From Corynebacterium amycolatum SK46 (GTDB lineage Bacteria; Actinomycetota; Actinomycetes; Mycobacteriales; Mycobacteriaceae): a DNA stretch of 64,000 nucleotides. Of the stretch, positions 1-64,000 are shown piece by piece. Under the pieces are notes generated by a model. The model worked only from the letters and a program-made list of their open reading frames with translations. It did no database searches and had not been told where the DNA came from. A program made the position numbers and the translations under genes. The first letter of the stretch is position 1; the number at the start of each line of letters is the position of its first letter. Location: assembly GCF_000173655.1 (NCBI RefSeq), contig NZ_ABZU01000002.1:62001-126000 (forward strand), given 5' to 3'.

Positions 1-263
1 CGGGTATCAGCCAGAATGCCGGCGTGAACACGCGGGTGCAGCGTCTTCACACGGCCCTCGAGGCACTCCGGGAAACCAGTGAGATCCTCAACCGGGGTCA
101 CAGGAACGCCAGCTGCAGCAATCTTGCCAGCCGTGGAACCGGTGGAAACGATTTCCACGCCAGCCTCGTGCAGGTCACGAGCAAGCTCCTCGAGCCCAGT
201 CTTGTCGTAGACGCTAATCAGAGCGCGCTTGATTGGTTTACGCTGCGTGTTGTCGTTGGTCAT
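1..263 (-). CDS. purH: Bifunctional AICAR formyltransferase/IMP cyclohydrolase, N-terminal part (cut by window edge)
   Basis: This is the first ~87 codons of PurH, which performs the last two steps of de novo IMP synthesis in the cytoplasm. The visible part is the start of the IMP cyclohydrolase (MGS-like) domain: a short leader, then [16 protein letters not shown] and the phosphate-binding stretch STGSTAGKI, followed by [17 protein letters not shown], all typical of PurH. The start ATG (263-261) overlaps the purN stop codon as ATGA, so the two genes are translationally coupled in one operon. The rest of the protein, including the transformylase domain, lies beyond position 1. Confidence 0.95.
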
Positions 264-913
264 TTCAGATAAGCCTTTCGTCCGTCACGCTCAATTCCGT
301 GATCGGCAATCGAGTGCAATACATCAACCAGGAGTCGGCGTTCGACAACCTTGATTCGTTCGTGCAGGGTCTCCACCGTGTCGTCGTCCTCGACGGCCAC
401 TGACTGCTGCGCCAGAATCGGCCCGGTGTCCACTCCATTATCAACAATATGCACGGTCGTGCCGGTGACCTTCACCCCGTAGTCAAGTGCATCCGGTACC
501 GCACGCGCCCCTGGGAAGGACGGCAGCAGCGCAGGATGCGTATTAATGATGCGATTGCTGTAGGCCTCCACAAATGATGGCCCCAGAATGCGCATGAAAC
601 CCGCCGAGACAACGATATCCGGCGAAAAACTGCTCACGGCCTCTAAAACACGAATATCCCAACCTTCTCGGTCCTTCTTTGCCTCAGCATCGAAAGGCAC
701 CCGAAAAGTTGGGATATTGAGGTTTTGAGCCCTCTCCAGCGCCGGACAATCCTTGTCCGAACCAACCGCGACAATCTGAACCTTTTCAGCATCCAGCAGT
801 TCCAGCATCGACTGCAAAAGGGAGCCCAGGCCAGAGGCCAGGACTACGATGCGGAGCTGCTTGCTGGAGGAATTATTGTGCGAAATTTCTGCGACGGGCT
901 GTGCTTCAGTCAC
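260..913 (-). CDS. purN: Phosphoribosylglycinamide formyltransferase PurN
   Basis: PurN transfers a formyl group from 10-formyl-THF to GAR, the third step of purine synthesis. The 217-residue protein has the family fold: [14 protein letters not shown] near residue 21 (nucleotide-binding loop, slightly changed from the usual GNGSNLQ), the [13 protein letters not shown] segment with the catalytic Asn and His, and [15 protein letters not shown] with the catalytic Asp. The start is GTG at 913; the first ~19 residues are an extension before the domain begins. Its stop overlaps the purH start by four bases (ATGA), so purN-purH form one operon. The DUF6350 gene lies 57 bp upstream on the same strand. 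Confidence 0.95.
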
Positions 914-970
914 GGCGTTTAGCTTACCCAGCCCGACAGAGACCCCAAATTCCGCTCCCCCTAAGTTGGC

Positions 971-2755
971 TTAGCTCTTTTGGCTTGACGACGGTTTTCC
1001 GTCGCCGCCCTCCTCCGAGTCTTCGGTGTCCTCATCGGATTCGTCCTCTTCGGTCGCATCTACTTTGCTCGGTTCTTCTCCGTCCGCGGCGCTTTCCGAA
1101 TCCTCTTCAGACTCAGCACCGGACTCTGATCCATCCTCTGTGCCGGACTCGGCTTCGTCTTCGGAGGTCGCTACGACTTCCCCGTCGACAATCTCCTCCG
1201 ACTCCTCCGACTCCTCCGAACCGTCCGCGCCATTGTCGGACTTATCGGCGTCGCCGGCATCCTCAGCCTCAGCGTGACCGTCCCCATCTTCTGCAGGCTT
1301 CGGCGGGAACTTCTCAGCGGCCACTTCCGAGACACCCTTGTCCCTACCAAGTGACGGCACACCGGTCATCGCAACCACCACGATGGCCCCCGGAACAACC
1401 AGCCACATCGAGCCGAGCAGGCCAGTCAGCCACCAGGAGGCACCGGCCCACCCAAAGATGCCAACCTCACCGCCGAGCAGCCAAGCCAGCCCCATTAGGA
1501 ACATGATCGACCACACGGCAGCGAGAACGACGACCAGGTAGGGCTGCTTCGGTGCAGATTTCTTCAGGAATGCCACGACGCGCCAAGCTGCAATGGCTGG
1601 CGGTAGCACAATCAGCACTCCGAAAGCCCAGTGCGCAAGCGACTGAGGCATGGCAGCCAAAATCGGCAGGGGCGGCAGCTGAGCCGGGTGCACTGCGAAC
1701 AGCCCAGCCTCCGCAGGCCCAAAGGTCGATTTGCCGCCCACCAGCACACCGACAGCACCGAAGGCCACATTTGGCAGGTAGAGCAGCGAGAGACCGCTGA
1801 CCGCAACACTTTCACCGGCCGTATCCGTGATTGCAAATGTCTCTGCCAGCAACCCTCGATGCCAAATCAGCGAAACGAGGGTCACCACAACACCGACCAG
1901 CCACAGCCATGCCACGTAGCTGCCCGCCAGTCGCGCCGACCCGAGCAACCACTCCGGTAGCTTACGGCGCAGCAGTAGTGCGCGCAGCAACCGCTGCCCC
2001 ATCCCCAGCACCAAGGCCACGAGATTTACGAGCAGCGCGGCTGCAATCGCAAGGCCGAAACTGGGGGTTTGAATGCGGGGAAACACCTTCGACGCGTCGT
2101 AAAGCATGAGCCACGCGATGATGGTGAGCACAATGGGCGTACCCAGATACGCGCCGACCAGCGCGCGCACGTCCTTGATGCTGATGCGGTCAGCGACTTC
2201 GCGGCGTACACGCCAAGCGATGAACATCACCATCAGCACCGCAGGCAGTGCTGGCGTGAGCCCCAGCGTTGTGCCGTTAAAGCGGAACGGTGCGAGGTTA
2301 AAAATCATCCACATCGACGCGATACTCGCTGGAAGCGGAGACATTCCAGCGCCGCTCACGATGACGCCAATCAGAGCTACCGAGATGATGAACAGCAATA
2401 CGACGCCGTACGAACCGGCAACAGACAGCCCAAACCGGCGTGCACGAGGCGAGTTGATGAGGCGACGGAAACCCGAGAACCGCCCCATGCGTGACGACGT
2501 CCCGGAGGCCCCCGCCTTCATCTTCGTAGCGGTACCTCGATTTACGCCAACCCCTTCGCTGCGCGCGCCCCCTGTTTGACCGGCTTGCGTATTCTGCCAT
2601 GCGCGGGTGGTGCGTTCGCTGTGCTCGCTGCGGACGCCGCGGGAGCTGCCGCTGCTACCGCCGCCGGTGCGGCTTCGCCGATTTCGATCGCTACCGGAGG
2701 AACCTCTCCGCGAATCCGCGCCTTTCACAGTGGCATCGTCCTTCCTGCGTCTCAT
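971..2755 (-). CDS. DUF6350 family polytopic membrane protein with acidic C-terminal tail
   Basis: A 594-residue integral membrane protein of the actinobacterial DUF6350 family, often found directly upstream of purN-purH; no biochemical function is established. The N-terminal ~100 residues are Arg/Ser/Gly-rich and basic, likely cytoplasmic. Residues ~105-460 contain about ten hydrophobic segments, for example GVVLLFIISVALIGVIVSGA and LVVVLAAVWSIMFLMGLAWL. The last ~120 residues are almost entirely Glu, Asp, Ser and Gly, an unusually long acidic tail ending PSSSQKS. The ATG at 2755 opens MRRRKDD; no strong ribosome site is seen, so the start is less certain. It is probably cotranscribed with purN. 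Confidence 0.85.
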   Translation of the reverse strand: MRRRKDDATVKGADSRRGSSGSDRNRRSRTGGGSSGSSRGVRSEHSERTTRAWQNTQAGQTGGARSEGVGVNRGTATKMKAGASGTSSRMGRFSGFRRLINSPRARRFGLSVAGSYGVVLLFIISVALIGVIVSGAGMSPLPASIASMWMIFNLAPFRFNGTTLGLTPALPAVLMVMFIAWRVRREVADRISIKDVRALVGAYLGTPIVLTIIAWLMLYDASKVFPRIQTPSFGLAIAAALLVNLVALVLGMGQRLLRALLLRRKLPEWLLGSARLAGSYVAWLWLVGVVVTLVSLIWHRGLLAETFAITDTAGESVAVSGLSLLYLPNVAFGAVGVLVGGKSTFGPAEAGLFAVHPAQLPPLPILAAMPQSLAHWAFGVLIVLPPAIAAWRVVAFLKKSAPKQPYLVVVLAAVWSIMFLMGLAWLLGGEVGIFGWAGASWWLTGLLGSMWLVVPGAIVVVAMTGVPSLGRDKGVSEVAAEKFPPKPAEDGDGHAEAEDAGDADKSDNGADGSEESEESEEIVDGEVVATSEDEAESGTEDGSESGAESEEDSESAADGEEPSKVDATEEDESDEDTEDSEEGGDGKPSSSQKS

Positions 2756-3289
2756 CGTTGGCGGCTGACTCCATACCTACATGGATAAGGTGGCGCGCAC
2801 GTGCGCGTCACAGCCATGGCCATATAGTGCCATATATACAACGCCTCTTTGCTCAGGCATTGCAGAGTCTCGTTTGAAAGTGTGGAGCCCAGGACGGACG
2901 ATATCCGTCGAGTCCGATACCCTTGCCATCCCCCCCCCAAAGTGGCTTCACCTTTGGTTTCCATTTGTCAACGCCGATGGGTTACCTTTTGCCACCCCCG
3001 CTGGCACACCTTTAGTTCGCGCGGCAACTCCTTGCCAATTTCCCTGCCCGCCCCCTCGATTAAGGGGCATCCGGCATAAACCCCCTGGCAACAAGCCGGT
3101 CGCGCTTCGACTGACCCGCGGTAGAAGACAACAACACCATGGTCACAACAGGGCTCTATTGAACTAAAACTGACAGGTTAGTGAACAAGTTCTCTAAAAA
3201 TGAGTTGCTTGCCCTATATCGAACCGTTATTATCGCAAGGGTTAGATAACAGTTGGGTTACAAAGAGTTTTGTTGGCAGGGAGATTGAA
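2756..3289. other. 534-bp intergenic region between divergent DUF6350 and M23 peptidase genes
   Basis: No convincing gene. It holds a perfect 14-bp palindrome CGCGCACGTGCGCG (2794-2807), an inverted repeat GACGGA-cgata-TCCGTC (2893-2909), close CCATATA repeats (2819-2837), and the promoter for the M23 gene (3205-3233). The palindromes sit nearer the DUF6350 side and could be operators for that gene, but no regulator is recognised. Confidence 0.6.
3205..3233 (+). promoter_or_regulatory. Sigma-A type promoter of the M23 peptidase gene
   Basis: A -35 hexamer TTGCTT (3205-3210) and a -10 TATTAT (3228-3233) are separated by exactly 17 bp. Transcription would begin near 3240, so upstream in-frame start codons such as 3200 cannot be used and the GTG at 3290 becomes the likely start. 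Confidence 0.6.
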
Positions 3290-3997
3290 GTGACGTTTTT
3301 CAATGCTCGTCGCGGAGGCGGAAAGCACCGCAAGGTAGAAGTTTCCGCAACTTCTCGCGCAGCACTGGTCGCACTGTCCGCATCGACTATCGCTTCCTCC
3401 AACGCGGTCGCCCACGCAACTGAGACCGAGAATAAGGCTCCAGAGAACTCAGCCTCTACTCAGACCCGCGCTGCTCAGCCGAAGAACAATGCTCCGATGG
3501 TGCTGGCTTCCAGCTCCTTCAGCCCGAGCACTAACCTCAGTGACCACCTCGCTACTGCCCTGCAGTACAACCAGGAGCGCGTTGCCCGCGATCAGGCCGC
3601 CCGCGCCCCGAAGCTCTCCATCCCGACCGTGGGGCTGCTGACCTCCCCGTTCGGTCCTCGCTGGGGCTCTTTCCACTATGGTGTCGACCTGGCTAACGTC
3701 ACCAACACTCCAATCATGTCCGTCATGGACGGCACTGTTATCGATGCAGGTCCAGCTCAGGGCTACGGCCAGTGGATTCGCGTTCGCCATGACGACGGAT
3801 CTGTTTCCGTCTACGGCCACATTGAGTCCATCTACGTTGCTGTCGGCGAAGCTGTCCGAGCCGGTCAGGTCATTGCCGGTATGGGCAACCGCGGCTTCTC
3901 CACCGGTACGCACCTTCACTTCGAGATCCACCCGGATGGCACCACCCCGGTCGACCCGGTGACCTGGTTCATCGAGCGTGGTCTGAGCCTGAACTAA
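3290..3997 (+). CDS. M23 family metallopeptidase, cell-wall endopeptidase
   Basis: A secreted LytM-type zinc endopeptidase expected to cut peptide cross-links in peptidoglycan. The chosen start is GTG 3290, preceded by AGGGAG (3278-3283) at six-base spacing; earlier in-frame starts lie upstream of the promoter. The 235-residue protein begins with a basic stretch and a moderately hydrophobic Ala/Ser segment ending AVAHA, consistent with an export signal. A low-complexity linker follows, then the M23 domain (about 115-235). Zinc ligands are visible: HYGVD (H129, D133) and GTHLHFE (H208, H210). The gene is monocistronic. Related corynebacterial M23 genes are MtrA-controlled; a TAACA-like repeat lies at 3241-3262. 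Confidence 0.9.
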   Translation: MTFFNARRGGGKHRKVEVSATSRAALVALSASTIASSNAVAHATETENKAPENSASTQTRAAQPKNNAPMVLASSSFSPSTNLSDHLATALQYNQERVARDQAARAPKLSIPTVGLLTSPFGPRWGSFHYGVDLANVTNTPIMSVMDGTVIDAGPAQGYGQWIRVRHDDGSVSVYGHIESIYVAVGEAVRAGQVIAGMGNRGFSTGTHLHFEIHPDGTTPVDPVTWFIERGLSLN

Positions 3998-4149
3998 TCA
4001 GGTATCGGCACAGGTACGAGCAGGCCTGGTCGCTCTGCGAGGGCTCTACTGGTGCACCGGCCCCCTGTTCGACCGCGACTGCAAGCCTCGCCTGATTAAT
4101 TTTTCAGAAACCGGCATCGCCGCCAGTACTGGGGCTTTACTCTTGACAC

Positions 4150-4641
4150 ATGGCAGAGACTCAAACATTCCGCATGTGGAAGAAGTTGGCTGCGACTCCA
4201 GTCGTCGGCAAGCGTTTATTTTCCTTAGCCGCCGCATTGACGGCGCCATATTTCCGCACAATCTGCCCCAAGCTAGAGACGATGGAGCCTGGACTGGCGG
4301 TAGCGCGCATGCCCGCTTGGTGGGGCGTACGTAATCACATTAAGTCCGTGCATGCGATTGCTGCATGTAACCTCGCTGAATTCGCGATGGGCATGCTCTG
4401 TGAGGCCAGCGTGCCAACAACGCATCGCTGGGTACCAAAGGGCATGACGACGAGCTACAAGCGCATCTCCGTTGGTGGGCTGACGGCTGTGGCCAAAGCT
4501 GAGTTGCCGGACTTCTCCACCATCACGCCAGAGACTGGTGGAGTGGATTTTCCCGTTCACATCGTGCTGACCGATGCAGGCGGCACCGAAGTGCAAGATG
4601 CCACCATCAACTGCTGGGTGACCGCGAAGAAGCCTAAGTAG
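4150..4641 (+). CDS. DUF4442 domain protein, hotdog-fold thioesterase-like
   Basis: A 163-residue protein matching the DUF4442 family, a branch of the PaaI-like hotdog thioesterases. Features include PYFRTICPKLETMEPGLA near residue 33, VRNHIKSVHAIAACNLAEFAMGML (about 60-83), where the active-site helix of hotdog enzymes lies, and a beta-rich C-terminal half ending CWVTAKKPK. The substrate is unknown; acyl-CoA or acyl-carrier thioesters are the family expectation. The gene is convergent with pcrA, 21 bp away. The region before it (3998-4149) shows no clear terminator for the M23 gene. Confidence 0.8.
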   Translation: MAETQTFRMWKKLAATPVVGKRLFSLAAALTAPYFRTICPKLETMEPGLAVARMPAWWGVRNHIKSVHAIAACNLAEFAMGMLCEASVPTTHRWVPKGMTTSYKRISVGGLTAVAKAELPDFSTITPETGGVDFPVHIVLTDAGGTEVQDATINCWVTAKKPK

Positions 4642-4662
4642 CCTCCACGCGGTGGTCGTTTT

Positions 4663-7362
4663 CTACAGTTTCTCCATTGGCACACCGCCGATAAGCATCA
4701 TGCGGACCTTACCTGCGGATCCAAAGTCAATCATCGCAGTTGCCCGAGGCGCGACCCCTTGGACTTCAAGCACAGTGCCTAAGCCGTACTTGTCGTGAAC
4801 AACCTTGTCACCGGGCTCTAGGTGCAAGACCTGATTCTTCTTTCGGGATGACGTACCAGAGCTGGCGGATCCACCCGAGCCGAAGCCCGAGCTGGAGCCA
4901 AAGCCCGACGAGGTACCATGGCCACGACCAAACGCGCTGCCCGCGCCGTAGCCGCTAGAGCCAAAACCACCAGAACCGGCGCCCCAGCTTCGAGCCGGAG
5001 CCTCGCGCAGCCAATCGATCAGGTCGCTTGGGACTTCCCCCAGGAAACGTGAGGGCGGATTATTCTGCGGCGAACCCCACGAGGACCGAGTCACGGCACG
5101 CGTGAGATACAGCTGCTTGCGAGCTCGGGTAATACCCACATAGGCCAGACGTCGCTCTTCGGCCAGCTCCTTCGGATCGCCCAGGGCGCGTAGGTGCGGG
5201 AACAGTCCGTCTTCCCAGCCGATGAGAAATACCACCGGAAACTCCAGGCCCTTTGCCGTATGTAGCGTCATCAACGTCACTACACCGGTGTCATCATCCG
5301 GAATCTGGTCCGCATCCGCCACCAGAGAAACTCGCTCGAGGAATGCCTGCAGACTTCCCGGCTCCGCTTCCCCATCGTTGTCGAAGTCGGCCGTGAAATC
5401 ACGCGCGAGGTCATTCGCGATTCCAGATTCCACCTCGGACTCGCCACTGGTATCAGCACCGCTTTCAGCATCAGCTGCAGCGCCAGAGCCTTCTTTTACA
5501 TCAGCGCTAATATCCACCGACGACATCATTCGCGCCTCTGCAGAGAACTCCCGCGCAACGCTGACGAGCTCATTGAGGTTGTCCAGGCGTGTGGCATCTT
5601 GCGGATCATTGGAGCGCTCGAGCTCCGACTTGTACCCACTGCGATCAATAATCGCATTGACCAAGTCGCCGATATCAGCCAGTTCACCGGATGCCATATC
5701 CGCCGCCAAGCCATCAATCATCTCGACGAACGCCGCCATCGCATTTCGGCTCCGCGCCGCCACTGCCGACACCTTGCCCTCAGCTACGGCACGTAGCGCC
5801 GTGCCAAACGAGCACCTCTCGTCCTCGGCATAGAGCGACACATGCGCCACCGCACGGTCACCGATTCCGCGGCGCGGCGTATTGATAATGCGACGCAGCG
5901 AAACATCATCGTCGAAGTTCTCAATAACACGCAGGTAGGCGACAATATCGCGTACTTCCTTACGCTCATAGAACCTGGTGCCACCAACCACCGTGTACGG
6001 CACGCCCATACGGATGAAGACATCTTCTAGCGCACGGGAGGAATTATTGGTGCGGTAGAAAATCGCCACATCCGAATACGAGTACGGCCCGTAGTCGACC
6101 AATTGCTCAATCTCGTTAGCGATAAACCGAGCCTCATCGTGCTCATTGTCCGCCACGTAGCCCTTAATCTTGCCGCCCTCACCGAGATCGGTCCACAGCT
6201 TCTTCTCCCGACGGTTCTCATTGCGCGCAATCAACGCATTGGCCGCCGACAGAATCGTCTGCGTCGAGCGATAGTTTTGCTCCAGCAAAATCGACGTGGC
6301 CTCCGGATAGTCCTTCTCAAACTCCTCAATATTGCGAATAGTCGCACCACGGAAGGCATAAATGGACTGGTCCGAATCGCCCACCACACACAGCTCACTC
6401 GGAGGCACATCTCCACCGGGCTTGCCGACGAGCGTCGAGACCAAAACATACTGCGCATGGTTGGTGTCCTGGTACTCGTCCACCAACACATGCCGGAAGC
6501 GGCGACGGTAGTACTCTGCAACCTGCGGGTGACTGGTGAAGATCCGAACGACCTCACCGATTAGATCGTCAAAGTCCACGGCATTAGCCGCCCGCAGCCT
6601 GGTTTGGTACTCCAGGTAAACCCGTGCAACGACGTCATCAAAAGGATTGCGCGTCGTCGAGGCATCGGCGATGGCCTTCTCCGGATCAATCAACTCATTC
6701 TTGAGATTGGAGATACGCGACGAGAGCACGCGGCCGGTGAACTTCTTGGCATCCAGATCCATGTCCTTAGCGATCATGGACAGCAAACGCCGGGAGTCGT
6801 CCGAATCATAAATAGAGAAATTGGAATTAAGCCCCGGTACTAGCGCATGCTGCATGCGCAGGATGCGCACACACATGGAGTGGAACGTGGACACCCACAT
6901 ACGCTGCGCTTGGTCACCGACCAGACCAGCCACACGCTCGCGCATCTCAGCTGCGGCCTTATTGGTAAAAGTAATAGCCAAAATTTGGCTTGGCAGGACT
7001 CCACGCGCACCGATCAGGTATGCAATCCTGCGCGTCAGCACAGACGTCTTTCCCGAACCCGCTCCAGCCACAATCAACAGTGGTGAACCAATGTGTTCCA
7101 CTGCTTGGCGCTGCTGCGGATTAAGCCCCTCTAACAGCGACTCTGAATCAAAACTGGGCTCGAAGCCGCCGCCAAAACCGCCGCCAAAGCTGGCAGCGCC
7201 ACTCGGCGCGCTATTGCTACCAGCGCCGGCGAAGTGGCCGAACCCACCGCGGCCAGGCGTAGCACCGCCCGACTCACCGTGGTTCGAACCACTATGGCTA
7301 TCGCCACTACGGCCATCGTCAGCATTGAAGGACCCGAACAGCATTCCAGTTTCATTTCCCAT
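4663..7362 (-). CDS. pcrA: ATP-dependent 3'-5' DNA helicase PcrA/UvrD
   Basis: A superfamily 1A helicase for nucleotide excision repair and removal of recombination intermediates. From ATG 7362 it is 899 residues. The first ~65 are Gly/Ser/Ala-rich. The helicase core then shows all motifs: LNPQQRQAVEH (Q motif), VAGAGSGKTSVLTRRI (Walker A), VDEYQDTNHAQY (motif II), VVGDSDQSIYAFRGA (III), LEQNYRSTQTIL (IV), TLHTAKGLEFPVVF (V) and RRLAYVGITRARKQLYL (VI). A Gly/Ser/Phe-rich linker leads to the PcrA C-terminal Tudor-like domain (HLEPGDKVVHDKYGLGTV...PMEKL). ATG 7344 is an alternative start. Divergent from csm. Confidence 0.95.
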   Translation of the reverse strand: MGNETGMLFGSFNADDGRSGDSHSGSNHGESGGATPGRGGFGHFAGAGSNSAPSGAASFGGGFGGGFEPSFDSESLLEGLNPQQRQAVEHIGSPLLIVAGAGSGKTSVLTRRIAYLIGARGVLPSQILAITFTNKAAAEMRERVAGLVGDQAQRMWVSTFHSMCVRILRMQHALVPGLNSNFSIYDSDDSRRLLSMIAKDMDLDAKKFTGRVLSSRISNLKNELIDPEKAIADASTTRNPFDDVVARVYLEYQTRLRAANAVDFDDLIGEVVRIFTSHPQVAEYYRRRFRHVLVDEYQDTNHAQYVLVSTLVGKPGGDVPPSELCVVGDSDQSIYAFRGATIRNIEEFEKDYPEATSILLEQNYRSTQTILSAANALIARNENRREKKLWTDLGEGGKIKGYVADNEHDEARFIANEIEQLVDYGPYSYSDVAIFYRTNNSSRALEDVFIRMGVPYTVVGGTRFYERKEVRDIVAYLRVIENFDDDVSLRRIINTPRRGIGDRAVAHVSLYAEDERCSFGTALRAVAEGKVSAVAARSRNAMAAFVEMIDGLAADMASGELADIGDLVNAIIDRSGYKSELERSNDPQDATRLDNLNELVSVAREFSAEARMMSSVDISADVKEGSGAAADAESGADTSGESEVESGIANDLARDFTADFDNDGEAEPGSLQAFLERVSLVADADQIPDDDTGVVTLMTLHTAKGLEFPVVFLIGWEDGLFPHLRALGDPKELAEERRLAYVGITRARKQLYLTRAVTRSSWGSPQNNPPSRFLGEVPSDLIDWLREAPARSWGAGSGGFGSSGYGAGSAFGRGHGTSSGFGSSSGFGSGGSASSGTSSRKKNQVLHLEPGDKVVHDKYGLGTVLEVQGVAPRATAMIDFGSAGKVRMMLIGGVPMEKL

Positions 7363-7427
7363 GATGGCTACTACAGTAGCCGAGCCCCCGGATTGGACTG
7401 TTCGAATCCTTTGGCACAATAAGAACT

Positions 7428-7802
7428 ATGAGCGAAAACCCTGCGGACACTCCCGCCGCACACACCGATAACACCGACGGCGCTGAGCACAGCCAGCAAG
7501 CTGCGGCAGTATCCCCTTTTGAAGTCCGCACCCCCACCGGCACCGATGACCCGTTGAGCTCCGCGGAGATCGAACAGTACCGCAAGGAAATCAACCGCCT
7601 TGACGGGCTGATTATCGATGCCATTCAACGCCGCACCGCAATCAGTAAGGCCGTCGGCAAAACCCGCCTTGGATCTGGCGGCACGCGTCTCGTGCACGGC
7701 CGAGAGGTGCAGATTATCAACGAGTTCCGTGACGCACTTGGCCCAGAGGGCCCGGCGATCGCGTCAGCGCTGCTGCGCATGGGACGCGGCCGCCTGGGCT
7801 AA
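7428..7802 (+). CDS. csm: Chorismate mutase, AroQ-delta type
   Basis: Converts chorismate to prephenate at the branch to phenylalanine and tyrosine. The 124-residue protein has ~40 disordered N-terminal residues, then the all-helical AroQ domain: EIEQYRKEINRLDGLIIDAIQRRTAISKAVGKTR, with the arginine and lysine residues that bind chorismate. The C-terminus, LLRMGRGRLG, matches the delta subclass, in which this tail docks onto DAHP synthase and boosts activity. Divergent from pcrA (65-bp gap) and convergent with gabD, as recalled in C. glutamicum near pgi. Confidence 0.93.
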   Translation: MSENPADTPAAHTDNTDGAEHSQQAAAVSPFEVRTPTGTDDPLSSAEIEQYRKEINRLDGLIIDAIQRRTAISKAVGKTRLGSGGTRLVHGREVQIINEFRDALGPEGPAIASALLRMGRGRLG

Positions 7803-7826
7803 CCCTCGCGCGAGCTACTCGCCCGG

Positions 7827-9308
7827 CTAGCCTTCCAGGGAAATCAGCTTTTCCTCTAGGAACTCATCGATACCGGTGAAGCCCCCCTCACGTCCAAGGC
7901 CGGACTGCTTGACACCACCGAACGGCGCCGACGGGTCCGACAGCGAGCCCTTATTGACCGCAACCATGCCGGACTCCAACGCCTCTGCCGCACTAAGCGC
8001 CTTGGTCAGGTTCTCACTGAACACATACGCAGCCAGACCAAAGATGGTGTCATTTGCCTGCTCAATCGCACGGTCGTCGTCCGTGAAGGTCGTCACCGCA
8101 ACCACCGGACCGAAAATCTCTTCGCGGACAATATCCGCATCCTCGGGCACATCTGTCAGAACTGTGGGCTCGAAGAAGTAGCCGTCGGAAAGCGCGCCGC
8201 CGAGATCTGGAATCTTGCCGCCGCACTCGACCTTCGCACCACGCTTGACCGCATCGTCAACCAGATCACGAACCTTTTCCTGTTGATCGCGCAGCGCGAG
8301 TGGCCCCAGATCCGTCGCAGGGTCGGTGCCCTCGCCCAACTTCAGTTCCGCAAAACGCTTGACGACGCCCTCGACGAACGCATCCTTCTTGGATTCATGA
8401 ATAATAAAGCGATTCGGGGCGATACACACCTGGCCGCCATTGCGGAGTTTGGCGTCATTGACTGCCTGCACAGCCTTATCGACATCGCCATCAGAGAGAA
8501 TGACAAACGGAGCATTTCCGCCGAGTTCGAGGGAGACTTTCATCGAGGTTTCCGCGGCCTTCGCAGCGAGCATTTGGCCAACTTCGGTGGAACCGGTGAA
8601 GGTGAACTTGCGCAGGCGGTCATCGGAAAGCAGGTCAGAAACGTTGGCTGAGTGTCCTGTTGGCAGCACGGAGATCACGCCTGCGGGGACACCGGCCTCA
8701 ATAAGCAGTTTGCCCAGGTAGAGCATGGTCAGCGGAGTTTTGGACGCGGGCTTAATAATGACCGGGCAGCCGGCGGCGAGTGCCGGGGCGATCTTGCGAG
8801 TACCCATAGCCAGCGGGAAATTCCACGGCGTAATAGCCAAAACCGGGCCGACCGGCTGCTTAATCACCGCGACGCGCGAAGATCCGCCCGGAGAGATTCG
8901 GTAATCACCGGAGATTCGCACGGCCTCCTCGGCGAACCAACGGAAAAACTCGCCACCGTAGCCGACCTCGGCCTTGGAATCCGGCAACGCACGGCCCATC
9001 TCCAGGGACTGCAACTGGGCCAGCTTGTCTGCATCCCGACGGATGAGTTCAAAAGCGCGGTAAAGAATCTCGCTGCGTTCGCGGGGCGGGGTTGCCTTCC
9101 ACTCCTTCTGGGCTGCGACGGCGTCGTCAAGCGCCTGCTTCGCATCCTCCTCGGTGGCAGAAGCAACCTGGACCAGCGGATTATCTGTGGCGGGATTTAT
9201 GACATCGAAGGTCTCGCCATTCGACGCAGGACGGAACTCGCCGCCGAGGAGAAGACCGGTAGGGACGTCCTTGAGAATGCTGTCGTAATCAGACGTGAAA
9301 TCAGTCAT
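7827..9308 (-). CDS. gabD: NAD(P)-dependent succinate-semialdehyde dehydrogenase
   Basis: An aldehyde dehydrogenase oxidising succinate semialdehyde to succinate. The 493-residue length and motifs fit the SSADH branch: ITPWNFPLAMGTRKIAPALAAGC (cofactor and oxyanion Asn), FTGSTEVGQ, SLELGGNAPFVI (general base Glu), GGQVCIAPNRF (catalytic Cys), and EEIFGPVVAV near the C-terminus. The N-terminus LLLGGEFRPASNGETFDVINPAT is also family-typical. No gabT or gabP lies nearby, so its physiological aldehyde cannot be read from context. Two copies of the repeated word GCTTNACGACG fall inside it (8357 and 9122). Confidence 0.9.
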   Translation of the reverse strand: MTDFTSDYDSILKDVPTGLLLGGEFRPASNGETFDVINPATDNPLVQVASATEEDAKQALDDAVAAQKEWKATPPRERSEILYRAFELIRRDADKLAQLQSLEMGRALPDSKAEVGYGGEFFRWFAEEAVRISGDYRISPGGSSRVAVIKQPVGPVLAITPWNFPLAMGTRKIAPALAAGCPVIIKPASKTPLTMLYLGKLLIEAGVPAGVISVLPTGHSANVSDLLSDDRLRKFTFTGSTEVGQMLAAKAAETSMKVSLELGGNAPFVILSDGDVDKAVQAVNDAKLRNGGQVCIAPNRFIIHESKKDAFVEGVVKRFAELKLGEGTDPATDLGPLALRDQQEKVRDLVDDAVKRGAKVECGGKIPDLGGALSDGYFFEPTVLTDVPEDADIVREEIFGPVVAVTTFTDDDRAIEQANDTIFGLAAYVFSENLTKALSAAEALESGMVAVNKGSLSDPSAPFGGVKQSGLGREGGFTGIDEFLEEKLISLEG

Positions 9309-9509
9309 ATTTTCCAGGGTAGGTGCCTTTGCCGAAGCAGGCTAGGGGTCGTAGATCCCGAATAGTTGACGCATAAGCACAGCGGAATCGAGTTACTGGC
9401 AGATTGTGGTCACGCCTGGTCGCATCCTGCCGCCCGGCGAGAGCGCCAAAACGCAACTAGTCTGGGGATGTATAAAGTGCTTTTCGTCAAAAATCACCTG
9501 GGAGCAGGA

Positions 9510-11147
9510 ATGACCGTAGATATCACCGCAACCGAACAGTGGGCTCAGCTGGCTAAGCGCGTGGACAATGTTCGCGCCACCTCGCTGCGTGAGCTTTTCG
9601 CCAATGAAGATGGCCGCACTGAGAAGCTGACTTTCGATGCGGGCACTCTCCACGTTGACCTTTCCAAGAACTTGATGTGCCTCGACGGTTTTGCCGAGCT
9701 GGTTGAGCTCGCTCGTGCAGCTGGCATCGAAGAAGCACGCGAGAAGATGTTCCGCGGTGACAAAATCAACACCACTGAAAACCGCTCCGTGCTGCACACC
9801 GCGCTGCGCCTGCCAGCAGAGGAAAATCTGACCGTCGGTGACCAGGATGTCGCTGCCGACGTGCATGAGGTGCTCGGCCGCATGCGCGATTTCGCTCGTA
9901 GCCTCCGCAGTGGAGACTGGCTGGGATACACGGGTCACACTATTAAGACTGTGGTCAACATCGGCATCGGTGGCTCCGACTTGGGCCCGGCAATGGTTAC
10001 CAAGGCGCTGCGCACCTACGCCACTGCCGGCATTGATGCCCGCTTTGTCTCTAATGTTGACCCATCTGACCTGCAGGCGGTTCTGGATGAGGTCGATCCG
10101 GAGTCCACGCTGTTTATCGTCGCTTCCAAAACCTTCACCACACAGGAGACGCTCTCCAACGCTCACGCAGCTCGCCGCTGGCTTATCCAGCAGCTGGGTA
10201 GCGAAGAAGCCGTCGCCAAGCACTTCGTTGCCGTTTCCACGAATGCCGAAAAGGTCGCCGAATTCGGCATCGACACTGAAAACATGTTTGGCTTCTGGGA
10301 CTGGGTCGGCGGCCGCTACTCCGTCGACTCCGCCATCGGCCTGTCCATCATGGCCGTCGTCGGCCCGATGGACTTCATGCGCTTCCTGCAGGGCTTCCGC
10401 GCAATGGATGAGCACTTCCTCAACGCTCCGCTGGAGCAGAACGTGCCGGTGCTGATGGGCATGCTGAATGTCTGGTACTCAAACTTCCTCGACGCCCAGT
10501 CGCATGCCGTGCTGCCCTACTCCGAGGATCTCTCTCGCTTCCCGGCGTACCTTCAGCAGCTCACCATGGAATCGAACGGTAAGTCCGTGCGTACCGACGG
10601 CAAGAGGGTGGACTACAACACCGGAGAAATCTTCTGGGGTGAGCCGGGAACGAACGGCCAGCACGCTTTCTTCCAGCTCCTTCACCAGGGAACTCGCCTG
10701 GTTCCAGCTGACTTCATCGGCTTTGCCCGCCCACGCCAGGATCTGCCGACGGCATCCGGCGAAGGTTCCATGCACGACCTGCTGATGAGTAACTTCTTCG
10801 CACAGACCAAGGTGCTGGCCTTCGGTAAGACTGCAGAAGAAATCCGCGCAGAGGGCGTTGCCGAGGAACTCGTGGAGCACAAGGTCATGCCGGGTAACCG
10901 CCCGACCACGACCATCATGGCTGAGGAACTGACCCCGGACGCTGTCGGTGCGCTGATTGCACTCTACGAGCACATCACCTTCGTCGAGGGAATTGTCTGG
11001 GGCCTGAACTCCTTCGACCAGTGGGGCGTCGAGCTGGGCAAGCAGCAGGCCGGCGACCTGTTGCCTGCAGTTACCGGTGAAGTGGCGCCTGATTCTGGCG
11101 ACGCTTCTACCGATGCGCTGCTGACGTGGTACCGCGACAAGCGCTAA
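9510..11147 (+). CDS. pgi: Glucose-6-phosphate isomerase
   Basis: Interconverts glucose-6-phosphate and fructose-6-phosphate in glycolysis and gluconeogenesis. The start ATG 9510 follows GGGAGCAGGA, so the open frame extending up to 9366 is not used. The 545-residue protein is the usual long bacterial form. Signatures: [16 protein letters not shown] (phosphosugar binding), [39 protein letters not shown] and [17 protein letters not shown] (PROSITE signature 2). A terminator hairpin follows at 11180-11226. Confidence 0.97.
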
Positions 11148-11179
11148 CGTCTTCTGGCCAACTGGCCTAGATAGCTAAC

Positions 11180-11226
11180 AGTCCGCCTTCGGCTTGAACT
11201 GATTCTCGCTGCGGGCGGACTTTTGT
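11180..11226 (+). terminator. Rho-independent terminator after pgi
   Basis: Stem GTCCGCC (11181-11187) pairs with GGCGGAC (11214-11220), followed by a run of four T, G, then TT. The loop is long (26 nt) and partly structured. Confidence 0.6.
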
Positions 11227-11272
11227 TATTTATATGGCCACTCGGTTGCGGTGAGGACGGGGCGCGGCATCC

Positions 11273-11283
11273 CGTCGTAAAGC
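11273..11283 (-). repeat. Intergenic copy of the recurrent word GCTTNACGACG
   Basis: Reads CGTCGTAAAGC on the + strand, between the pgi terminator and the cysQ promoter. One of 19 copies in the window and one of two outside coding sequence; see findings. Confidence 0.7.
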
Positions 11284-11315
11284 GGGGTCGGGAAAAAGCG
11301 AATAGTATCTAAGTC

Positions 11316-12071
11316 ATGTCTGCCTACATTGAAGATGATGTTCTTGCCTATCGACTTGCCGTGGGCGCCAGTGAGATTCTCAAGGGTGTCCGCAACGTAG
11401 GCCTGCTGCGTGGTCGCATTCTGGGGGATGCCGGCGACGCACTGGCACAGGAGTGGATCGCCCGCGTACTGGAGCAGCACCGTCCGGACGACGGACTGCT
11501 GTCGGAGGAAGCCGCGGATAACCGTGAGCGCCTGGACTCAAAGCGGGTGTGGATTATTGACCCACTCGATGGCACGCGTGAGTTCGCTTCGGGGCGCCAG
11601 GACTGGGCAGTTCATGTCGCGCTGGTAGAGGACGGTCAGCCGACCCACGCGGCTGTTGGTCTGCCGGATCACGGCCAGGTTTTCCACACTGGTGAAGCAA
11701 AGGCCGTGCAGGGGCCGCGCGCGGGCAAGATTGTCGTTTCGCGTACTCGCCCACCGGCTGTGGCGAAGTACGTCGCTGACAAGCTGGGCATGGAGCTGGT
11801 AGAGATGGGCTCCGCTGGCGCGAAGGCAATGCACGTACTGCTCGGTGACTTCGACGCCTACATCCACGACGGTGGTCAGTACGAGTGGGACTCGGCAGCG
11901 CCGGTTGGTGTCGCTAAGTCCGCAGGACTTTTTGCCAGCCGCCTCGACGGCTCCGCGCCGACCTACAATAATGTCGATACTTTCCTGCCGGATATGCTGT
12001 TCTGCCGACCGGACCTGTCGGAGGAGATTCTGGCGGCGGTGAAGGAATTCAAGGATCAAGAGCAGAAGTAG
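11316..12071 (+). CDS. cysQ: Inositol monophosphatase-family phosphatase, CysQ-like 3'(2'),5'-bisphosphate nucleotidase
   Basis: A 251-residue Mg-dependent phosphatase, probably hydrolysing PAP to AMP and so clearing a by-product of sulfate assimilation. Metal-binding motifs of the family are present: GLLSEEAAD (about 60-68), VWIIDPLDGTREF (about 78-90, DPxDGT motif) and YEWDSAAPVGVAKSAG (about 190-205, WD motif). A -10-like TAGTAT (11303-11308) lies seven bases before the ATG with no ribosome site between, so the transcript may be leaderless. It is followed closely by thyA-folA-mrx1. Confidence 0.85.
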   Translation: MSAYIEDDVLAYRLAVGASEILKGVRNVGLLRGRILGDAGDALAQEWIARVLEQHRPDDGLLSEEAADNRERLDSKRVWIIDPLDGTREFASGRQDWAVHVALVEDGQPTHAAVGLPDHGQVFHTGEAKAVQGPRAGKIVVSRTRPPAVAKYVADKLGMELVEMGSAGAKAMHVLLGDFDAYIHDGGQYEWDSAAPVGVAKSAGLFASRLDGSAPTYNNVDTFLPDMLFCRPDLSEEILAAVKEFKDQEQK

Positions 12072-12087
12072 GTAAGCTAGGGCGGCT

Positions 12088-12924
12088 ATGACCGACTCCA
12101 CTGACATCACAACACAGGCTCATCAGGGCATTAAGACTCCGTATGAGGATTTGCTGCGCGAAATTCTCGCTGACGGAGCAGCTAAATCAGACCGCACGGG
12201 CACGGGCACTCGCTCGGTGTTCGGCCGCCAACTGCGCTTTGATCTGAGCGAGGGCTTCCCACTGATTACCACTAAAAAGGTGCACCTGAAGTCCATCGTG
12301 TATGAGCTGTTGTGGTTCCTCCGCGGCGATTCGAACGTCCGGTGGCTCCAGGACCGCGGAGTGACTATTTGGGACGAGTGGGCAGACGACGACGGCGACC
12401 TCGGCCCGGTCTATGGCGTGCAGTGGCGCTCCTGGCCCACTCCAGATGGGCACCACATCGATCAGATTGCACAGGCGCTGGAGACTCTGAAGTCCAACCC
12501 GGATAGCCGCCGCAACATCGTCAGCGCCTGGAATGTCTCCGAAATCTCCAATATGGCGCTGCCGCCGTGCCATCTGCTGTTCCAGTTCTACGTCGCAGAT
12601 GGCAAGCTCAGCTGCCAGCTCTACCAGCGCAGCGCGGACATGTTCCTGGGCGTGCCGTTTAACATCGCTTCCTACGCACTGTTGACGCACATGATGGCGC
12701 AGCAGGCGGGCTTGGATGTTGGTGAGTTCATCTGGACCGGTGGTGATTGCCACATCTACGACAACCACATTGAACAGTGCGAACTGCAGGTCTCCCGTGA
12801 GCCACGCCCCTACCCCACGCTTAAGCTTCGGAAGGCCGACAGCATTTTCGACTACGCTTACGAGGACATTGAGGTCATCGGCTACGACCCGCATCCTCTG
12901 ATTCGCGGTCAGGTGGCTGTCTAA
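12088..12924 (+). CDS. thyA: Thymidylate synthase
   Basis: Methylates dUMP to dTMP with 5,10-methylene-THF, producing dihydrofolate. The 278-residue protein is the classical ThyA type with a ~12-residue N-terminal extension. Seen: [14 protein letters not shown] (phosphate-binding loop), [14 protein letters not shown], the catalytic Cys at about 161 in [38 protein letters not shown], and [11 protein letters not shown]. It lies 16 bp after cysQ and 23 bp before folA, which recycles the dihydrofolate it makes, so the genes likely form an operon. Confidence 0.97.
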
Positions 12925-12947
12925 GTCAGCGAAAGGTGAGTGTCGAC

Positions 12948-13478
12948 ATGAACGAGTCCACCGCTTCCACCAGCGCACGACCCCCGTTTGTAGGGATGAT
13001 TTGGGCGCAGTCTCGAGCCGGCATTATCGGCGACGGTGCGACTATGCCCTGGCATCTGCCTGAAGATCTTCAGCATTTCAAAACAACGACGATGGGCGCA
13101 CCTGTCATCATGGGGCGTCGCACGTGGGACTCGCTGAATCCCAAGTTCCGACCACTCCCCGGTCGTCGAAACATCGTCCTTTCACGATCCGTGTCCGATT
13201 TCCCCGGCGCCGAGTCCGCAACCAGTCTCGAAGCCGCGCTCGCAGCCGTCGCCGACGAGCCCGCGGCTTGGATTATCGGAGGCGGGCGTGTCTATCGCGA
13301 TGCACTTTCGCTTGCCGACGAATGCGTGGTCACCGACATTGATACTGATGTCAGTGTCCCGGTACCGGTCATGGCCCCCGACCTCTACGACTGGGTTCGC
13401 GTCGAGGATGGCCCATGGCAGACGTCAACGACCGGCCTACGCTACCGCTTCTGCACGTGGCAGCGTCTAGAGGATTAG
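12948..13478 (+). CDS. folA: Dihydrofolate reductase
   Basis: Reduces dihydrofolate to tetrahydrofolate with NADPH, the partner reaction to ThyA. ATG 12948 is preferred because AAAGGTGAG sits about eight bases upstream; the GTG at 12936 lies within that site. The 176-residue protein shows GMIWAQSRAGIIGDGATMPWHLPEDLQHFK (Trp-20 loop and substrate acid), PVIMGRRTWDSL (NADPH binding), GRRNIVLSR and AAWIIGGGRVYRDAL. It is a trimethoprim-target type DHFR. Confidence 0.95.
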   Translation: MNESTASTSARPPFVGMIWAQSRAGIIGDGATMPWHLPEDLQHFKTTTMGAPVIMGRRTWDSLNPKFRPLPGRRNIVLSRSVSDFPGAESATSLEAALAAVADEPAAWIIGGGRVYRDALSLADECVVTDIDTDVSVPVPVMAPDLYDWVRVEDGPWQTSTTGLRYRFCTWQRLED

Positions 13479-13576
13479 CTTTGATGCCTGTCTAGCAAGG
13501 CTCTGAGGTGGGGCTACTGTCCGGTGGAAGTATTACGCAATGGAATATCGGTTCTGGTCCGCGCGTTGACCTAAGT

Positions 13577-13855
13577 ATGACTGATGTGAAGACTCCACAG
13601 ACCACCGAACACGTGACCATTTACGCCGCGGCCTGGTGCCCTTTCTGCCAGAACCTCATTGCTGGCCTGAAGGAAAACGGCACTCCGTTTGAGGCTTGGG
13701 ATGTCGAAAAGCACGAGGACCTTTCGAAGTGGGTTGAGTCCGTCAATGACGGTAACCGCGTTGTGCCGACTGTGCTGTACTCCGATGGTGAGCACGCCAC
13801 GAATCCGTCTGTGGAGGAAGTCACCGCTAAGTACACTGAACTCTCCAGCAAGTAA
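13577..13855 (+). CDS. mrx1: Mycoredoxin / glutaredoxin-family protein
   Basis: A 92-residue thioredoxin-fold oxidoreductase. VTIYAAAWCPFCQNL places the active site at C21 and C24 (WCPFC), followed by the glutaredoxin-like VVPTVLYSDG with the cis-proline. In corynebacteria the gene at this position after thyA-folA is mycoredoxin 1, which removes mycothiol from mixed disulfides; I assign that role by family and position. The start is ATG 13577; an in-frame ATG at 13508 would add an unstructured leader. A strong bidirectional terminator follows. Confidence 0.88.
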   Translation: MTDVKTPQTTEHVTIYAAAWCPFCQNLIAGLKENGTPFEAWDVEKHEDLSKWVESVNDGNRVVPTVLYSDGEHATNPSVEEVTAKYTELSSK

Positions 13856-13895
13856 GCGCAGCATAAGCGCATCGGTACGTTCTTATTGCACAGCC

Positions 13896-13931
13896 AAAAA
13901 GCCGAGCCCCACTTTCGGGGCTCGGCTTTTT
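13896..13931. terminator. Bidirectional terminator between mrx1 and lpdA
   Basis: A 15-bp perfect stem, AAAAAGCCGAGCCCC (13896-13910) with GGGGCTCGGCTTTTT (13917-13931), and a 6-nt loop. It has T-runs on both strands and serves the convergent genes. Confidence 0.93.
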
Positions 13932-13976
13932 TAATTACGAGTGCGGCCGGTCATGCTGCCAGTCGCGATACCAGCA

Positions 13977-15386
13977 CTACTCCAGATCGTCGTGTGCCAT
14001 CAGCTGACGAGCAGCTTCGGTAATCGAACCAGACAGTGACGGGTAGACAGAGAAGGAGCTTGCCAGGTCATCGACGGTGAGCTGGTTGGAAACACACACC
14101 GCAATTGGCAGAATCAGCTCCGAGGCGGTCGGAGCGACCACCACACCACCGATAATCATGCCGGAGTTCTTACGGCAGAACAGCTTGACGAAACCGTGGC
14201 GCAGCGAGCGCATCTTCGCACGCGGGTTACCTGCCAGCGGGAAAACCTCAACACGAGCGGAGACCTCACCGGACTCAATCTGAGCCTGGGAGACACCAAC
14301 AGTCGCAATCTCCGGGCGGGTGAACACTGCCGAGGAAACGGTGCGCAGGCGAATTGGCGAAACACCTTCACCGAGGGCGTGGTACATCGCAATACGACCC
14401 TGCATAGCTGCAACGGAAGCCAGCGGGAACAAATCGGTACAGTCACCGGCAGCGTAGATACCCGGCACGTTGGTGCGGGAAACACGATCAACGTGAATGT
14501 GGCCAGACGGGGTCATTTTCACACCGCTGGCATCCAGCCCCATATCCGCAGTGTTCGGAATCGATCCGACGGTCATCAACGCGTGGGAGCCGAAGACCTC
14601 ACGGCCGTCGGAAGTGACGACGCGAACGCCGCCGTCCTCAGTGCGTTCGACAAGATCACAGCGGGCGTTCTTCACAACGTCCACACCGCGCTCCAGCAGG
14701 ACCTCCTCCAGGGCATCTGCAGCGTCAGCATCCTCGTGCGGCAGGATGCGGTCACGCGAAGCGACCATGGTGACCTTCACACCCAACTCGGTGAACGAGG
14801 ATACGAACTCCGCACCGGTAACACCAGAACCGACCACAATGAGGTGCTCCGGCAGCTCCTCCAGTTCGTAAACCTGACGCCAGGTCAAAATACGGTCACC
14901 ATCAGGAATCGCACCCGGCAGAATACGTGGGGACGCACCGGTGCAGACCAACACCAGGTCGCCTTCAAGAGTGACCTCGCCGCCCTCGAGCAAGTCGACG
15001 GTGACGTAGTGAGTTACACGGCCCGGGTCGTGGTCATCGAGACGACCACGACCCTGCAGCATCTTGATGCCCTCACGCTCCATCTGTGCGCGAACATCGT
15101 CAGACTGCTGCTGTGCCAGGCGCTTAACGCGCTCGTTGACCGCAGTGAAGTCGATTTTACGCTGGGAGAAGTCCGGGCGAAGACCCATCTCGTCCGCACG
15201 GCGCATATCGGTACGAACGCCCGTCGCCGCGATGAAGGCCTTAGAGGGAACGCAATCCCACAAGACGGAAGAACCGCCCATACCGGCATCCTCAACCACA
15301 GTGACTTCAGCACCGTACTTGGCGCCAACCAGCGCTGCTTCGTAGCCGGCTGGGCCGCCGCCAATGATTACGATCCTCTGTGCCAC
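13977..15386 (-). CDS. lpdA: LpdA-type flavoprotein (NAD(P)H:quinone reductase-like)
   Basis: A 469-residue member of the flavoprotein disulfide reductase family: RIVIIGGGPAGYEAALVGAKYG (FAD), IVVGSGVTGAEFVSSFTELG (NAD(P)H), GIYAAGDCTDLFPLASVAAMQG (FAD), and a C-terminal dimerisation domain. The redox disulfide motif CxxxxC is missing: the equivalent segment reads GGSSVLWDCVPSKAFIA with one Cys. The end also lacks the His-Glu pair of true dihydrolipoamide dehydrogenases. This matches mycobacterial LpdA, reported as a quinone reductase rather than an E3 subunit, so I do not call it lpd. Confidence 0.85.
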   Translation of the reverse strand: MAQRIVIIGGGPAGYEAALVGAKYGAEVTVVEDAGMGGSSVLWDCVPSKAFIAATGVRTDMRRADEMGLRPDFSQRKIDFTAVNERVKRLAQQQSDDVRAQMEREGIKMLQGRGRLDDHDPGRVTHYVTVDLLEGGEVTLEGDLVLVCTGASPRILPGAIPDGDRILTWRQVYELEELPEHLIVVGSGVTGAEFVSSFTELGVKVTMVASRDRILPHEDADAADALEEVLLERGVDVVKNARCDLVERTEDGGVRVVTSDGREVFGSHALMTVGSIPNTADMGLDASGVKMTPSGHIHVDRVSRTNVPGIYAAGDCTDLFPLASVAAMQGRIAMYHALGEGVSPIRLRTVSSAVFTRPEIATVGVSQAQIESGEVSARVEVFPLAGNPRAKMRSLRHGFVKLFCRKNSGMIIGGVVVAPTASELILPIAVCVSNQLTVDDLASSFSVYPSLSGSITEAARQLMAHDDLE

Positions 15387-15461
15387 AAATCCTCCAAAGT
15401 TGCCGTGGATATCACAATGTAACTACCGCGGGAGGCATTTTCCCCGCTTTGCCCCCATAGT

Positions 15462-16688
15462 CTAACGGACAGTCATGGTTGACTGCGCGCCGTCCTCGTA
15501 GCGAGCAACAATGCCAGCGAAGAGTTTCACACCAACGCCCAGGCAACGCTCGTCCACGATTAGGTCATCTCGGTGCAAATCGTGCTTGTCTCCGCGGCCG
15601 GACCAGCAACCCAAACGAGCCATCGCACCCGGGACGTGCTCGAGATACCAACCGAAGTCCTCGCCGCCGGACGACTGTGGGGCCTGAATGACAGCATTCT
15701 CGTCCACTCGTCGCACCGCTTCCGCAATCAGGGCGGTGCAGTATTCGTCGTTAAGCACAGGCGGCACGCCACGCTCGTAGTTGATGGTGCAATCGGCGCC
15801 GGTCGGAGCGAGGACCTGTTCAATCAGGTCGCGCACCAGTGGATCGATGTCGCGCCAGGTCTTGATGTCCGCGGTGCGCAGGGTGCCACTGACGCTGCCT
15901 TCCGACGGAATCGCGTTGTGCGCATACCCGGAGTGAACGGAGCCAAACGTGAGCACGGTGCCAGTGCGCGGGTCGACGCGTCGCGACAGCAAGCCGGGCA
16001 AATCGACAATCAATTTGCCCAGTGCATAGACAACATCGGCTGTCATCTGCGGACGGGAGGTATGCCCGCCCGGGCCATGCACCTGAATCTCCAGCGTGTC
16101 GGCCGCAGAGGTGATGGCGCCTGTTCGAACGCCGACGTGACCGACGCGCAGTTTCGGCTCACAGTGGACGGCAAAAATACGCTCAACGCCATTGAGTGCA
16201 CCGGCAGCGATAACCTCGGGTGCACCGCCAACCATGACTTCCTCGGCAGGTTGGAAAATGAAACGCAGCGGCGTCGGCAACGTGTGCTTTTCGTGGTACT
16301 CGGCCATAGCCAGTGCCGTCGCGAGCGTGATCGCGGTGTGGAAATCATGCCCGCAGGCATGCATGACGCCGTCGTTGGTGCTGGCAAACCCCAGTCCCGT
16401 AGCTTCCGTTATCGGAAGGGCGTCCATGTCCCCACGAAAGGCGAGACGCCCTGGGCGTTCGCCGCCTACTTCACTGTCGGCAAGTTCATCTTCACCAATG
16501 TCAACCATCAGGCCGGTGTTGGGAAACAGCACTGGTTTCAGCCCTGCAGCACGCAGCTTCTCCTCCACAAAAGCCGTGGTGGCGTGCTCCATGTGAGATA
16601 GCTCTGGGTGCGCATGAAGATGCCGCCGCCACTCGAGAATCTCGTTCGCGTGCTCGGCCCACCAGTGCTTAATAAACTCCTCAATCAC
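15462..16688 (-). CDS. M20 family amidohydrolase/peptidase
   Basis: A zinc amidohydrolase of the M20D (HipO/AbgB-like) branch that cleaves N-acyl or N-aminoacyl bonds. Motifs: EWRRHLHAHPELSHME, FRGDMDALPITE, HACGHDFHTAITL (metal ligands), FQPAEEVMVGG (Glu base and metal), GHTSRPQ in the dimerisation domain, and SSGGEDFGWYL near the end. GTG 16688 is preceded by GGAG at four bases; GTG 16712 in frame is an alternative giving 416 residues. The substrate cannot be deduced. It is a single gene, divergent from the anchored protein at 16873. Confidence 0.87.
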   Translation of the reverse strand: MIEEFIKHWWAEHANEILEWRRHLHAHPELSHMEHATTAFVEEKLRAAGLKPVLFPNTGLMVDIGEDELADSEVGGERPGRLAFRGDMDALPITEATGLGFASTNDGVMHACGHDFHTAITLATALAMAEYHEKHTLPTPLRFIFQPAEEVMVGGAPEVIAAGALNGVERIFAVHCEPKLRVGHVGVRTGAITSAADTLEIQVHGPGGHTSRPQMTADVVYALGKLIVDLPGLLSRRVDPRTGTVLTFGSVHSGYAHNAIPSEGSVSGTLRTADIKTWRDIDPLVRDLIEQVLAPTGADCTINYERGVPPVLNDEYCTALIAEAVRRVDENAVIQAPQSSGGEDFGWYLEHVPGAMARLGCWSGRGDKHDLHRDDLIVDERCLGVGVKLFAGIVARYEDGAQSTMTVR

Positions 16689-16872
16689 AACTCTCCAGTG
16701 TAAGCGCTCCACCGACAGGCCGTAACAAGAGGCCTACCGACGACTGCGCCAGCGACAGCAGTGGCCGGCAAGCGCTTGAATGTCGGCGCTAGACGTGCGC
16801 ATGACCAGGAGTCACTTCCTTCACTTTGACCTCTTCAATTATCAGATGTTTCACATTTTGAGGAAGTCTGCG

Positions 16873-17577
16873 ATGATAATAGGCATGTCCGGCAATGGCA
16901 CACCTAAGTCTCTCAGCATCCCCATCATCATCGTGGCCACCGCACTCGTGGTCGTCATCGGCATCGCCATTGGCCTGTCGCTGAACAATAGTGATGAGCC
17001 CCAGCGTCCAGAGGTCCCCTCCTCCTCGCAGCCGACGTCGCCCAGTTCGACACCGCCGTCCTCGACGAGTTCGACTTCTACGAGCAAGACAACCACCACG
17101 ACGACAACTACGTCGAAGTCCTCCGAGACGTCGTCAAGCACGTCAAGCACGTCGAGCACTTCGACATCGTCCTCGTCGTCGACGCCAAGCACCACGTCTT
17201 CGTCATCCACGACGACGAGCTCCGAGCCGACATCAGCGCCGGAGGGACAAGACTTCGGCACTGGACGCTCCGACCTGGACGGCCTGGGCTTCGTGGGCAG
17301 CTCCGCACGCTGCGACAGCGGCGATCGCGCCTTTGCTGTTATCGCCGCTGAACAGGGAATTAAGGCTGCTGCTTGTGAGACGCGCTCCGGCGAGAAGTAC
17401 TACCGCTCCGATACACCACAGGGTTCCGGATCGATGGACATCATCGTCGATGAGGGCGACCGCGTTGTTGCACAAAACGGCTCGTACAAGTACCAGATGT
17501 CCCCCGACGGAGTTCTTGTGACCAAAGACAACGAGGTCGTCAAAAAATACGCCGCAGAAGCCTGGGGCACTGCCTAA
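16873..17577 (+). CDS. Membrane-anchored Ser/Thr-rich protein of unknown function
   Basis: Not assigned to a named family. ATG 16873 is supported by GAGGAAG six bases upstream. The 234-residue protein has a short cytoplasmic N-terminus, one membrane segment (IPIIIVATALVVVIGIAIGLSL, about 13-34), then ~100 residues almost purely Ser, Thr and Pro, typical of an extracytoplasmic stalk and possibly glycosylated. A compact C-terminal domain (about 130-234) has two Cys (SSARCDSGD and AAACETRSG) likely forming a disulfide, with AFAVIAAEQGIKAAAC resembling serine/threonine-kinase-associated sensor domains. It stops nine bases before the convergent upp stop. Confidence 0.75.
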   Translation: MIIGMSGNGTPKSLSIPIIIVATALVVVIGIAIGLSLNNSDEPQRPEVPSSSQPTSPSSTPPSSTSSTSTSKTTTTTTTTSKSSETSSSTSSTSSTSTSSSSSTPSTTSSSSTTTSSEPTSAPEGQDFGTGRSDLDGLGFVGSSARCDSGDRAFAVIAAEQGIKAAACETRSGEKYYRSDTPQGSGSMDIIVDEGDRVVAQNGSYKYQMSPDGVLVTKDNEVVKKYAAEAWGTA

Positions 17578-17586
17578 GAGATCAAC

Positions 17587-18222
17587 TTAAAGATCAATGT
17601 TGCGGGGACCGTAGAGGCGGTCGCCCGCATCTCCCAGCCCCGGCACGATGTAGGCATCCTCGTTAAGATCCGGGTCCACCACAGTAGTGACAAGACGCAC
17701 CGGGAGACCGGACTCCTTCAAGGCATCGACACCCTGCTGTGCGGAAATGATGCACACGGCCGTGATGTTGTCCGCACCGCGATCCACCAACAGCTTCAGG
17801 GCATGTAGCAGTGAACCGCCGGTTGCCAGCATTGGGTCGACCAGGAAGACAGTGCGCCCGGACAGATCCTCCGGCAGCGCCTCGAGGTACGGCACCGGCT
17901 CATGGGTTTCCTCATTACGAGCCAAGCCAATAAAGCCCACCTGCGCATCCGGAATCATCGACAGCGACGGATCGATCATGCCAAGCCCCGCACGAATGAC
18001 GGGAACAATAATCGGCGGATCCTGCAGACGGTAACCCGGCGCGGTGGTGATTGGGGTCTGAACATCGAAGTTATCGACGGGCAGCTCCCGGCTTGCCTCG
18101 TAAATCAGCATTGCGCCCAGATCGGCGAGTGCCGCACGGAAGCCCGCATTATCAGTGCGCGCGTCGCGCAGAATGGTCAAACGTGACTGTGCCAAGGGAT
18201 GGTTGACAACGGTAATCTCCAT
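17587..18222 (-). CDS. upp: Uracil phosphoribosyltransferase
   Basis: Salvages uracil to UMP using PRPP. From ATG 18222 ([20 protein letters not shown]) it is 211 residues, the standard UPRT length; GGAAGG lies just upstream. The longer open frame to 18336 is not family-like. Motifs: [49 protein letters not shown] (PRPP-binding loop) and the C-terminal [14 protein letters not shown], which contacts uracil. No uracil permease is adjacent. Confidence 0.95.
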
Positions 18223-18484
18223 GCCTTCCAAAATACATTGCTTTGCTTTTGCCGCTCTGGTGTCGGCATCGCAAATTTCTGAAAACGCGTTCCCCAAAAA
18301 AGATGGAACCGAATCGGCCTTTTTCGCGCCTAACAATACGAGGGCTTTTTACTGCATCCCATTTGCGTAAGCCCGCCTACTACCAAGTCCACTTGCCACT
18401 CAGCCGCCGTCCGAACCCGCTAGCCGTTCTGCCACAGCACTGAGTGTTTAACCACACGCGAAATTCCTAGAGAGGCCGTAAATC

Positions 18485-18889
18485 TTGTCCCGTCCATCAC
18501 CGCACAGCCCCCACAGCCAATCGTTTCTCTCTCCAACTACTAGCGGGAATGACTCAGTCTTTACGCTGGTGCCAGAGCTTATTTCTGCCAATGCCGCGCG
18601 CCTTGACGCATTGTCGCAGCAGGTCAGCGGCACTGACTTAAACATCAGTGCACTGCACTCGCTTGGCGACGTCCCGTTTGCCGGCCCCTTCTGTCACGCT
18701 GCAGCCACTGCTCTACAGCGCCAGCATGAGCATGTGGCTGAGCTGGACGAGTACGGCACCAGCGCTGCTCGTACACTGAACGCTCTTGTCTCTGCGGTGT
18801 CCACTGCTGAAGATGCCGGTGCGCATGCGCTGCAGTCCATCTCACCGAAAATGGGAGCCGTTGCAGCTCGCGGGATTGGCGGTGCGTGA
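18485..18889 (+). CDS. Small helical protein resembling ESX/EspC-type secreted partners
   Basis: A 134-residue protein with a TTG start at 18485 (AGAGAGG nine bases upstream). After ~25 disordered Ser/Pro-rich residues it is predicted almost wholly helical, with two long segments (about 27-50 and 62-125) broken by LGDVPFAGPF. Size, absence of a signal peptide and Ala-rich helices recall WXG100/EspC-like substrates of type VII secretion, though the WxG turn and a clear YxxxD/E motif are not visible. The stop TGA overlaps the ATG of the NlpC/P60 gene, so the two are coupled and probably act together. Confidence 0.6.
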   Translation: MSRPSPHSPHSQSFLSPTTSGNDSVFTLVPELISANAARLDALSQQVSGTDLNISALHSLGDVPFAGPFCHAAATALQRQHEHVAELDEYGTSAARTLNALVSAVSTAEDAGAHALQSISPKMGAVAARGIGGA

Positions 18890-19932
18890 TGCTTCCCACC
18901 AATCTACTTACGGAGGTCCCCAGCGCGATTGCACAACAGCTAAGTCCTGCCATCGCACCCGCACTGGCAGGACTTGCTGGGGCCGCAATCCCCGCCGCGA
19001 GTACTGCCTGGCGCTCAGTGGCAGATTCCGTTGACCGCAACTGGGGCGATGGTGCCGGTTCCGGAGCAGGGGCTGCGGGAACAAGTCTCAAACGGGCTGC
19101 AAATGCGGCAGCCGACTTGGAAACTCGCGCCGGAACCATTGACAGTGACATTGCCACAGGTCTAGCTGCAGTAATGTCAGCGGCCACTGATTTGGCCCGA
19201 ATCGCCATGGATTTTGTCACTTCAGCCATGGGGTCGTTGACCGCGACGGCTACGGGGCCCGCAGGTCTCGCGGTAACCGGTGCCAGCCTAGCCTCAGCGG
19301 CCAGTTCCGCGATCTCACAGGCCATTGCGAGGTTACTGAAACTAGAGCAAGAACTGCGACCTCTGGTGCAGTCGCTGATACAGCAGGCAAGCACCGCAGT
19401 GGACACCCCTACCCCACCCCGACCGGCACAGTTGGAGGCCCCAGGTACCACTCAAGCCGCCCTCGCTTCTACGTCTACAAACACCCCAGGATCGGCTAGC
19501 GCTACAGACTCTGCAGATGGTTCGGAGGCGTCGTCCGATTCGGGCAGCGCGCCGGTGCCTGCGGATGCGGGGGCTGGCGCGCCCACTCCAGAAGCCCAAG
19601 CTGCGGTGAAGGCTGCACTCAGCGCCGTCGGAACGCCCTATGGCTGGGGCGGAAATACTCCAGGGCAGGCGCTCGATTGCTCAGGATTGACGCACTGGGC
19701 CTACGGGCAAGCTGGTGTTGATATTCCCCGCACGGCAGAAGCACAGGCCGTCGGCCGGCAGGTGAGCCAGGACGAACTGCTGCCTGGCGATCTTGCAGTG
19801 TGGGACGGCCATGTCGCCATGGTTATCGGCGACGGAAAGATGGTCGAAGCGGGCGATCCAGTACAGGTAAACCCCGTGCGTACGACCAACATCGGCATGC
19901 CGTTTAAGGGGTTCTACCGCCCGACCGGATAG
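18889..19932 (+). CDS. NlpC/P60 cell-wall hydrolase with Ala-rich helical N-terminus
   Basis: A 347-residue protein in three parts. Residues 1-170 are Ala/Gly/Ser-rich helices without a Sec signal. Residues ~170-230 are a Pro/Thr/Ser/Gly linker. Residues ~235-347 are an NlpC/P60 domain: VGTPYGWGGNTPGQALDCSGL with catalytic C264, and DGHVAMVIGDGKMVEAG with catalytic H308. It should cleave gamma-D-Glu-mDAP bonds in peptidoglycan stem peptides. The ATG overlaps the upstream stop (TGATG); a GTG at 18886 is an alternative. With the ESX-like partner and no signal peptide, export by a type VII or similar route is my inference. Confidence 0.85.
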   Translation: MLPTNLLTEVPSAIAQQLSPAIAPALAGLAGAAIPAASTAWRSVADSVDRNWGDGAGSGAGAAGTSLKRAANAAADLETRAGTIDSDIATGLAAVMSAATDLARIAMDFVTSAMGSLTATATGPAGLAVTGASLASAASSAISQAIARLLKLEQELRPLVQSLIQQASTAVDTPTPPRPAQLEAPGTTQAALASTSTNTPGSASATDSADGSEASSDSGSAPVPADAGAGAPTPEAQAAVKAALSAVGTPYGWGGNTPGQALDCSGLTHWAYGQAGVDIPRTAEAQAVGRQVSQDELLPGDLAVWDGHVAMVIGDGKMVEAGDPVQVNPVRTTNIGMPFKGFYRPTG

Positions 19933-20064
19933 TGCGGTGGGTATCTGCGTCGCAAAACTTCTAAGATAGGAATACGCAAACTTGCCACCCGTGGGGGCGC
20001 TGCAGGTATGACAATTTTTGAGTTTTAATAATCACCGACAAGCAGAAGGGCTGCGACGAAAACT

Positions 20065-21306
20065 ATGGCCAGGAAAGGCATCGTTCCTATCGAACTCGAG
20101 CTGACCTCGGGCACCTTTTACACGTTGTGGGCTCCAAGCTGGCGTGAAGGTGGCTCCGAGTGGCAGGCTCTGCTCGGCCGCGGCGACGACATCTATTTGT
20201 TCTCATCGGCGGCAAAGCTCCTGGCTTTCCTTCAGTCGGATGCTCCTCACGACTTCACGCAGCACCCCAGCTGGCGCAACTTCAACCAGCAGCTACCGGG
20301 AGCAGCCATCGCTGCGCCACGCCACCGCTATGACCTGATTGGGCTGCCTGAGATCCTGGCCGGCCGGGCCGACTACGACCATGTTTCGCGCGCAGATCGC
20401 ATTCTTGCCATCACTCGCTCGATTGGTGCGATTGCGGATCTCACTCCGATCAACCAGATGTTCGCCTCTCACTCTGTCCTGGCTGCCACGCAAAATGGTG
20501 CTGATCATTTCCAGGGCAGTGGTGCCGCTCAGTGGTCGGCTATCGGCAATGTCATCTTGACCAACTGGGACAACTGCATTGACGCTTTCGACGCCATCGG
20601 CGCGAATACTCCGAATATCGATGAAGAGTCTGAAACCGCTGCTGCAGCCGCATTAAAGGAAGCGGAGGCCGCGGAGCGTGAGCGTCGTGAAGCAGCGGAG
20701 AAGAAGCGCGAAGAGGAAAAGAAGTCTGCAGAGGAGACCGTCGGCGATCCGTACGATCAGACGGTGTGGGCCAACGCTGGCATCGACCCGATTAAGATCT
20801 CCATCGCTGGCCGCACGCTCTACACCTTGCGTTGTTACATGGGGCGTCGCCCGCTATTCCTGGGCAGCGCCGGTGAGATTCACACGTTCTCCCAGCCCCG
20901 CACGATGGTGCGTTGGCTGCTGGAGCACAAGCATCACGACATGTCGGCGCTGACGACGTGGGATGAAATCATCACCGCCGCCAACGCAGGTGAGCTGGAG
21001 GCCGTGGTGCACGAGGACAATGAGTACTCGTTTACCGGTCTGGCCGAGGATATTGAAAAGGGCCCGAACGCCGTGGACACCGCACAGCTCGCCCGCGCGT
21101 ACGAGCTACTCGCAGACGCCGCTGACTGGGCTGGCGATGATGCCGTGAACGAAGTACTGGCGGGCAACCAGCAGCTGCAGTGGCTGCTGAACTTCCTGCT
21201 GGACACCGGAGAAATGTCCGAGCCAGTTCCGCCTTACGACGATGAGGCCGAGGGCTGGAGGCAGTTGGAGAAGGACTTGGCCGCTCGGTTCACGACCAAG
21301 ATCTAG
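20065..21306 (+). CDS. Conserved hypothetical protein with two copies of one domain
   Basis: Family function unknown. The 413-residue soluble protein contains an internal duplication: residues ~13-72 (SGTFYTLWAPSW..., LLGRGDDIYLFSSAAKLLAFL) and ~253-310 (AGRTLYTLRCYMG..., FLGSAGEIHTFSQPRTMVRWLL) align, each followed by a His-rich acidic segment and a conserved Trp. A highly charged Glu/Lys/Arg stretch (about 195-228) links the halves as a likely coiled coil. No membrane segment or signal is present. The start is ATG 20065. It is a stand-alone gene convergent with add. Confidence 0.75.
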   Translation: MARKGIVPIELELTSGTFYTLWAPSWREGGSEWQALLGRGDDIYLFSSAAKLLAFLQSDAPHDFTQHPSWRNFNQQLPGAAIAAPRHRYDLIGLPEILAGRADYDHVSRADRILAITRSIGAIADLTPINQMFASHSVLAATQNGADHFQGSGAAQWSAIGNVILTNWDNCIDAFDAIGANTPNIDEESETAAAAALKEAEAAERERREAAEKKREEEKKSAEETVGDPYDQTVWANAGIDPIKISIAGRTLYTLRCYMGRRPLFLGSAGEIHTFSQPRTMVRWLLEHKHHDMSALTTWDEIITAANAGELEAVVHEDNEYSFTGLAEDIEKGPNAVDTAQLARAYELLADAADWAGDDAVNEVLAGNQQLQWLLNFLLDTGEMSEPVPPYDDEAEGWRQLEKDLAARFTTKI

Positions 21307-21335
21307 CTCCTCCCAGCAAAGCTGGCCGGCGCTGG

Positions 21336-22565
21336 CTAGTCCAGCGTCAGGTTCAGCTCATCTTCGGCACCGAAACCCGCACTGTTGACATCAGTTTCGA
21401 TGTCCTCATCGCTGTTGTCGATAAGCTGCAGGTAAGCGGGGTAAATAATCGTGTCCATGATGTGCTCGCGGGTCGGCAGATCCACGAATGCATTGTTAAG
21501 CGCATTCGAGGTCAGTTCGAACAGCTCGCTGTAGCCGTAGCCGAAATTCTCCACCAGCTCCATGCACTCCCTGGTCATGGAAGTCGCACCAATCAGACGG
21601 TTATCCGTGTTGACCGTGCAGGCGAAACTCATATCGTCGAGAAGCGAGAACGGATGATCCGCAACACTGTCACAGACACCAGTCTGAACGTTGGAGGTCG
21701 GGCAGATTTCCAGCGGAATCTGGCGGTCACGAATAGCGGAGGCAACCTCCTGGCATTCGATGCCCTCGAGGGAAGCACCGAAGTCCTCGTAGATGCGCAC
21801 ACCGTGACCAAGGCGGCGAGCACCTTGCACGACAGCGTCCTGCAACGAATCCACACCGGCGTCTTCACCTGCGTGAATGGTGACCGGAATGAGGTTCTCC
21901 CGCAGCATGGTGAATGCTTCGGCGTGGTTAGCCGGCGGAAAGCCGTTTTCCGGTCCAGCGATGTCAAAACCGACAACGTACCCGTCGGAGTTCTTCCCGT
22001 AGTTGTCGATGACCAGCTGTGCGACTTCCTTGGAATTGTTATTCTGGCGCATCGCACAGACCAATAGACGTGCGGTGATGTGCTTTCCCTCAGCGGCGGC
22101 ATGGGCTTCACCCTGCGCCAGGCCTTCGACCAGTGCATCGATAACAGCCTGCATATCCAGGCCCTTTTCCAAGTGGTTTTCCGGAGCCAGGCGCAGCTCA
22201 GCGTAGACAACGTTGTCGTCAGCCAGATCCTCGACGGCCTCACGCGCCACGCGCGTCAGCGACTCAGCGGTCTGCATGACGGCGCAGGTGTGCGCAAAGG
22301 CGGTCAGGTAGCTCGGCAACGAGCCAGAGTTGCCGGTGTCAATGAACCACTTCTCCAGTTCGTCCACGTCGGTGGTGGGCAACTGATCGGTGTAACCGCA
22401 GTCCGCTGCCAGGTCGATAACGGTCTGCGGGCGCAGGCCGCCATCGAGGTGATCGTGAAGCAGTACCTTGGGCAGGCTGGCGACAACCTTGCGCATCTCA
22501 TCGAGATTCGATGCCGAAGACTGTGTGTCCAGAGACTGAGCATCACTGTGCAAAGAATTAGTCAT
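21336..22565 (-). CDS. add: Adenosine deaminase
   Basis: Deaminates adenosine or deoxyadenosine to inosine. The 409-residue protein starts with ~27 extra residues, then LLHDHLDGGLRPQTV (zinc-binding HxH), FDIAGPENGFP, VTIHAGEDAG (zinc His and catalytic Glu), GARRLGHGVRIYED (His), CPTSNVQTG, and VNTDNRLIG (zinc Asp). The last motif has TDN where animal enzymes have TDD, as I recall for actinobacterial ADAs. C-terminal residues after ~375 are acidic and not conserved. Convergent with the two-repeat protein and divergent from dacB. Confidence 0.92.
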   Translation of the reverse strand: MTNSLHSDAQSLDTQSSASNLDEMRKVVASLPKVLLHDHLDGGLRPQTVIDLAADCGYTDQLPTTDVDELEKWFIDTGNSGSLPSYLTAFAHTCAVMQTAESLTRVAREAVEDLADDNVVYAELRLAPENHLEKGLDMQAVIDALVEGLAQGEAHAAAEGKHITARLLVCAMRQNNNSKEVAQLVIDNYGKNSDGYVVGFDIAGPENGFPPANHAEAFTMLRENLIPVTIHAGEDAGVDSLQDAVVQGARRLGHGVRIYEDFGASLEGIECQEVASAIRDRQIPLEICPTSNVQTGVCDSVADHPFSLLDDMSFACTVNTDNRLIGATSMTRECMELVENFGYGYSELFELTSNALNNAFVDLPTREHIMDTIIYPAYLQLIDNSDEDIETDVNSAGFGAEDELNLTLD

Positions 22566-22721
22566 AATGGCCAGACTATCGGTACTGCGCCCTCCGCTTC
22601 TACTTCACTGCCGGCGAATCGTAATTCTACTTGGCACAGAGGCTTCCTCTCCCCCGATTTCCCCCATCCACACACGGGAAATACGTCATTTCGGGTGACG
22701 TTTTACTACCCTTATTTCATC

Positions 22722-23972
22722 ATGTTTCCCTCTCGCCGCTTCTCGTCTGCCGTTACGCTGCTAGCCACCAGCGCTCTGCTTCTGCCGAGCACCGCCCCCG
22801 CAGCCATGGCGCAGAGTACCTCGCTTACCGACGACGCCCCGATTGTCGGTCCCGCACCTGGCATCCGTGACACGGAGGGCTGCCCCTACAAGACCCTTCC
22901 ACCAGCACCAGTGGATTCCTCTGAGGTTCCGGCTCCCGGCGAAACATCTCCCGCTCCACTTCCGGTTCCTCAAAAGCCGGCTGGAGGTAGCAAGATGTCC
23001 ACCTGCGGCATTGTCAGCGGTGAGGGGTTTGACGTTCCGAAGGACCTCTCCGCCTCTGCATGGACGGTGTTCGATTTGAAATCCGGCGATGTCCTTGCGG
23101 CGAAGGACCCCCACGGCCGCTACCGTCCGGCATCGATTATTAAGGTGCTGCTAGCGATGGAGGCGCTCGAGGATTTGAAGCTCGACACCCCGGTTAAGGC
23201 GACTTTCGAGGACGCGAACATGGAGGGCTCTCGTGTCGGCATCGTCGAGGACGTGAACTACTCGGTGGAAACGCTCCTGACTGGTCTGTTGCTCAACTCT
23301 GGCAATGACACCGGCCACGCCTTGGCTCGCGAACTTGGTGGCATGGACAAGACCACCGAGAAGGTCAATGCCCTGGCAAAGAAGTTGGGGGCGACGGATA
23401 CGCGAGTGGTCAACCCGACTGGTCTCGATGCTCCGGGACAGATGACGTCGGCATACGACATGTCACTGTTCTTCCAGCACGCATTCAACAATGAGACCTA
23501 TCGCAAGCTCTCGGCCACCCGCCTGGCCACTATCCCCGGAGACAAGGCTCTCGAGGTCGATGACTTTGAAATCGCCAACGACAATCAGCTGATTGCCCAG
23601 GACTACCCCGGCGCGCTTGGAGGCAAAACCGGTTTTACCGACGATGCCCGTCACACCTTCGCTGGGGTGGCTGAGCGCGACGGCCGTCGTCTCGGCGTTG
23701 TCGTTCTCGACGTCACTGTCGAGGATTCGCCACGCGCTTGGCAGCAGGCGGCATCGCTTCTCGACGCAGGTTTCAAGGCCCCCGAGGGCAGCTCCGTCGG
23801 CGTTCTCGAGGCTAGTACCAAAGATGATAATTTGGCAGAAAAATTGCCCGATATCCTGGAGGATGAATCAACAGGAACCGGGCTGAAAATTACTGTCAGC
23901 GCTGCTGTGGTAGCCACTGTCGCACTGATTGCGATGGTGACTTACCGCTCTGGCAAGCGCAAACGCGGCTAG
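22722..23972 (+). CDS. dacB: D-alanyl-D-alanine carboxypeptidase, S11 family
   Basis: A low-molecular-weight penicillin-binding protein trimming the terminal D-Ala of peptidoglycan pentapeptides. The 416-residue protein has a signal peptide with cleavage predicted after AMA (about 29), a Pro-rich linker, the S11 domain with SIIK (S138-K141), SGN (in LLNSGNDTGHA) and KTG (in LGGKTGFTDDA), and a C-terminal membrane anchor (VSAAVVATVALIAMVTYR) with a basic tail. No ribosome site precedes ATG 22722; TACCCT nine bases upstream could be a -10 of a leaderless mRNA. The frame open to 22080 is antisense to add and unlikely to be used. Its stop abuts the yhjD stop. Confidence 0.92.
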   Translation: MFPSRRFSSAVTLLATSALLLPSTAPAAMAQSTSLTDDAPIVGPAPGIRDTEGCPYKTLPPAPVDSSEVPAPGETSPAPLPVPQKPAGGSKMSTCGIVSGEGFDVPKDLSASAWTVFDLKSGDVLAAKDPHGRYRPASIIKVLLAMEALEDLKLDTPVKATFEDANMEGSRVGIVEDVNYSVETLLTGLLLNSGNDTGHALARELGGMDKTTEKVNALAKKLGATDTRVVNPTGLDAPGQMTSAYDMSLFFQHAFNNETYRKLSATRLATIPGDKALEVDDFEIANDNQLIAQDYPGALGGKTGFTDDARHTFAGVAERDGRRLGVVVLDVTVEDSPRAWQQAASLLDAGFKAPEGSSVGVLEASTKDDNLAEKLPDILEDESTGTGLKITVSAAVVATVALIAMVTYRSGKRKRG

Positions 23973-24998
23973 TTATTTCGAACCAAGCAGGCGGTTCAAT
24001 CCGGTCGGATTGGCCGCTTCCGCACGGACGTTAATGACGGCAGGAACAGGTGCGTCCAGCTTCTCGTCGGCAAGCGCCTCTTCGGTCGTTGCAGTCCAGG
24101 CGGTCGCGTACATGGTGATACGCCAGATGAGGTAGAAAACGACCATCAGACCGATGACCGGACCGAAAACTGCACCGGCCGGGTTCGACAGGGCGTTGGA
24201 GAAGAACACACTACCGAGCTGCTTGACAACCTCAAAACCAATGGCGCCGATAATCGCGCCCTTCGCCGCGGAGCGCAGCGGGGCTCCGCCACGTGGCAGA
24301 AAAGCGAGCATCCAGAAGAACAGCAGCCAGTTGGCCAGCAGACCGACGGCGATGGCAATCAATCCGGCGATGATGGTAATTCCCGGAATGTCAGCTAGAC
24401 CAACCTTGTCCAGCAGGGATTGCGTCAGGCCGGAGCTGCCGACAGCAGTGACAGCGAAGGTCAGGACAATCATGACCAACATGCCCAGCAGACGCAGCAG
24501 GTCGCGAACCTTTCCCATCACGAAGTTGCTAGCGCCCAGCGGACGCTTCCACAGCTGTGTCACTGCGTTGGAGAGGTTGCCCATCCAACCAAGACCCGAC
24601 CACAGGGTGGCAATGAAACCGACGGTGAAGACGCCACCGGCCTGATCGATCGCGCCTTCGATAATTGCGTTGATGGTGTCGCCCATCGACCCATCGATGG
24701 AGTCGGTGATAGCCGACTGGATTTGCTCAAGCAGCTGATCATTGCCACGCAACACAAGCGCGAGGATGGCAAATGCCGTCATAATTAGGGGGAAAATCGA
24801 CAGCACGGAGAAGTACGTGACAGCGGCGGCAAAAAAGTTACCGCCCTGTTCGGAGTAGCGCTCCTGCATCCGCATAACGTGATCGAACCACGCCCACTTT
24901 TCGCGGAGGCGGTCGATTGCGCTCGGTTCATCGGCGTGTACACGCTCGATGCCATAGCGGTCCGTTCTCTTCGGATCTTTTTGAGTAGAGGTTGCCAT
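23973..24998 (-). CDS. yhjD: YihY/BrkB-family inner membrane protein YhjD
   Basis: A 341-residue polytopic protein of the YihY/virulence factor BrkB family. Core features: RYSEQGGNFFAAAVTYFSVLSIFPLIMTAFAILALVL, TLWSGLGWMGNLSNAVTQLWKRP, and four further hydrophobic segments ending PVIGLMVVFYLIWRITMYATAW. The N-terminal ~35 and C-terminal ~35 residues are hydrophilic. Members have been linked to lipid transport or membrane integrity, but the activity is not settled. The stop codon is directly adjacent to that of dacB (no intergenic bases). Confidence 0.88.
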   Translation of the reverse strand: MATSTQKDPKRTDRYGIERVHADEPSAIDRLREKWAWFDHVMRMQERYSEQGGNFFAAAVTYFSVLSIFPLIMTAFAILALVLRGNDQLLEQIQSAITDSIDGSMGDTINAIIEGAIDQAGGVFTVGFIATLWSGLGWMGNLSNAVTQLWKRPLGASNFVMGKVRDLLRLLGMLVMIVLTFAVTAVGSSGLTQSLLDKVGLADIPGITIIAGLIAIAVGLLANWLLFFWMLAFLPRGGAPLRSAAKGAIIGAIGFEVVKQLGSVFFSNALSNPAGAVFGPVIGLMVVFYLIWRITMYATAWTATTEEALADEKLDAPVPAVINVRAEAANPTGLNRLLGSK

Positions 24999-25060
24999 GT
25001 CCCCTACCTTAACGTGCCAGCTTTCGGTACGGAGACTGAAGCGCAGAGTCTACAGCTGAA

Positions 25061-26203
<1,143 letters not shown>

Positions 26204-26213
26204 CTACTAAACG

Positions 26214-26645
26214 CTAGCCCCGACGGTCCTGGTCCCCTTGTTCCACAAGCATTCGATCGGATAGCAATTTGACGGTGCGCGCCGCAGCGGCTGGCGATTC
26301 CTCGGGGTACAGTGCGCGCACCAACGTGACAGCTGGGCGAATGCCGTGTTCAGAGAGAACACGGCGAACACGCTCACGCTCCCCCTGGGTCAACTCGAGC
26401 GGAGCTACGGGTGGCCTGCGGGTGTAGGACACGACCATCACGGCTCCCAGCAGAACAATGAGTCCGAGGGAAATCCACAGTGGCCACGCGTAGGCAAAAG
26501 ACAGCACGATAAACGCAACAATGACACCGGAAGTCACGACCACTGGGACATTGACAGCAGTGCCAGGATCGTTCTGCAGACTCCGTGCGATGGCTTCCAA
26601 ATCGGCCATCTGGTGCCGCTTGTTATCGCTCTCGCCGTTTTTCAC
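26214..26645 (-). CDS. Small membrane protein of unknown function, two transmembrane helices
   Basis: A 143-residue protein from GTG 26645, which has GGAGAGG nine bases upstream. It opens with a hydrophilic segment (KNGESDNKRHQMADLEAIARSLQ), has two hydrophobic helices (about 36-57 and 59-77), and a cytoplasmic C-terminal helical region, ELTQGERERVRRVLSEHGIRPAVTLVRALYPEESP, followed by VKLLSDRML. That tail resembles a short helical protein-interaction module, but no family is recognised. It lies 97 bp upstream of trpS on the same strand and is divergent from the large DUF6541 gene. Confidence 0.65.
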   Translation of the reverse strand: MKNGESDNKRHQMADLEAIARSLQNDPGTAVNVPVVVTSGVIVAFIVLSFAYAWPLWISLGLIVLLGAVMVVSYTRRPPVAPLELTQGERERVRRVLSEHGIRPAVTLVRALYPEESPAAAARTVKLLSDRMLVEQGDQDRRG

Positions 26646-26836
26646 TGGGGATGTCCTCTCCTTTCCTGGTCTGCACCGAGCTCGCTTCAAGTCCCGCGCA
26701 AATTCGCACCTGGGGCTTTACAGCAGTCGAAGTCCCATCTGTCCTTCTTCAAATCTTAGGCGCTCGCGTCCCTAGTGCCGAACAGACCCACAGGTAATAT
26801 TGAACTAATTCAACACGTTTACCCGTCAGGAGTCCC

Positions 26837-29524
26837 ATGCTCGCTGCCATTGCGGTTGCCGTCTTCATCCTGCTGGTCCCGGGCACAGTTCTCGGTTGGG
26901 TCAGTGGGCTACGCCCCACTCTCGCGTTGGCATCGGCAGGCCCATTAATGCTGGGCGTGACCGGTTTTTCCGCATGGTTGTCTCACGCACTTGGGCTGGA
27001 TTACACCTGGCTCTTCGTGGCCGGCATGTGGGCATGGTTCTGCGCCATTGGCTATCTGGTGCGCAGATTCATCCCCCGGGCGACCCCCGAAGACGGCTTC
27101 GATTCCGGCGTTGTCACCGCGATGATTGTCGCCGGGGTCACGGTAGTCGGCTCGATGCGCGCCATGCTCATGCTTAACGACGTCCCCGGTGGCCCCGGCG
27201 CTATCCGCGAAGCCTGGGACATGCTCTGGCATACCAACTTCCTCCGGTTCATTGACGAGCATGCAATAGCCTCGCCCACCGCGGCCGGTGACCTGATGAA
27301 TCAGGAGACCGGTGCCGAAATGTTCTACCCCACCGGCTGGCATGCTGTGGCGGGGCTGCTGCCCGGCTCGGTCTTCCTCGATTCCAACGTGTTTGCGTTT
27401 TTGGCCCCGGCGCTGCTTCTGCCCGCAGCAACTGCGGTGCTAGCCCGCACCGCAGTTGGTCCTAAGTGGGCGACCTATGCCGGTCCCGCAGCTGCCGTCG
27501 CGACGCTGATGCTTCCGGAGATTTGGGTGGCTCTTTGGCGCACATCCTCCATGCCGTATCTGCTCGCGGTGGCCGCTTTGCCGATTGCTGCGGCTTTGAC
27601 CATGCGGGGCTATTTTGTCCCCGCTACGCTTGCCCTGGTCGGCACGTTTATCACCCACCCGGCCGGCGCAATTGCTGCCGTGCTCTTTGTTGGCTTGTGG
27701 TTGATCACCCAACCGAGTGTCAGTGGCCTAGCTCGCACACTAATTATCGGAGCGCTCGCCCTGGTGATGACTCTCCCGGCAGCTTTGTCCGCGAGTGGGC
27801 AGGGGGAATCCGTTGCGGGCTTTACCGGCCAAATTGAGATTTCCCGCTCCGAATCGCTGTGGCGAACTCTGATCGGGTTTTCCCGCTATGCTGACGAGCC
27901 CATCTTTTCCCATACTGTTCTGGTTCTTGTGCTCATCGGTCTGGTGGTGGCGCTTGTCTCTCGCCTGCCGGACAGTCCATGGGCGCCGTGGCCGGCACTG
28001 GTTTTCGGGCTGCTCTTTGTGGTGTCTGATAGTGCGCAGTCCCGTTGGGCTGAGCCGTTCGGCACCTATCTGAAGTTTATTGGCACTTTCTTCTACGACA
28101 TGCCGTACCGCATGCAGGCGGTTATGGGAATTCTGCGCGCAGTGCTGGTCGGCTACGCAGTCGCGGCTGCCGTTGTCGCGATTGTGGCTGTGGCGCAGTG
28201 GATCGTCGCAAAGCGAAATCAGCCGGTCAAGTCGTGGAATCCTGCGCTGGCGATGGGACTCGTGGCGGCACTGGCGATTGTGCCGGCAACCTGGGTGAGT
28301 GGGCCTGCTCAGCGCGATGCAATTCGCCAGGGTTTCGGAAGCACGTTTGTGACCGCAGCGGACATGGAAGCTATTGATTGGCTGTCCGCACAGCCGCATG
28401 CGTTTGAGGGGCATATTCTCAATGACCGTCGTGACGGTTCTGCGTGGATGTACGCCATCGCTGGGCTGCCGACGCTGTTCCGCCATTTCTCCTTCTCCGA
28501 CAAAACTGCAGAGGCAAGCAACAAGCTGCCGACAAACGTTGACCTGCTGGGCTCACATCCGGAATTCGATGCCATGGCGAAGAAACTGGGGGTTCACTAC
28601 ATCATTAGTTCCCCGCCGGGTGTGAACACGGATGGCACGGAGGCGCTGTCGATGCGTTCCTGGGCATGGCACGCGCCGGGGCTCACGCCTGTGTATCGCG
28701 ACAGTTCGGTGATGATTTTCGCGGTCAACAAGATGTTTTCACCTAAAGAGTTGCACGCTGTTGTCAACAGTTCCCCCCACCGCCCGGCGCGCCCCAATCC
28801 GCTGTGGATGCCTCCGCGCCAGCCGATCATCCCCTCCCCCGACGAGGCTGTCGATCCGCTCGCCGGCGCGCACATCACCGTCGACTCTCGCCGCGAGGCC
28901 ATCGAGGCTATCAACGCTGACCTGCCTCGCGCGCTGCGTCTGAGTGGGGATACTTCCGCTCATATCGACAGTATCGTGCAACGCGCTAACGACAAGCTCC
29001 GTCAGCGCGGCGCAATCGTTGGCGCGCGTTCGCTTGCCGACGACACGGTGAGCGCAGCCACCGTAATCGTCGGTCGCTCATCTGAGGGCCAGACTCTTTC
29101 TGGGGATAACATCGGCGATCGTGGTTTTTCGGTATCCGCTGTGGTGGAGTCTCTCGAACCTGAGGACGATGCTCCTGCTGATTGGCAGTTAGCGGCAGGT
29201 GTGCGCGACGGAATGGTGTTCCGAGGTTTCAATCCGCACAGCAGTTACAGCACAAACGGGGTGCCGACAGAGTTTCGCACCGGTCTGGCGCCGGCAGTGG
29301 CGGTGAACCAGAGTTCGCGGTCGCATGCGCCGACAGTTGCGCTATCGCTGGGAGCGGTGGGCGCTGAAAAACTCACCCGCGATTTGGCCGACCCCGCTAT
29401 GCAGGAAAAATGGGCCGACGCCATCGTTGACGGCATCGCCTCCATGTTGCGGCAGAACCGGCATCTCGTAACCGCTCCCGAGCCGGAGTTGAGCCCAGAG
29501 TTCGCTGAGCTCGGAGCACACTAG
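26837..29524 (+). CDS. DUF6541 family large membrane protein, GT-C-like
   Basis: An 895-residue protein. Residues ~1-490 contain roughly 13-14 hydrophobic segments; residues ~500-650 and the long C-terminal region are soluble and probably outside the membrane. The first loop carries DVPGGPGAIREAWDMLWHTNFLRFIDEHAIASP, placed like the acidic catalytic loop of GT-C glycosyltransferases, followed by FYPTGWHAVAGLL. This matches actinobacterial DUF6541 proteins. A role in envelope polysaccharide assembly is plausible but only inferred. ATG 26837 starts directly with a membrane helix. Confidence 0.8.
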   Translation: MLAAIAVAVFILLVPGTVLGWVSGLRPTLALASAGPLMLGVTGFSAWLSHALGLDYTWLFVAGMWAWFCAIGYLVRRFIPRATPEDGFDSGVVTAMIVAGVTVVGSMRAMLMLNDVPGGPGAIREAWDMLWHTNFLRFIDEHAIASPTAAGDLMNQETGAEMFYPTGWHAVAGLLPGSVFLDSNVFAFLAPALLLPAATAVLARTAVGPKWATYAGPAAAVATLMLPEIWVALWRTSSMPYLLAVAALPIAAALTMRGYFVPATLALVGTFITHPAGAIAAVLFVGLWLITQPSVSGLARTLIIGALALVMTLPAALSASGQGESVAGFTGQIEISRSESLWRTLIGFSRYADEPIFSHTVLVLVLIGLVVALVSRLPDSPWAPWPALVFGLLFVVSDSAQSRWAEPFGTYLKFIGTFFYDMPYRMQAVMGILRAVLVGYAVAAAVVAIVAVAQWIVAKRNQPVKSWNPALAMGLVAALAIVPATWVSGPAQRDAIRQGFGSTFVTAADMEAIDWLSAQPHAFEGHILNDRRDGSAWMYAIAGLPTLFRHFSFSDKTAEASNKLPTNVDLLGSHPEFDAMAKKLGVHYIISSPPGVNTDGTEALSMRSWAWHAPGLTPVYRDSSVMIFAVNKMFSPKELHAVVNSSPHRPARPNPLWMPPRQPIIPSPDEAVDPLAGAHITVDSRREAIEAINADLPRALRLSGDTSAHIDSIVQRANDKLRQRGAIVGARSLADDTVSAATVIVGRSSEGQTLSGDNIGDRGFSVSAVVESLEPEDDAPADWQLAAGVRDGMVFRGFNPHSSYSTNGVPTEFRTGLAPAVAVNQSSRSHAPTVALSLGAVGAEKLTRDLADPAMQEKWADAIVDGIASMLRQNRHLVTAPEPELSPEFAELGAH

Positions 29525-29549
29525 CCCGCGGCCTAGGTGCGTGCCGAGT

Positions 29550-30506
29550 TTAGGCGTACTCCACAATCACTGGCGCGTGGTCCGTCCAGCGAAGATCGTA
29601 GGTGGCAGGCTTGTCCACCACCGCGCTGACAGCGCGCTTGAGCATTGGTTCGGTTGCCGCCTGGTAGTCGATGCGCCAGCCGGCATCGGTATCGAACGCC
29701 TTACCGCGGTAGGTCCACCAGGACCAGGGGCCGTCGGCCTCTGGGTGCAGACGGCGAGTGACATCAAACCACACCGGATCTGCATTGAGCGCCGGGGCCT
29801 CCCACACAGAACCGTCGGAGAAGGTACCGGATTCCAATTCCTTGTCGCTGGCCTGAACCTGCGAATCCTGGGGAACCTCATCGGGCCAGCAGCCGAAGAC
29901 CGAGTCCATCCAGGCACGCTCCTGTGGTAGGAAACCGCTCTTGCGACGGTTGGTCTTCCAGTTCTTCAAATCCTGTTCGCGGTGGCAGATGTTCCAGTCG
30001 CCGCCGATAACTGCGTGGTGACCATCGCGCCCCTTGGCACCCAGATCAGCCAGGTAGTCGGAGAAGGCATCGAGGAAGCGGTATTTCTCATCTTGCTTCT
30101 CGCTGAGCGCAGCACCGGACGGCAGGTAGAGGCTGGCAATCTGGACATCCGCATCCAGGCCGGTGTCCGCTGCCGGGGCAACACCACTGATAAACCGACC
30201 GGATTCTTCGAACTCCTCCGAGCCGATGCCCACCTGGACGTCGTTAAGCGGAAAGCGCGAGAGAATGCCCACGCCGGCGCGCCCCTTAGCACCCAGGTTT
30301 TCAGCGCCGACCCAATGCCATCCGGCATCAAAAGCGGGCGCGAGGGCCTTGCACGCCTGGTCGTCGGTGGCGCGGACTTCCTGCAGCAAAACGACATCGG
30401 AACTGGTGTGCTTCAGCCACTCCAGCAACCCCAGGTTGGTTTCACTGCGCTCCTTGACGGCCGCGCGGATGCCGTTGACATTGATTGTCGCGATTGTAAG
30501 GCTCAT
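29550..30506 (-). CDS. xthA: Exodeoxyribonuclease III / AP endonuclease
   Basis: Removes 3' blocking groups and cuts at abasic sites in base-excision repair. The 318-residue protein is an exonuclease-endonuclease-phosphatase fold: TIATINVNGIRAA (metal Asn), VVLLQEVRATDDQ (metal Glu), SLYLPSG, VIGGDWNICHREQDLKNWK (catalytic Asp/Asn), and LRWTDHAPVIVEYA (catalytic Asp-His). It has a longer central insert than E. coli Xth. The start is ATG 30506. It is followed on the same strand from upstream by the MFS gene, 43 bp away. Confidence 0.92.
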   Translation of the reverse strand: MSLTIATINVNGIRAAVKERSETNLGLLEWLKHTSSDVVLLQEVRATDDQACKALAPAFDAGWHWVGAENLGAKGRAGVGILSRFPLNDVQVGIGSEEFEESGRFISGVAPAADTGLDADVQIASLYLPSGAALSEKQDEKYRFLDAFSDYLADLGAKGRDGHHAVIGGDWNICHREQDLKNWKTNRRKSGFLPQERAWMDSVFGCWPDEVPQDSQVQASDKELESGTFSDGSVWEAPALNADPVWFDVTRRLHPEADGPWSWWTYRGKAFDTDAGWRIDYQAATEPMLKRAVSAVVDKPATYDLRWTDHAPVIVEYA

Positions 30507-30549
30507 GCCCTCATACGTTACCTATGCGTGCACTACGCCTTGTAGATCC

Positions 30550-31860
30550 CTAGCGCAGTTCGACGCGCTCGGCCTCCTTCGCCTGTGAGCGGCGGTAAAG
30601 AACAATGGTCGGCAGAGCGATAAAGATAGCCAACATCGCCAACGTCGCGCCACCCAAAGCCGGTGCGCGGTAGCCATAACCGGACGCGATGACCCAACCA
30701 CCGAGCGCGGCCCCGAATGCGTTGGCCATGTTCAATGCGGCCTGGTTGAGAGCGGCAGCCAGCGTCTGTGCGCGACCGGCGACATCCATCAGGCGGGTCT
30801 GCAGATTCGGCACCAATACCGATCCCAGCAGACCGATAATGAGGAAGTTAATCGTGCCCAGCACAGCATTCTGCGAGGTGAAGTAGAACGCGCTGAGCAT
30901 GATTACCATCAGCACCAGCGCCACCATGATGCCCCACTCCCCGATGCGGTCGGATAGCCAACCACCGATGTAGGTGCCGACCACCATGCCGATTCCGTAG
31001 GCCATCAGCACAACCCAGATGTGGTTTTCGCTCATGCCCGCTTCGCGAGTCATGGTCCAGGTGATGTAGGTATAGACCGCGAACATACCGCCGAAGCCGA
31101 CAGTGCCGATTGCGACGGTCAGCCATACCTGTGCGTTCCCCAGCGCCGAAAGCTCGTCGATTGGACGGGTCTTCGGCATGCGGTTCATATGCGGCACGGC
31201 GAACCACAGCGAAACAAGTGCAATCAGGCCGATGACCGCGACAAACCCGAAGGCGCTGCGCCAACCGTAGATCTGTCCCAGCACCTGCGCGGCCGGCACA
31301 CCAATCACAGTCGCCACCGACAGCCCCACGCCCGACAGGGCCACCATCTTGCCGCGCTGCCCCGGCTTAGCCAGGGAGGCCGCCACGAGGCCCGCCACCG
31401 AGAAATACGCACCGTGAGGCAGACCGGCAATGAAGCGCGAGACCATCACAGCTTCGAAGGAACCAAGTGTGCCTGCCCAAACCGTCGCACCATTGCCGAT
31501 GGTAAATGCCGCCATCAGCAGCAGGAGCATGCGCCTGCGCGGAATTGAGCCGGTCAGCACGGTAATTAGAGGTGCGCCCACGACAACACCGAGTGCGTAC
31601 ATCGAAATCATGCGCCCTGCGGCATCCTCATCGCGCCCGAAGGCGTCAGCGATGTAAGGCAGCAGGCCCATGGCCACAAACTCAGTAACGCCGATGCCGA
31701 ATGCACCGACCGACAGAGCCACAATCACCAAGATTCGGCGTAGATCAGAGATGTCGTCCTGCACCGGAACAGGACGGCGATGCGAGCTAATCGCCCCCAC
31801 ACGACGTGCACGCGGATTGTGGTCGTCGTTGTGGGTTGTTACTTCGCTTGACGACGTCAT
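30550..31860 (-). CDS. MFS efflux transporter (DHA1, AraJ/Cmx-like)
   Basis: A 436-residue 12-helix major facilitator. ATG 31860 is supported by AAAGGAGA about nine bases upstream. After a ~40-residue hydrophilic N-terminus, FGIGVTEFVAMGLLPYIADAFG matches the first helix of AraJ/chloramphenicol-type exporters, then YALGVVVGAPLITVLTG and motif A-like SIPRRRMLLLLM. The C-terminal half has GGWLSDRIGEWG. Substrate unknown; drug or sugar export is the family range. The frame stays open upstream to 32130, but that stretch is the leader. Proximity to xthA may allow readthrough. Confidence 0.87.
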   Translation of the reverse strand: MTSSSEVTTHNDDHNPRARRVGAISSHRRPVPVQDDISDLRRILVIVALSVGAFGIGVTEFVAMGLLPYIADAFGRDEDAAGRMISMYALGVVVGAPLITVLTGSIPRRRMLLLLMAAFTIGNGATVWAGTLGSFEAVMVSRFIAGLPHGAYFSVAGLVAASLAKPGQRGKMVALSGVGLSVATVIGVPAAQVLGQIYGWRSAFGFVAVIGLIALVSLWFAVPHMNRMPKTRPIDELSALGNAQVWLTVAIGTVGFGGMFAVYTYITWTMTREAGMSENHIWVVLMAYGIGMVVGTYIGGWLSDRIGEWGIMVALVLMVIMLSAFYFTSQNAVLGTINFLIIGLLGSVLVPNLQTRLMDVAGRAQTLAAALNQAALNMANAFGAALGGWVIASGYGYRAPALGGATLAMLAIFIALPTIVLYRRSQAKEAERVELR

Positions 31861-32244
31861 TGCGACCGTCTCCTTTTCTCTTCTTACGCCAGTTGGTGGA
31901 CTCTCAGTTCCCCTCGATTTTCGACCTAAGACGGGCTCACAAAAACCACGAGGGGAGCCGCAAGGGAAAAATGAGACTCTACTCCGCAACACAAAAATTT
32001 CGCTATTTAATCCGCCTGTTCCCCGGGCATTTGTGCGCGGAATAACATCTACGGCCATTAGCGGCAGGAACTCACTCAGTCCTCCTGTAAGCGGCATTAT
32101 TCGCCAGGGCACCCCAATCCTCCCGACCACCCTTAAGTTTCTACGACCAAGCTTTCGGGGTCTTCGATGCTGCCGTACTAGCTACCCGGTAAATTGTTTT
32201 AAAAGATGTTTCGAACTGCAACACCGATAGGATCTCGATCCACT
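31861..32244. other. 384-bp divergent intergenic region with a structured leader for the MFS gene
   Basis: No gene is supported. On the minus strand, ahead of the transporter, two overlapping inverted repeats can form alternative hairpins: CCCCTCG (+ 31910-31916) with CGAGGGG (+ 31949-31955), and GGGCTC (+ 31933-31938) with GAGCC (+ 31954-31958 region). The plus side holds the short upstream region of the J-domain-like gene. Confidence 0.5.
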
Positions 32245-33366
32245 ATGAGCGACCGCTATAACCTCTACGAGTCTCTGAAGCTGGATGGCGCAGCCAGCAC
32301 CGAAGAACTCCATGCAAACCTTTCCAGTCAGCTCTCTGAACTGCGGGATGCTGGCGTCTCAGAGTACTCCGGAGAGTTCCAGGAGAAGCTCACTGCGCTG
32401 CAGGTGCTTGGCGATGAGCGACGTCGTCGCGAATACGACGCTCTACTGGCCGATGAGAACGCCACCATCACCATTGCGACGCTGCGCGGGCTGGCAAATC
32501 GCCCGTCCTCTGCTGCCCCTGCTTCCGCTTTTTCTCCGGCGCCAGATCAGGCCGCTCAGCAGCAGAGCGCACAACCTGAAACTAATGCAGATTCCGGCGC
32601 ACAGAACGAGGCCCCACAGTTCTCATTCCAGCAGCAGTCCCAACAATCCCAAGCCCAGTCACAGCAGGGTCAGCCGCGGTGGCCCAACCCCGCTCAGGCC
32701 GGGCCGATGACGGTAACCACCACGGTAACTACGGATGTACCTCCGCTACCGGAAGACGCAAGCCTTCAGGATGCGTGGAAGCGCCTGCCCCGATTCCCCA
32801 AAATCACGGCAGGCCTGCTAGCAGCTGCCTCTGTGCTGGGATACATTCTGGCGGCCGCTGCGATTATTCTCGGGATTAATAATCTGAACTCCGCCCTAGA
32901 AGCCCAAGAACGTGACAGTTCCTTGGCGAGTATCGGGGAAGACATCCGAGATATCTATGTCGGGTTGATTAACGTTAGCTCAGGTGCCGCATTTTTCGCT
33001 CTCGGTATCGCCATCGCCGTGATCTCGATGTTCTGGCTCAATAAGGTCTTGATGGGACGCAACATCCGCGCTCCTTATTTCCTGGTAGCCACCACCGGTC
33101 CACTCGGTGTGGGGCTCCTTGCCATGTGCTACTTCATCCAGGACGTGTCCATCACTATTTTCGCTGGACTGTCGGGCCTTGTTCTTATCGCGGTGACAGT
33201 TTTGGTTCTCCTCAAGGACATGCGCGCATGGTTCCGCGGCCAGGCCTTCGTCAAGACCACTCAGCCAGCCCCTGCACAGGGTTTCGCTCCGCAGTACCCC
33301 CAGTCTCAGAACATTCAGGGCTACCAGTTCGGCCAGAACAATCCTCCGAACAATACGCAGAACTAA
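32245..33366 (+). CDS. J-domain-like N-terminus fused to a four-helix membrane protein
   Basis: A 373-residue protein of uncertain function. Residues 1-75 (YNLYESLKLDGAASTEELHANLSSQLSELRDAG...LQVLGDERRRREYDALLAD) resemble a DnaJ J-domain start and end, but the HPD tripeptide needed to stimulate Hsp70 is absent. Residues ~85-165 are Gln/Ser/Pro/Ala-rich. About four membrane segments follow (about 200-325), and a Gln/Asn/Pro-rich tail ends NPPNNTQN. ATG 32245 is chosen because it begins the J-like domain. It is transcribed alone and ends in a terminator. Confidence 0.72.
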   Translation: MSDRYNLYESLKLDGAASTEELHANLSSQLSELRDAGVSEYSGEFQEKLTALQVLGDERRRREYDALLADENATITIATLRGLANRPSSAAPASAFSPAPDQAAQQQSAQPETNADSGAQNEAPQFSFQQQSQQSQAQSQQGQPRWPNPAQAGPMTVTTTVTTDVPPLPEDASLQDAWKRLPRFPKITAGLLAAASVLGYILAAAAIILGINNLNSALEAQERDSSLASIGEDIRDIYVGLINVSSGAAFFALGIAIAVISMFWLNKVLMGRNIRAPYFLVATTGPLGVGLLAMCYFIQDVSITIFAGLSGLVLIAVTVLVLLKDMRAWFRGQAFVKTTQPAPAQGFAPQYPQSQNIQGYQFGQNNPPNNTQN

Positions 33367-33382
33367 ATAGGCTGCCCTGAAC

Positions 33383-33421
33383 AACCGCGCCGGCGTGCAC
33401 GACACCCCAGCGCGGTTTTTC
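33383..33421 (+). terminator. Rho-independent terminator after the J-domain-like gene
   Basis: Stem AACCGCGC (33383-33390) pairs with GCGCGGTT (33410-33417), followed by a T-rich tail. Confidence 0.7.
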
Positions 33422-33448
33422 GTATTTGAGGGGCCTGAGCGCGGGGAC

Positions 33449-33459
33449 CGTCGTAAAGC
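33449..33459 (-). repeat. Intergenic copy of the recurrent word GCTTNACGACG upstream of icd
   Basis: Reads CGTCGTAAAGC on the + strand between a terminator and the icd control region. Second of the two non-coding copies in the window. Confidence 0.7.
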
Positions 33460-33508
33460 GAAAAATGGAATGAAAAGCGGCGAATAAGCGACAAATAATT
33501 ACGCATTT

Positions 33509-33524
33509 CGTGACTTGTCTCACA
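33509..33524. promoter_or_regulatory. Candidate GlxR (CRP-type) operator upstream of icd
   Basis: CGTGA-cttgtc-TCACA matches the corynebacterial cAMP-receptor consensus TGTGA-N6-TCACA at nine of ten positions. It is centred about 115 bp before the icd start. Binding by GlxR is inferred from the motif only. Confidence 0.5.
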
Positions 33525-33631
33525 TAATTGCGTTATTCATATCACTATCACTGTTTTTGCGCTATGCCCCGACACAACCCAAGATTCAAAACTGGGTTAT
33601 CGTGGAACAAAACAGATAGGAGACATGAATT

Positions 33632-35854
33632 ATGGCGACAATTATTTGGACCCGTACTGACGAAGCCCCTCTGCTGGCGAGCTACTCGCTGAAGCCAATC
33701 GTGGAGGCATTTGCAAGCCAGGCTGGTGTCAATGTTGAAACCCGCGACATCTCCCTCGCAGGCCGCATTCTGGCTCAGTTCCCGGAGCGTCTTTCGGACG
33801 AGCAGAAGGTAGAGGATGCGCTGGCAGCCCTGGGCAAGCTGGTCAAGGAGCCGGACGCCAACATCATCAAGCTGCCGAATATCTCTGCATCCGTCCCGCA
33901 GATTAAGCGCGCTGTCGCAGAGCTGCAGGAAAAGGGCTATGACATTCCGAAGTACAAGTCGCAGCCGGAAGGTGAGGAAGAGACCGCCGACCGCGCCAAG
34001 TTCGACAAGGTCAAGGGATCTGCCGTTAACCCGGTACTGCGTGAGGGCAACTCCGACCGCCGCGCTCCGGAGCCGGTGAAGAACTACGCTCGCAAGCACC
34101 CGCACCGCATGGGCGCTTGGTCCGCAGACTCCAAGACCAACGTCGCCACCATGGCCTCCAACGACTTCCGGCACAATGAGAAGTCCGTTGTCATGCCGGA
34201 AGACGACAAGCTGACTTACCAGCTCGAGTCCAACGACGGCCAGATCATCACCCTGAAGAAGGACATGCCGGTCCTCAAGGGCGAGATTATTGACGGCACG
34301 GGCATGAACGTCCACATCCTGGACAACTTCCTCCGCGCTCAGATTCGTCGCGCAAAGCGCGAGAACATCCTGTTCTCCGTCCACCTGAAGGCCACCATGA
34401 TGAAGGTCTCCGACCCGCTGATTTTCGGCGAGGTTGTCAAGGCCTTCCTGCCATCTGTTTTCCCGAAGTTCGAGTCCAAGCTGGCTGCTGCCAACCTCAC
34501 TCCGGACTACGGCCTCGCCGCCATCCTCGACGGCCTGCACAAGCTTGACGACGCAACTGCTGCGGCCGTCAAGTCCGCGATCGAAAAGGACCTGAAGGAG
34601 GGTCCGGCCCTCTACATGGTGAACTCCGACAAGGGCATCACCAACCTCCACGTTCCGTCCGACGTCATCGTTGACGCCTCCATGCCTGCACTAATCCGCA
34701 ACGGCGGCAAGGGCTGGGGCCCGAGCGGCGAAGAGAGTGACACTCTCGCTGTTATCCCGGATTCCTCCTACGCCGGCGTCTACCAGGCTGTTATCGAGGA
34801 CTGCCGCGCCAATGGCGCTTTCGACCCGGCAACCATGGGCTCTGTCCCGAACGTCGGCCTGATGGCCCAGAAGGCTGAGGAGTACGGCTCCCACGACAAG
34901 ACTTTCCAGATGCCGGTTGACGGTGTCCTGCAGGTCATCAACTCGGCTGGCGAGGTTCTGATTGAGCACCACGTCGCCGAGGGTGACATCTGGCGCTCCT
35001 GCCAGACCAAGGACGCCCCAATCCGCGACTGGGTGAAGCTGGCCGTTAACCGCGCTCGTATCACTGGCGACCCTGCAGTGTTCTGGCTGGACCCGCAGCG
35101 TGCGCACGACAACAACCTGATTAGCAAGGTCAATGAGTACCTGGCAGATCACGACACCGAGGGCTTGGATATCCGCATCATGGATCCGGTGTCCGCTACC
35201 AAGTTCTCCCTCGAGCGCATCCGCCGCGGCGAGAACACCATTTCTGTAACCGGTAACGTTCTGCGTGACTACCTCACCGACCTGTTCCCGATTATGGAGC
35301 TGGGTACCTCCGCTAAGATGCTGTCGGTCGTGCCGCTGATGGCCGGCGGCGGCCTGTTTGAGACCGGTGCAGGCGGTTCCGCACCGAAGCACGTCCAGCA
35401 GGTTCAGGAAGAAAACCACCTGCGCTGGGACTCCCTGGGTGAGTTCCTGGCACTGGCCGAGTCCCTGCGCTACGCCGCCGAGGAGGACGACGACCCACGT
35501 CCGCGTGTCCTGGCTGAGGCTCTGGACAAGGCAACCGCTACCCTGCTCGACGAGGGCAAGTCGCCGTCCCGCAAGGCTGGTGAGATCGACAACCGCGGCT
35601 CCCACTTCTACCTGGCTCTTTACTGGGCACAGGAGCTGGCCAAGCAGGACGAGAACTCCGAGCTGAAGGAAGTTTTCGCACCGGTTGCCAAGGCCCTGAC
35701 GGAGAAGGAAGAGTCCATCACCAAGACTCTGAATGATGCTCAGGGTTCCCCGGCTGATCTGGGTGGCTACTTCCTGCCGGACGATGAGAAGACCTCCGCA
35801 GTTATGCGTCCGTCCGCCGAGTTCAACGAGATCATCGACGGTCTGAAGAAGTAG
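33632..35854 (+). CDS. icd: Monomeric NADP-dependent isocitrate dehydrogenase
   Basis: Oxidatively decarboxylates isocitrate to 2-oxoglutarate in the TCA cycle, supplying NADPH. The 740-residue length and sequence belong to the monomeric IDH-II family used by corynebacteria: [106 protein letters not shown], and [33 protein letters not shown] precedes the ATG. Codon use is very biased toward common codons, fitting high expression. A terminator lies about 90 bp downstream. Confidence 0.97.
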
Positions 35855-35944
35855 GACTAGCTGCTTGCCCCTAGCTGGCCCTGGTTGGCCTGACTGGTTA
35901 AGGCCGGCCGAGCTTACCTAGGCTGACCGCAGGTTTCAGGCGAT

Positions 35945-35993
35945 AGCCCCTCGCTCATGTCGCATTTGATGCACATGGTGCGTGGGGCTTTTT
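35945..35993 (+). terminator. Rho-independent terminator downstream of icd
   Basis: AGCCCC (35945-35950) pairs with GGGGCT (35984-35989), with GCGC-type inner pairing possible, followed by five T. Confidence 0.65.
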
Positions 35994-36143
35994 CTATACC
36001 CTGACCTCCATCCCGGCCTTGACAGTTTCCGACACCCCGACGCACCCCGACCCCACAACCAATCAAACCAATCCGTACTAAGCGGGCTATAGCACTTCCG
36101 ACACACATACACGCACCCTCTTACCTTGGGTTTTTCCAAAACT

Positions 36144-36172
36144 TTGCAATAGACAGCTTGGTTCACTATTGT
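36144..36172 (+). promoter_or_regulatory. metY promoter with operator in the spacer
   Basis: -35 TTGCAA (36144-36149) and -10 TATTGT (36167-36172) are 17 bp apart. The spacer is filled by a McbR-like box, so a bound repressor would exclude RNA polymerase. Confidence 0.7.
36150..36165. promoter_or_regulatory. McbR-type operator at metY
   Basis: TAGAC-agcttg-GTTCA against the known corynebacterial consensus TAGAC-N6-GTCTA: the left half is perfect and the right half has two mismatches. The same AGACAGCTTGGT core recurs before metQ. Confidence 0.65.
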
Positions 36173-36222
36173 TTGTAAACAACGTTCTGAACAACCTCAA
36201 AAACCGCAAGGAAGTATCTGAA

Positions 36223-37545
36223 ATGACCACCAAGTACGACAACAGCAACACTGCCAACTGGGGCCTGTCCACTCGCGCTATTCACGCCGGCTTCGCTCCG
36301 GACGCACAGACCTCCGCGCGCAACCTGCCGATTTACAACACCTCCTCCTACGTGTTCGATTCCGCTGAGCACGCTGCCAACCGCTTCAACCTCTCGGATG
36401 CAGGCCCGATTTACTCCCGCCTGACTAACCCGACTGTGGATGCTGTCGAGCAGCGCATCGCCAGCCTCGAGGGCGGCGTCGCCGCCGTACTGTTCTCCTC
36501 CGGCCAGGCAGCTGAGACCGCTGCTGTCCTTACCTTGGCCCGTGCAGGCGACCACTTCGTCGTTTCGCCACGCCTCTACGGCGGCACTGAGACCCTGTTC
36601 AAGGTCACCCTGCCCCGCCTCGGCATCGACTGTACCTTCGTCGAGAACCCGGACGACCCGGAGTCCTGGCAGGCAGCAGTTCAGGACAACACCGTCGGTT
36701 TCTACGGTGAGTCCATCGCCAACCCGCAGATCGACGTCCTCGACATCCCGGCTATCGCCGAGGTTGCACACCGCAACAACGTTCCGCTGATTGTCGACAA
36801 CACGGTTCCGACCCCTGCCCTGCTGCGCCCGCTCGAGCACGGTGCTGACGTCGTGGTTTCCTCCACCACCAAGTTCCTGACTGGTAACGGCTCCTCCCTT
36901 GGCGGTGTCATCGTCGACGGCGGCAAGTTCGACTGGACTCAGACCCGCAACGGCCGTTCCATCTTCCCGAACTTCACCGAGGCCGACGAGGCTTACCACG
37001 GCCTGAAGTTCGCCGACCTGGGCGCCCCGGCCTTCGCTCTGCGCGCTCGCGCTGGCATTCTCCGCGACACCGGCGCCGCCCCGGCTCCGTTCAACGCCTG
37101 GGTTCTGGCGCAGGGCCTCGACACCCTGGCTCTGCGCATCGAGCGCCACAATGAAAACGCCAAGGCTGTCGCTGAGTTCCTCGAGAACCACCCGCTGGTC
37201 GCCAAGGTCAACTACGCCGGCCTGCCGAGCTCCCCGTGGTACGAGACCCTGAACAAGCTGGGCCTTTCCGGCGCCAGCGGCGTGCTCTCCTTCGACCTGA
37301 AGGACGCCGACACCGCCAAGGCTTGGAAGTTCATTGACGCTCTGAAGCTGCACTCCAACGTCGCCAACATCGGTGACGTCCGCTCGCTGGTTGTCCACCC
37401 GGCCACCACCACTCACTCCCAGTCCGATGAGGAGGGTCTGACCCGCGCCGGCATTTCCCAGGCCACCGTGCGTCTCTCCGTCGGTATCGAGAACATCGAT
37501 GACATCATCGCCGATCTCGAGAGCGGCTTCGCAGCACTCGCGTAG
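36223..37545 (+). CDS. metY: O-acetylhomoserine sulfhydrylase
   Basis: A PLP enzyme making homocysteine from O-acetylhomoserine and sulfide (direct sulfhydrylation). The 440 residues start at ATG 36223 with AAGGAAG eight bases upstream. Family motifs: [69 protein letters not shown], and [16 protein letters not shown] with the PLP lysine, then HPATTTHSQ. The long insert typical of MetY versus cystathionine synthases is present. metX, which makes its substrate, follows after 45 bp. Regulation by a McbR-like repressor is indicated by the operator. Confidence 0.96.
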
Positions 37546-37590
37546 ACCGTTTGTACACAGACACAGAACGGACTAAGTAGTCTATAAGGC

Positions 37591-38727
37591 ATGAGCTTTT
37601 CCCCATCTACCCCGGCCGCCCTCCCACCCGAGGGCGAGCCGGGGCGTGTCTTTATCGGCGATGTCACCACCGAGGCTGGCGCGGTCATCCCCGACGTCAC
37701 CGTCGAGTTCGAACGCTGGGGCCGGCTTAACGACGACTGCTCGAATGTCATCCTCCTCGAGCACGCTCTAACCGGCGACGCCCACGCTTCTGGTCCCTCG
37801 GATGAGTACCACCCGACTGCGGGTTGGTGGAACGGGATGATTGGCTCTGCCCGCGCACTGGATACCGACGAGTACTGCATTATCTGCACCAACGTCATCG
37901 GTGGCTGTCGCGGTACAACCGGCCCTTCCAGTCCACATCCGGACGACGGCAAGCCCTGGGGCTCTCGCTTCCCCGCTATCTCCGTACGCGACACGGTGAC
38001 AGTGGAGCACCTTGCGCTGCAAGAACTGGGAATTTCCCGCCTCCAAGCTGTCATTGGCGGCTCGTTGGGTGGGGCCCGCGCGCTTGAGTGGTCACTGATG
38101 CACCCGGATTTCGTCGGCAAGGCATTGGTGATGTGTGTCGGTGCACGTGCGTCTGCTTGGCAGATTGGTATTCAGTCTGCGCAGATTCAATTCATTGAGT
38201 CCGATCCCGATTGGCATGGCGGCGACTACTACGACCGCGGCGTGACCCCGACCCGAGGTTTGGGGTTTGCACGCAGGGTCGCGCATTTGACGTACCGTGG
38301 CGAGCTGGAGATGGATGATCGCTTTGGCGCGGCAGCGCAGCCCGGTGAGAATCCGCTGGGCTCGATGCGCACGGAAGACCGCTTCCAGGTAGAAAGCTAC
38401 TTGGATCATCAGGCGAAGAAGCTGGCTCAGCGTTTCGATGCCGGGTCGTATGTCGTGCTCACCGATACCTTGAATCGGCACAATATTGGCCGTGATCGCG
38501 GTGGCCTCAACGAGGCGCTGCACTCGTCAACCGTTCCGACCATGGTTGCCGGTGTGGACACGGACATTCTCTACCCCTTCCACCAGCAGGAGCACCTCGC
38601 CCGCAATCTGGGCAACTGCATGGGGCTAGAAAAGATTGAATCCGCCGTGGGGCACGACGGATTCTTGACGGAGTTCGAGCGAGTGGATTCGATTGTGCGT
38701 AGTTTCCTCGCTCGCGATGTCAGCTAG
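37591..38727 (+). CDS. metX: Homoserine O-acetyltransferase
   Basis: Acetylates homoserine with acetyl-CoA, committing it to methionine synthesis. The 378-residue alpha/beta hydrolase has NVILLEHALTGDAHA, NVIGGCRGTTGPSSPHPDDGKPWG (substrate loop), VIGGSLGGARALEW with the nucleophilic Ser, VDTDILYPFHQQEHLA with the catalytic Asp, and SAVGHDGFLTEFE with the catalytic His. It acts immediately before MetY and is almost surely in the same transcript. Convergent with the DUF3017 gene, five bases away. Confidence 0.96.
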   Translation: MSFSPSTPAALPPEGEPGRVFIGDVTTEAGAVIPDVTVEFERWGRLNDDCSNVILLEHALTGDAHASGPSDEYHPTAGWWNGMIGSARALDTDEYCIICTNVIGGCRGTTGPSSPHPDDGKPWGSRFPAISVRDTVTVEHLALQELGISRLQAVIGGSLGGARALEWSLMHPDFVGKALVMCVGARASAWQIGIQSAQIQFIESDPDWHGGDYYDRGVTPTRGLGFARRVAHLTYRGELEMDDRFGAAAQPGENPLGSMRTEDRFQVESYLDHQAKKLAQRFDAGSYVVLTDTLNRHNIGRDRGGLNEALHSSTVPTMVAGVDTDILYPFHQQEHLARNLGNCMGLEKIESAVGHDGFLTEFERVDSIVRSFLARDVS

Positions 38728-38732
38728 GTCAG

Positions 38733-39101
38733 CTAGCTTCCCAGCGCATCCACGCTGACTGCGAGGAATACGATTCCCATCCCGATTATGGAGCAAAACC
38801 ATAGGTCAAAGGCTCGGGATCGTACAGAGAACACACCTAGAATGCTGTCCGGCAGGTACTGCCTAGCCACACCGAGCAGCATCATTGTGCTTCCCAGCAT
38901 GAATGTGGCGCGTCGCCACCGCTCCAGCCCCAAGAACACAACGAAGGCGGACATGCCGAAAAAGAGCGCGCCGTAAATCGTATATTGCACCCACATTGGC
39001 CACGATGCCCCCGGCGGTGGGGTCTTCGGGCTGTGCGGGTTCAGCATTGGATCCGGCAGATCTTCCCGCCGGGCACGCTGCGCAATTTCCCTTTTCGACA
39101 C
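38733..39101 (-). CDS. DUF3017 family small membrane protein
   Basis: A 122-residue protein of the actinobacterial DUF3017 family, usually found downstream of folD, as here. The first ~35 residues are hydrophilic (DPMLNPHSPKTPPPGASWPMW), followed by three hydrophobic segments: VQYTIYGALFFGMSAFVVFLGL, RATFMLGSTMMLLGVARQYL and LWFCSIIGMGIVFLAVSVDAL. No function is known. It lies 20 bp after folD on the same strand. Confidence 0.8.
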   Translation of the reverse strand: MSKREIAQRARREDLPDPMLNPHSPKTPPPGASWPMWVQYTIYGALFFGMSAFVVFLGLERWRRATFMLGSTMMLLGVARQYLPDSILGVFSVRSRAFDLWFCSIIGMGIVFLAVSVDALGS

Positions 39102-39121
39102 GAGTTGTTCCTCCTGGCTGA

Positions 39122-39979
39122 CTAGGCCAGGCCAGCGAGTTTTTCAGCGCGCTCGACGACATTGCGTACGAGGAAAGCGCGAGTCAGTGGGCCGACACCA
39201 CCTGGGTTCGGGGATACGTAACCGGCAATGTCCCAGACGTCATCAGCAACGTCACCGGCCAGCTTGCCGTCGACACGCGAAACTCCCACATCGAGTACAG
39301 CAGCGCCAGGCTTGACCATGTCTGCAGTAAGCATATGAGCGACACCAGCGGCTGCGATGATGACATCAGCCTGACGAGTTTCAGCGGCCAAGTCCTTGGT
39401 GCCAGTGTGGCACAGCGTCACGGTGGAGTTCTCACTGCGGCGAGTGAGCATCAGGCCGATTGGGCGACCAACGGTAACACCGCGGCCGATAACAACAACC
39501 TTGGCACCGTTGAGCTCGACGCCGAAGCGTCGCAGCAGGTGGATACAGCCGTTTGGGGTACACGGCAGTGGTGCTGGCTCGTTGAGGACCAGCTTGCCCA
39601 GGTTTACCGGGTGAAGGCCATCGGCGTCCTTCTCCGGATCGATGAGCCCCAGAATACGGTTTTCATCCAGGTGCTTCGGCAGTGGCAACTGAACAATGTA
39701 GCCAGTGCACTCCGGGCTTTCGTTCAGCTCGGTGATTACTGCCTCGAGTTCTTCCTGCGTGGTGTCAGCCGGAAGGTCACGGCGGATAGAGGCGATACCA
39801 ATCTGCTCACAGTCGCGATGCTTCATCTTGACGTAAGAGTGGCTGCCTGGATCATCACCAACCAACACGGTGGCCAGCCCCGGGGTGTAGCCGGCTTCCT
39901 TCAAACGCTCAACGCGCTTTTCCAGGTCTTCAAAGATTTCGTCTCGGTAGAGTTTGCCATCAAGCTTTGTCGCTGCCAT
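39122..39979 (-). CDS. folD: Methylenetetrahydrofolate dehydrogenase/cyclohydrolase
   Basis: Interconverts 5,10-methylene-, methenyl- and 10-formyl-THF, feeding ThyA and PurN/PurH. The 285 residues start at ATG 39979 ([20 protein letters not shown]). Seen: [29 protein letters not shown] (catalytic Lys and Tyr), [32 protein letters not shown], and [20 protein letters not shown] (NADP loop), then [17 protein letters not shown]-like ending [19 protein letters not shown] sits seven bases before the ATG, so the mRNA is probably leaderless. Confidence 0.95.
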
Positions 39980-39986
39980 GGCATTT

Positions 39987-40015
39987 ATCTTAGGCACAGG
40001 AGCGAATAATGCCCA
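39987..40015 (-). promoter_or_regulatory. folD: Candidate leaderless promoter of folD
   Basis: On the minus strand, -35 TGGGCA (40015-40010) and -10 TAAGAT (39992-39987) are 17 bp apart, with only seven bases between -10 and the ATG. Confidence 0.5.
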
Positions 40016-40046
40016 GAAACGCCCCGTAACCGCCCTCGCCTTGACT

Positions 40047-40586
40047 CTATTTACCGCCCATAAAGCCCTGCTGACGCCAGACTTCATAAGCAGCCACTGC
40101 TGCGGCGTTGGAAAGGTTCATGCTGCGACGAGCTGGCAGCATCGGAATTCGGATTAATTGTGTAATTCGCGGATCATCGAGCACTGACTGTTCCAGCCCG
40201 GTTGGCTCCGGGCCAAAGAGCAGTACATCGGTGTTCGTGTACTCAATATCCGTGTGCCAAGTGTCAGCGTGAGCGGTAAAGGCAAAGATGCGGCACCCTT
40301 GGCTGGCAAAGGTCTCCAACGCTTGATCGATGGAATCGTGAATACGCACATCGGCCAGGTCATGGTAATCCAGCCCGGCGCGACGCAGATTCTTGTCATC
40401 GAAGTTGAACCCCAGTGGCTTGGCCAGATGCAGCATAGCTCCAGAGCCCGCACACATGCGGATAGCGTTTCCGGTGTTCGGTGGGATGACAGGCCGGTCA
40501 AAAAGCACGTGGCAGGTGTGGCTCTTAATCCAGTCTGTGGAATTGGTTGGCTCGGCGTTCGTTGGCTCGGTCGTGACGCTATTCAT
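40047..40586 (-). CDS. trmL: tRNA (cytidine(34)-2'-O)-methyltransferase TrmL
   Basis: A SPOUT-family RNA 2'-O-methyltransferase for the wobble base of tRNA-Leu. The 179-residue protein has a ~20-residue N-terminal extension with a small repeat ([12 protein letters not shown]). The core follows: [53 protein letters not shown] (cofactor loop) and [26 protein letters not shown] (trefoil knot). It lies 31 bp after the S9 peptidase and 67 bp before folD on the same strand. Confidence 0.92.
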
Positions 40587-40617
40587 TTCTTCCGTCAGTT
40601 CTTTTCCGCTGCTTCTA

Positions 40618-42582
40618 TTACTGCTCGTTGTTGGTTTCTACTGCCGCTGTCGTGGCGGGCACCGCGTCGCACACACCGTGCTCGGTGAAAAACGCGATGA
40701 TGGTCTCACCGATGAGCGCTCGGCTCCTCGGCTTCGAGAACTTATGGCCCTCTCCCTCGACCACCAGAAAATCGGTGGGCACACCGTATGCGTCCATGGC
40801 GTTGCGCATCTGACCGGACTCTCGCGGAGGCACGTTGGTATCCCACTCGCCGTGGATGAATAGGGTTGGAACCTTCATTTCCTCCGCACGGTGCAGCGGC
40901 GAGATATCGCGCAGGAGCTCAGCATCCTGGTACGGGTAGCCGTATCGGGGGAACGCGGCCTGCGCCAACCAGGGCTCGGTGGATTGGTAGTAGGTTTCAA
41001 AACTTGTCATTCCGCAGGCATCGACGATGGCCGCAAACTGATCCGGGTACCACGCCGAGGCCAACAGCGACATAAAGCCACCGTAGGATCGCCCGCCCAG
41101 CGCAATGCGTTCTGGGTCCGCCAACCCGGCATCGACTAGGAAGGCACGCGCCGCTGAGATATCCGCAATAGCGGCAAAGCGTCCATAGCGGTCGCCCGCG
41201 TGCTCGAATGACCTACCGGACCCCGAGGAACCGCGCACATTAGGGGTGAACACCACGAAGCCCGCCTCCACAATGCTGGCTAGAACATCGTGGTGGATGG
41301 GTTTCGCCTGCAGTTCTGGTCCGCCGTGGATGTGGATGAAAGCCGGCGGTAGTGCGTTTCCGAAAACGTCATTAGAACTATTGCGCACCGACTCTGGAAG
41401 GTAGAGCCAACCAGACAGTTCCAACCCATCGCGGGAGACAAAGTAGACCAGCTCTGGGGCCGGCATGGTCTCCAGATTCTTCTCTTCCAGAGCCAAAATC
41501 CGTTCGGTGCGTTCCATATCCAATGGCTCAATGACACCACCGATATTGCGCAGAATCTCCACCGTTGGCGCAAGGCCTGGTCCTTCTACTGTCAGGGAGA
41601 TCAGCTCACCATCACCGGAGATTGACAGCTCGCGCGCAACCATGCCTGGCAATTCGACATTCCGGCGCACCATCACCCGCATGTCGTCAGTCTGCGGGTG
41701 AAGACCAAGGGTAAGCACCTCAAGCGTGCTGACCCCACCGCTATTCCACAGCACAGCCGCAGTGGAGGAATCCTCACTAATGACGAATTCTTCGACGTCT
41801 TGATCCGGATTGCCAATGAACTCCTCGACATCAACTTCGATGCCGATCTTCATATCCAAAATCTCCGCTGCGGTCGATTCCGCTGTGCGCGGCTCAGTAG
41901 TGCTGATACCGCTATCGGGAGTAATACCCAGACGCAGGATTCGACGCTGTTCCGCGCCATGATCTGAGAGTACGAATGCGGTCAGCTTCTCCTGCCCCGG
42001 ATGCGCCAATAAGACACCGGCATCCGTGGTGGAGCCGGGGTCTGATGGCAACAACGGCTGCCACTGCTGCCCCGGCCCGACCAGCAGTAGCTCACGGTGG
42101 CCTCGCGGTCCCACCCGCACGAGGCCAAACCCACCTTCAGCCGCTACCAGCTGGCTGTCGGTGCGTTTATCAATGACCTCATACTTTGAGTTCGTCGGAT
42201 TGACCAAACGCGCATAGTTAATGCCCTGGGCATCGACCGCGTTCATCGCTAGGAGATCATTATCCCATTCCACCAGTGTGGCGCGCATATCCGCATCCAT
42301 ACGCAGGGGGCGGGCACCGCCGACCTCCGGATCGGTGGATACCAGCCAGGTCTGCAGTCGCTCCGTACCGTACGGAGAGACCTCGCAGGCGATCCACTTT
42401 CCATCCGGGGAGTGCAGCACCCTGGTAACCGGGCCTTCCACCGGCAGTTTCACGGGGCGCTCCGCCCCTAGCCCCTCCGGAGTAATCTCCTGCTGTACCG
42501 CACGCGGGTAGCCGCTATCGCGGACAATAAAGGCGATTGCACTCCCATCCGGTGCTAACGAGGATTCATAGGTCTGGCGCAT
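40618..42582 (-). CDS. S9 family serine peptidase (prolyl oligopeptidase/acylaminoacyl peptidase type)
   Basis: A 654-residue cytoplasmic peptidase. Residues ~1-390 form the beta-propeller (for example PDGSAIAFIVRDSGYPRAVQQE and SPDGKWIACEVSPYGTERLQ). The C-terminal alpha/beta-hydrolase domain has HIHGGPELQAKP (oxyanion region), IALGGRSYGGFMSLLASA with the nucleophile Ser, HGEWDTNVPPRES with Asp, and VEGEGHKFSKP with His. Such enzymes cleave short peptides; the exact specificity is unknown. It starts 18 bp after the dnaE2 stop, without a clear ribosome site, suggesting coupling to dnaE2. Confidence 0.88.
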   Translation of the reverse strand: MRQTYESSLAPDGSAIAFIVRDSGYPRAVQQEITPEGLGAERPVKLPVEGPVTRVLHSPDGKWIACEVSPYGTERLQTWLVSTDPEVGGARPLRMDADMRATLVEWDNDLLAMNAVDAQGINYARLVNPTNSKYEVIDKRTDSQLVAAEGGFGLVRVGPRGHRELLLVGPGQQWQPLLPSDPGSTTDAGVLLAHPGQEKLTAFVLSDHGAEQRRILRLGITPDSGISTTEPRTAESTAAEILDMKIGIEVDVEEFIGNPDQDVEEFVISEDSSTAAVLWNSGGVSTLEVLTLGLHPQTDDMRVMVRRNVELPGMVARELSISGDGELISLTVEGPGLAPTVEILRNIGGVIEPLDMERTERILALEEKNLETMPAPELVYFVSRDGLELSGWLYLPESVRNSSNDVFGNALPPAFIHIHGGPELQAKPIHHDVLASIVEAGFVVFTPNVRGSSGSGRSFEHAGDRYGRFAAIADISAARAFLVDAGLADPERIALGGRSYGGFMSLLASAWYPDQFAAIVDACGMTSFETYYQSTEPWLAQAAFPRYGYPYQDAELLRDISPLHRAEEMKVPTLFIHGEWDTNVPPRESGQMRNAMDAYGVPTDFLVVEGEGHKFSKPRSRALIGETIIAFFTEHGVCDAVPATTAAVETNNEQ

Positions 42583-42600
42583 GACAATCCATTCTAGTAG

Positions 42601-45600
42601 TCAGCGAAAATCTCTACTTCGACCTGCCACCACCGGCCGCCCCAGAGCCTCGGACATATCCACCAGACGATCGGCCACGATTGTCACCGCACCAGAGGCT
42701 GTCTGCGCGATACCGCGCACCACCATCGCCCGCGAATTCACCGCTACCGGCCGAAATCGATTCCACAGCCCCGGTGTACACAGCACATTCACCAGCCCAG
42801 TTTCGTCCTCCATTCCCAAAAATGTCACTCCGCCAGCGGTCCCCGGACGTTGCCTATGCGTCACGACTCCCGCCACTTCTACTCGTGTTCCGTCGGGCAC
42901 TGCTTTCAGTTCCGCCGCAGGCACCACTCCACGTTCCTGCAGGTCTTCTCGCAACGCGGCCACCGGGTACTGCCCCGGGGTCACTCCCGTTGCCATCAAA
43001 TCGGCAGCTGCCAGCTCAAACTCCGTCATGCCGGGCAACGCAGGTGCGTCGGCAAGCGTGAGCCCCGGCAGCATGCCCTCACTTTCCGTCGCCGCCACGC
43101 CCGCCGCCCACAGTGCTTGACGACGGTCAATCCCCAGCGACCCAAGTGCTCCTGCGCGCGCCAGTGCTTCCATGTGCCCAACACCCAGCCGAGCTCTGCG
43201 GGCGACATCTGCTGCGTTGACAAATGGCCGTGCTGCCACGATACGTTCCGCCACGTCATTGCCCACACCGGCAATGGCGCCGAGCCCCAAACGAATACGC
43301 CCATCGATGACGCTGGCTTCCACGCCCGAAAGTGCGATATCCGGACCATCGCAGCCGATACCGTGCCGGCGGGCATCGGCAATCAACGACTGCGGAGAGT
43401 AAAACCCCATGGGCTGGGCACGGAGCAACGCGACACAGAACTCCGCCGGATAGTGGTACTTAAACCAGGCCGAGAAATACACCAAGGAGGCAAACGACTG
43501 CGCGTGTGATTCCGGGAAACCGTAGGCGGCAAAGGCCACTATCTTGTTCCACAGTTGTTCCCCAACATCCTCATCAATGCCACTGGTGCGCTCTAGCCCA
43601 GCCAGAAAACGGGCATGGAGCGCTTCCATTTTGGCCACTGAGCGTTTCGACCCCATAGCGCGGCGCAGCGAGTCCGCTTCCGCCCCACTGAAACCCGCCG
43701 CATCGACGGCCATTTGCATCAGCTGCTCTTGAAATAGCGGAATGCCCAGTGTCTTCCCGAGGGACTTCTCCAACACCGGATGCTCATAGGTCACCGGTTC
43801 AAGTCCATTTCGGCGGCGAATGTAGGGGTGCACGCTACCGCCTTGAATGGGGCCTGGGCGAATGAGCGCCACCTCCACCACCAAATCAAAGAACTCCCTC
43901 GGCTTCAGTCGGGGCAAGGTGGCCAGCTGCGCGCGCGATTCCACCTGAAACACGCCCACCGCGTCCGCGCGTGCCAACATCTCGTAAACCTCCGGTTCAG
44001 CGACATCAATCTCCCACAGGTTCACTCGGCGCCCATGCTGTTCATAGACCAAGTCAATGCAATGGTGGATGGCCTCCAGCATTCCGAGGCCAAGCAGATC
44101 GAACTTCACCAGCCCCGCAGCCGCACAGTCATCCTTATCCCACTGCACTACTGAGCGACCTTCCATGCGTGCCCATTCCACTGGCACGACATCCGCAATC
44201 GGCCGATCACAAATCACCATTCCGCCAGAGTGAATGCCTAAATGACGAGGCTGCCCACGGAGCTGCTCCGCCAGTTGCCGCACCGGCTCTGTCGGACACG
44301 CTTCCCGGTCTCTGACCCACGCATCAATAACGCCCGGCGAGTACCCCAACACCCGCGCCGCATCGCGCAATGCGCCGCGCCGCCGGTAGGTAATAACGTT
44401 GGCTACCTGCGCGGCGTTGTCACGACCATATTTTTCATAGACGTACTGAATGACCTCTTCCCTACGGCCGGATTCAATATCTACATCGATATCCGGCGGC
44501 CCATCCCGTTCTGGCGACAAAAACCTCTCGAACAATAGCCCGGCACTAATGGGGTCAACATTGGTGATCCCCAGCGCAAAACACACCACCGAGTTAGCGG
44601 CCGAACCGCGCCCCTGCGCCAGAATTCCCGTCCGACGGCAGAATTCACAGATGTCGTGCACGATGAGGAAGTAGCCCGGAAAACCCAGCTCTCGAATCAC
44701 AGTCAGCTCATTCTCTAACTGCGCCCATGCCCGCGCTTGCACGGAGCCGTCCCCCGCTCCATCTACCGGACCATACCTCCGCCGCGCCCCTGCACGAGCA
44801 ATTTCCCGCAGCCATGAGTCCTCATCGTGGCCCGCAGGAACCTCCCAGCGAGGCAGCTCAGGCGCAATGAGATCAAGTGTAAAAGCACACTCACCTGCAA
44901 TGTCCTGTGTTGTCTGCACCACCTGTGCCCCCAGATACCGTGTTGCCGCCGATAGCTCCTCCCACGACCGCAACCAAGCTCCGCCTGCGGGCTCCAACCG
45001 TGACTCAAACCCGTCTAGGTCCTCCCGCACAGCAAGGGCCTGCTTCGCCCCGGCCAACCGGCTTGCCGCAGGCGAGGCCGCCGTCGCAGCAGAGGAAACC
45101 ACCTCCCGCAGGCCATACTTCACAGCTGCGGTCGAAATCTCCTCCGCATCATCGGCCGCCTGTGCGGTGGGGCTCACGCGGTGCTCGAGCGCCACGTTCT
45201 CCGCACCGAAGGCCGCAATGAGCATTTCCAAGTCGCCGACCCAGCTGACGTCGGCAAGCACCTGCCAGAAACCGCCTGCAGCCTCCCCCAACTCTGGCAG
45301 CGAGGGATAGCGGACGACGGACTTCTCCCCTGCCGACATATGCGCATCACACAGCGTGTGACTCAGGCGCCGATAGCCCTCGGGCCCCCGCCCCAGCACT
45401 GTGAGGGGCCGCTGCGGAAGCCCCAACTCCGCGCCGATGATGGTGGCGATACCAGCCTCCGCTGCAGCCTCGGCAAAACGAGCGATTCCATAGAAACCAT
45501 CGCGATCTGCCAGCCCCAACACGTTTAACCCCAAACGCGCAGCCTCGGACACCAATTCTTCCGGATCTGATGCGCCATGCAGGAACGAATAGCTCGAACG

Positions 45601-45840
45601 ACAGTGCAATTCCGCCTTAATGTGCGCAGGCGAAAACGACACACTACCCCTGCCACCAGCACCGCTTTCCGGAGCCCCAAAAGCCCCAACGATGGAATCT
45701 GACAGCCGCCCCCGCCAGCCATTAAAGCTGCCATTAGGCTGTAGTTTTCCTGAAAATTTACCCGATAGAATACGCTCAATCCGCGACCAGCTCAGTGGCC
45801 GGCCGGACTGCTCCGACTGTCCGTCCGAGATGTTTTCCAT
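42601..45840 (-). CDS. dnaE2: Error-prone DNA polymerase III alpha subunit DnaE2
   Basis: The translesion polymerase of the actinobacterial mutasome. At 1079 residues it is shorter than the replicative DnaE1. The PHP domain appears at about 70-300 (AELHCRSSYSFLHGASDPEELVSEA). The polymerase core has LAQGRGSAANSVVCFALGITNVDP and GPPDIDVDIESGRREEVIQYVYEKYG (catalytic Asp residues), then IHSGGMVICDRP and GFPESHAQSFASLVYFSAW. A helix-hairpin-helix region and an OB-fold (VEVAGVVTHRQRPGTAGGVTFLGMEDETG) end the protein. It works with ImuB and ImuA', encoded 5 kb away. A LexA-like box lies 34 bp upstream. Confidence 0.95.
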   Translation of the reverse strand: MENISDGQSEQSGRPLSWSRIERILSGKFSGKLQPNGSFNGWRGRLSDSIVGAFGAPESGAGGRGSVSFSPAHIKAELHCRSSYSFLHGASDPEELVSEAARLGLNVLGLADRDGFYGIARFAEAAAEAGIATIIGAELGLPQRPLTVLGRGPEGYRRLSHTLCDAHMSAGEKSVVRYPSLPELGEAAGGFWQVLADVSWVGDLEMLIAAFGAENVALEHRVSPTAQAADDAEEISTAAVKYGLREVVSSAATAASPAASRLAGAKQALAVREDLDGFESRLEPAGGAWLRSWEELSAATRYLGAQVVQTTQDIAGECAFTLDLIAPELPRWEVPAGHDEDSWLREIARAGARRRYGPVDGAGDGSVQARAWAQLENELTVIRELGFPGYFLIVHDICEFCRRTGILAQGRGSAANSVVCFALGITNVDPISAGLLFERFLSPERDGPPDIDVDIESGRREEVIQYVYEKYGRDNAAQVANVITYRRRGALRDAARVLGYSPGVIDAWVRDREACPTEPVRQLAEQLRGQPRHLGIHSGGMVICDRPIADVVPVEWARMEGRSVVQWDKDDCAAAGLVKFDLLGLGMLEAIHHCIDLVYEQHGRRVNLWEIDVAEPEVYEMLARADAVGVFQVESRAQLATLPRLKPREFFDLVVEVALIRPGPIQGGSVHPYIRRRNGLEPVTYEHPVLEKSLGKTLGIPLFQEQLMQMAVDAAGFSGAEADSLRRAMGSKRSVAKMEALHARFLAGLERTSGIDEDVGEQLWNKIVAFAAYGFPESHAQSFASLVYFSAWFKYHYPAEFCVALLRAQPMGFYSPQSLIADARRHGIGCDGPDIALSGVEASVIDGRIRLGLGAIAGVGNDVAERIVAARPFVNAADVARRARLGVGHMEALARAGALGSLGIDRRQALWAAGVAATESEGMLPGLTLADAPALPGMTEFELAAADLMATGVTPGQYPVAALREDLQERGVVPAAELKAVPDGTRVEVAGVVTHRQRPGTAGGVTFLGMEDETGLVNVLCTPGLWNRFRPVAVNSRAMVVRGIAQTASGAVTIVADRLVDMSEALGRPVVAGRSRDFR

Positions 45841-45873
45841 GCCACGAACATTAACCTACCCTCCGGACTTCAT

Positions 45874-45889
45874 TCAAACGTATTTTCGA
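45874..45889. promoter_or_regulatory. Candidate LexA (SOS) box upstream of dnaE2
   Basis: TCAAAC-gtat-TTTCGA matches the actinobacterial SOS box TCGAAC-N4-GTTCGA at ten of twelve positions, 34 bp before the dnaE2 start. Confidence 0.65.
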
Positions 45890-46018
45890 TTAGCATCTAC
45901 ATTGGAAACCACCCCCGAGACGCATCCGTAAGTCACACCTCAGCCACGGCCGACCGTTTAGGCTGAAGTTTAATTTTCGGCACTACCTGGGCAAGTGCTA
46001 GCCTTAACCCCAGAATTA

Positions 46019-46034
46019 AAGACAGCTTGGTCTA
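46019..46034. promoter_or_regulatory. McbR-type operator upstream of metQNI
   Basis: AAGAC-agcttg-GTCTA differs from TAGAC-N6-GTCTA at one position and shares its spacer with the metY site. It is nested in a wider inverted repeat AAGACAG...CTGTCTT (46019-46044). Confidence 0.75.
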
Positions 46035-46088
46035 GTTCTGTCTTAAAACTTCAGCTAACAAATCCCATTAAATTAAGGAGACCCCTCA

Positions 46089-46955
46089 ATGAACCTCAAG
46101 CGTTTTTCCGCCGGTGTGCTTACCGTTGCGTTCGCCGCAACCGGCCTTACTGCCTGCGGCAGCTCGGATGATGCCATTCGCATCGGCACCACGGATGCCG
46201 GCAAAAAGGCCTGGACCGTTTTCGAGCAGAAGGCCTCTGAACAGGGCATTGAGCTGAATGTTCAGCCCTTCTCGGATTACCAGACTCCGAACCGCGCCCT
46301 CGATGAGGGCCAGCTCGATGTCAACCTCTTCCAGCACATCAAGTTCCTGGCTGAGTACAACGTCGGCGCGAAGTCGGACCTGACTCCGATTGGTTCGACC
46401 GAGATTGTCCCGCTGGCTCTGTTCTGGAAGGACCACAAGTCGGTTGATGAGCTGAAGAAGGGCGCCGAGGTCGCTATCCCGAACGACCCATCCAACCAGG
46501 GACGCGCGATTAACGTGCTGGTTCAAGCTGGTCTGCTGAAGCTGAAGCAGGATGACCTGCTGACTCCGTCTCCGGCCGACATCGACGAGGCCGCCTCCAC
46601 GGTCAAGGTTCTGCCGGTGGATGCCGCTCAGACTCCGGCCGCCTACGGCGAGGGCAAGCCCGCCATTATCAATAACTCCTTCCTGGACCGCGCTGGCATC
46701 GACCCGAATACCGCCATCTTCCAGGATGACCCGAACTCCACGGAGGCAGAGCCGTACATCAACGTCTTTGTCACCAAGGCTGAAAACGCCGATGACCCGA
46801 AGTACGCGGAGCTCTCCAAGATCTGGCACTCCAAGGAGGTCCAGGACGCAGTCGCGGAGGACTCCAAGGGTACTTCCGTTCCGGTCGACCGTCCGGCGAA
46901 GGAGCTGCAGGATATTCTGGCTCGCGTCGAAAAGCAGCAGCGCGAGCAGAACTAA
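46089..46955 (+). CDS. metQ: Methionine ABC transporter substrate-binding lipoprotein
   Basis: The NlpA/MetQ-family receptor capturing D/L-methionine outside the membrane. The 288-residue precursor has a lipoprotein signal with lipobox LTAC (C22). The mature part shows IRIGTTDAGKKAWTVFEQKASEQGIEL, DEGQLDVNLFQHIKFLAEYN and AIPNDPSNQGRAINVLVQAGLL, hallmarks of MetQ. AAGGAG precedes the ATG. metN and metI follow, and a McbR-like operator precedes the operon, tying import to methionine status. Confidence 0.95.
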   Translation: MNLKRFSAGVLTVAFAATGLTACGSSDDAIRIGTTDAGKKAWTVFEQKASEQGIELNVQPFSDYQTPNRALDEGQLDVNLFQHIKFLAEYNVGAKSDLTPIGSTEIVPLALFWKDHKSVDELKKGAEVAIPNDPSNQGRAINVLVQAGLLKLKQDDLLTPSPADIDEAASTVKVLPVDAAQTPAAYGEGKPAIINNSFLDRAGIDPNTAIFQDDPNSTEAEPYINVFVTKAENADDPKYAELSKIWHSKEVQDAVAEDSKGTSVPVDRPAKELQDILARVEKQQREQN

Positions 46956-47019
46956 CGCCACTGCCACCTAAGCACCGCCCAACACCAGGGAACACAGACC
47001 AAGGGGCACTGATTCACTC

Positions 47020-48069
47020 GTGACCAATAAGGGAACGAAGCTCGAATTCCGCGAGCTGAACAAGCAATTCGGCGACGTCACCGCGCTCGCCGACATCAAC
47101 CTAACCGTTGAACCCGGCGAAATCCTCGGCGTCATCGGTTATTCCGGCGCTGGTAAATCAACGCTCATCCGTATGATTAACGGCCTGGAAAAGCCAACCT
47201 CCGGCCAGGTTTTGCTGGATGACACCGACATCGTCGGCATCTCCGAGCGCCAGCTACGGGGTCTGCGCCGCAATATCGGCATGATTTTCCAGCACTTCAA
47301 CCTCTTCCATTCGCGCAACGCGATTCGCAACGTTGAATACCCGCTGGAACTGGCCGGCATGCCGAAGGCCAAGCGCCGCGCTCGCGCCCAGGAGCTGCTG
47401 GAGTTCGTCGGTCTCGGCGACAAGGCAGAGTCCTTCCCCGAGCAGCTCTCGGGTGGACAGAAGCAGCGTGTCGGCATCGCCCGTGCGCTCGCCACCGAAC
47501 CGACGCTCTTGCTTGCCGACGAAGCCACCTCGGCGCTCGACCCGGAAACTACTTCCGGCGTCCTGGACCTGCTGCGCCGCATCAATCGCGAAATGGGTGT
47601 CACTATCGTGCTGATTACACACGACATGTCGGTTGTACGCGGTATCGCTGACCGCATGGCCATCATGGAGCAGGGCCGAATCGTCGAAACCGGTACGGTC
47701 CACCAGGTCTTTGCCAATCCCAAGACTGAGGTTGGCCGCCGCTTCGCCACCACCGCACTGCGCGATGTTCCCATTGGCCGTGAACGCGATTCGGTGAATC
47801 AGTCTGCCGAGAGCGCAGCGGCTCGCCTGGTCACCATCACTATCAATGACGGTGTTGACCTCGGTGCCCTGGCACAGGCCACTAGTGCCCACGGTGTCGC
47901 CGCCTCGGTGGCACACGGCGCAGTCGCCAATGTGCAGGCGAAGTCCTACGGTCGCCTTACTTTGCGGTTGACTCCGCTGACAGGTGATTCCGCCTCGGAT
48001 TCCTCTGATTTCGATGCCGCCATTGCTGCTATTTCCGAACTGACACAGGTAGAGGAGCTTGCATCATGA
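47020..48069 (+). CDS. metN: Methionine ABC transporter ATPase
   Basis: The energising subunit of MetQNI. GTG start at 47020; AAGGGG lies somewhat far upstream. The 349 residues contain VIGYSGAGKSTLIRMINGL (Walker A), Q-loop IFQHFNLFHSRN, SGGQKQRVGIARAL (signature), LLADEATSALDPET (Walker B) and ITHDMSV (switch His). Residues ~260-349 form a C-terminal NIL domain (RLVTITINDGVDLGALAQATSAHGV), the allosteric methionine sensor that inhibits transport when the amino acid is abundant. It overlaps metI by four bases. Confidence 0.95.
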   Translation: MTNKGTKLEFRELNKQFGDVTALADINLTVEPGEILGVIGYSGAGKSTLIRMINGLEKPTSGQVLLDDTDIVGISERQLRGLRRNIGMIFQHFNLFHSRNAIRNVEYPLELAGMPKAKRRARAQELLEFVGLGDKAESFPEQLSGGQKQRVGIARALATEPTLLLADEATSALDPETTSGVLDLLRRINREMGVTIVLITHDMSVVRGIADRMAIMEQGRIVETGTVHQVFANPKTEVGRRFATTALRDVPIGRERDSVNQSAESAAARLVTITINDGVDLGALAQATSAHGVAASVAHGAVANVQAKSYGRLTLRLTPLTGDSASDSSDFDAAIAAISELTQVEELAS

Positions 48070-48767
48070 TCGGTCTCTTAAACTCTCTGCCATCGGTGAG
48101 TGGCAAGGACACCGACTGGGATAGCCTCGGCCCGATGCTGGGCGAGGCATTCGGCCAGACGCTCTACATGGTCTGTGTCGCCATGCTGATTGGCGGTGTC
48201 GCAGGTCTGGCAATCGGCGTGCTGCTCTACACCACCCGCGATGGTGGCGTACTGCGCAACAAGTTTGTCTACCAGGTCCTCAATGTCCTGATTAACTTTG
48301 TCCGCCCAATCCCGTTCATCATCTTGGTTACAGCCATCGGCCCACTGACAAAGAACGTGGTCGGCACCACGATCGGCACCGAAGCCGCAGTGTTCGTCAT
48401 GTCGATTGCCGCCACCTTCGCCATCGCGCGCCTGGTGGAGCAGAACTTGATGTCCATCGACCCCGGCGTGATTGAGGCCGCCCGTGCGATGGGCGCAAGT
48501 CCGTGGCGCATCATCCGCACGGTCGTCGTGCCGGAGGCACTGGGCCCGCTGGTACTGGGCTACACCTTCGCATTCATCGCCGTGGTCGATATGTCGGCTA
48601 TGGCCGGCTACATCGGCGGCGGCGGACTGGGCAACTTCGCAATCACCTACGGCTACCAGGCATTCGACTGGAACGTCACCCTGGTGACGACCCTGGTCAT
48701 CATCTTCATCGTCCAGTTGGCGCAGATCTTCGGCAACTGGCTCTCCAAGAAGATTATGCGCAGGTAG
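48066..48767 (+). CDS. metI: Methionine ABC transporter permease
   Basis: A 233-residue inner-membrane subunit with about five helices. The ABC permease EAA loop reads GVIEAARAMGASPWRIIRTVVVPEALGPLV, contacting MetN. NFVRPIPFIILVTAIGPLTKNVVGTTIGTEAAVFV is typical of MetI. The start ATG overlaps the metN stop (ATGA), so the genes are translationally coupled. Its stop is followed after 24 bp by the convergent sucrase/ferredoxin-like gene. Confidence 0.95.
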   Translation: MIGLLNSLPSVSGKDTDWDSLGPMLGEAFGQTLYMVCVAMLIGGVAGLAIGVLLYTTRDGGVLRNKFVYQVLNVLINFVRPIPFIILVTAIGPLTKNVVGTTIGTEAAVFVMSIAATFAIARLVEQNLMSIDPGVIEAARAMGASPWRIIRTVVVPEALGPLVLGYTFAFIAVVDMSAMAGYIGGGGLGNFAITYGYQAFDWNVTLVTTLVIIFIVQLAQIFGNWLSKKIMRR

Positions 48768-48791
48768 CCACGCACATTAGCTAGTCACTAG

Positions 48792-49703
48792 CTAGCGGCG
48801 AGCTACTTCGACTGCAGCCCAGCCCTTCTTTGACCCTGGAGCATCACCGCAGGAGGACACAACGCCTTCCGTGGTGATTTTCTCCAGGGCCACTTCATAT
48901 TCCACGACCTTGTCGCGGTCGCTGGGGCCGTCGTAAAGCGCGACGACTGCAGTCGTGCCGTCGACGTCAACGCGTGCGACGTCGTCTACCCCCCACGCAT
49001 CTGCTTGACGACGGACAGCCAACTCGGCCGCTTGCCCCTGCGGAGTGTAGATACCACGGCCGCGGCAGCCCTCCGCATGCACGGTGCCCTGTTGAGCGTC
49101 TTCGATGACCCCCTTGGCATCCACCGCACTCAGACGTCCAAAGCTGTAATTCCATGGCAACAGCACGCTGGCCGGCGCAAAGCGGTGCCCCTTAGAGTGC
49201 GAGGTTTCCCACACGACCTCTGGGTAGAGATTGTGCATCGCAGCAGCGAGCGGGCGGCCTTTAATCGCACAGCAACGATCGCGCTTACCGTGCGTACAGA
49301 TGAGAAACAGTGGATGGTCCAGACGAGTGGCTCCCTCGGTGGGTTGGCCAAGACGGATATCCAGAGTCATCAGGTCTTCGACATCGACAACCATGCGGTG
49401 CTCGAGAAAAACCTCAGAGCCATCCACTGACTCACAATGCGCGATATAGACGTTGACACCGTCACACGGCTGCTGGCCGATTCGGCCTGGCTTTCGAATC
49501 AGCTGCAACGCGCCACCGCGTTCAGACAACCATGCCTCTACCTGACCGGTGATCTCTGCTCCCCATACCCCGCCGTCAAAAATATCGTGCGACCAACCGA
49601 GCTGGTGCTCCAACGCGATAAAGAGCTTTCCGGTCTTCGCGGTACCGGGAAGCGGCTCAGTCATCTGAGCGGAACAGGTGGTATCAAATTTGGCCTGGCT
49701 CAT
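48792..49703 (-). CDS. Sucrase/ferredoxin-like family protein
   Basis: A 303-residue protein of the Suc_Fer-like family (thioredoxin-like [2Fe-2S] ferredoxin fold), named for yeast and plant relatives; the cellular role is not established. Conserved segments: TTCSAQMTEPLPGTA near the N-terminus, ICTHGKRDRCCAIKGRPLA (a cysteine cluster and basic motif), WETSHSKGHRFAPASVLLPWNYSFGRL (His ligands), and a C-terminal SSCGDAPGSKKGW. The Cys/His set could bind an iron-sulfur cluster. Two copies of the repeated word lie inside it in opposite orientation (48929 and 49003). Confidence 0.85.
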   Translation of the reverse strand: MSQAKFDTTCSAQMTEPLPGTAKTGKLFIALEHQLGWSHDIFDGGVWGAEITGQVEAWLSERGGALQLIRKPGRIGQQPCDGVNVYIAHCESVDGSEVFLEHRMVVDVEDLMTLDIRLGQPTEGATRLDHPLFLICTHGKRDRCCAIKGRPLAAAMHNLYPEVVWETSHSKGHRFAPASVLLPWNYSFGRLSAVDAKGVIEDAQQGTVHAEGCRGRGIYTPQGQAAELAVRRQADAWGVDDVARVDVDGTTAVVALYDGPSDRDKVVEYEVALEKITTEGVVSSCGDAPGSKKGWAAVEVARR

Positions 49704-49830
49704 ACGCCTAAGCGTAATTGAGCGCCCCTGCGCTTGGGTCTTAGGTCGCAGCGTTCACCCCTGTTTTATTACTATTGTGCAACACTTTGACAACAAATAC
49801 TTTTGACCTCGGTTTTTGTAGTTCAGCTTG

Positions 49831-49859
49831 TTGAAATTCCGCACATGCGCACATACCGT
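49831..49859 (+). promoter_or_regulatory. Promoter of the AMIN-like lipoprotein gene (leaderless)
   Basis: -35 TTGAAA (49831-49836) and -10 TACCGT (49854-49859) with 17-bp spacing. The ATG follows seven bases later, so translation likely begins at the 5' end of the mRNA. Confidence 0.65.
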
Positions 49860-49866
49860 CAGACGT

Positions 49867-50547
49867 ATGAATACGAAATCGCTGGATGCTTCGCGCACCC
49901 GTACCCGTATCGCGGCATCCCTGTGCCTCACATTGGGCCTGGCTCTCGGCGCTTGCTCCTCTGACTCATCCTCAGACTCGGCTGCTGCAATGTCTATGAA
50001 GACTGACTCAACCGCTGGCACCTCCGATCTGTCGAGCAGCTCTAGCAGCTCCACTAGCTCGTCTGCGGCGGCGCAGACCACTATGGACGATGATGCTGCT
50101 CCGGAGGGCGATTTCAATAGTTCCTCCGCCGAAGCTGCCCCTTCCGATGGCGCTTACTTGGGTATTGAAGATGTCCGTGTCGGTTCCCACGACGGTTACG
50201 ACCGCATTGTCTTTGAACTCACGGGCGAGGGCACTCCGGGATACTTCGTCCGTTACGAGGATGTGCCGACCCAACAGGGTTCCGGCAAACCGATTTCGGT
50301 CGACGGCACAGCCAAGCTGGTAATCGACTTGCGGGGCATGGGCTACCCCTTTGATTTCCAGATGGAGGACTTCCCCTCTGACCCGGTAAAACCGACATCG
50401 ACTTCCGTTATTAAGGAAGTCGTTGGTGCCGGCACCTTCGAAGGACAGACTCAGTATGTCGTCGGGCTCAAGGGAGATAAGACCCCATTCAAGGTTTTCT
50501 CGTTGAGCAATCCGAACCGTCTGGTTATTGACTTCCAATCGAAGTAA
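49867..50547 (+). CDS. AMIN-like domain lipoprotein
   Basis: A 226-residue secreted lipoprotein. The signal ends in lipobox LGAC (C30). A ~70-residue Ser/Thr/Ala/Asp-rich linker follows, then a beta-rich domain (about 100-226: YLGIEDVRVGSHDGYDRIVFELTGEG, AKLVIDLRGMGYPF, TQYVVGLKGDKTPFKVFSLSNPNRLVIDFQ). This matches the actinobacterial AMIN-like family, related to domains that place amidases at the cell wall. A peptidoglycan or envelope-binding role is inferred. ATG 49867 is set by the leaderless promoter. Confidence 0.8.
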   Translation: MNTKSLDASRTRTRIAASLCLTLGLALGACSSDSSSDSAAAMSMKTDSTAGTSDLSSSSSSSTSSSAAAQTTMDDDAAPEGDFNSSSAEAAPSDGAYLGIEDVRVGSHDGYDRIVFELTGEGTPGYFVRYEDVPTQQGSGKPISVDGTAKLVIDLRGMGYPFDFQMEDFPSDPVKPTSTSVIKEVVGAGTFEGQTQYVVGLKGDKTPFKVFSLSNPNRLVIDFQSK

Positions 50548-50570
50548 TCGGGTTGCCCACCCCGGCGCCT

Positions 50571-52235
50571 CTACGCGTAAGCACCCTCGATTCTCCATGC
50601 GCCGGCATGCCCTATGAGCAACCAGGCGGCGATGGTACCGTCATTCGCTACCGCACGGATTTGTATTCTTGCCGCTCGGCGAGCCTCATCGGGTACCCAC
50701 CAGCGCTCATCAATCGGCCAAGGCCCAGCCCACGATGACACGCGGTACGTTGTTACTCCATGCCGCACCAGAGATGGTTCCGCCGTCATGGTCGCTCGCC
50801 CAGTTACGCCCACAGTCTGCCCATTGGCGTCGAGCACTTCCACCTCTGCATTAGCAGTCGCGGGAATAATTGCCGGATTGGGGGAAAGAACAGCTCCCGG
50901 CCACGGCTGATCAATTTCCGAGGTTTTTGTGTTTTTGGGTTTTTCTCCGAAAGCGACAAACCCCACTCTTTCACCTGGGCCACGCCCGCCTTGCATGATT
51001 GGTTGCTGTACTGCCTCTGACCCCAGTAACCCCTGCACACGCTCGGCAGCTCGGCGCGCTTTGGCTCGCGCATCATCACTACCGTGCCACAGATCCTGCT
51101 TTACGGCCCCGGCAGTGACCACATCCAGTGGCTCTAACTGCAGCTCTACGATTCCGCGGCTGTCATCTCCATCATTTTCCTCAGCGTCATCAACAGTTCC
51201 AGCAACAGCGCCACTGTCCCCTCGTGGCTGCTGCCGATTCCTGTTATTCAGCCAGCCATCGAGCTGCCACCTAACTCTGTCAGCCGTAGTCTGTTCTGCC
51301 AGTGGCTCAGTGCAGCGCCATACTCTGCGCACCTCTGAGCCGTCACTAAATTGCGCCACCACCGCTAAGCGGTAACACGAATACCCATGGTTAAAAAGTT
51401 GTTCATGCAGTTGCCCAGCTAGAAAGCGCGCCACGAATGAGGCCTCATCCACTCTCCGGAGTGGACTCTCCCAGGACTGGTAGCTCACCGCCAGTCCGGG
51501 CGGCAAAGATCGCGGCGCCACCAACCGCACTTCCCCACGGCAGGCCAAATCGTGCCATCTAGCCCCCTGCGCCCCAAACCTGTTGGCTATATCCCGCTTC
51601 GGCAACGCAGCGACATCGCCCAATGTGCGCAGGCCGAGTTCCTGCCACGACTTCGCAAGCTCTGCGGGCATCTCCAGTGCACTTTCCGCCCTCAGCTCCA
51701 CCAGAGAGATTCCCTGCCGAAATCTTTTGCCTTCATCTTCCCCGGGAGCTACCAGCACTCCCCTGCGCGCTGCCAAAATAGCTGTCACAATATCGTCCGC
51801 GAGCCCCAAGCTGCAGTCCACGCCCGGTACCGCAGCGGCATCAAGCAGCTTTTCCAAGGCCACATCCTGTCCGCCGTAATAACGCATTACCCCTCGCGCT
51901 GCCACAACCGCCAAACCTGGCCGTAGAGCTTCGACCCCAGCTGCCACCACCTCCAACCGTTGCAGCACGGACTCGAATTCCGCAGCGTCGCGCACCGCAC
52001 TTTCCTCGACAACCTCCAGCTCCGGGCACAACGCCTCCGCATGGCGACGACTTTGCCCGCGCCGTACCCCTGCACGGCGCGCACTCGGAGAACAAGCAGC
52101 TACTCCGCTATCACCCACGATCGCAACTGGACTGAGCGGATTAGCCTGCGACGTCACAGATGCTAGATGCGCTGCCTGCACTGGCCAATCAGGAAGCCAG
52201 AGCGCCACCACACGATTCGATTCCGCCGCTGCCAT
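50571..52235 (-). CDS. imuB: Y-family polymerase-like mutasome protein ImuB
   Basis: A 554-residue catalytically inactive Y-family polymerase homologue that bridges the beta clamp and DnaE2 in translesion synthesis. The N-terminus VVALWLPDWPVQAAHLASV lacks the DxD metal ligands of active Y polymerases. Other segments fit ImuB: SARRAGVRRGQSRRHAEALCPELEVV, AVVAARGVMRYYGGQ, ALPKRDIANRFGAQG, and the C-terminal DERWWVPDEARRAARIQIRAV. ATG 52235 follows AGAGGAGG and shares an A with the imuA' stop (TAATG), so the pair is coupled. DnaE2 is encoded separately at 42.6-45.8 kb. Confidence 0.92.
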   Translation of the reverse strand: MAAAESNRVVALWLPDWPVQAAHLASVTSQANPLSPVAIVGDSGVAACSPSARRAGVRRGQSRRHAEALCPELEVVEESAVRDAAEFESVLQRLEVVAAGVEALRPGLAVVAARGVMRYYGGQDVALEKLLDAAAVPGVDCSLGLADDIVTAILAARRGVLVAPGEDEGKRFRQGISLVELRAESALEMPAELAKSWQELGLRTLGDVAALPKRDIANRFGAQGARWHDLACRGEVRLVAPRSLPPGLAVSYQSWESPLRRVDEASFVARFLAGQLHEQLFNHGYSCYRLAVVAQFSDGSEVRRVWRCTEPLAEQTTADRVRWQLDGWLNNRNRQQPRGDSGAVAGTVDDAEENDGDDSRGIVELQLEPLDVVTAGAVKQDLWHGSDDARAKARRAAERVQGLLGSEAVQQPIMQGGRGPGERVGFVAFGEKPKNTKTSEIDQPWPGAVLSPNPAIIPATANAEVEVLDANGQTVGVTGRATMTAEPSLVRHGVTTYRVSSWAGPWPIDERWWVPDEARRAARIQIRAVANDGTIAAWLLIGHAGAWRIEGAYA

Positions 52236-52969
52236 TAGGACCTCCTCTGTGTGGGAAAGGCGACCACATTGTTCTGTTCCACCTGTTCACCCACCCGCCA
52301 ACGGCACTGCCGCCGCGGAAACCGCGTCCCCGACACACTGACTTGGTAATCCACTGCTCGAATCCGGCCATAACCAGTACCAAGCCCGGAAACACCAGCA
52401 ACAGAGCTGGAAATTTCCGCAGCATCGCCCGGCCACTGCTGCCCGACAAAAACCAGAGCACAACCACTCGTGCGCAGTCGTGCCTGCAGCGGACGCGCCT
52501 GCGACGGCGGCGGAGTGCGCGCCAACGAAGCCACCACCAAGTCAACGCCGTCCGCCAACAGCCCAATTACTTCAAGCGGCTGCATTCCAGGATCTGGCAC
52601 ACAGACGATGTTCGATAGCTTCCCGCCCAACTCCACCACGGAGAGCAACCCCTGTTCAGCGAGTCCAACTAGCGCAACATGACCTGTCTTCGTAACTTCC
52701 GCGATTAGGCCTGCCAATACCACACCGGGCTGTTCAATGACGCTGACAGCCCCTTTTCGCACTGCTCCCGCCAACGTATTTTCCAACGCCTCCGGCACTG
52801 GCAGAGCCTCACCGAGCCCAAAGGTTGCACCAGTTGCAGTCCCACCAGACTGGGCTGCCATCGCCTGCCGCAATGCCGCAATAGTCTGTTCCTTAGACTG
52901 CCCCGCAGCAATATTGACCGCCGTTGTCACTTCTTGTTCCACCTCATCCCACTGCCATCTCACTGCCAT
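52235..52969 (-). CDS. imuA': Mutasome accessory protein ImuA'
   Basis: A 244-residue RecA-fold-like protein of the mutasome. Segments: EQTIAALRQAMAAQSGG, FGLGEALPVPEAL, GVVLAGLIAEVTKTGHVALVGLAEQGLLSV, LSNIVCVPDPGMQPLEVIGLLADGVDLVVAS, CALVFVGQQWPGDAAEI. The Walker A lysine motif of RecA is not preserved. The start is uncertain: ATG 52969 begins just before conserved sequence, while the frame continues to a TTG at 53020. A LexA-like box at 53043-53058 should control imuA'-imuB. Confidence 0.82.
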   Translation of the reverse strand: MAVRWQWDEVEQEVTTAVNIAAGQSKEQTIAALRQAMAAQSGGTATGATFGLGEALPVPEALENTLAGAVRKGAVSVIEQPGVVLAGLIAEVTKTGHVALVGLAEQGLLSVVELGGKLSNIVCVPDPGMQPLEVIGLLADGVDLVVASLARTPPPSQARPLQARLRTSGCALVFVGQQWPGDAAEISSSVAGVSGLGTGYGRIRAVDYQVSVSGTRFPRRQCRWRVGEQVEQNNVVAFPTQRRS

Positions 52970-53042
52970 CCCCACTGCCCTGCCCACCACTAACACTGCT
53001 CGAATATTCTTTCCCAACAAGCGGATTAAACACTACCGTAAA

Positions 53043-53058
53043 TAGCACGTACGTTCGA
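53043..53058. promoter_or_regulatory. Candidate LexA (SOS) box upstream of imuA'-imuB
   Basis: On the minus strand TCGAAC-gtac-GTGCTA: the left half is perfect and ten of twelve positions match TCGAAC-N4-GTTCGA. Confidence 0.65.
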
Positions 53059-53136
53059 TATTAATGTGTGGAGAAAAGCGCCGCACACCACCGCACGACG
53101 CTCTAAAGTTCAGCCGAGCACTACATTTCGTACTAC

Positions 53137-53442
53137 TTACGCCTTCACATCCAGCACCACATCGAACTCGAGCAGCTCAGCCGACGACGACACTGGCTTG
53201 CGCTTTTCGCCCTCATGCGAAGCCTTGAAGGCACGGCCCTCACGCCACCCCTGGTAGGCCTCCTCGCTCTCCCACTCGGTAAAGACGAAGTAGCGGCTCT
53301 CTCCCGCAGTCGGACGCAGCAGTTGGAAACCAATGAAACCCGGCACATCGGTCATCTTTGAAGAGTTAGCGGAAAAGCGACGTTCGAGCTCTTCTCCCGC
53401 GCCCTCAGGAACGGTAATAGCGTTAATTTTTACAATGCTCAT
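53137..53442 (-). CDS. mhuD: MhuD/IsdG-type haem-degrading monooxygenase
   Basis: A 101-residue ABM-domain protein with strong resemblance to M. tuberculosis MhuD (MSIVKINAITVPEGAGEELERRF; PGFIGFQLLRPTAGESRYFVFTEWESEEAYQGW; LLEFDVVLDVKA). Active-site residues are present: N7, W66 and a His at 76 (ASHEGEK). The family dimerises, binds haem and opens it, releasing iron. ATG 53442 is chosen over 53460 by alignment. It is a single gene divergent from the hypothetical membrane protein; no DtxR box was recognised. Confidence 0.87.
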   Translation of the reverse strand: MSIVKINAITVPEGAGEELERRFSANSSKMTDVPGFIGFQLLRPTAGESRYFVFTEWESEEAYQGWREGRAFKASHEGEKRKPVSSSAELLEFDVVLDVKA

Positions 53443-53507
53443 GGCCTTAACACTAGCCACACAACTCTCAACAATCTATAGCTCCACCGCCACTAAACTT
53501 AAGAAGT

Positions 53508-54269
53508 ATGACTGAACACAGCCGGCACCAACATTCTTCAGGCTCTTACCAAGACGCTGCCAAACGCACGACAAAATTTATCAATAGTCCCGTGCGCTTG
53601 GGGACGGCAATTGGCGTCACCACCGCAGTAATCGCACTGCTCGCGCTGCTTAAAGCCCACATCATCGGCGCCATTGGCTGGTGGATCATGATAGCGCTTT
53701 TACTGGCACTCGTCGGCGCCACTCTTTTCGTGCGCCAAGCAAAAACATCCACCAAAGAAACTCGGCCCTCCTACTTCGCCGAGCCAATGCGTGAGTCACC
53801 AAACGACCTCTCTTGGAGTAGCAGCATAAGCGCGCTGCTGATGTTCCCCGGCGCATGGATTATTGCCGCCGTCGCCGAACGAATCTCCTCTACACCGGTC
53901 GCCTGCATAGTAACCCTAGTTCTATCCGCCATCACCGCTACCTGCGCAATCCTGCCGCGGCAATTCGGATTCCTCCCGCTGGCTGCGCACCTTCCCGACG
54001 ACTTCGTCCAGCGCTGCCCCTACCCCGCCGATTCCCCCGAAGTCCGCATCCTCGCGGTCCTCTTCATCGCGCGTCTACGCCCCGGTTACGTCTTCTTCAC
54101 CGACCAGCTCCCCTATTTCGCCATGCTTGACGACGATGCCGTGAACGCAGCCCTCCACACCCTAGCCGCCGATAAGCGCATCACCATCACCAAGAACAAT
54201 TCGGCTCTGACGGAAAAGGGCCGTGCCCGCGAGTTTGTACAACTCACAGACACGGCCCTCGCCAACTAG
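53508..54269 (+). CDS. Hypothetical membrane protein with a soluble C-terminal domain
   Basis: A 253-residue protein not assigned to a named family. After ~30 hydrophilic residues there are two adjacent hydrophobic segments (about 33-52 and 56-75), a polar loop, and two more (about 105-125 and 130-150). The last ~85 residues (PEVRILAVLFIARLRPGYVFFTDQLPYFAMLDDDAVNAALHTLAADKRITITKNNSALTEKGRAREFV) look like a winged-helix-type helical domain. ATG 53508 lacks a strong ribosome site. Its stop lies four bases from the convergent guaA stop. Confidence 0.65.
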   Translation: MTEHSRHQHSSGSYQDAAKRTTKFINSPVRLGTAIGVTTAVIALLALLKAHIIGAIGWWIMIALLLALVGATLFVRQAKTSTKETRPSYFAEPMRESPNDLSWSSSISALLMFPGAWIIAAVAERISSTPVACIVTLVLSAITATCAILPRQFGFLPLAAHLPDDFVQRCPYPADSPEVRILAVLFIARLRPGYVFFTDQLPYFAMLDDDAVNAALHTLAADKRITITKNNSALTEKGRAREFVQLTDTALAN

Positions 54270-54273
54270 TGGC

Positions 54274-55848
<1,575 letters not shown>

Positions 55849-55861
55849 GCCCTAAAGCTTA

Positions 55862-57610
55862 TCAAGACTTACGGACTGCAGGCATACCCAGGTTCAGTGC
55901 AGCCGGAGCATCTGCAGGTACAGCCGGGCTCACCGGAGCAATCGGATCCAGGCGCACGTAGGACTCACCCTGCGCCGGACGCTGATCTTCCTCACCCTTG
56001 TTCGGCCACAGTGACGTCGCACGCTCCGCATTCGCGGAAATCGATAGTGACGGGTTCACTCCCGGGTTGGCCGCCATCGCCGAACCGTCGTGAATCGAGA
56101 GCGTCGGGTAGCCCCACACACGCAAGTACGGATCAACGACGCCGTTTTCGGGCGAATCCGAAATCGTCGCGCCGCCAATGAAGTGAGCTGTCAAAGGAAT
56201 ATTTGCCAACTCACCGATAGTGCCACCAGCCAGCACACGACCATTCCGACCACGTGCACTGAGCTTGTCCGCCGCACGTTGCGTAGCTTCGTTGCCCGAC
56301 GGAATCCACGTCGGATTCGGCTCCCCCTCGCCCTGCTTACTCATCAGGAAACGCACCGGCCCGATCTTTTGCAGGTACGTCGTAATCGAGTTGTCGCGAT
56401 TCTGCATCACCAAAGAAATCACGGTGCGCTGCGACCACTTACGCAGGTTTACCAGCTGTGTCAGATAGTTAGGGTGCTTTACGACGGTTCCTACAGCCTG
56501 CAGCCAACGCGGAGCCCGACGATCTCCTTCGGTCATAATCATCTGCAGCATTGCGATAGCATTAGAACCCTTGCCGTAGCGCACTGGCTCGATATGGGTG
56601 TCCTCATCTGGGAAGAATGACGAAGTGATGGCTACACCGTTAGAGAAGTCATTTTCCGGGTCCACCTTCGTACCCATTGCGCCCAAAATAGCCTCGGAAT
56701 TGGTGCGGGTCAGCTTGCCCAAAGATTTCGGCAGCAGCGGCAAGTGCCCATCGGCCTGCTGGCGGTGCAACAAATTCTGTGTGCCCCAGGCACCGGCGGC
56801 GAGAATGACGCGCTTAGCGCTAAACTGCTGCTTGCCCTTAGCTACCCAACGGCCAGTGCGCTCAGTGTCAATAACCCAGGAGCCATCAGCCTGAGGATGC
56901 AGGCCGGTAACGGTAGTGCGGTCAAAAACCTGCGCACCGAACTTCTCCGCCAAGTAGAGGTAGTTCTTAACCAGGGTGTTCTTGGCATTATGGCGGCAGC
57001 CAGTCATGCACTCACCGCATTCCGTACAAGCAGTACGGTCCGGGCCAATCCCCCCGAAGTAAGGATCGGAAACTGTTTGCCCTGGCGCACCCTGACCACC
57101 AGTCTTGGCACCGAAGAACACCCCCACCGGAGTCGAGCGGAAAGTATGGCCCACCCCCATATCTTCGGCTACCTCACGCATGACGACGTCGGCAGGCGTG
57201 TCGGAAGGGTTGGTGACCACCCCGAGCATGCGAGATGCATTGTCATAGTGCGGAGTGAGTTCTGACTCCCAGTCGGTAATGTGCCCCCACTGACGGTGCT
57301 GGAAGTACTCGGTACCCGGCTTATACAGAGTGTTTGCGTAGTTAAGAGAACCACCGCCGACTCCAGCACCAGCGAGAATCATGACGTCTTTCAACATGTG
57401 CACGCGCTGGACACCAAAGAGCCCCAGCTTGGGAGCCCACAGGTACTTGTGAAGCCGCCAGCTGGTCTTGGCAAAGTCTTTATCTTCGAACCGTCGACCA
57501 GCTTCGAGAACTGCCACTCGGTAGCCCTTTTCGGTCAACCGCAAAGCAGAAACAGAGCCACCGAAACCGGAACCGACGATTACAACATCGAAATCGCGTT
57601 GCTTACTCAT
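55862..57610 (-). CDS. GMC-family FAD oxidoreductase (ChoD-like)
   Basis: A 582-residue flavoenzyme of the glucose-methanol-choline family, close to mycobacterial ChoD, which sits beside guaB3 there too. It starts MSKQRDFDVVIVGSGFGGSVSALRL (FAD) and continues with AGAGVGGGSLNYANTLY. A Cys cluster ACTECGECMTGCRHNAKNTL (CxxCxxCxxxC, about 203-222) resembles a ferredoxin-type iron-sulfur motif. Near the end TAHFIGGATISDSPENGVVDPYLRVWGYPTLSIHDGSAM carries the active-site His and Asn. Cholesterol oxidation is doubtful. ATG 57610 is preceded by GAAGGTGG, which lies in a 12-bp inverted repeat. Confidence 0.87.
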   Translation of the reverse strand: MSKQRDFDVVIVGSGFGGSVSALRLTEKGYRVAVLEAGRRFEDKDFAKTSWRLHKYLWAPKLGLFGVQRVHMLKDVMILAGAGVGGGSLNYANTLYKPGTEYFQHRQWGHITDWESELTPHYDNASRMLGVVTNPSDTPADVVMREVAEDMGVGHTFRSTPVGVFFGAKTGGQGAPGQTVSDPYFGGIGPDRTACTECGECMTGCRHNAKNTLVKNYLYLAEKFGAQVFDRTTVTGLHPQADGSWVIDTERTGRWVAKGKQQFSAKRVILAAGAWGTQNLLHRQQADGHLPLLPKSLGKLTRTNSEAILGAMGTKVDPENDFSNGVAITSSFFPDEDTHIEPVRYGKGSNAIAMLQMIMTEGDRRAPRWLQAVGTVVKHPNYLTQLVNLRKWSQRTVISLVMQNRDNSITTYLQKIGPVRFLMSKQGEGEPNPTWIPSGNEATQRAADKLSARGRNGRVLAGGTIGELANIPLTAHFIGGATISDSPENGVVDPYLRVWGYPTLSIHDGSAMAANPGVNPSLSISANAERATSLWPNKGEEDQRPAQGESYVRLDPIAPVSPAVPADAPAALNLGMPAVRKS

Positions 57611-57612
57611 GG

Positions 57613-57689
57613 GAAAAGCCACCTTCTCTAAGGGCGTAACGCTATTGCGCGGAACTCATGTTCCTAACCCTAAGCGGAGGTGGCTTTTC
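57613..57689 (-). promoter_or_regulatory. Leader inverted repeat covering the GMC oxidoreductase ribosome site
   Basis: GAAAAGCCACCT (+ 57613-57624) and AGGTGGCTTTTC (+ 57678-57689) are perfect complements over 12 bp with a 53-nt loop. In the minus-strand mRNA the second arm contains the GAAGGTGG ribosome site and ends two bases before the ATG, so folding would hide it. Confidence 0.5.
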
Positions 57690-57729
57690 AGTAAGGTAGT
57701 TTCGCGAAAAAACTATCCGATTACTTTAA

Positions 57730-58878
57730 TTAAAAACCCTTTGGACGTACCGACAGCTCAACGCGGTGGAAGGACTTCAAGTTGGTAAAGCCGCACTTGG
57801 CCATTGCACGACGCAGGCCACCGGCGAGATTGCGGTCACCGAACGGCGAGGCGGACGGGCCAAACAGAGCCTCTTCCAGGCTGACCAATTCCTTCTCATC
57901 GTCGACGGCCGGCCACACCGCACCGCGCGGGTACTTCGGGTGTGCCGCAACAGACGGCCAGGCGTAGCCCTGCCCCGGAGCTTCGTTGACGGTTGCCAGC
58001 ACACTGGACAGCGCCACAGCATCCGCACCGCAGGCGATTGCTTTGGCAATGTCGCCGGCGGTATCAATGCCGCCGTCGGCAATGATGTGGACGTAGCGGC
58101 CCTCGGTCTCATCGAGGTAATCCTTACGAGCAGCTGCAGCATCCGCAATAGCGGTAGCCATTGGCACATCGATGCCGAGCGCATCCGGGGACGTCGTAAA
58201 GCCCGTACCGACGATCACGCCAGCGGCGCCTGAACGCATCAGATGCAGCGCAGTCTGGTAGTCGACAACGCCACCGGCGATAACCGGAACGTCCAGGCTG
58301 CCGATGAAGTCCTTGAGGTTTAGCGGCTCCCCCTGAGCAGTGACATGCTCTGCGGAAATCAGCGTGCCCTGGATAACCAACAAGTCGATGCCAGCCTTGA
58401 TAGCCAGCGGAGCCAGCTCACGGGCATGCTGCGGGGAGACACGAACCGCGGTGATCGCGCCGGTTGCGCGGATTTCCTTGATGCGCTCAACCAACAGGTC
58501 AGTATCAATCGGAGCAGAGTGCAGTTCCTGCAGCTTGCGGTTCACTGCCTCGGATTCGCGCTTGGTGGCGGCATTCTTTGCCAACTCCACCAGCTCGGCG
58601 ATCTTGTCCTGTGCATCGGCGTGACGGGCCCAGATACCTTCGGCGTTGAGAACCGCCAAACCGCCCAGGCGAGCAAATTCAGCGACGGATTCCGGGCTGG
58701 CGATGGCATCTGTCGGATGCATCATCATCGGGAGTTCGAAATCGTAGGCGTCAATTCGCCAGGAGGTATCGACGTCCTTGGACGACCGGGTACGACGAGT
58801 GGGAACGAGTGCAATATCGTCCAACTCGTAGGTCCGGCGTGCCTCGCGGCCAATACCGATTTCAACGATGTCGCGCAT
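57730..58878 (-). CDS. guaB3: GuaB3 family IMP dehydrogenase-related protein
   Basis: A 382-residue TIM-barrel protein of the actinobacterial GuaB3 family. It shares the IMPDH barrel (ELDDIALVPTRRTRSS, GLAVLNAEGIWAR, VPVIAGGVVDYQTALHLMRSGAAGVIVG, HIIADGGIDTAGDIAKAIACGADAVALSSVLA) but has no CBS pair, and the catalytic Cys loop is replaced by VGTGFTTSPDALG, so ordinary IMP oxidation is unlikely. Some related proteins have been reported to act as GMP reductases. It lies 50 bp after guaB and 119 bp before the GMC gene. Confidence 0.93.
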   Translation of the reverse strand: MRDIVEIGIGREARRTYELDDIALVPTRRTRSSKDVDTSWRIDAYDFELPMMMHPTDAIASPESVAEFARLGGLAVLNAEGIWARHADAQDKIAELVELAKNAATKRESEAVNRKLQELHSAPIDTDLLVERIKEIRATGAITAVRVSPQHARELAPLAIKAGIDLLVIQGTLISAEHVTAQGEPLNLKDFIGSLDVPVIAGGVVDYQTALHLMRSGAAGVIVGTGFTTSPDALGIDVPMATAIADAAAARKDYLDETEGRYVHIIADGGIDTAGDIAKAIACGADAVALSSVLATVNEAPGQGYAWPSVAAHPKYPRGAVWPAVDDEKELVSLEEALFGPSASPFGDRNLAGGLRRAMAKCGFTNLKSFHRVELSVRPKGF

Positions 58879-58928
58879 GAGCTTTCCTCACATGCCCTTT
58901 CCGTGGAATTTAACTCGACTAGGCCAGT

Positions 58929-60683
<1,755 letters not shown>

Positions 60684-60697
60684 TTACGGTAGTAATC

Positions 60698-61090
60698 GTG
60701 AACCACAACTCTTTCTCATCCATGCCGCGGGATCCGTTCGAAGGAGACCCCAATGACCCGGCAAGCTTTCTCGAGCCGGATGAGCCGTTTGCTCCACTGA
60801 CAGACCAGGAACGTCGAGAGGTTCTTGAAGATCTGGCCGCAGTTCGCCTATTCCGCACCGCTTTGAGCCCAGAGGGATTACTGGGCGTCTGCATGTTGTG
60901 TGAGGACTGCGGTGACGAGCACTTTTACAACTGGGAAGTCTTGGAAAACCACTACCTGATGCTCCTGTCTGGACAGGCATCTCCGGTTCACGAACCGCAA
61001 TTCGATCCAGACCCCTCCCGTTACGCCCCATGGGATTACTGCGCAGGCTTTGTCGACGGTCTGCGTTCTCGCCGACCTGGCCGTTTCTAA
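60698..61090 (+). CDS. DUF5319 family protein with a Cys cluster
   Basis: A 130-residue protein of the actinobacterial DUF5319 family, equivalent to Rv3412-type genes beside guaB in mycobacteria. The GTG start at 60698 (VNHNSFSSMPRDPFEGDPNDPASF) is chosen; ATG 60722 is an alternative. A conserved middle, GVCMLCEDCGDEHFYNWEVLENHYLMLL, has CxxCxxC, and DYCAGFVDGLRSRRPGRF ends the protein, so a metal site is possible. No ribosome site precedes the start, and TACGGT at 60685-60690 suggests a leaderless mRNA. Function unknown. Confidence 0.82.
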   Translation: MNHNSFSSMPRDPFEGDPNDPASFLEPDEPFAPLTDQERREVLEDLAAVRLFRTALSPEGLLGVCMLCEDCGDEHFYNWEVLENHYLMLLSGQASPVHEPQFDPDPSRYAPWDYCAGFVDGLRSRRPGRF

Positions 61091-61227
61091 AAATTTGGTA
61101 AGAGTTTGACGGAATTGTTTGCGTAGTATCCCGGCTGGCCTCCTTAGGTTTACCAACCGTTCATTGTTGGCCTCCACACTTGAGCTCACTGCTTCAAGAA
61201 AGCTCAATGAAGGAGACATCAATTCCG

Positions 61228-61551
61228 ATGACGTACATCGACCACTTGCCCGGGCCCAATGCGGATTTGTGGGATTGGCAGCTGCACGGCTCTTGCCGCG
61301 GGCAGGACTCCGCGACCTTCTTCCACCCGGAAGGCGAGCGCGGACGCGCACGCAGCCTGCGTGAAGCCCGTGCGAAGGCTATCTGCCGTTCTTGCCCTGT
61401 TCTTATGCAGTGCCGTAGTCACGCACTCAAGGTTGGTGAGCCATACGGTGTCTGGGGCGGTCTCAGCGAATCTGAACGAAATGAAATCCTTCGAGCTAAG
61501 CCGGCCGCACGTGAACACGAACTTGAACGCGTTCTAGTTACTGCCATGTAG
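61228..61551 (+). CDS. whiB3: WhiB-family iron-sulfur regulator, WhiB3-like
   Basis: A 107-residue [4Fe-4S] redox-sensing transcription factor that partners sigma factor A. Four Cys are in place: HGSCRGQD, then AICRSCPVLMQC (CxxC...C spacing). The GVWGG turn (EPYGVWGGLSESERNEIL) and basic C-terminus follow. ATG 61228 aligns with mycobacterial WhiB3 (LPGPNADLWDWQL shortly after the start); AAGGAG lies 12 bases upstream, and ATG 61207 is an alternative. sigD and rsdA, expected next to it in relatives, are missing. Confidence 0.93.
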   Translation: MTYIDHLPGPNADLWDWQLHGSCRGQDSATFFHPEGERGRARSLREARAKAICRSCPVLMQCRSHALKVGEPYGVWGGLSESERNEILRAKPAAREHELERVLVTAM

Positions 61552-61593
61552 TCCCTCCCCTCTCTCGGACTCCAGCCAGTTAACATAAAACCA

Positions 61594-61635
61594 AAAATGC
61601 TCCCCACCCTCAGATTGAAAGGTGGGGAGCATTTT
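61594..61635. terminator. Bidirectional terminator between whiB3 and groEL
   Basis: A 15-bp perfect stem, AAAATGCTCCCCACC (61594-61608) with GGTGGGGAGCATTTT (61621-61635), 12-nt loop, and T-runs on both strands for the convergent genes. Confidence 0.92.
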
Positions 61636-61669
61636 AGTGCCAAAGGCTAGGGCACTAGCTCACTTGCAA

Positions 61670-63593
<1,924 letters not shown>

Positions 63594-63697
63594 GATGAAT
63601 TCCTCCATACATGCGGTGATGTGATGTTCTTGTGCCGGTTGGTCTGCCGTGCACAGCCGTCGTCGCGGGTGAACAACTGTGTGTCAAACAACCTTCG

Positions 63698-63724
63698 TTA
63701 GCACTCTACCCCTGCAAGTGCTAA
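63698..63724. promoter_or_regulatory. CIRCE element 1 (HrcA operator) at groES
   Basis: TTAGCACTC-N9-AAGTGCTAA, one mismatch from TTAGCACTC-N9-GAGTGCTAA. It covers the -10 of groES. Confidence 0.93.
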
Positions 63725-63731
63725 CACTCAA
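63703..63731 (-). promoter_or_regulatory. groES: groES promoter
   Basis: On the minus strand -35 TTGAGT (63731-63726), 17-bp spacer, -10 TAGAGT (63708-63703). Both hexamers lie within CIRCE sequence. Confidence 0.6.
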
Positions 63732-63747
63732 CCATAGTGAGCGCTAA
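63721..63747. promoter_or_regulatory. CIRCE-like element 2, sharing four bases with element 1
   Basis: CTAACACTC-N9-GAGCGCTAA matches the CIRCE consensus at 15 of 18 positions. It begins with the CTAA that ends element 1 and covers the -35. Confidence 0.65.
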
Positions 63748-63749
63748 TG

Positions 63750-64000
63750 CTAATTGGTCAGCTTGTCGGGGTTACACGCCATACGACCGAACGCAGTAAC
63801 CGTCATTCCGTGTTCCTTGATGTACTCATCCGTAAAGCAGGGGCCACCAGAACCGGTTGTGTAACGACTGTCTGGCTCCCTCCTCTGCCAGGCACCTTCG
63901 TCCCATTGATAAACCGCCAGTCCCCCACTGTTTGCGCCTCCACCCAGCGCCCACCATCCGTCGCAGGCGACGATCGTAAAGTTTTCCTCCGTAGTCGGGA
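63750..64000 (-). CDS. C-terminal fragment of a probable secreted protein (cut by window edge)
   Basis: The last ~83 codons of a gene entering from beyond 64000. The residues (FTIVACDGWWALGGG, LAVYQWDEGAWQRRE, GSGGPCFTDEYIKEHGM, FGRMACNPDKLTN) are Trp/Tyr/Gly-rich with three Cys, typical of a small beta-rich disulfide-bonded domain outside the cell. No family is named. The stop TAG (63752-63750) lies three bases from CIRCE element 2. Confidence 0.6.
   Translation of the reverse strand, partial: PTTEENFTIVACDGWWALGGGANSGGLAVYQWDEGAWQRREPDSRYTTGSGGPCFTDEYIKEHGMTVTAFGRMACNPDKLTN

What the first reader, a model, noticed from the sequence alone, without database searches (positions are those of the whole stretch)
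61091..61227. sigD-rsdA missing between the DUF5319 gene and whiB3
In C. glutamicum and M. tuberculosis, as I recall, sigD and its anti-sigma gene rsdA lie between the guaB/DUF5319 side and whiB3. Here only 137 bp separate DUF5319 and whiB3, with no room for either. SigD in C. glutamicum controls mycomembrane functions, so loss would be interesting in a lineage with altered or absent mycolates (for example the C. amycolatum group). Species identity is not shown by the sequence.
Basis: partly seen in the sequence, partly recalled or inferred. Interest (0 to 1): 0.6.

Follow-up and report, generated by a model that had tools for sequence, protein, structure and literature searches.

The report
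Envelope stress sigma factor lost
A skin-type Corynebacterium that can no longer make mycolic acids has also cleanly lost the sigma factor that normally guards its mycolic-acid outer layer, yet it keeps enzymes of the kind that attach mycolic acids, so the two losses are linked but not strictly.

Summary
The gap is real: 137 bp (61091-61227) separate DUF5319 from whiB3. In 90 SigD-bearing genomes measured, the gap is 1.6-3.5 kb and holds sigD-rsdA. No SigD orthologue was found elsewhere in the window's genome. It is a clean deletion shared by the amycolatum/lactis clade (7 genomes, one branch); the sister xerosis group keeps sigD.

The window's genome also lacks Pks13, so the mycolate idea fits. 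Of 235 good genomes of the genus, 8 lack both, 5 only SigD (one at a contig break), 4 only Pks13. On a tree, 2 of 3 SigD losses fall on the 3 Pks13-loss branches (P about 0.003; few events; a pair test is not significant). Coupling is not strict: a urealyticum-like clade lost SigD but keeps Pks13, and a kroppenstedtii-like clade lost Pks13 but keeps SigD under purifying selection.

Beyond the brief: the window's clade keeps mycoloyltransferase-like genes under purifying selection without Pks13, and the sigma-D site found at the PS1-neighbouring gene in 4 of 4 close relatives is absent there (0 of 6 genomes). In the kroppenstedtii-like clade the near-invariant rsdA promoter reads GAC for GAT (4 of 4).

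The parts
61091..61227 (.). deletion scar: spacer between DUF5319 and whiB3, consisting of the kept whiB3 leader; ancestral rsdA-sigD missing
60698..61090 (+). DUF5319 gene, left flank of the deletion
   Evidence: PF17252 3.7e-51
61228..61551 (+). whiB3 (WhiB-family regulator; the name whiB3 is from position and recall), right flank
   Evidence: PF02467 3e-25; orthologue kept next to sigD in relatives
58929..60461 (-). guaB (IMP dehydrogenase), used as tree marker and anchor
   Evidence: PF00478 3.3e-157
61670..63274 (-). groEL, used as tree marker and anchor
   Evidence: PF00118 3.8e-74

Best explanation
The ancestor of the amycolatum/lactis clade lost the envelope-stress pair sigD-rsdA by one clean deletion, on the same branch of the tree on which it lost Pks13. 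Shown: the absence, the clean edges, the single branch, the missing fadD32-pks13-accD4 interval, and the missing sigma-D site at the kept mycoloyltransferase-like gene. Inferred: without corynomycolates the mycomembrane signals that sigma-D answers and part of its regulon became pointless, so selection on sigD relaxed and the pair was lost; remaining envelope genes now run from other promoters. The order of the two losses cannot be read from the data. The coupling is a tendency, not a rule.
For: Locus and genome-wide absence. One branch holds all 7 clade members, SH-aLRT 100. Pks13 absent from the own genome with all 7 candidates scored; C. glutamicum control over cut-off. The interval that in C. 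xerosis G237 holds FadD32 (over NCBIfam cut-off), Pks13 (over cut-off) and a carboxyltransferase (AccD4 position) holds DUF711 and two TM2-domain ORFs in the own genome. A second, distant lineage, G123 (probably C. otitidis, by elimination), has the same double loss with a 196-bp gap. 2 of 3 SigD-loss events fall on the 3 Pks13-loss branches, P 0.0027 by length-weighted placement. Published sigma-D targets in C. glutamicum include pks, fadD2, cmt1-3, cop1 and lppS (PMC5508688, passages; PMC6338062, passages and Discussion part 1). Sigma-D site upstream of the PS1-neighbouring gene: 4 of 4 close relatives, 0 of 6 clade genomes; also 0 of 5 at the clade's second copy.
Against: SigD is lost without Pks13 loss in the urealyticum-like clade (4 genomes) and in 6 good genomes of two other genera; Pks13 is lost without SigD loss in the kroppenstedtii-like clade (4) and in G251 and draft G282. 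A test on independent pairs of the tree gives p 0.5 and cannot reach 0.05 with so few events. The P of 0.0027 drops G205 (contig break) and G236 (77% complete). SigD in the kroppenstedtii-like clade is under strong purifying selection without Pks13, so SigD is not useless without mycolates. The clade keeps mycoloyltransferase-like genes, so not all targets are gone.
Confidence: 0.6

Rival explanations
1. Unrelated loss: sigD-rsdA is simply a dispensable pair that is dropped now and then in Mycobacteriaceae, and the two coincidences with Pks13 loss are chance or reflect general gene loss in host-bound lineages.
For: At least three SigD losses happened with Pks13 kept: the urealyticum-like clade, genus g7 and some genomes of genus g29. 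Only three events of each kind fall in the genus tree; pair test p 0.5.
Against: Length-weighted P 0.0027 for the overlap. SigD is otherwise kept in 222 of 235 good genomes of the genus.
Confidence: 0.32
2. Replacement: another ECF sigma factor took over envelope stress, for instance the orphan ECF beside a GTPase gene (L007, C47:209065-209250), or SigH, which can use sigma-D promoters weakly in C. glutamicum.
For: The own genome still has seven sigma factors, one of them an orphan ECF. Partial substitution by SigH in a sigD deletion is reported (PMC6338062, Discussion part 1).
Against: The orphan is no closer to SigD than the other ECFs are (36 bits). Among the stretches fetched it was found only in G235; those stretches may have missed it elsewhere.
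Confidence: 0.07
3. Artefact: assembly loss or SigD moved elsewhere in the genome.
For: The assembly is a draft of 48 contigs.
Against: The junction lies inside a long contig and recurs in 7 genomes, two of them with the locus on a single closed-size contig (G005, G089); no SigD-grade hit in the genome.
Confidence: 0.01

Closest known systems
sigD-rsdA envelope-stress module of Corynebacterium glutamicum (PMC5508688, PMC6338062, PMC11175481: passages; Discussion part 1 of PMC6338062)
   Same: Same place in the chromosome in relatives (between whiB3 and DUF5319), same rsdA promoter inside sigD (GTAAC-15 nt-CTCGAT) in 98 of 103 loci; that paper reports 37 of 38 species.
   Different: Absent here; in the kroppenstedtii-like clade it is present but with CTCGAC (4 of 4).
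[quoted passage not shown]
   Same: Some corynebacteria lack sigD.
Mycolate-less corynebacteria: C. amycolatum, C. lactis, C. kroppenstedtii, C. otitidis lack fadD32-pks13-accD4 (PMC5936774, PMC8733736, PMC9709149: passages)
   Same: The own genome lacks Pks13 and the interval at the same place, next to PS1.
   Different: Here SigD is scored too: gone in the amycolatum/lactis clade and the otitidis-like genome, kept in the kroppenstedtii-like clade.
Mycoloyltransferases (C. glutamicum PS1, structure 6sx4; Ag85)
   Same: Own PS1 homologue matches 6sx4 over residues 121-710 (3.9e-194) and keeps the GxSxG serine and the H-W motif; LGFP repeats.
   Different: It sits in a genome without Pks13, so its donor cannot be an ordinary corynomycolate.

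Membership tests
SigD-RsdA module | SigD orthologue in the genome | tested here: not met
   No match at 1e-15, 10 of 10 candidates scored; best own ECF 43.7 bits against 219-266 for true SigDs
SigD-RsdA module | RsdA orthologue | tested here: inconclusive
   Not in the window. Genome-wide only PF16751 was tried; it does not reach its cut-off even in the C. glutamicum control, and the RsdA alignment A2 was not run on the genome
SigD-RsdA module | place between DUF5319 and whiB3 | tested here: not met
   137 bp only
Mycolate-less lineage | Pks13 absent | tested here: met
   Best own match 44 bits against a cut-off of 2100; C. glutamicum control over cut-off
Mycolate-less lineage | fadD32 and accD4 absent | tested here: inconclusive
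   Missing from the syntenic interval; not searched genome-wide. Reported absent in C. amycolatum (PMC9709149, passage)
Mycolate-less lineage | no corynomycolates in the wall | not testable with these tools
   chemistry; reported for C. amycolatum and C. lactis (PMC8733736, passage)
Mycoloyltransferase (PF00756) | fold family and end-to-end match to a known enzyme | tested here: met
   PF00756 in three own genes of the cluster; PS1 6sx4 3.9e-194
Mycoloyltransferase (PF00756) | catalytic Ser and His (triad recalled from Ag85; the Glu was not checked) | tested here: met
   GISMG/GLSMG serine and H-W/H-D motif present in the three own genes
Mycoloyltransferase (PF00756) | transfers mycolates | not testable with these tools
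   no assay

The most novel reading that the evidence does not exclude
In corynebacteria without mycolates the mycoloyltransferases were kept and turned to another acyl donor, so that a mycolate-free outer envelope is still built. Sigma-D guards that envelope in the kroppenstedtii-like clade (where its site upstream of such a gene is intact), while the amycolatum clade runs it without sigma-D.
Probability: 0.3. Interest if true: 0.7.

Novelty: new member of a known kind. Interest (0 to 1): 0.5.

Why it matters
Sigma-D is read as a monitor of the mycomembrane. These lineages are natural tests of that: lost twice together with Pks13, lost elsewhere with Pks13 kept, and kept once without Pks13 under strong purifying selection. 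They separate what sigma-D needs from what it merely regulates. The kept, constrained mycoloyltransferase-like genes in Pks13-less bacteria ask what those enzymes do there, which a biochemist can test directly.

Tried and rejected
PF16751 as an RsdA test: rejected, it does not pass its cut-off in the C. glutamicum control. A SigD replacement by the orphan ECF: not supported, not excluded. The regular expression missed many SigD rows because it demanded Asn-Glu; replaced and by a plain DNA count. The loose sigma-D motif (spacer 14-18) over whole stretches finds sites inside genes too, above the shuffled mean in several (own 5 against 1.5, xerosis 4 against 0.67; lactis-like 1 against 1.7), so only sites upstream of the gene with spacer 16-17 were counted. 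Rows dropped: G205 (contig ends on both sides of the gap), G189, G204 and G236 (53, 77 and 77% complete) from the event counts; G048's GAC is a one-codon offset. The tree call counts 4 changes for each trait because it includes G205 and G236.

Limits. In one search at most 13 candidates per genome were scored (G089 13 of 19, G090 13 of 18, G123 13 of 20, G235 13 of 16, G078 13 of 19, G157 13 of 15, G227 13 of 17, G228 13 of 20), at most 8, and for Pks13 1 or 2; absence outside the inspected locus is therefore firm for G000, G005, G082 and G194, and likely for the rest. The 116 genomes of the tree were picked by me from listed places, not drawn at random; the tree is a quick LG+G4 tree of GuaB and GroEL, and 18 rows lack one of the two markers or part of it (one search kept 111 GuaB and 101 GroEL rows).

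Full report
Observation. DUF5319 ends at 61090, whiB3 starts at 61228, and 137 bp lie between. The flanking genes are confirmed by Pfam, and profiles of SigD and RsdA find nothing in the window.

Whole genome. The window's genome (2,513,912 bases, 48 contigs, 100% complete) has seven sigma-70 ORFs over the Pfam cut-off. Four reach named NCBIfam cut-offs (SigA-type, SigB, SigE, SigH-type). One exceeds an unnamed sigma model and is next closest to SigC (188 of 219 bits), one is nearest SigM but under cut-off, and one is an orphan ECF. None is SigD: at most 43.7 bits with the SigD profile, where three true SigDs score 219-266. RsdA could not be tested genome-wide, because PF16751 fails in the C. 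glutamicum control.

Locus in relatives. Named records: L010 ('C. vitaeruminis 1285_CVIT'), L011 (C. sp. S30M_St_31) and L012 (C. lactis S064) lack the pair; L013 (C. xerosis), L014, L015, L016 and L017 have it, L014 with sigD split by a frameshift. Contig lengths tie these to G235, G194, G090, G237, G069, G167, G168 and G110. Over 116 fetched loci, 103 have SigD. The DUF5319-WhiB3 gap is 1556-3549 bp in 90 SigD-bearing genomes and 139-196 bp in 8 SigD-less ones. The 137 bp are the old whiB3 leader.

Genus-wide counts. SigD (profile A3, E up to 1e-15): 227 of 242 genomes, 222 of 235 good ones. Pks13 (NF040607, E up to 1e-100): 228 of 242, 223 of 235 good ones. Among the 235 good genomes, 8 lack both (G000, G005, G082, G089, G090, G123, G194, G235). 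Five lack only SigD (G078, G157, G227, G228, and G205, whose gap falls on contig ends). Four lack only Pks13 (G087, G125, G136, G202), and 218 have both.

Names by inference. G227 (contig of 2,369,219 bases) and G087 (2,446,804) fit my recall of the C. urealyticum DSM 7109 and C. kroppenstedtii DSM 44385 genome lengths. G123 is C. otitidis by elimination from the species reported to lack the operon (PMC5936774, PMC8733736, passages). The window is consistent with C. amycolatum. None of these four is shown by a named record.

Tree. On a GuaB-GroEL tree of 116 genomes the seven amycolatum/lactis genomes form one branch (SH-aLRT 100). Their neighbours (nine rows, xerosis group and others) have both genes, G069 with the frameshift. 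G123 lies far away, and the urealyticum-like and kroppenstedtii-like clades lie on separate branches. Dropping G205 and G236, there are three SigD and three Pks13 losses, two shared; random placement by branch length gives at least two shared in 0.27% of draws. The independent-pairs test gives p 0.5 and cannot be significant with four pairs.

Beyond the genus. In 401 genomes of the family, the good genomes outside Corynebacterium without SigD are G247 (genus g7) and G388, G415, G467, G500, G522 (g29); all six have Pks13. G276 (g7) has only a weak hit (4.2e-18). Pks13 is missing in G251 (g11) and in draft G282 (g17), both with SigD (only 8 SigD candidates per genome were scored). So neither gene needs the other.

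Mycolate locus. In C. xerosis G237 the interval next to PS1 encodes FadD32 (914.9 of 875 bits), Pks13 (2334.9 of 2100) and a carboxyltransferase at the AccD4 position. The own genome has DUF711 and two TM2-domain ORFs there, between a POT transporter and a cutinase-like gene that both match xerosis. GlfT2 and a UbiA-family gene are kept beside it.

Kept mycoloyltransferase-like genes. The own genome has four PF00756 matches at 1e-10, three of them at C44:80221-89301. The largest matches C. glutamicum PS1 (6sx4) from residue 121 to 710. All three keep the nucleophile serine and the C-terminal histidine (triad recalled, Glu not checked). dN/dS within the clade is 0.04-0.11 for cmtA (5 genomes), 0.05-0.13 for cmtB (3 genomes) and 0.07 for PS1 (one pair); some dS values exceed 1. 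G123 keeps one diverged PS1-like gene whose histidine aligns to arginine. Searches that paired mycolate-less species with these enzymes gave papers in whose passages I saw no comment on this; I read passages, not whole papers.

Sigma-D sites. With the published elements (-35 GTAAC A/G, -10 GAT; PMC6338062), the short mycoloyltransferase gene beside PS1 carries a site within 450 bp upstream in 16 of 30 SigD-bearing genomes, against 0 of 13 such genes in 8 SigD-less genomes and 0 of 28 PS1 genes. Shuffles give 0.0045 sites per region (19 regions, single-base shuffles). The closest relatives of the clade have it in 4 of 4 (G237, G070, G206, G226), the clade in 0 of 6 at this gene and 0 of 5 at its second copy. 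Against a simple reading, 14 of 30 SigD-bearing genomes lack the site too, most of those related to the urealyticum-like clade among them.

The SigD keeper without Pks13. In the kroppenstedtii-like clade SigD has dN/dS 0.02-0.05 in 5 of 6 pairs (0.31 in the closest pair, with 4 and 4 changes), and the mycoloyltransferase gene keeps its sigma-D site in the two genomes looked at (G087, G202). The rsdA promoter, which lies inside the sigD reading frame, reads GTAAC-15-CTCGAT in 98 of 103 loci, CTCGAC in exactly these 4, and has a changed -35 in G060. PMC6338062 reports 37 of 38 species conserved without, in the parts I read, naming the exception.

Judgement. The deletion is certain. Its tie to mycolate loss is likely but rests on two shared events. 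Sigma-D is neither needed for mycolates nor made useless by their absence. The searches showed no paper that links sigD loss to mycolate loss; subscription papers, among them Patek and Nesvera 2011, were not available.

Noticed in passing
G000:C44:80221-89301 (L147, L148): Three mycoloyltransferase-like genes kept under purifying selection in a genome without Pks13.
   Followed up: partly
L041-L044 (kroppenstedtii-like clade): rsdA promoter inside sigD has CTCGAC instead of CTCGAT in 4 of 4; three of the four have another GTAAC...GAT site about 620-690 bp upstream of sigD with a shorter spacer.
   Followed up: partly
L036, L037, L039 (urealyticum-like clade): whiB3 is missing together with sigD-rsdA between DUF5319 and groEL; in L037 and L039 the place is filled by sequence whose six-frame readings share repeated phrases.
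   Followed up: partly
L007 1213-1758 (G000:C47, near 209065): Orphan ECF sigma factor beside a GTPase gene and a membrane-protein ORF; 97% identical copy in G235 (L199).
   Followed up: partly
L014 7488-8080, G069: sigD split by a frameshift in one xerosis-group genome: sequencing error or a decaying gene.
   Followed up: no
L152 (G123, C3:394884-396554): PS1-like protein whose catalytic histidine aligns to arginine, in the otitidis-like genome.
   Followed up: partly
L033 (G231), L034 (G166): DUF5319 is not found although sigD-rsdA is present.
   Followed up: no
loci of G010, G011, G024, G027, G028, G112, G117, G133, G165, G188, G207: whiB3 not detected beside an intact sigD.
   Followed up: no
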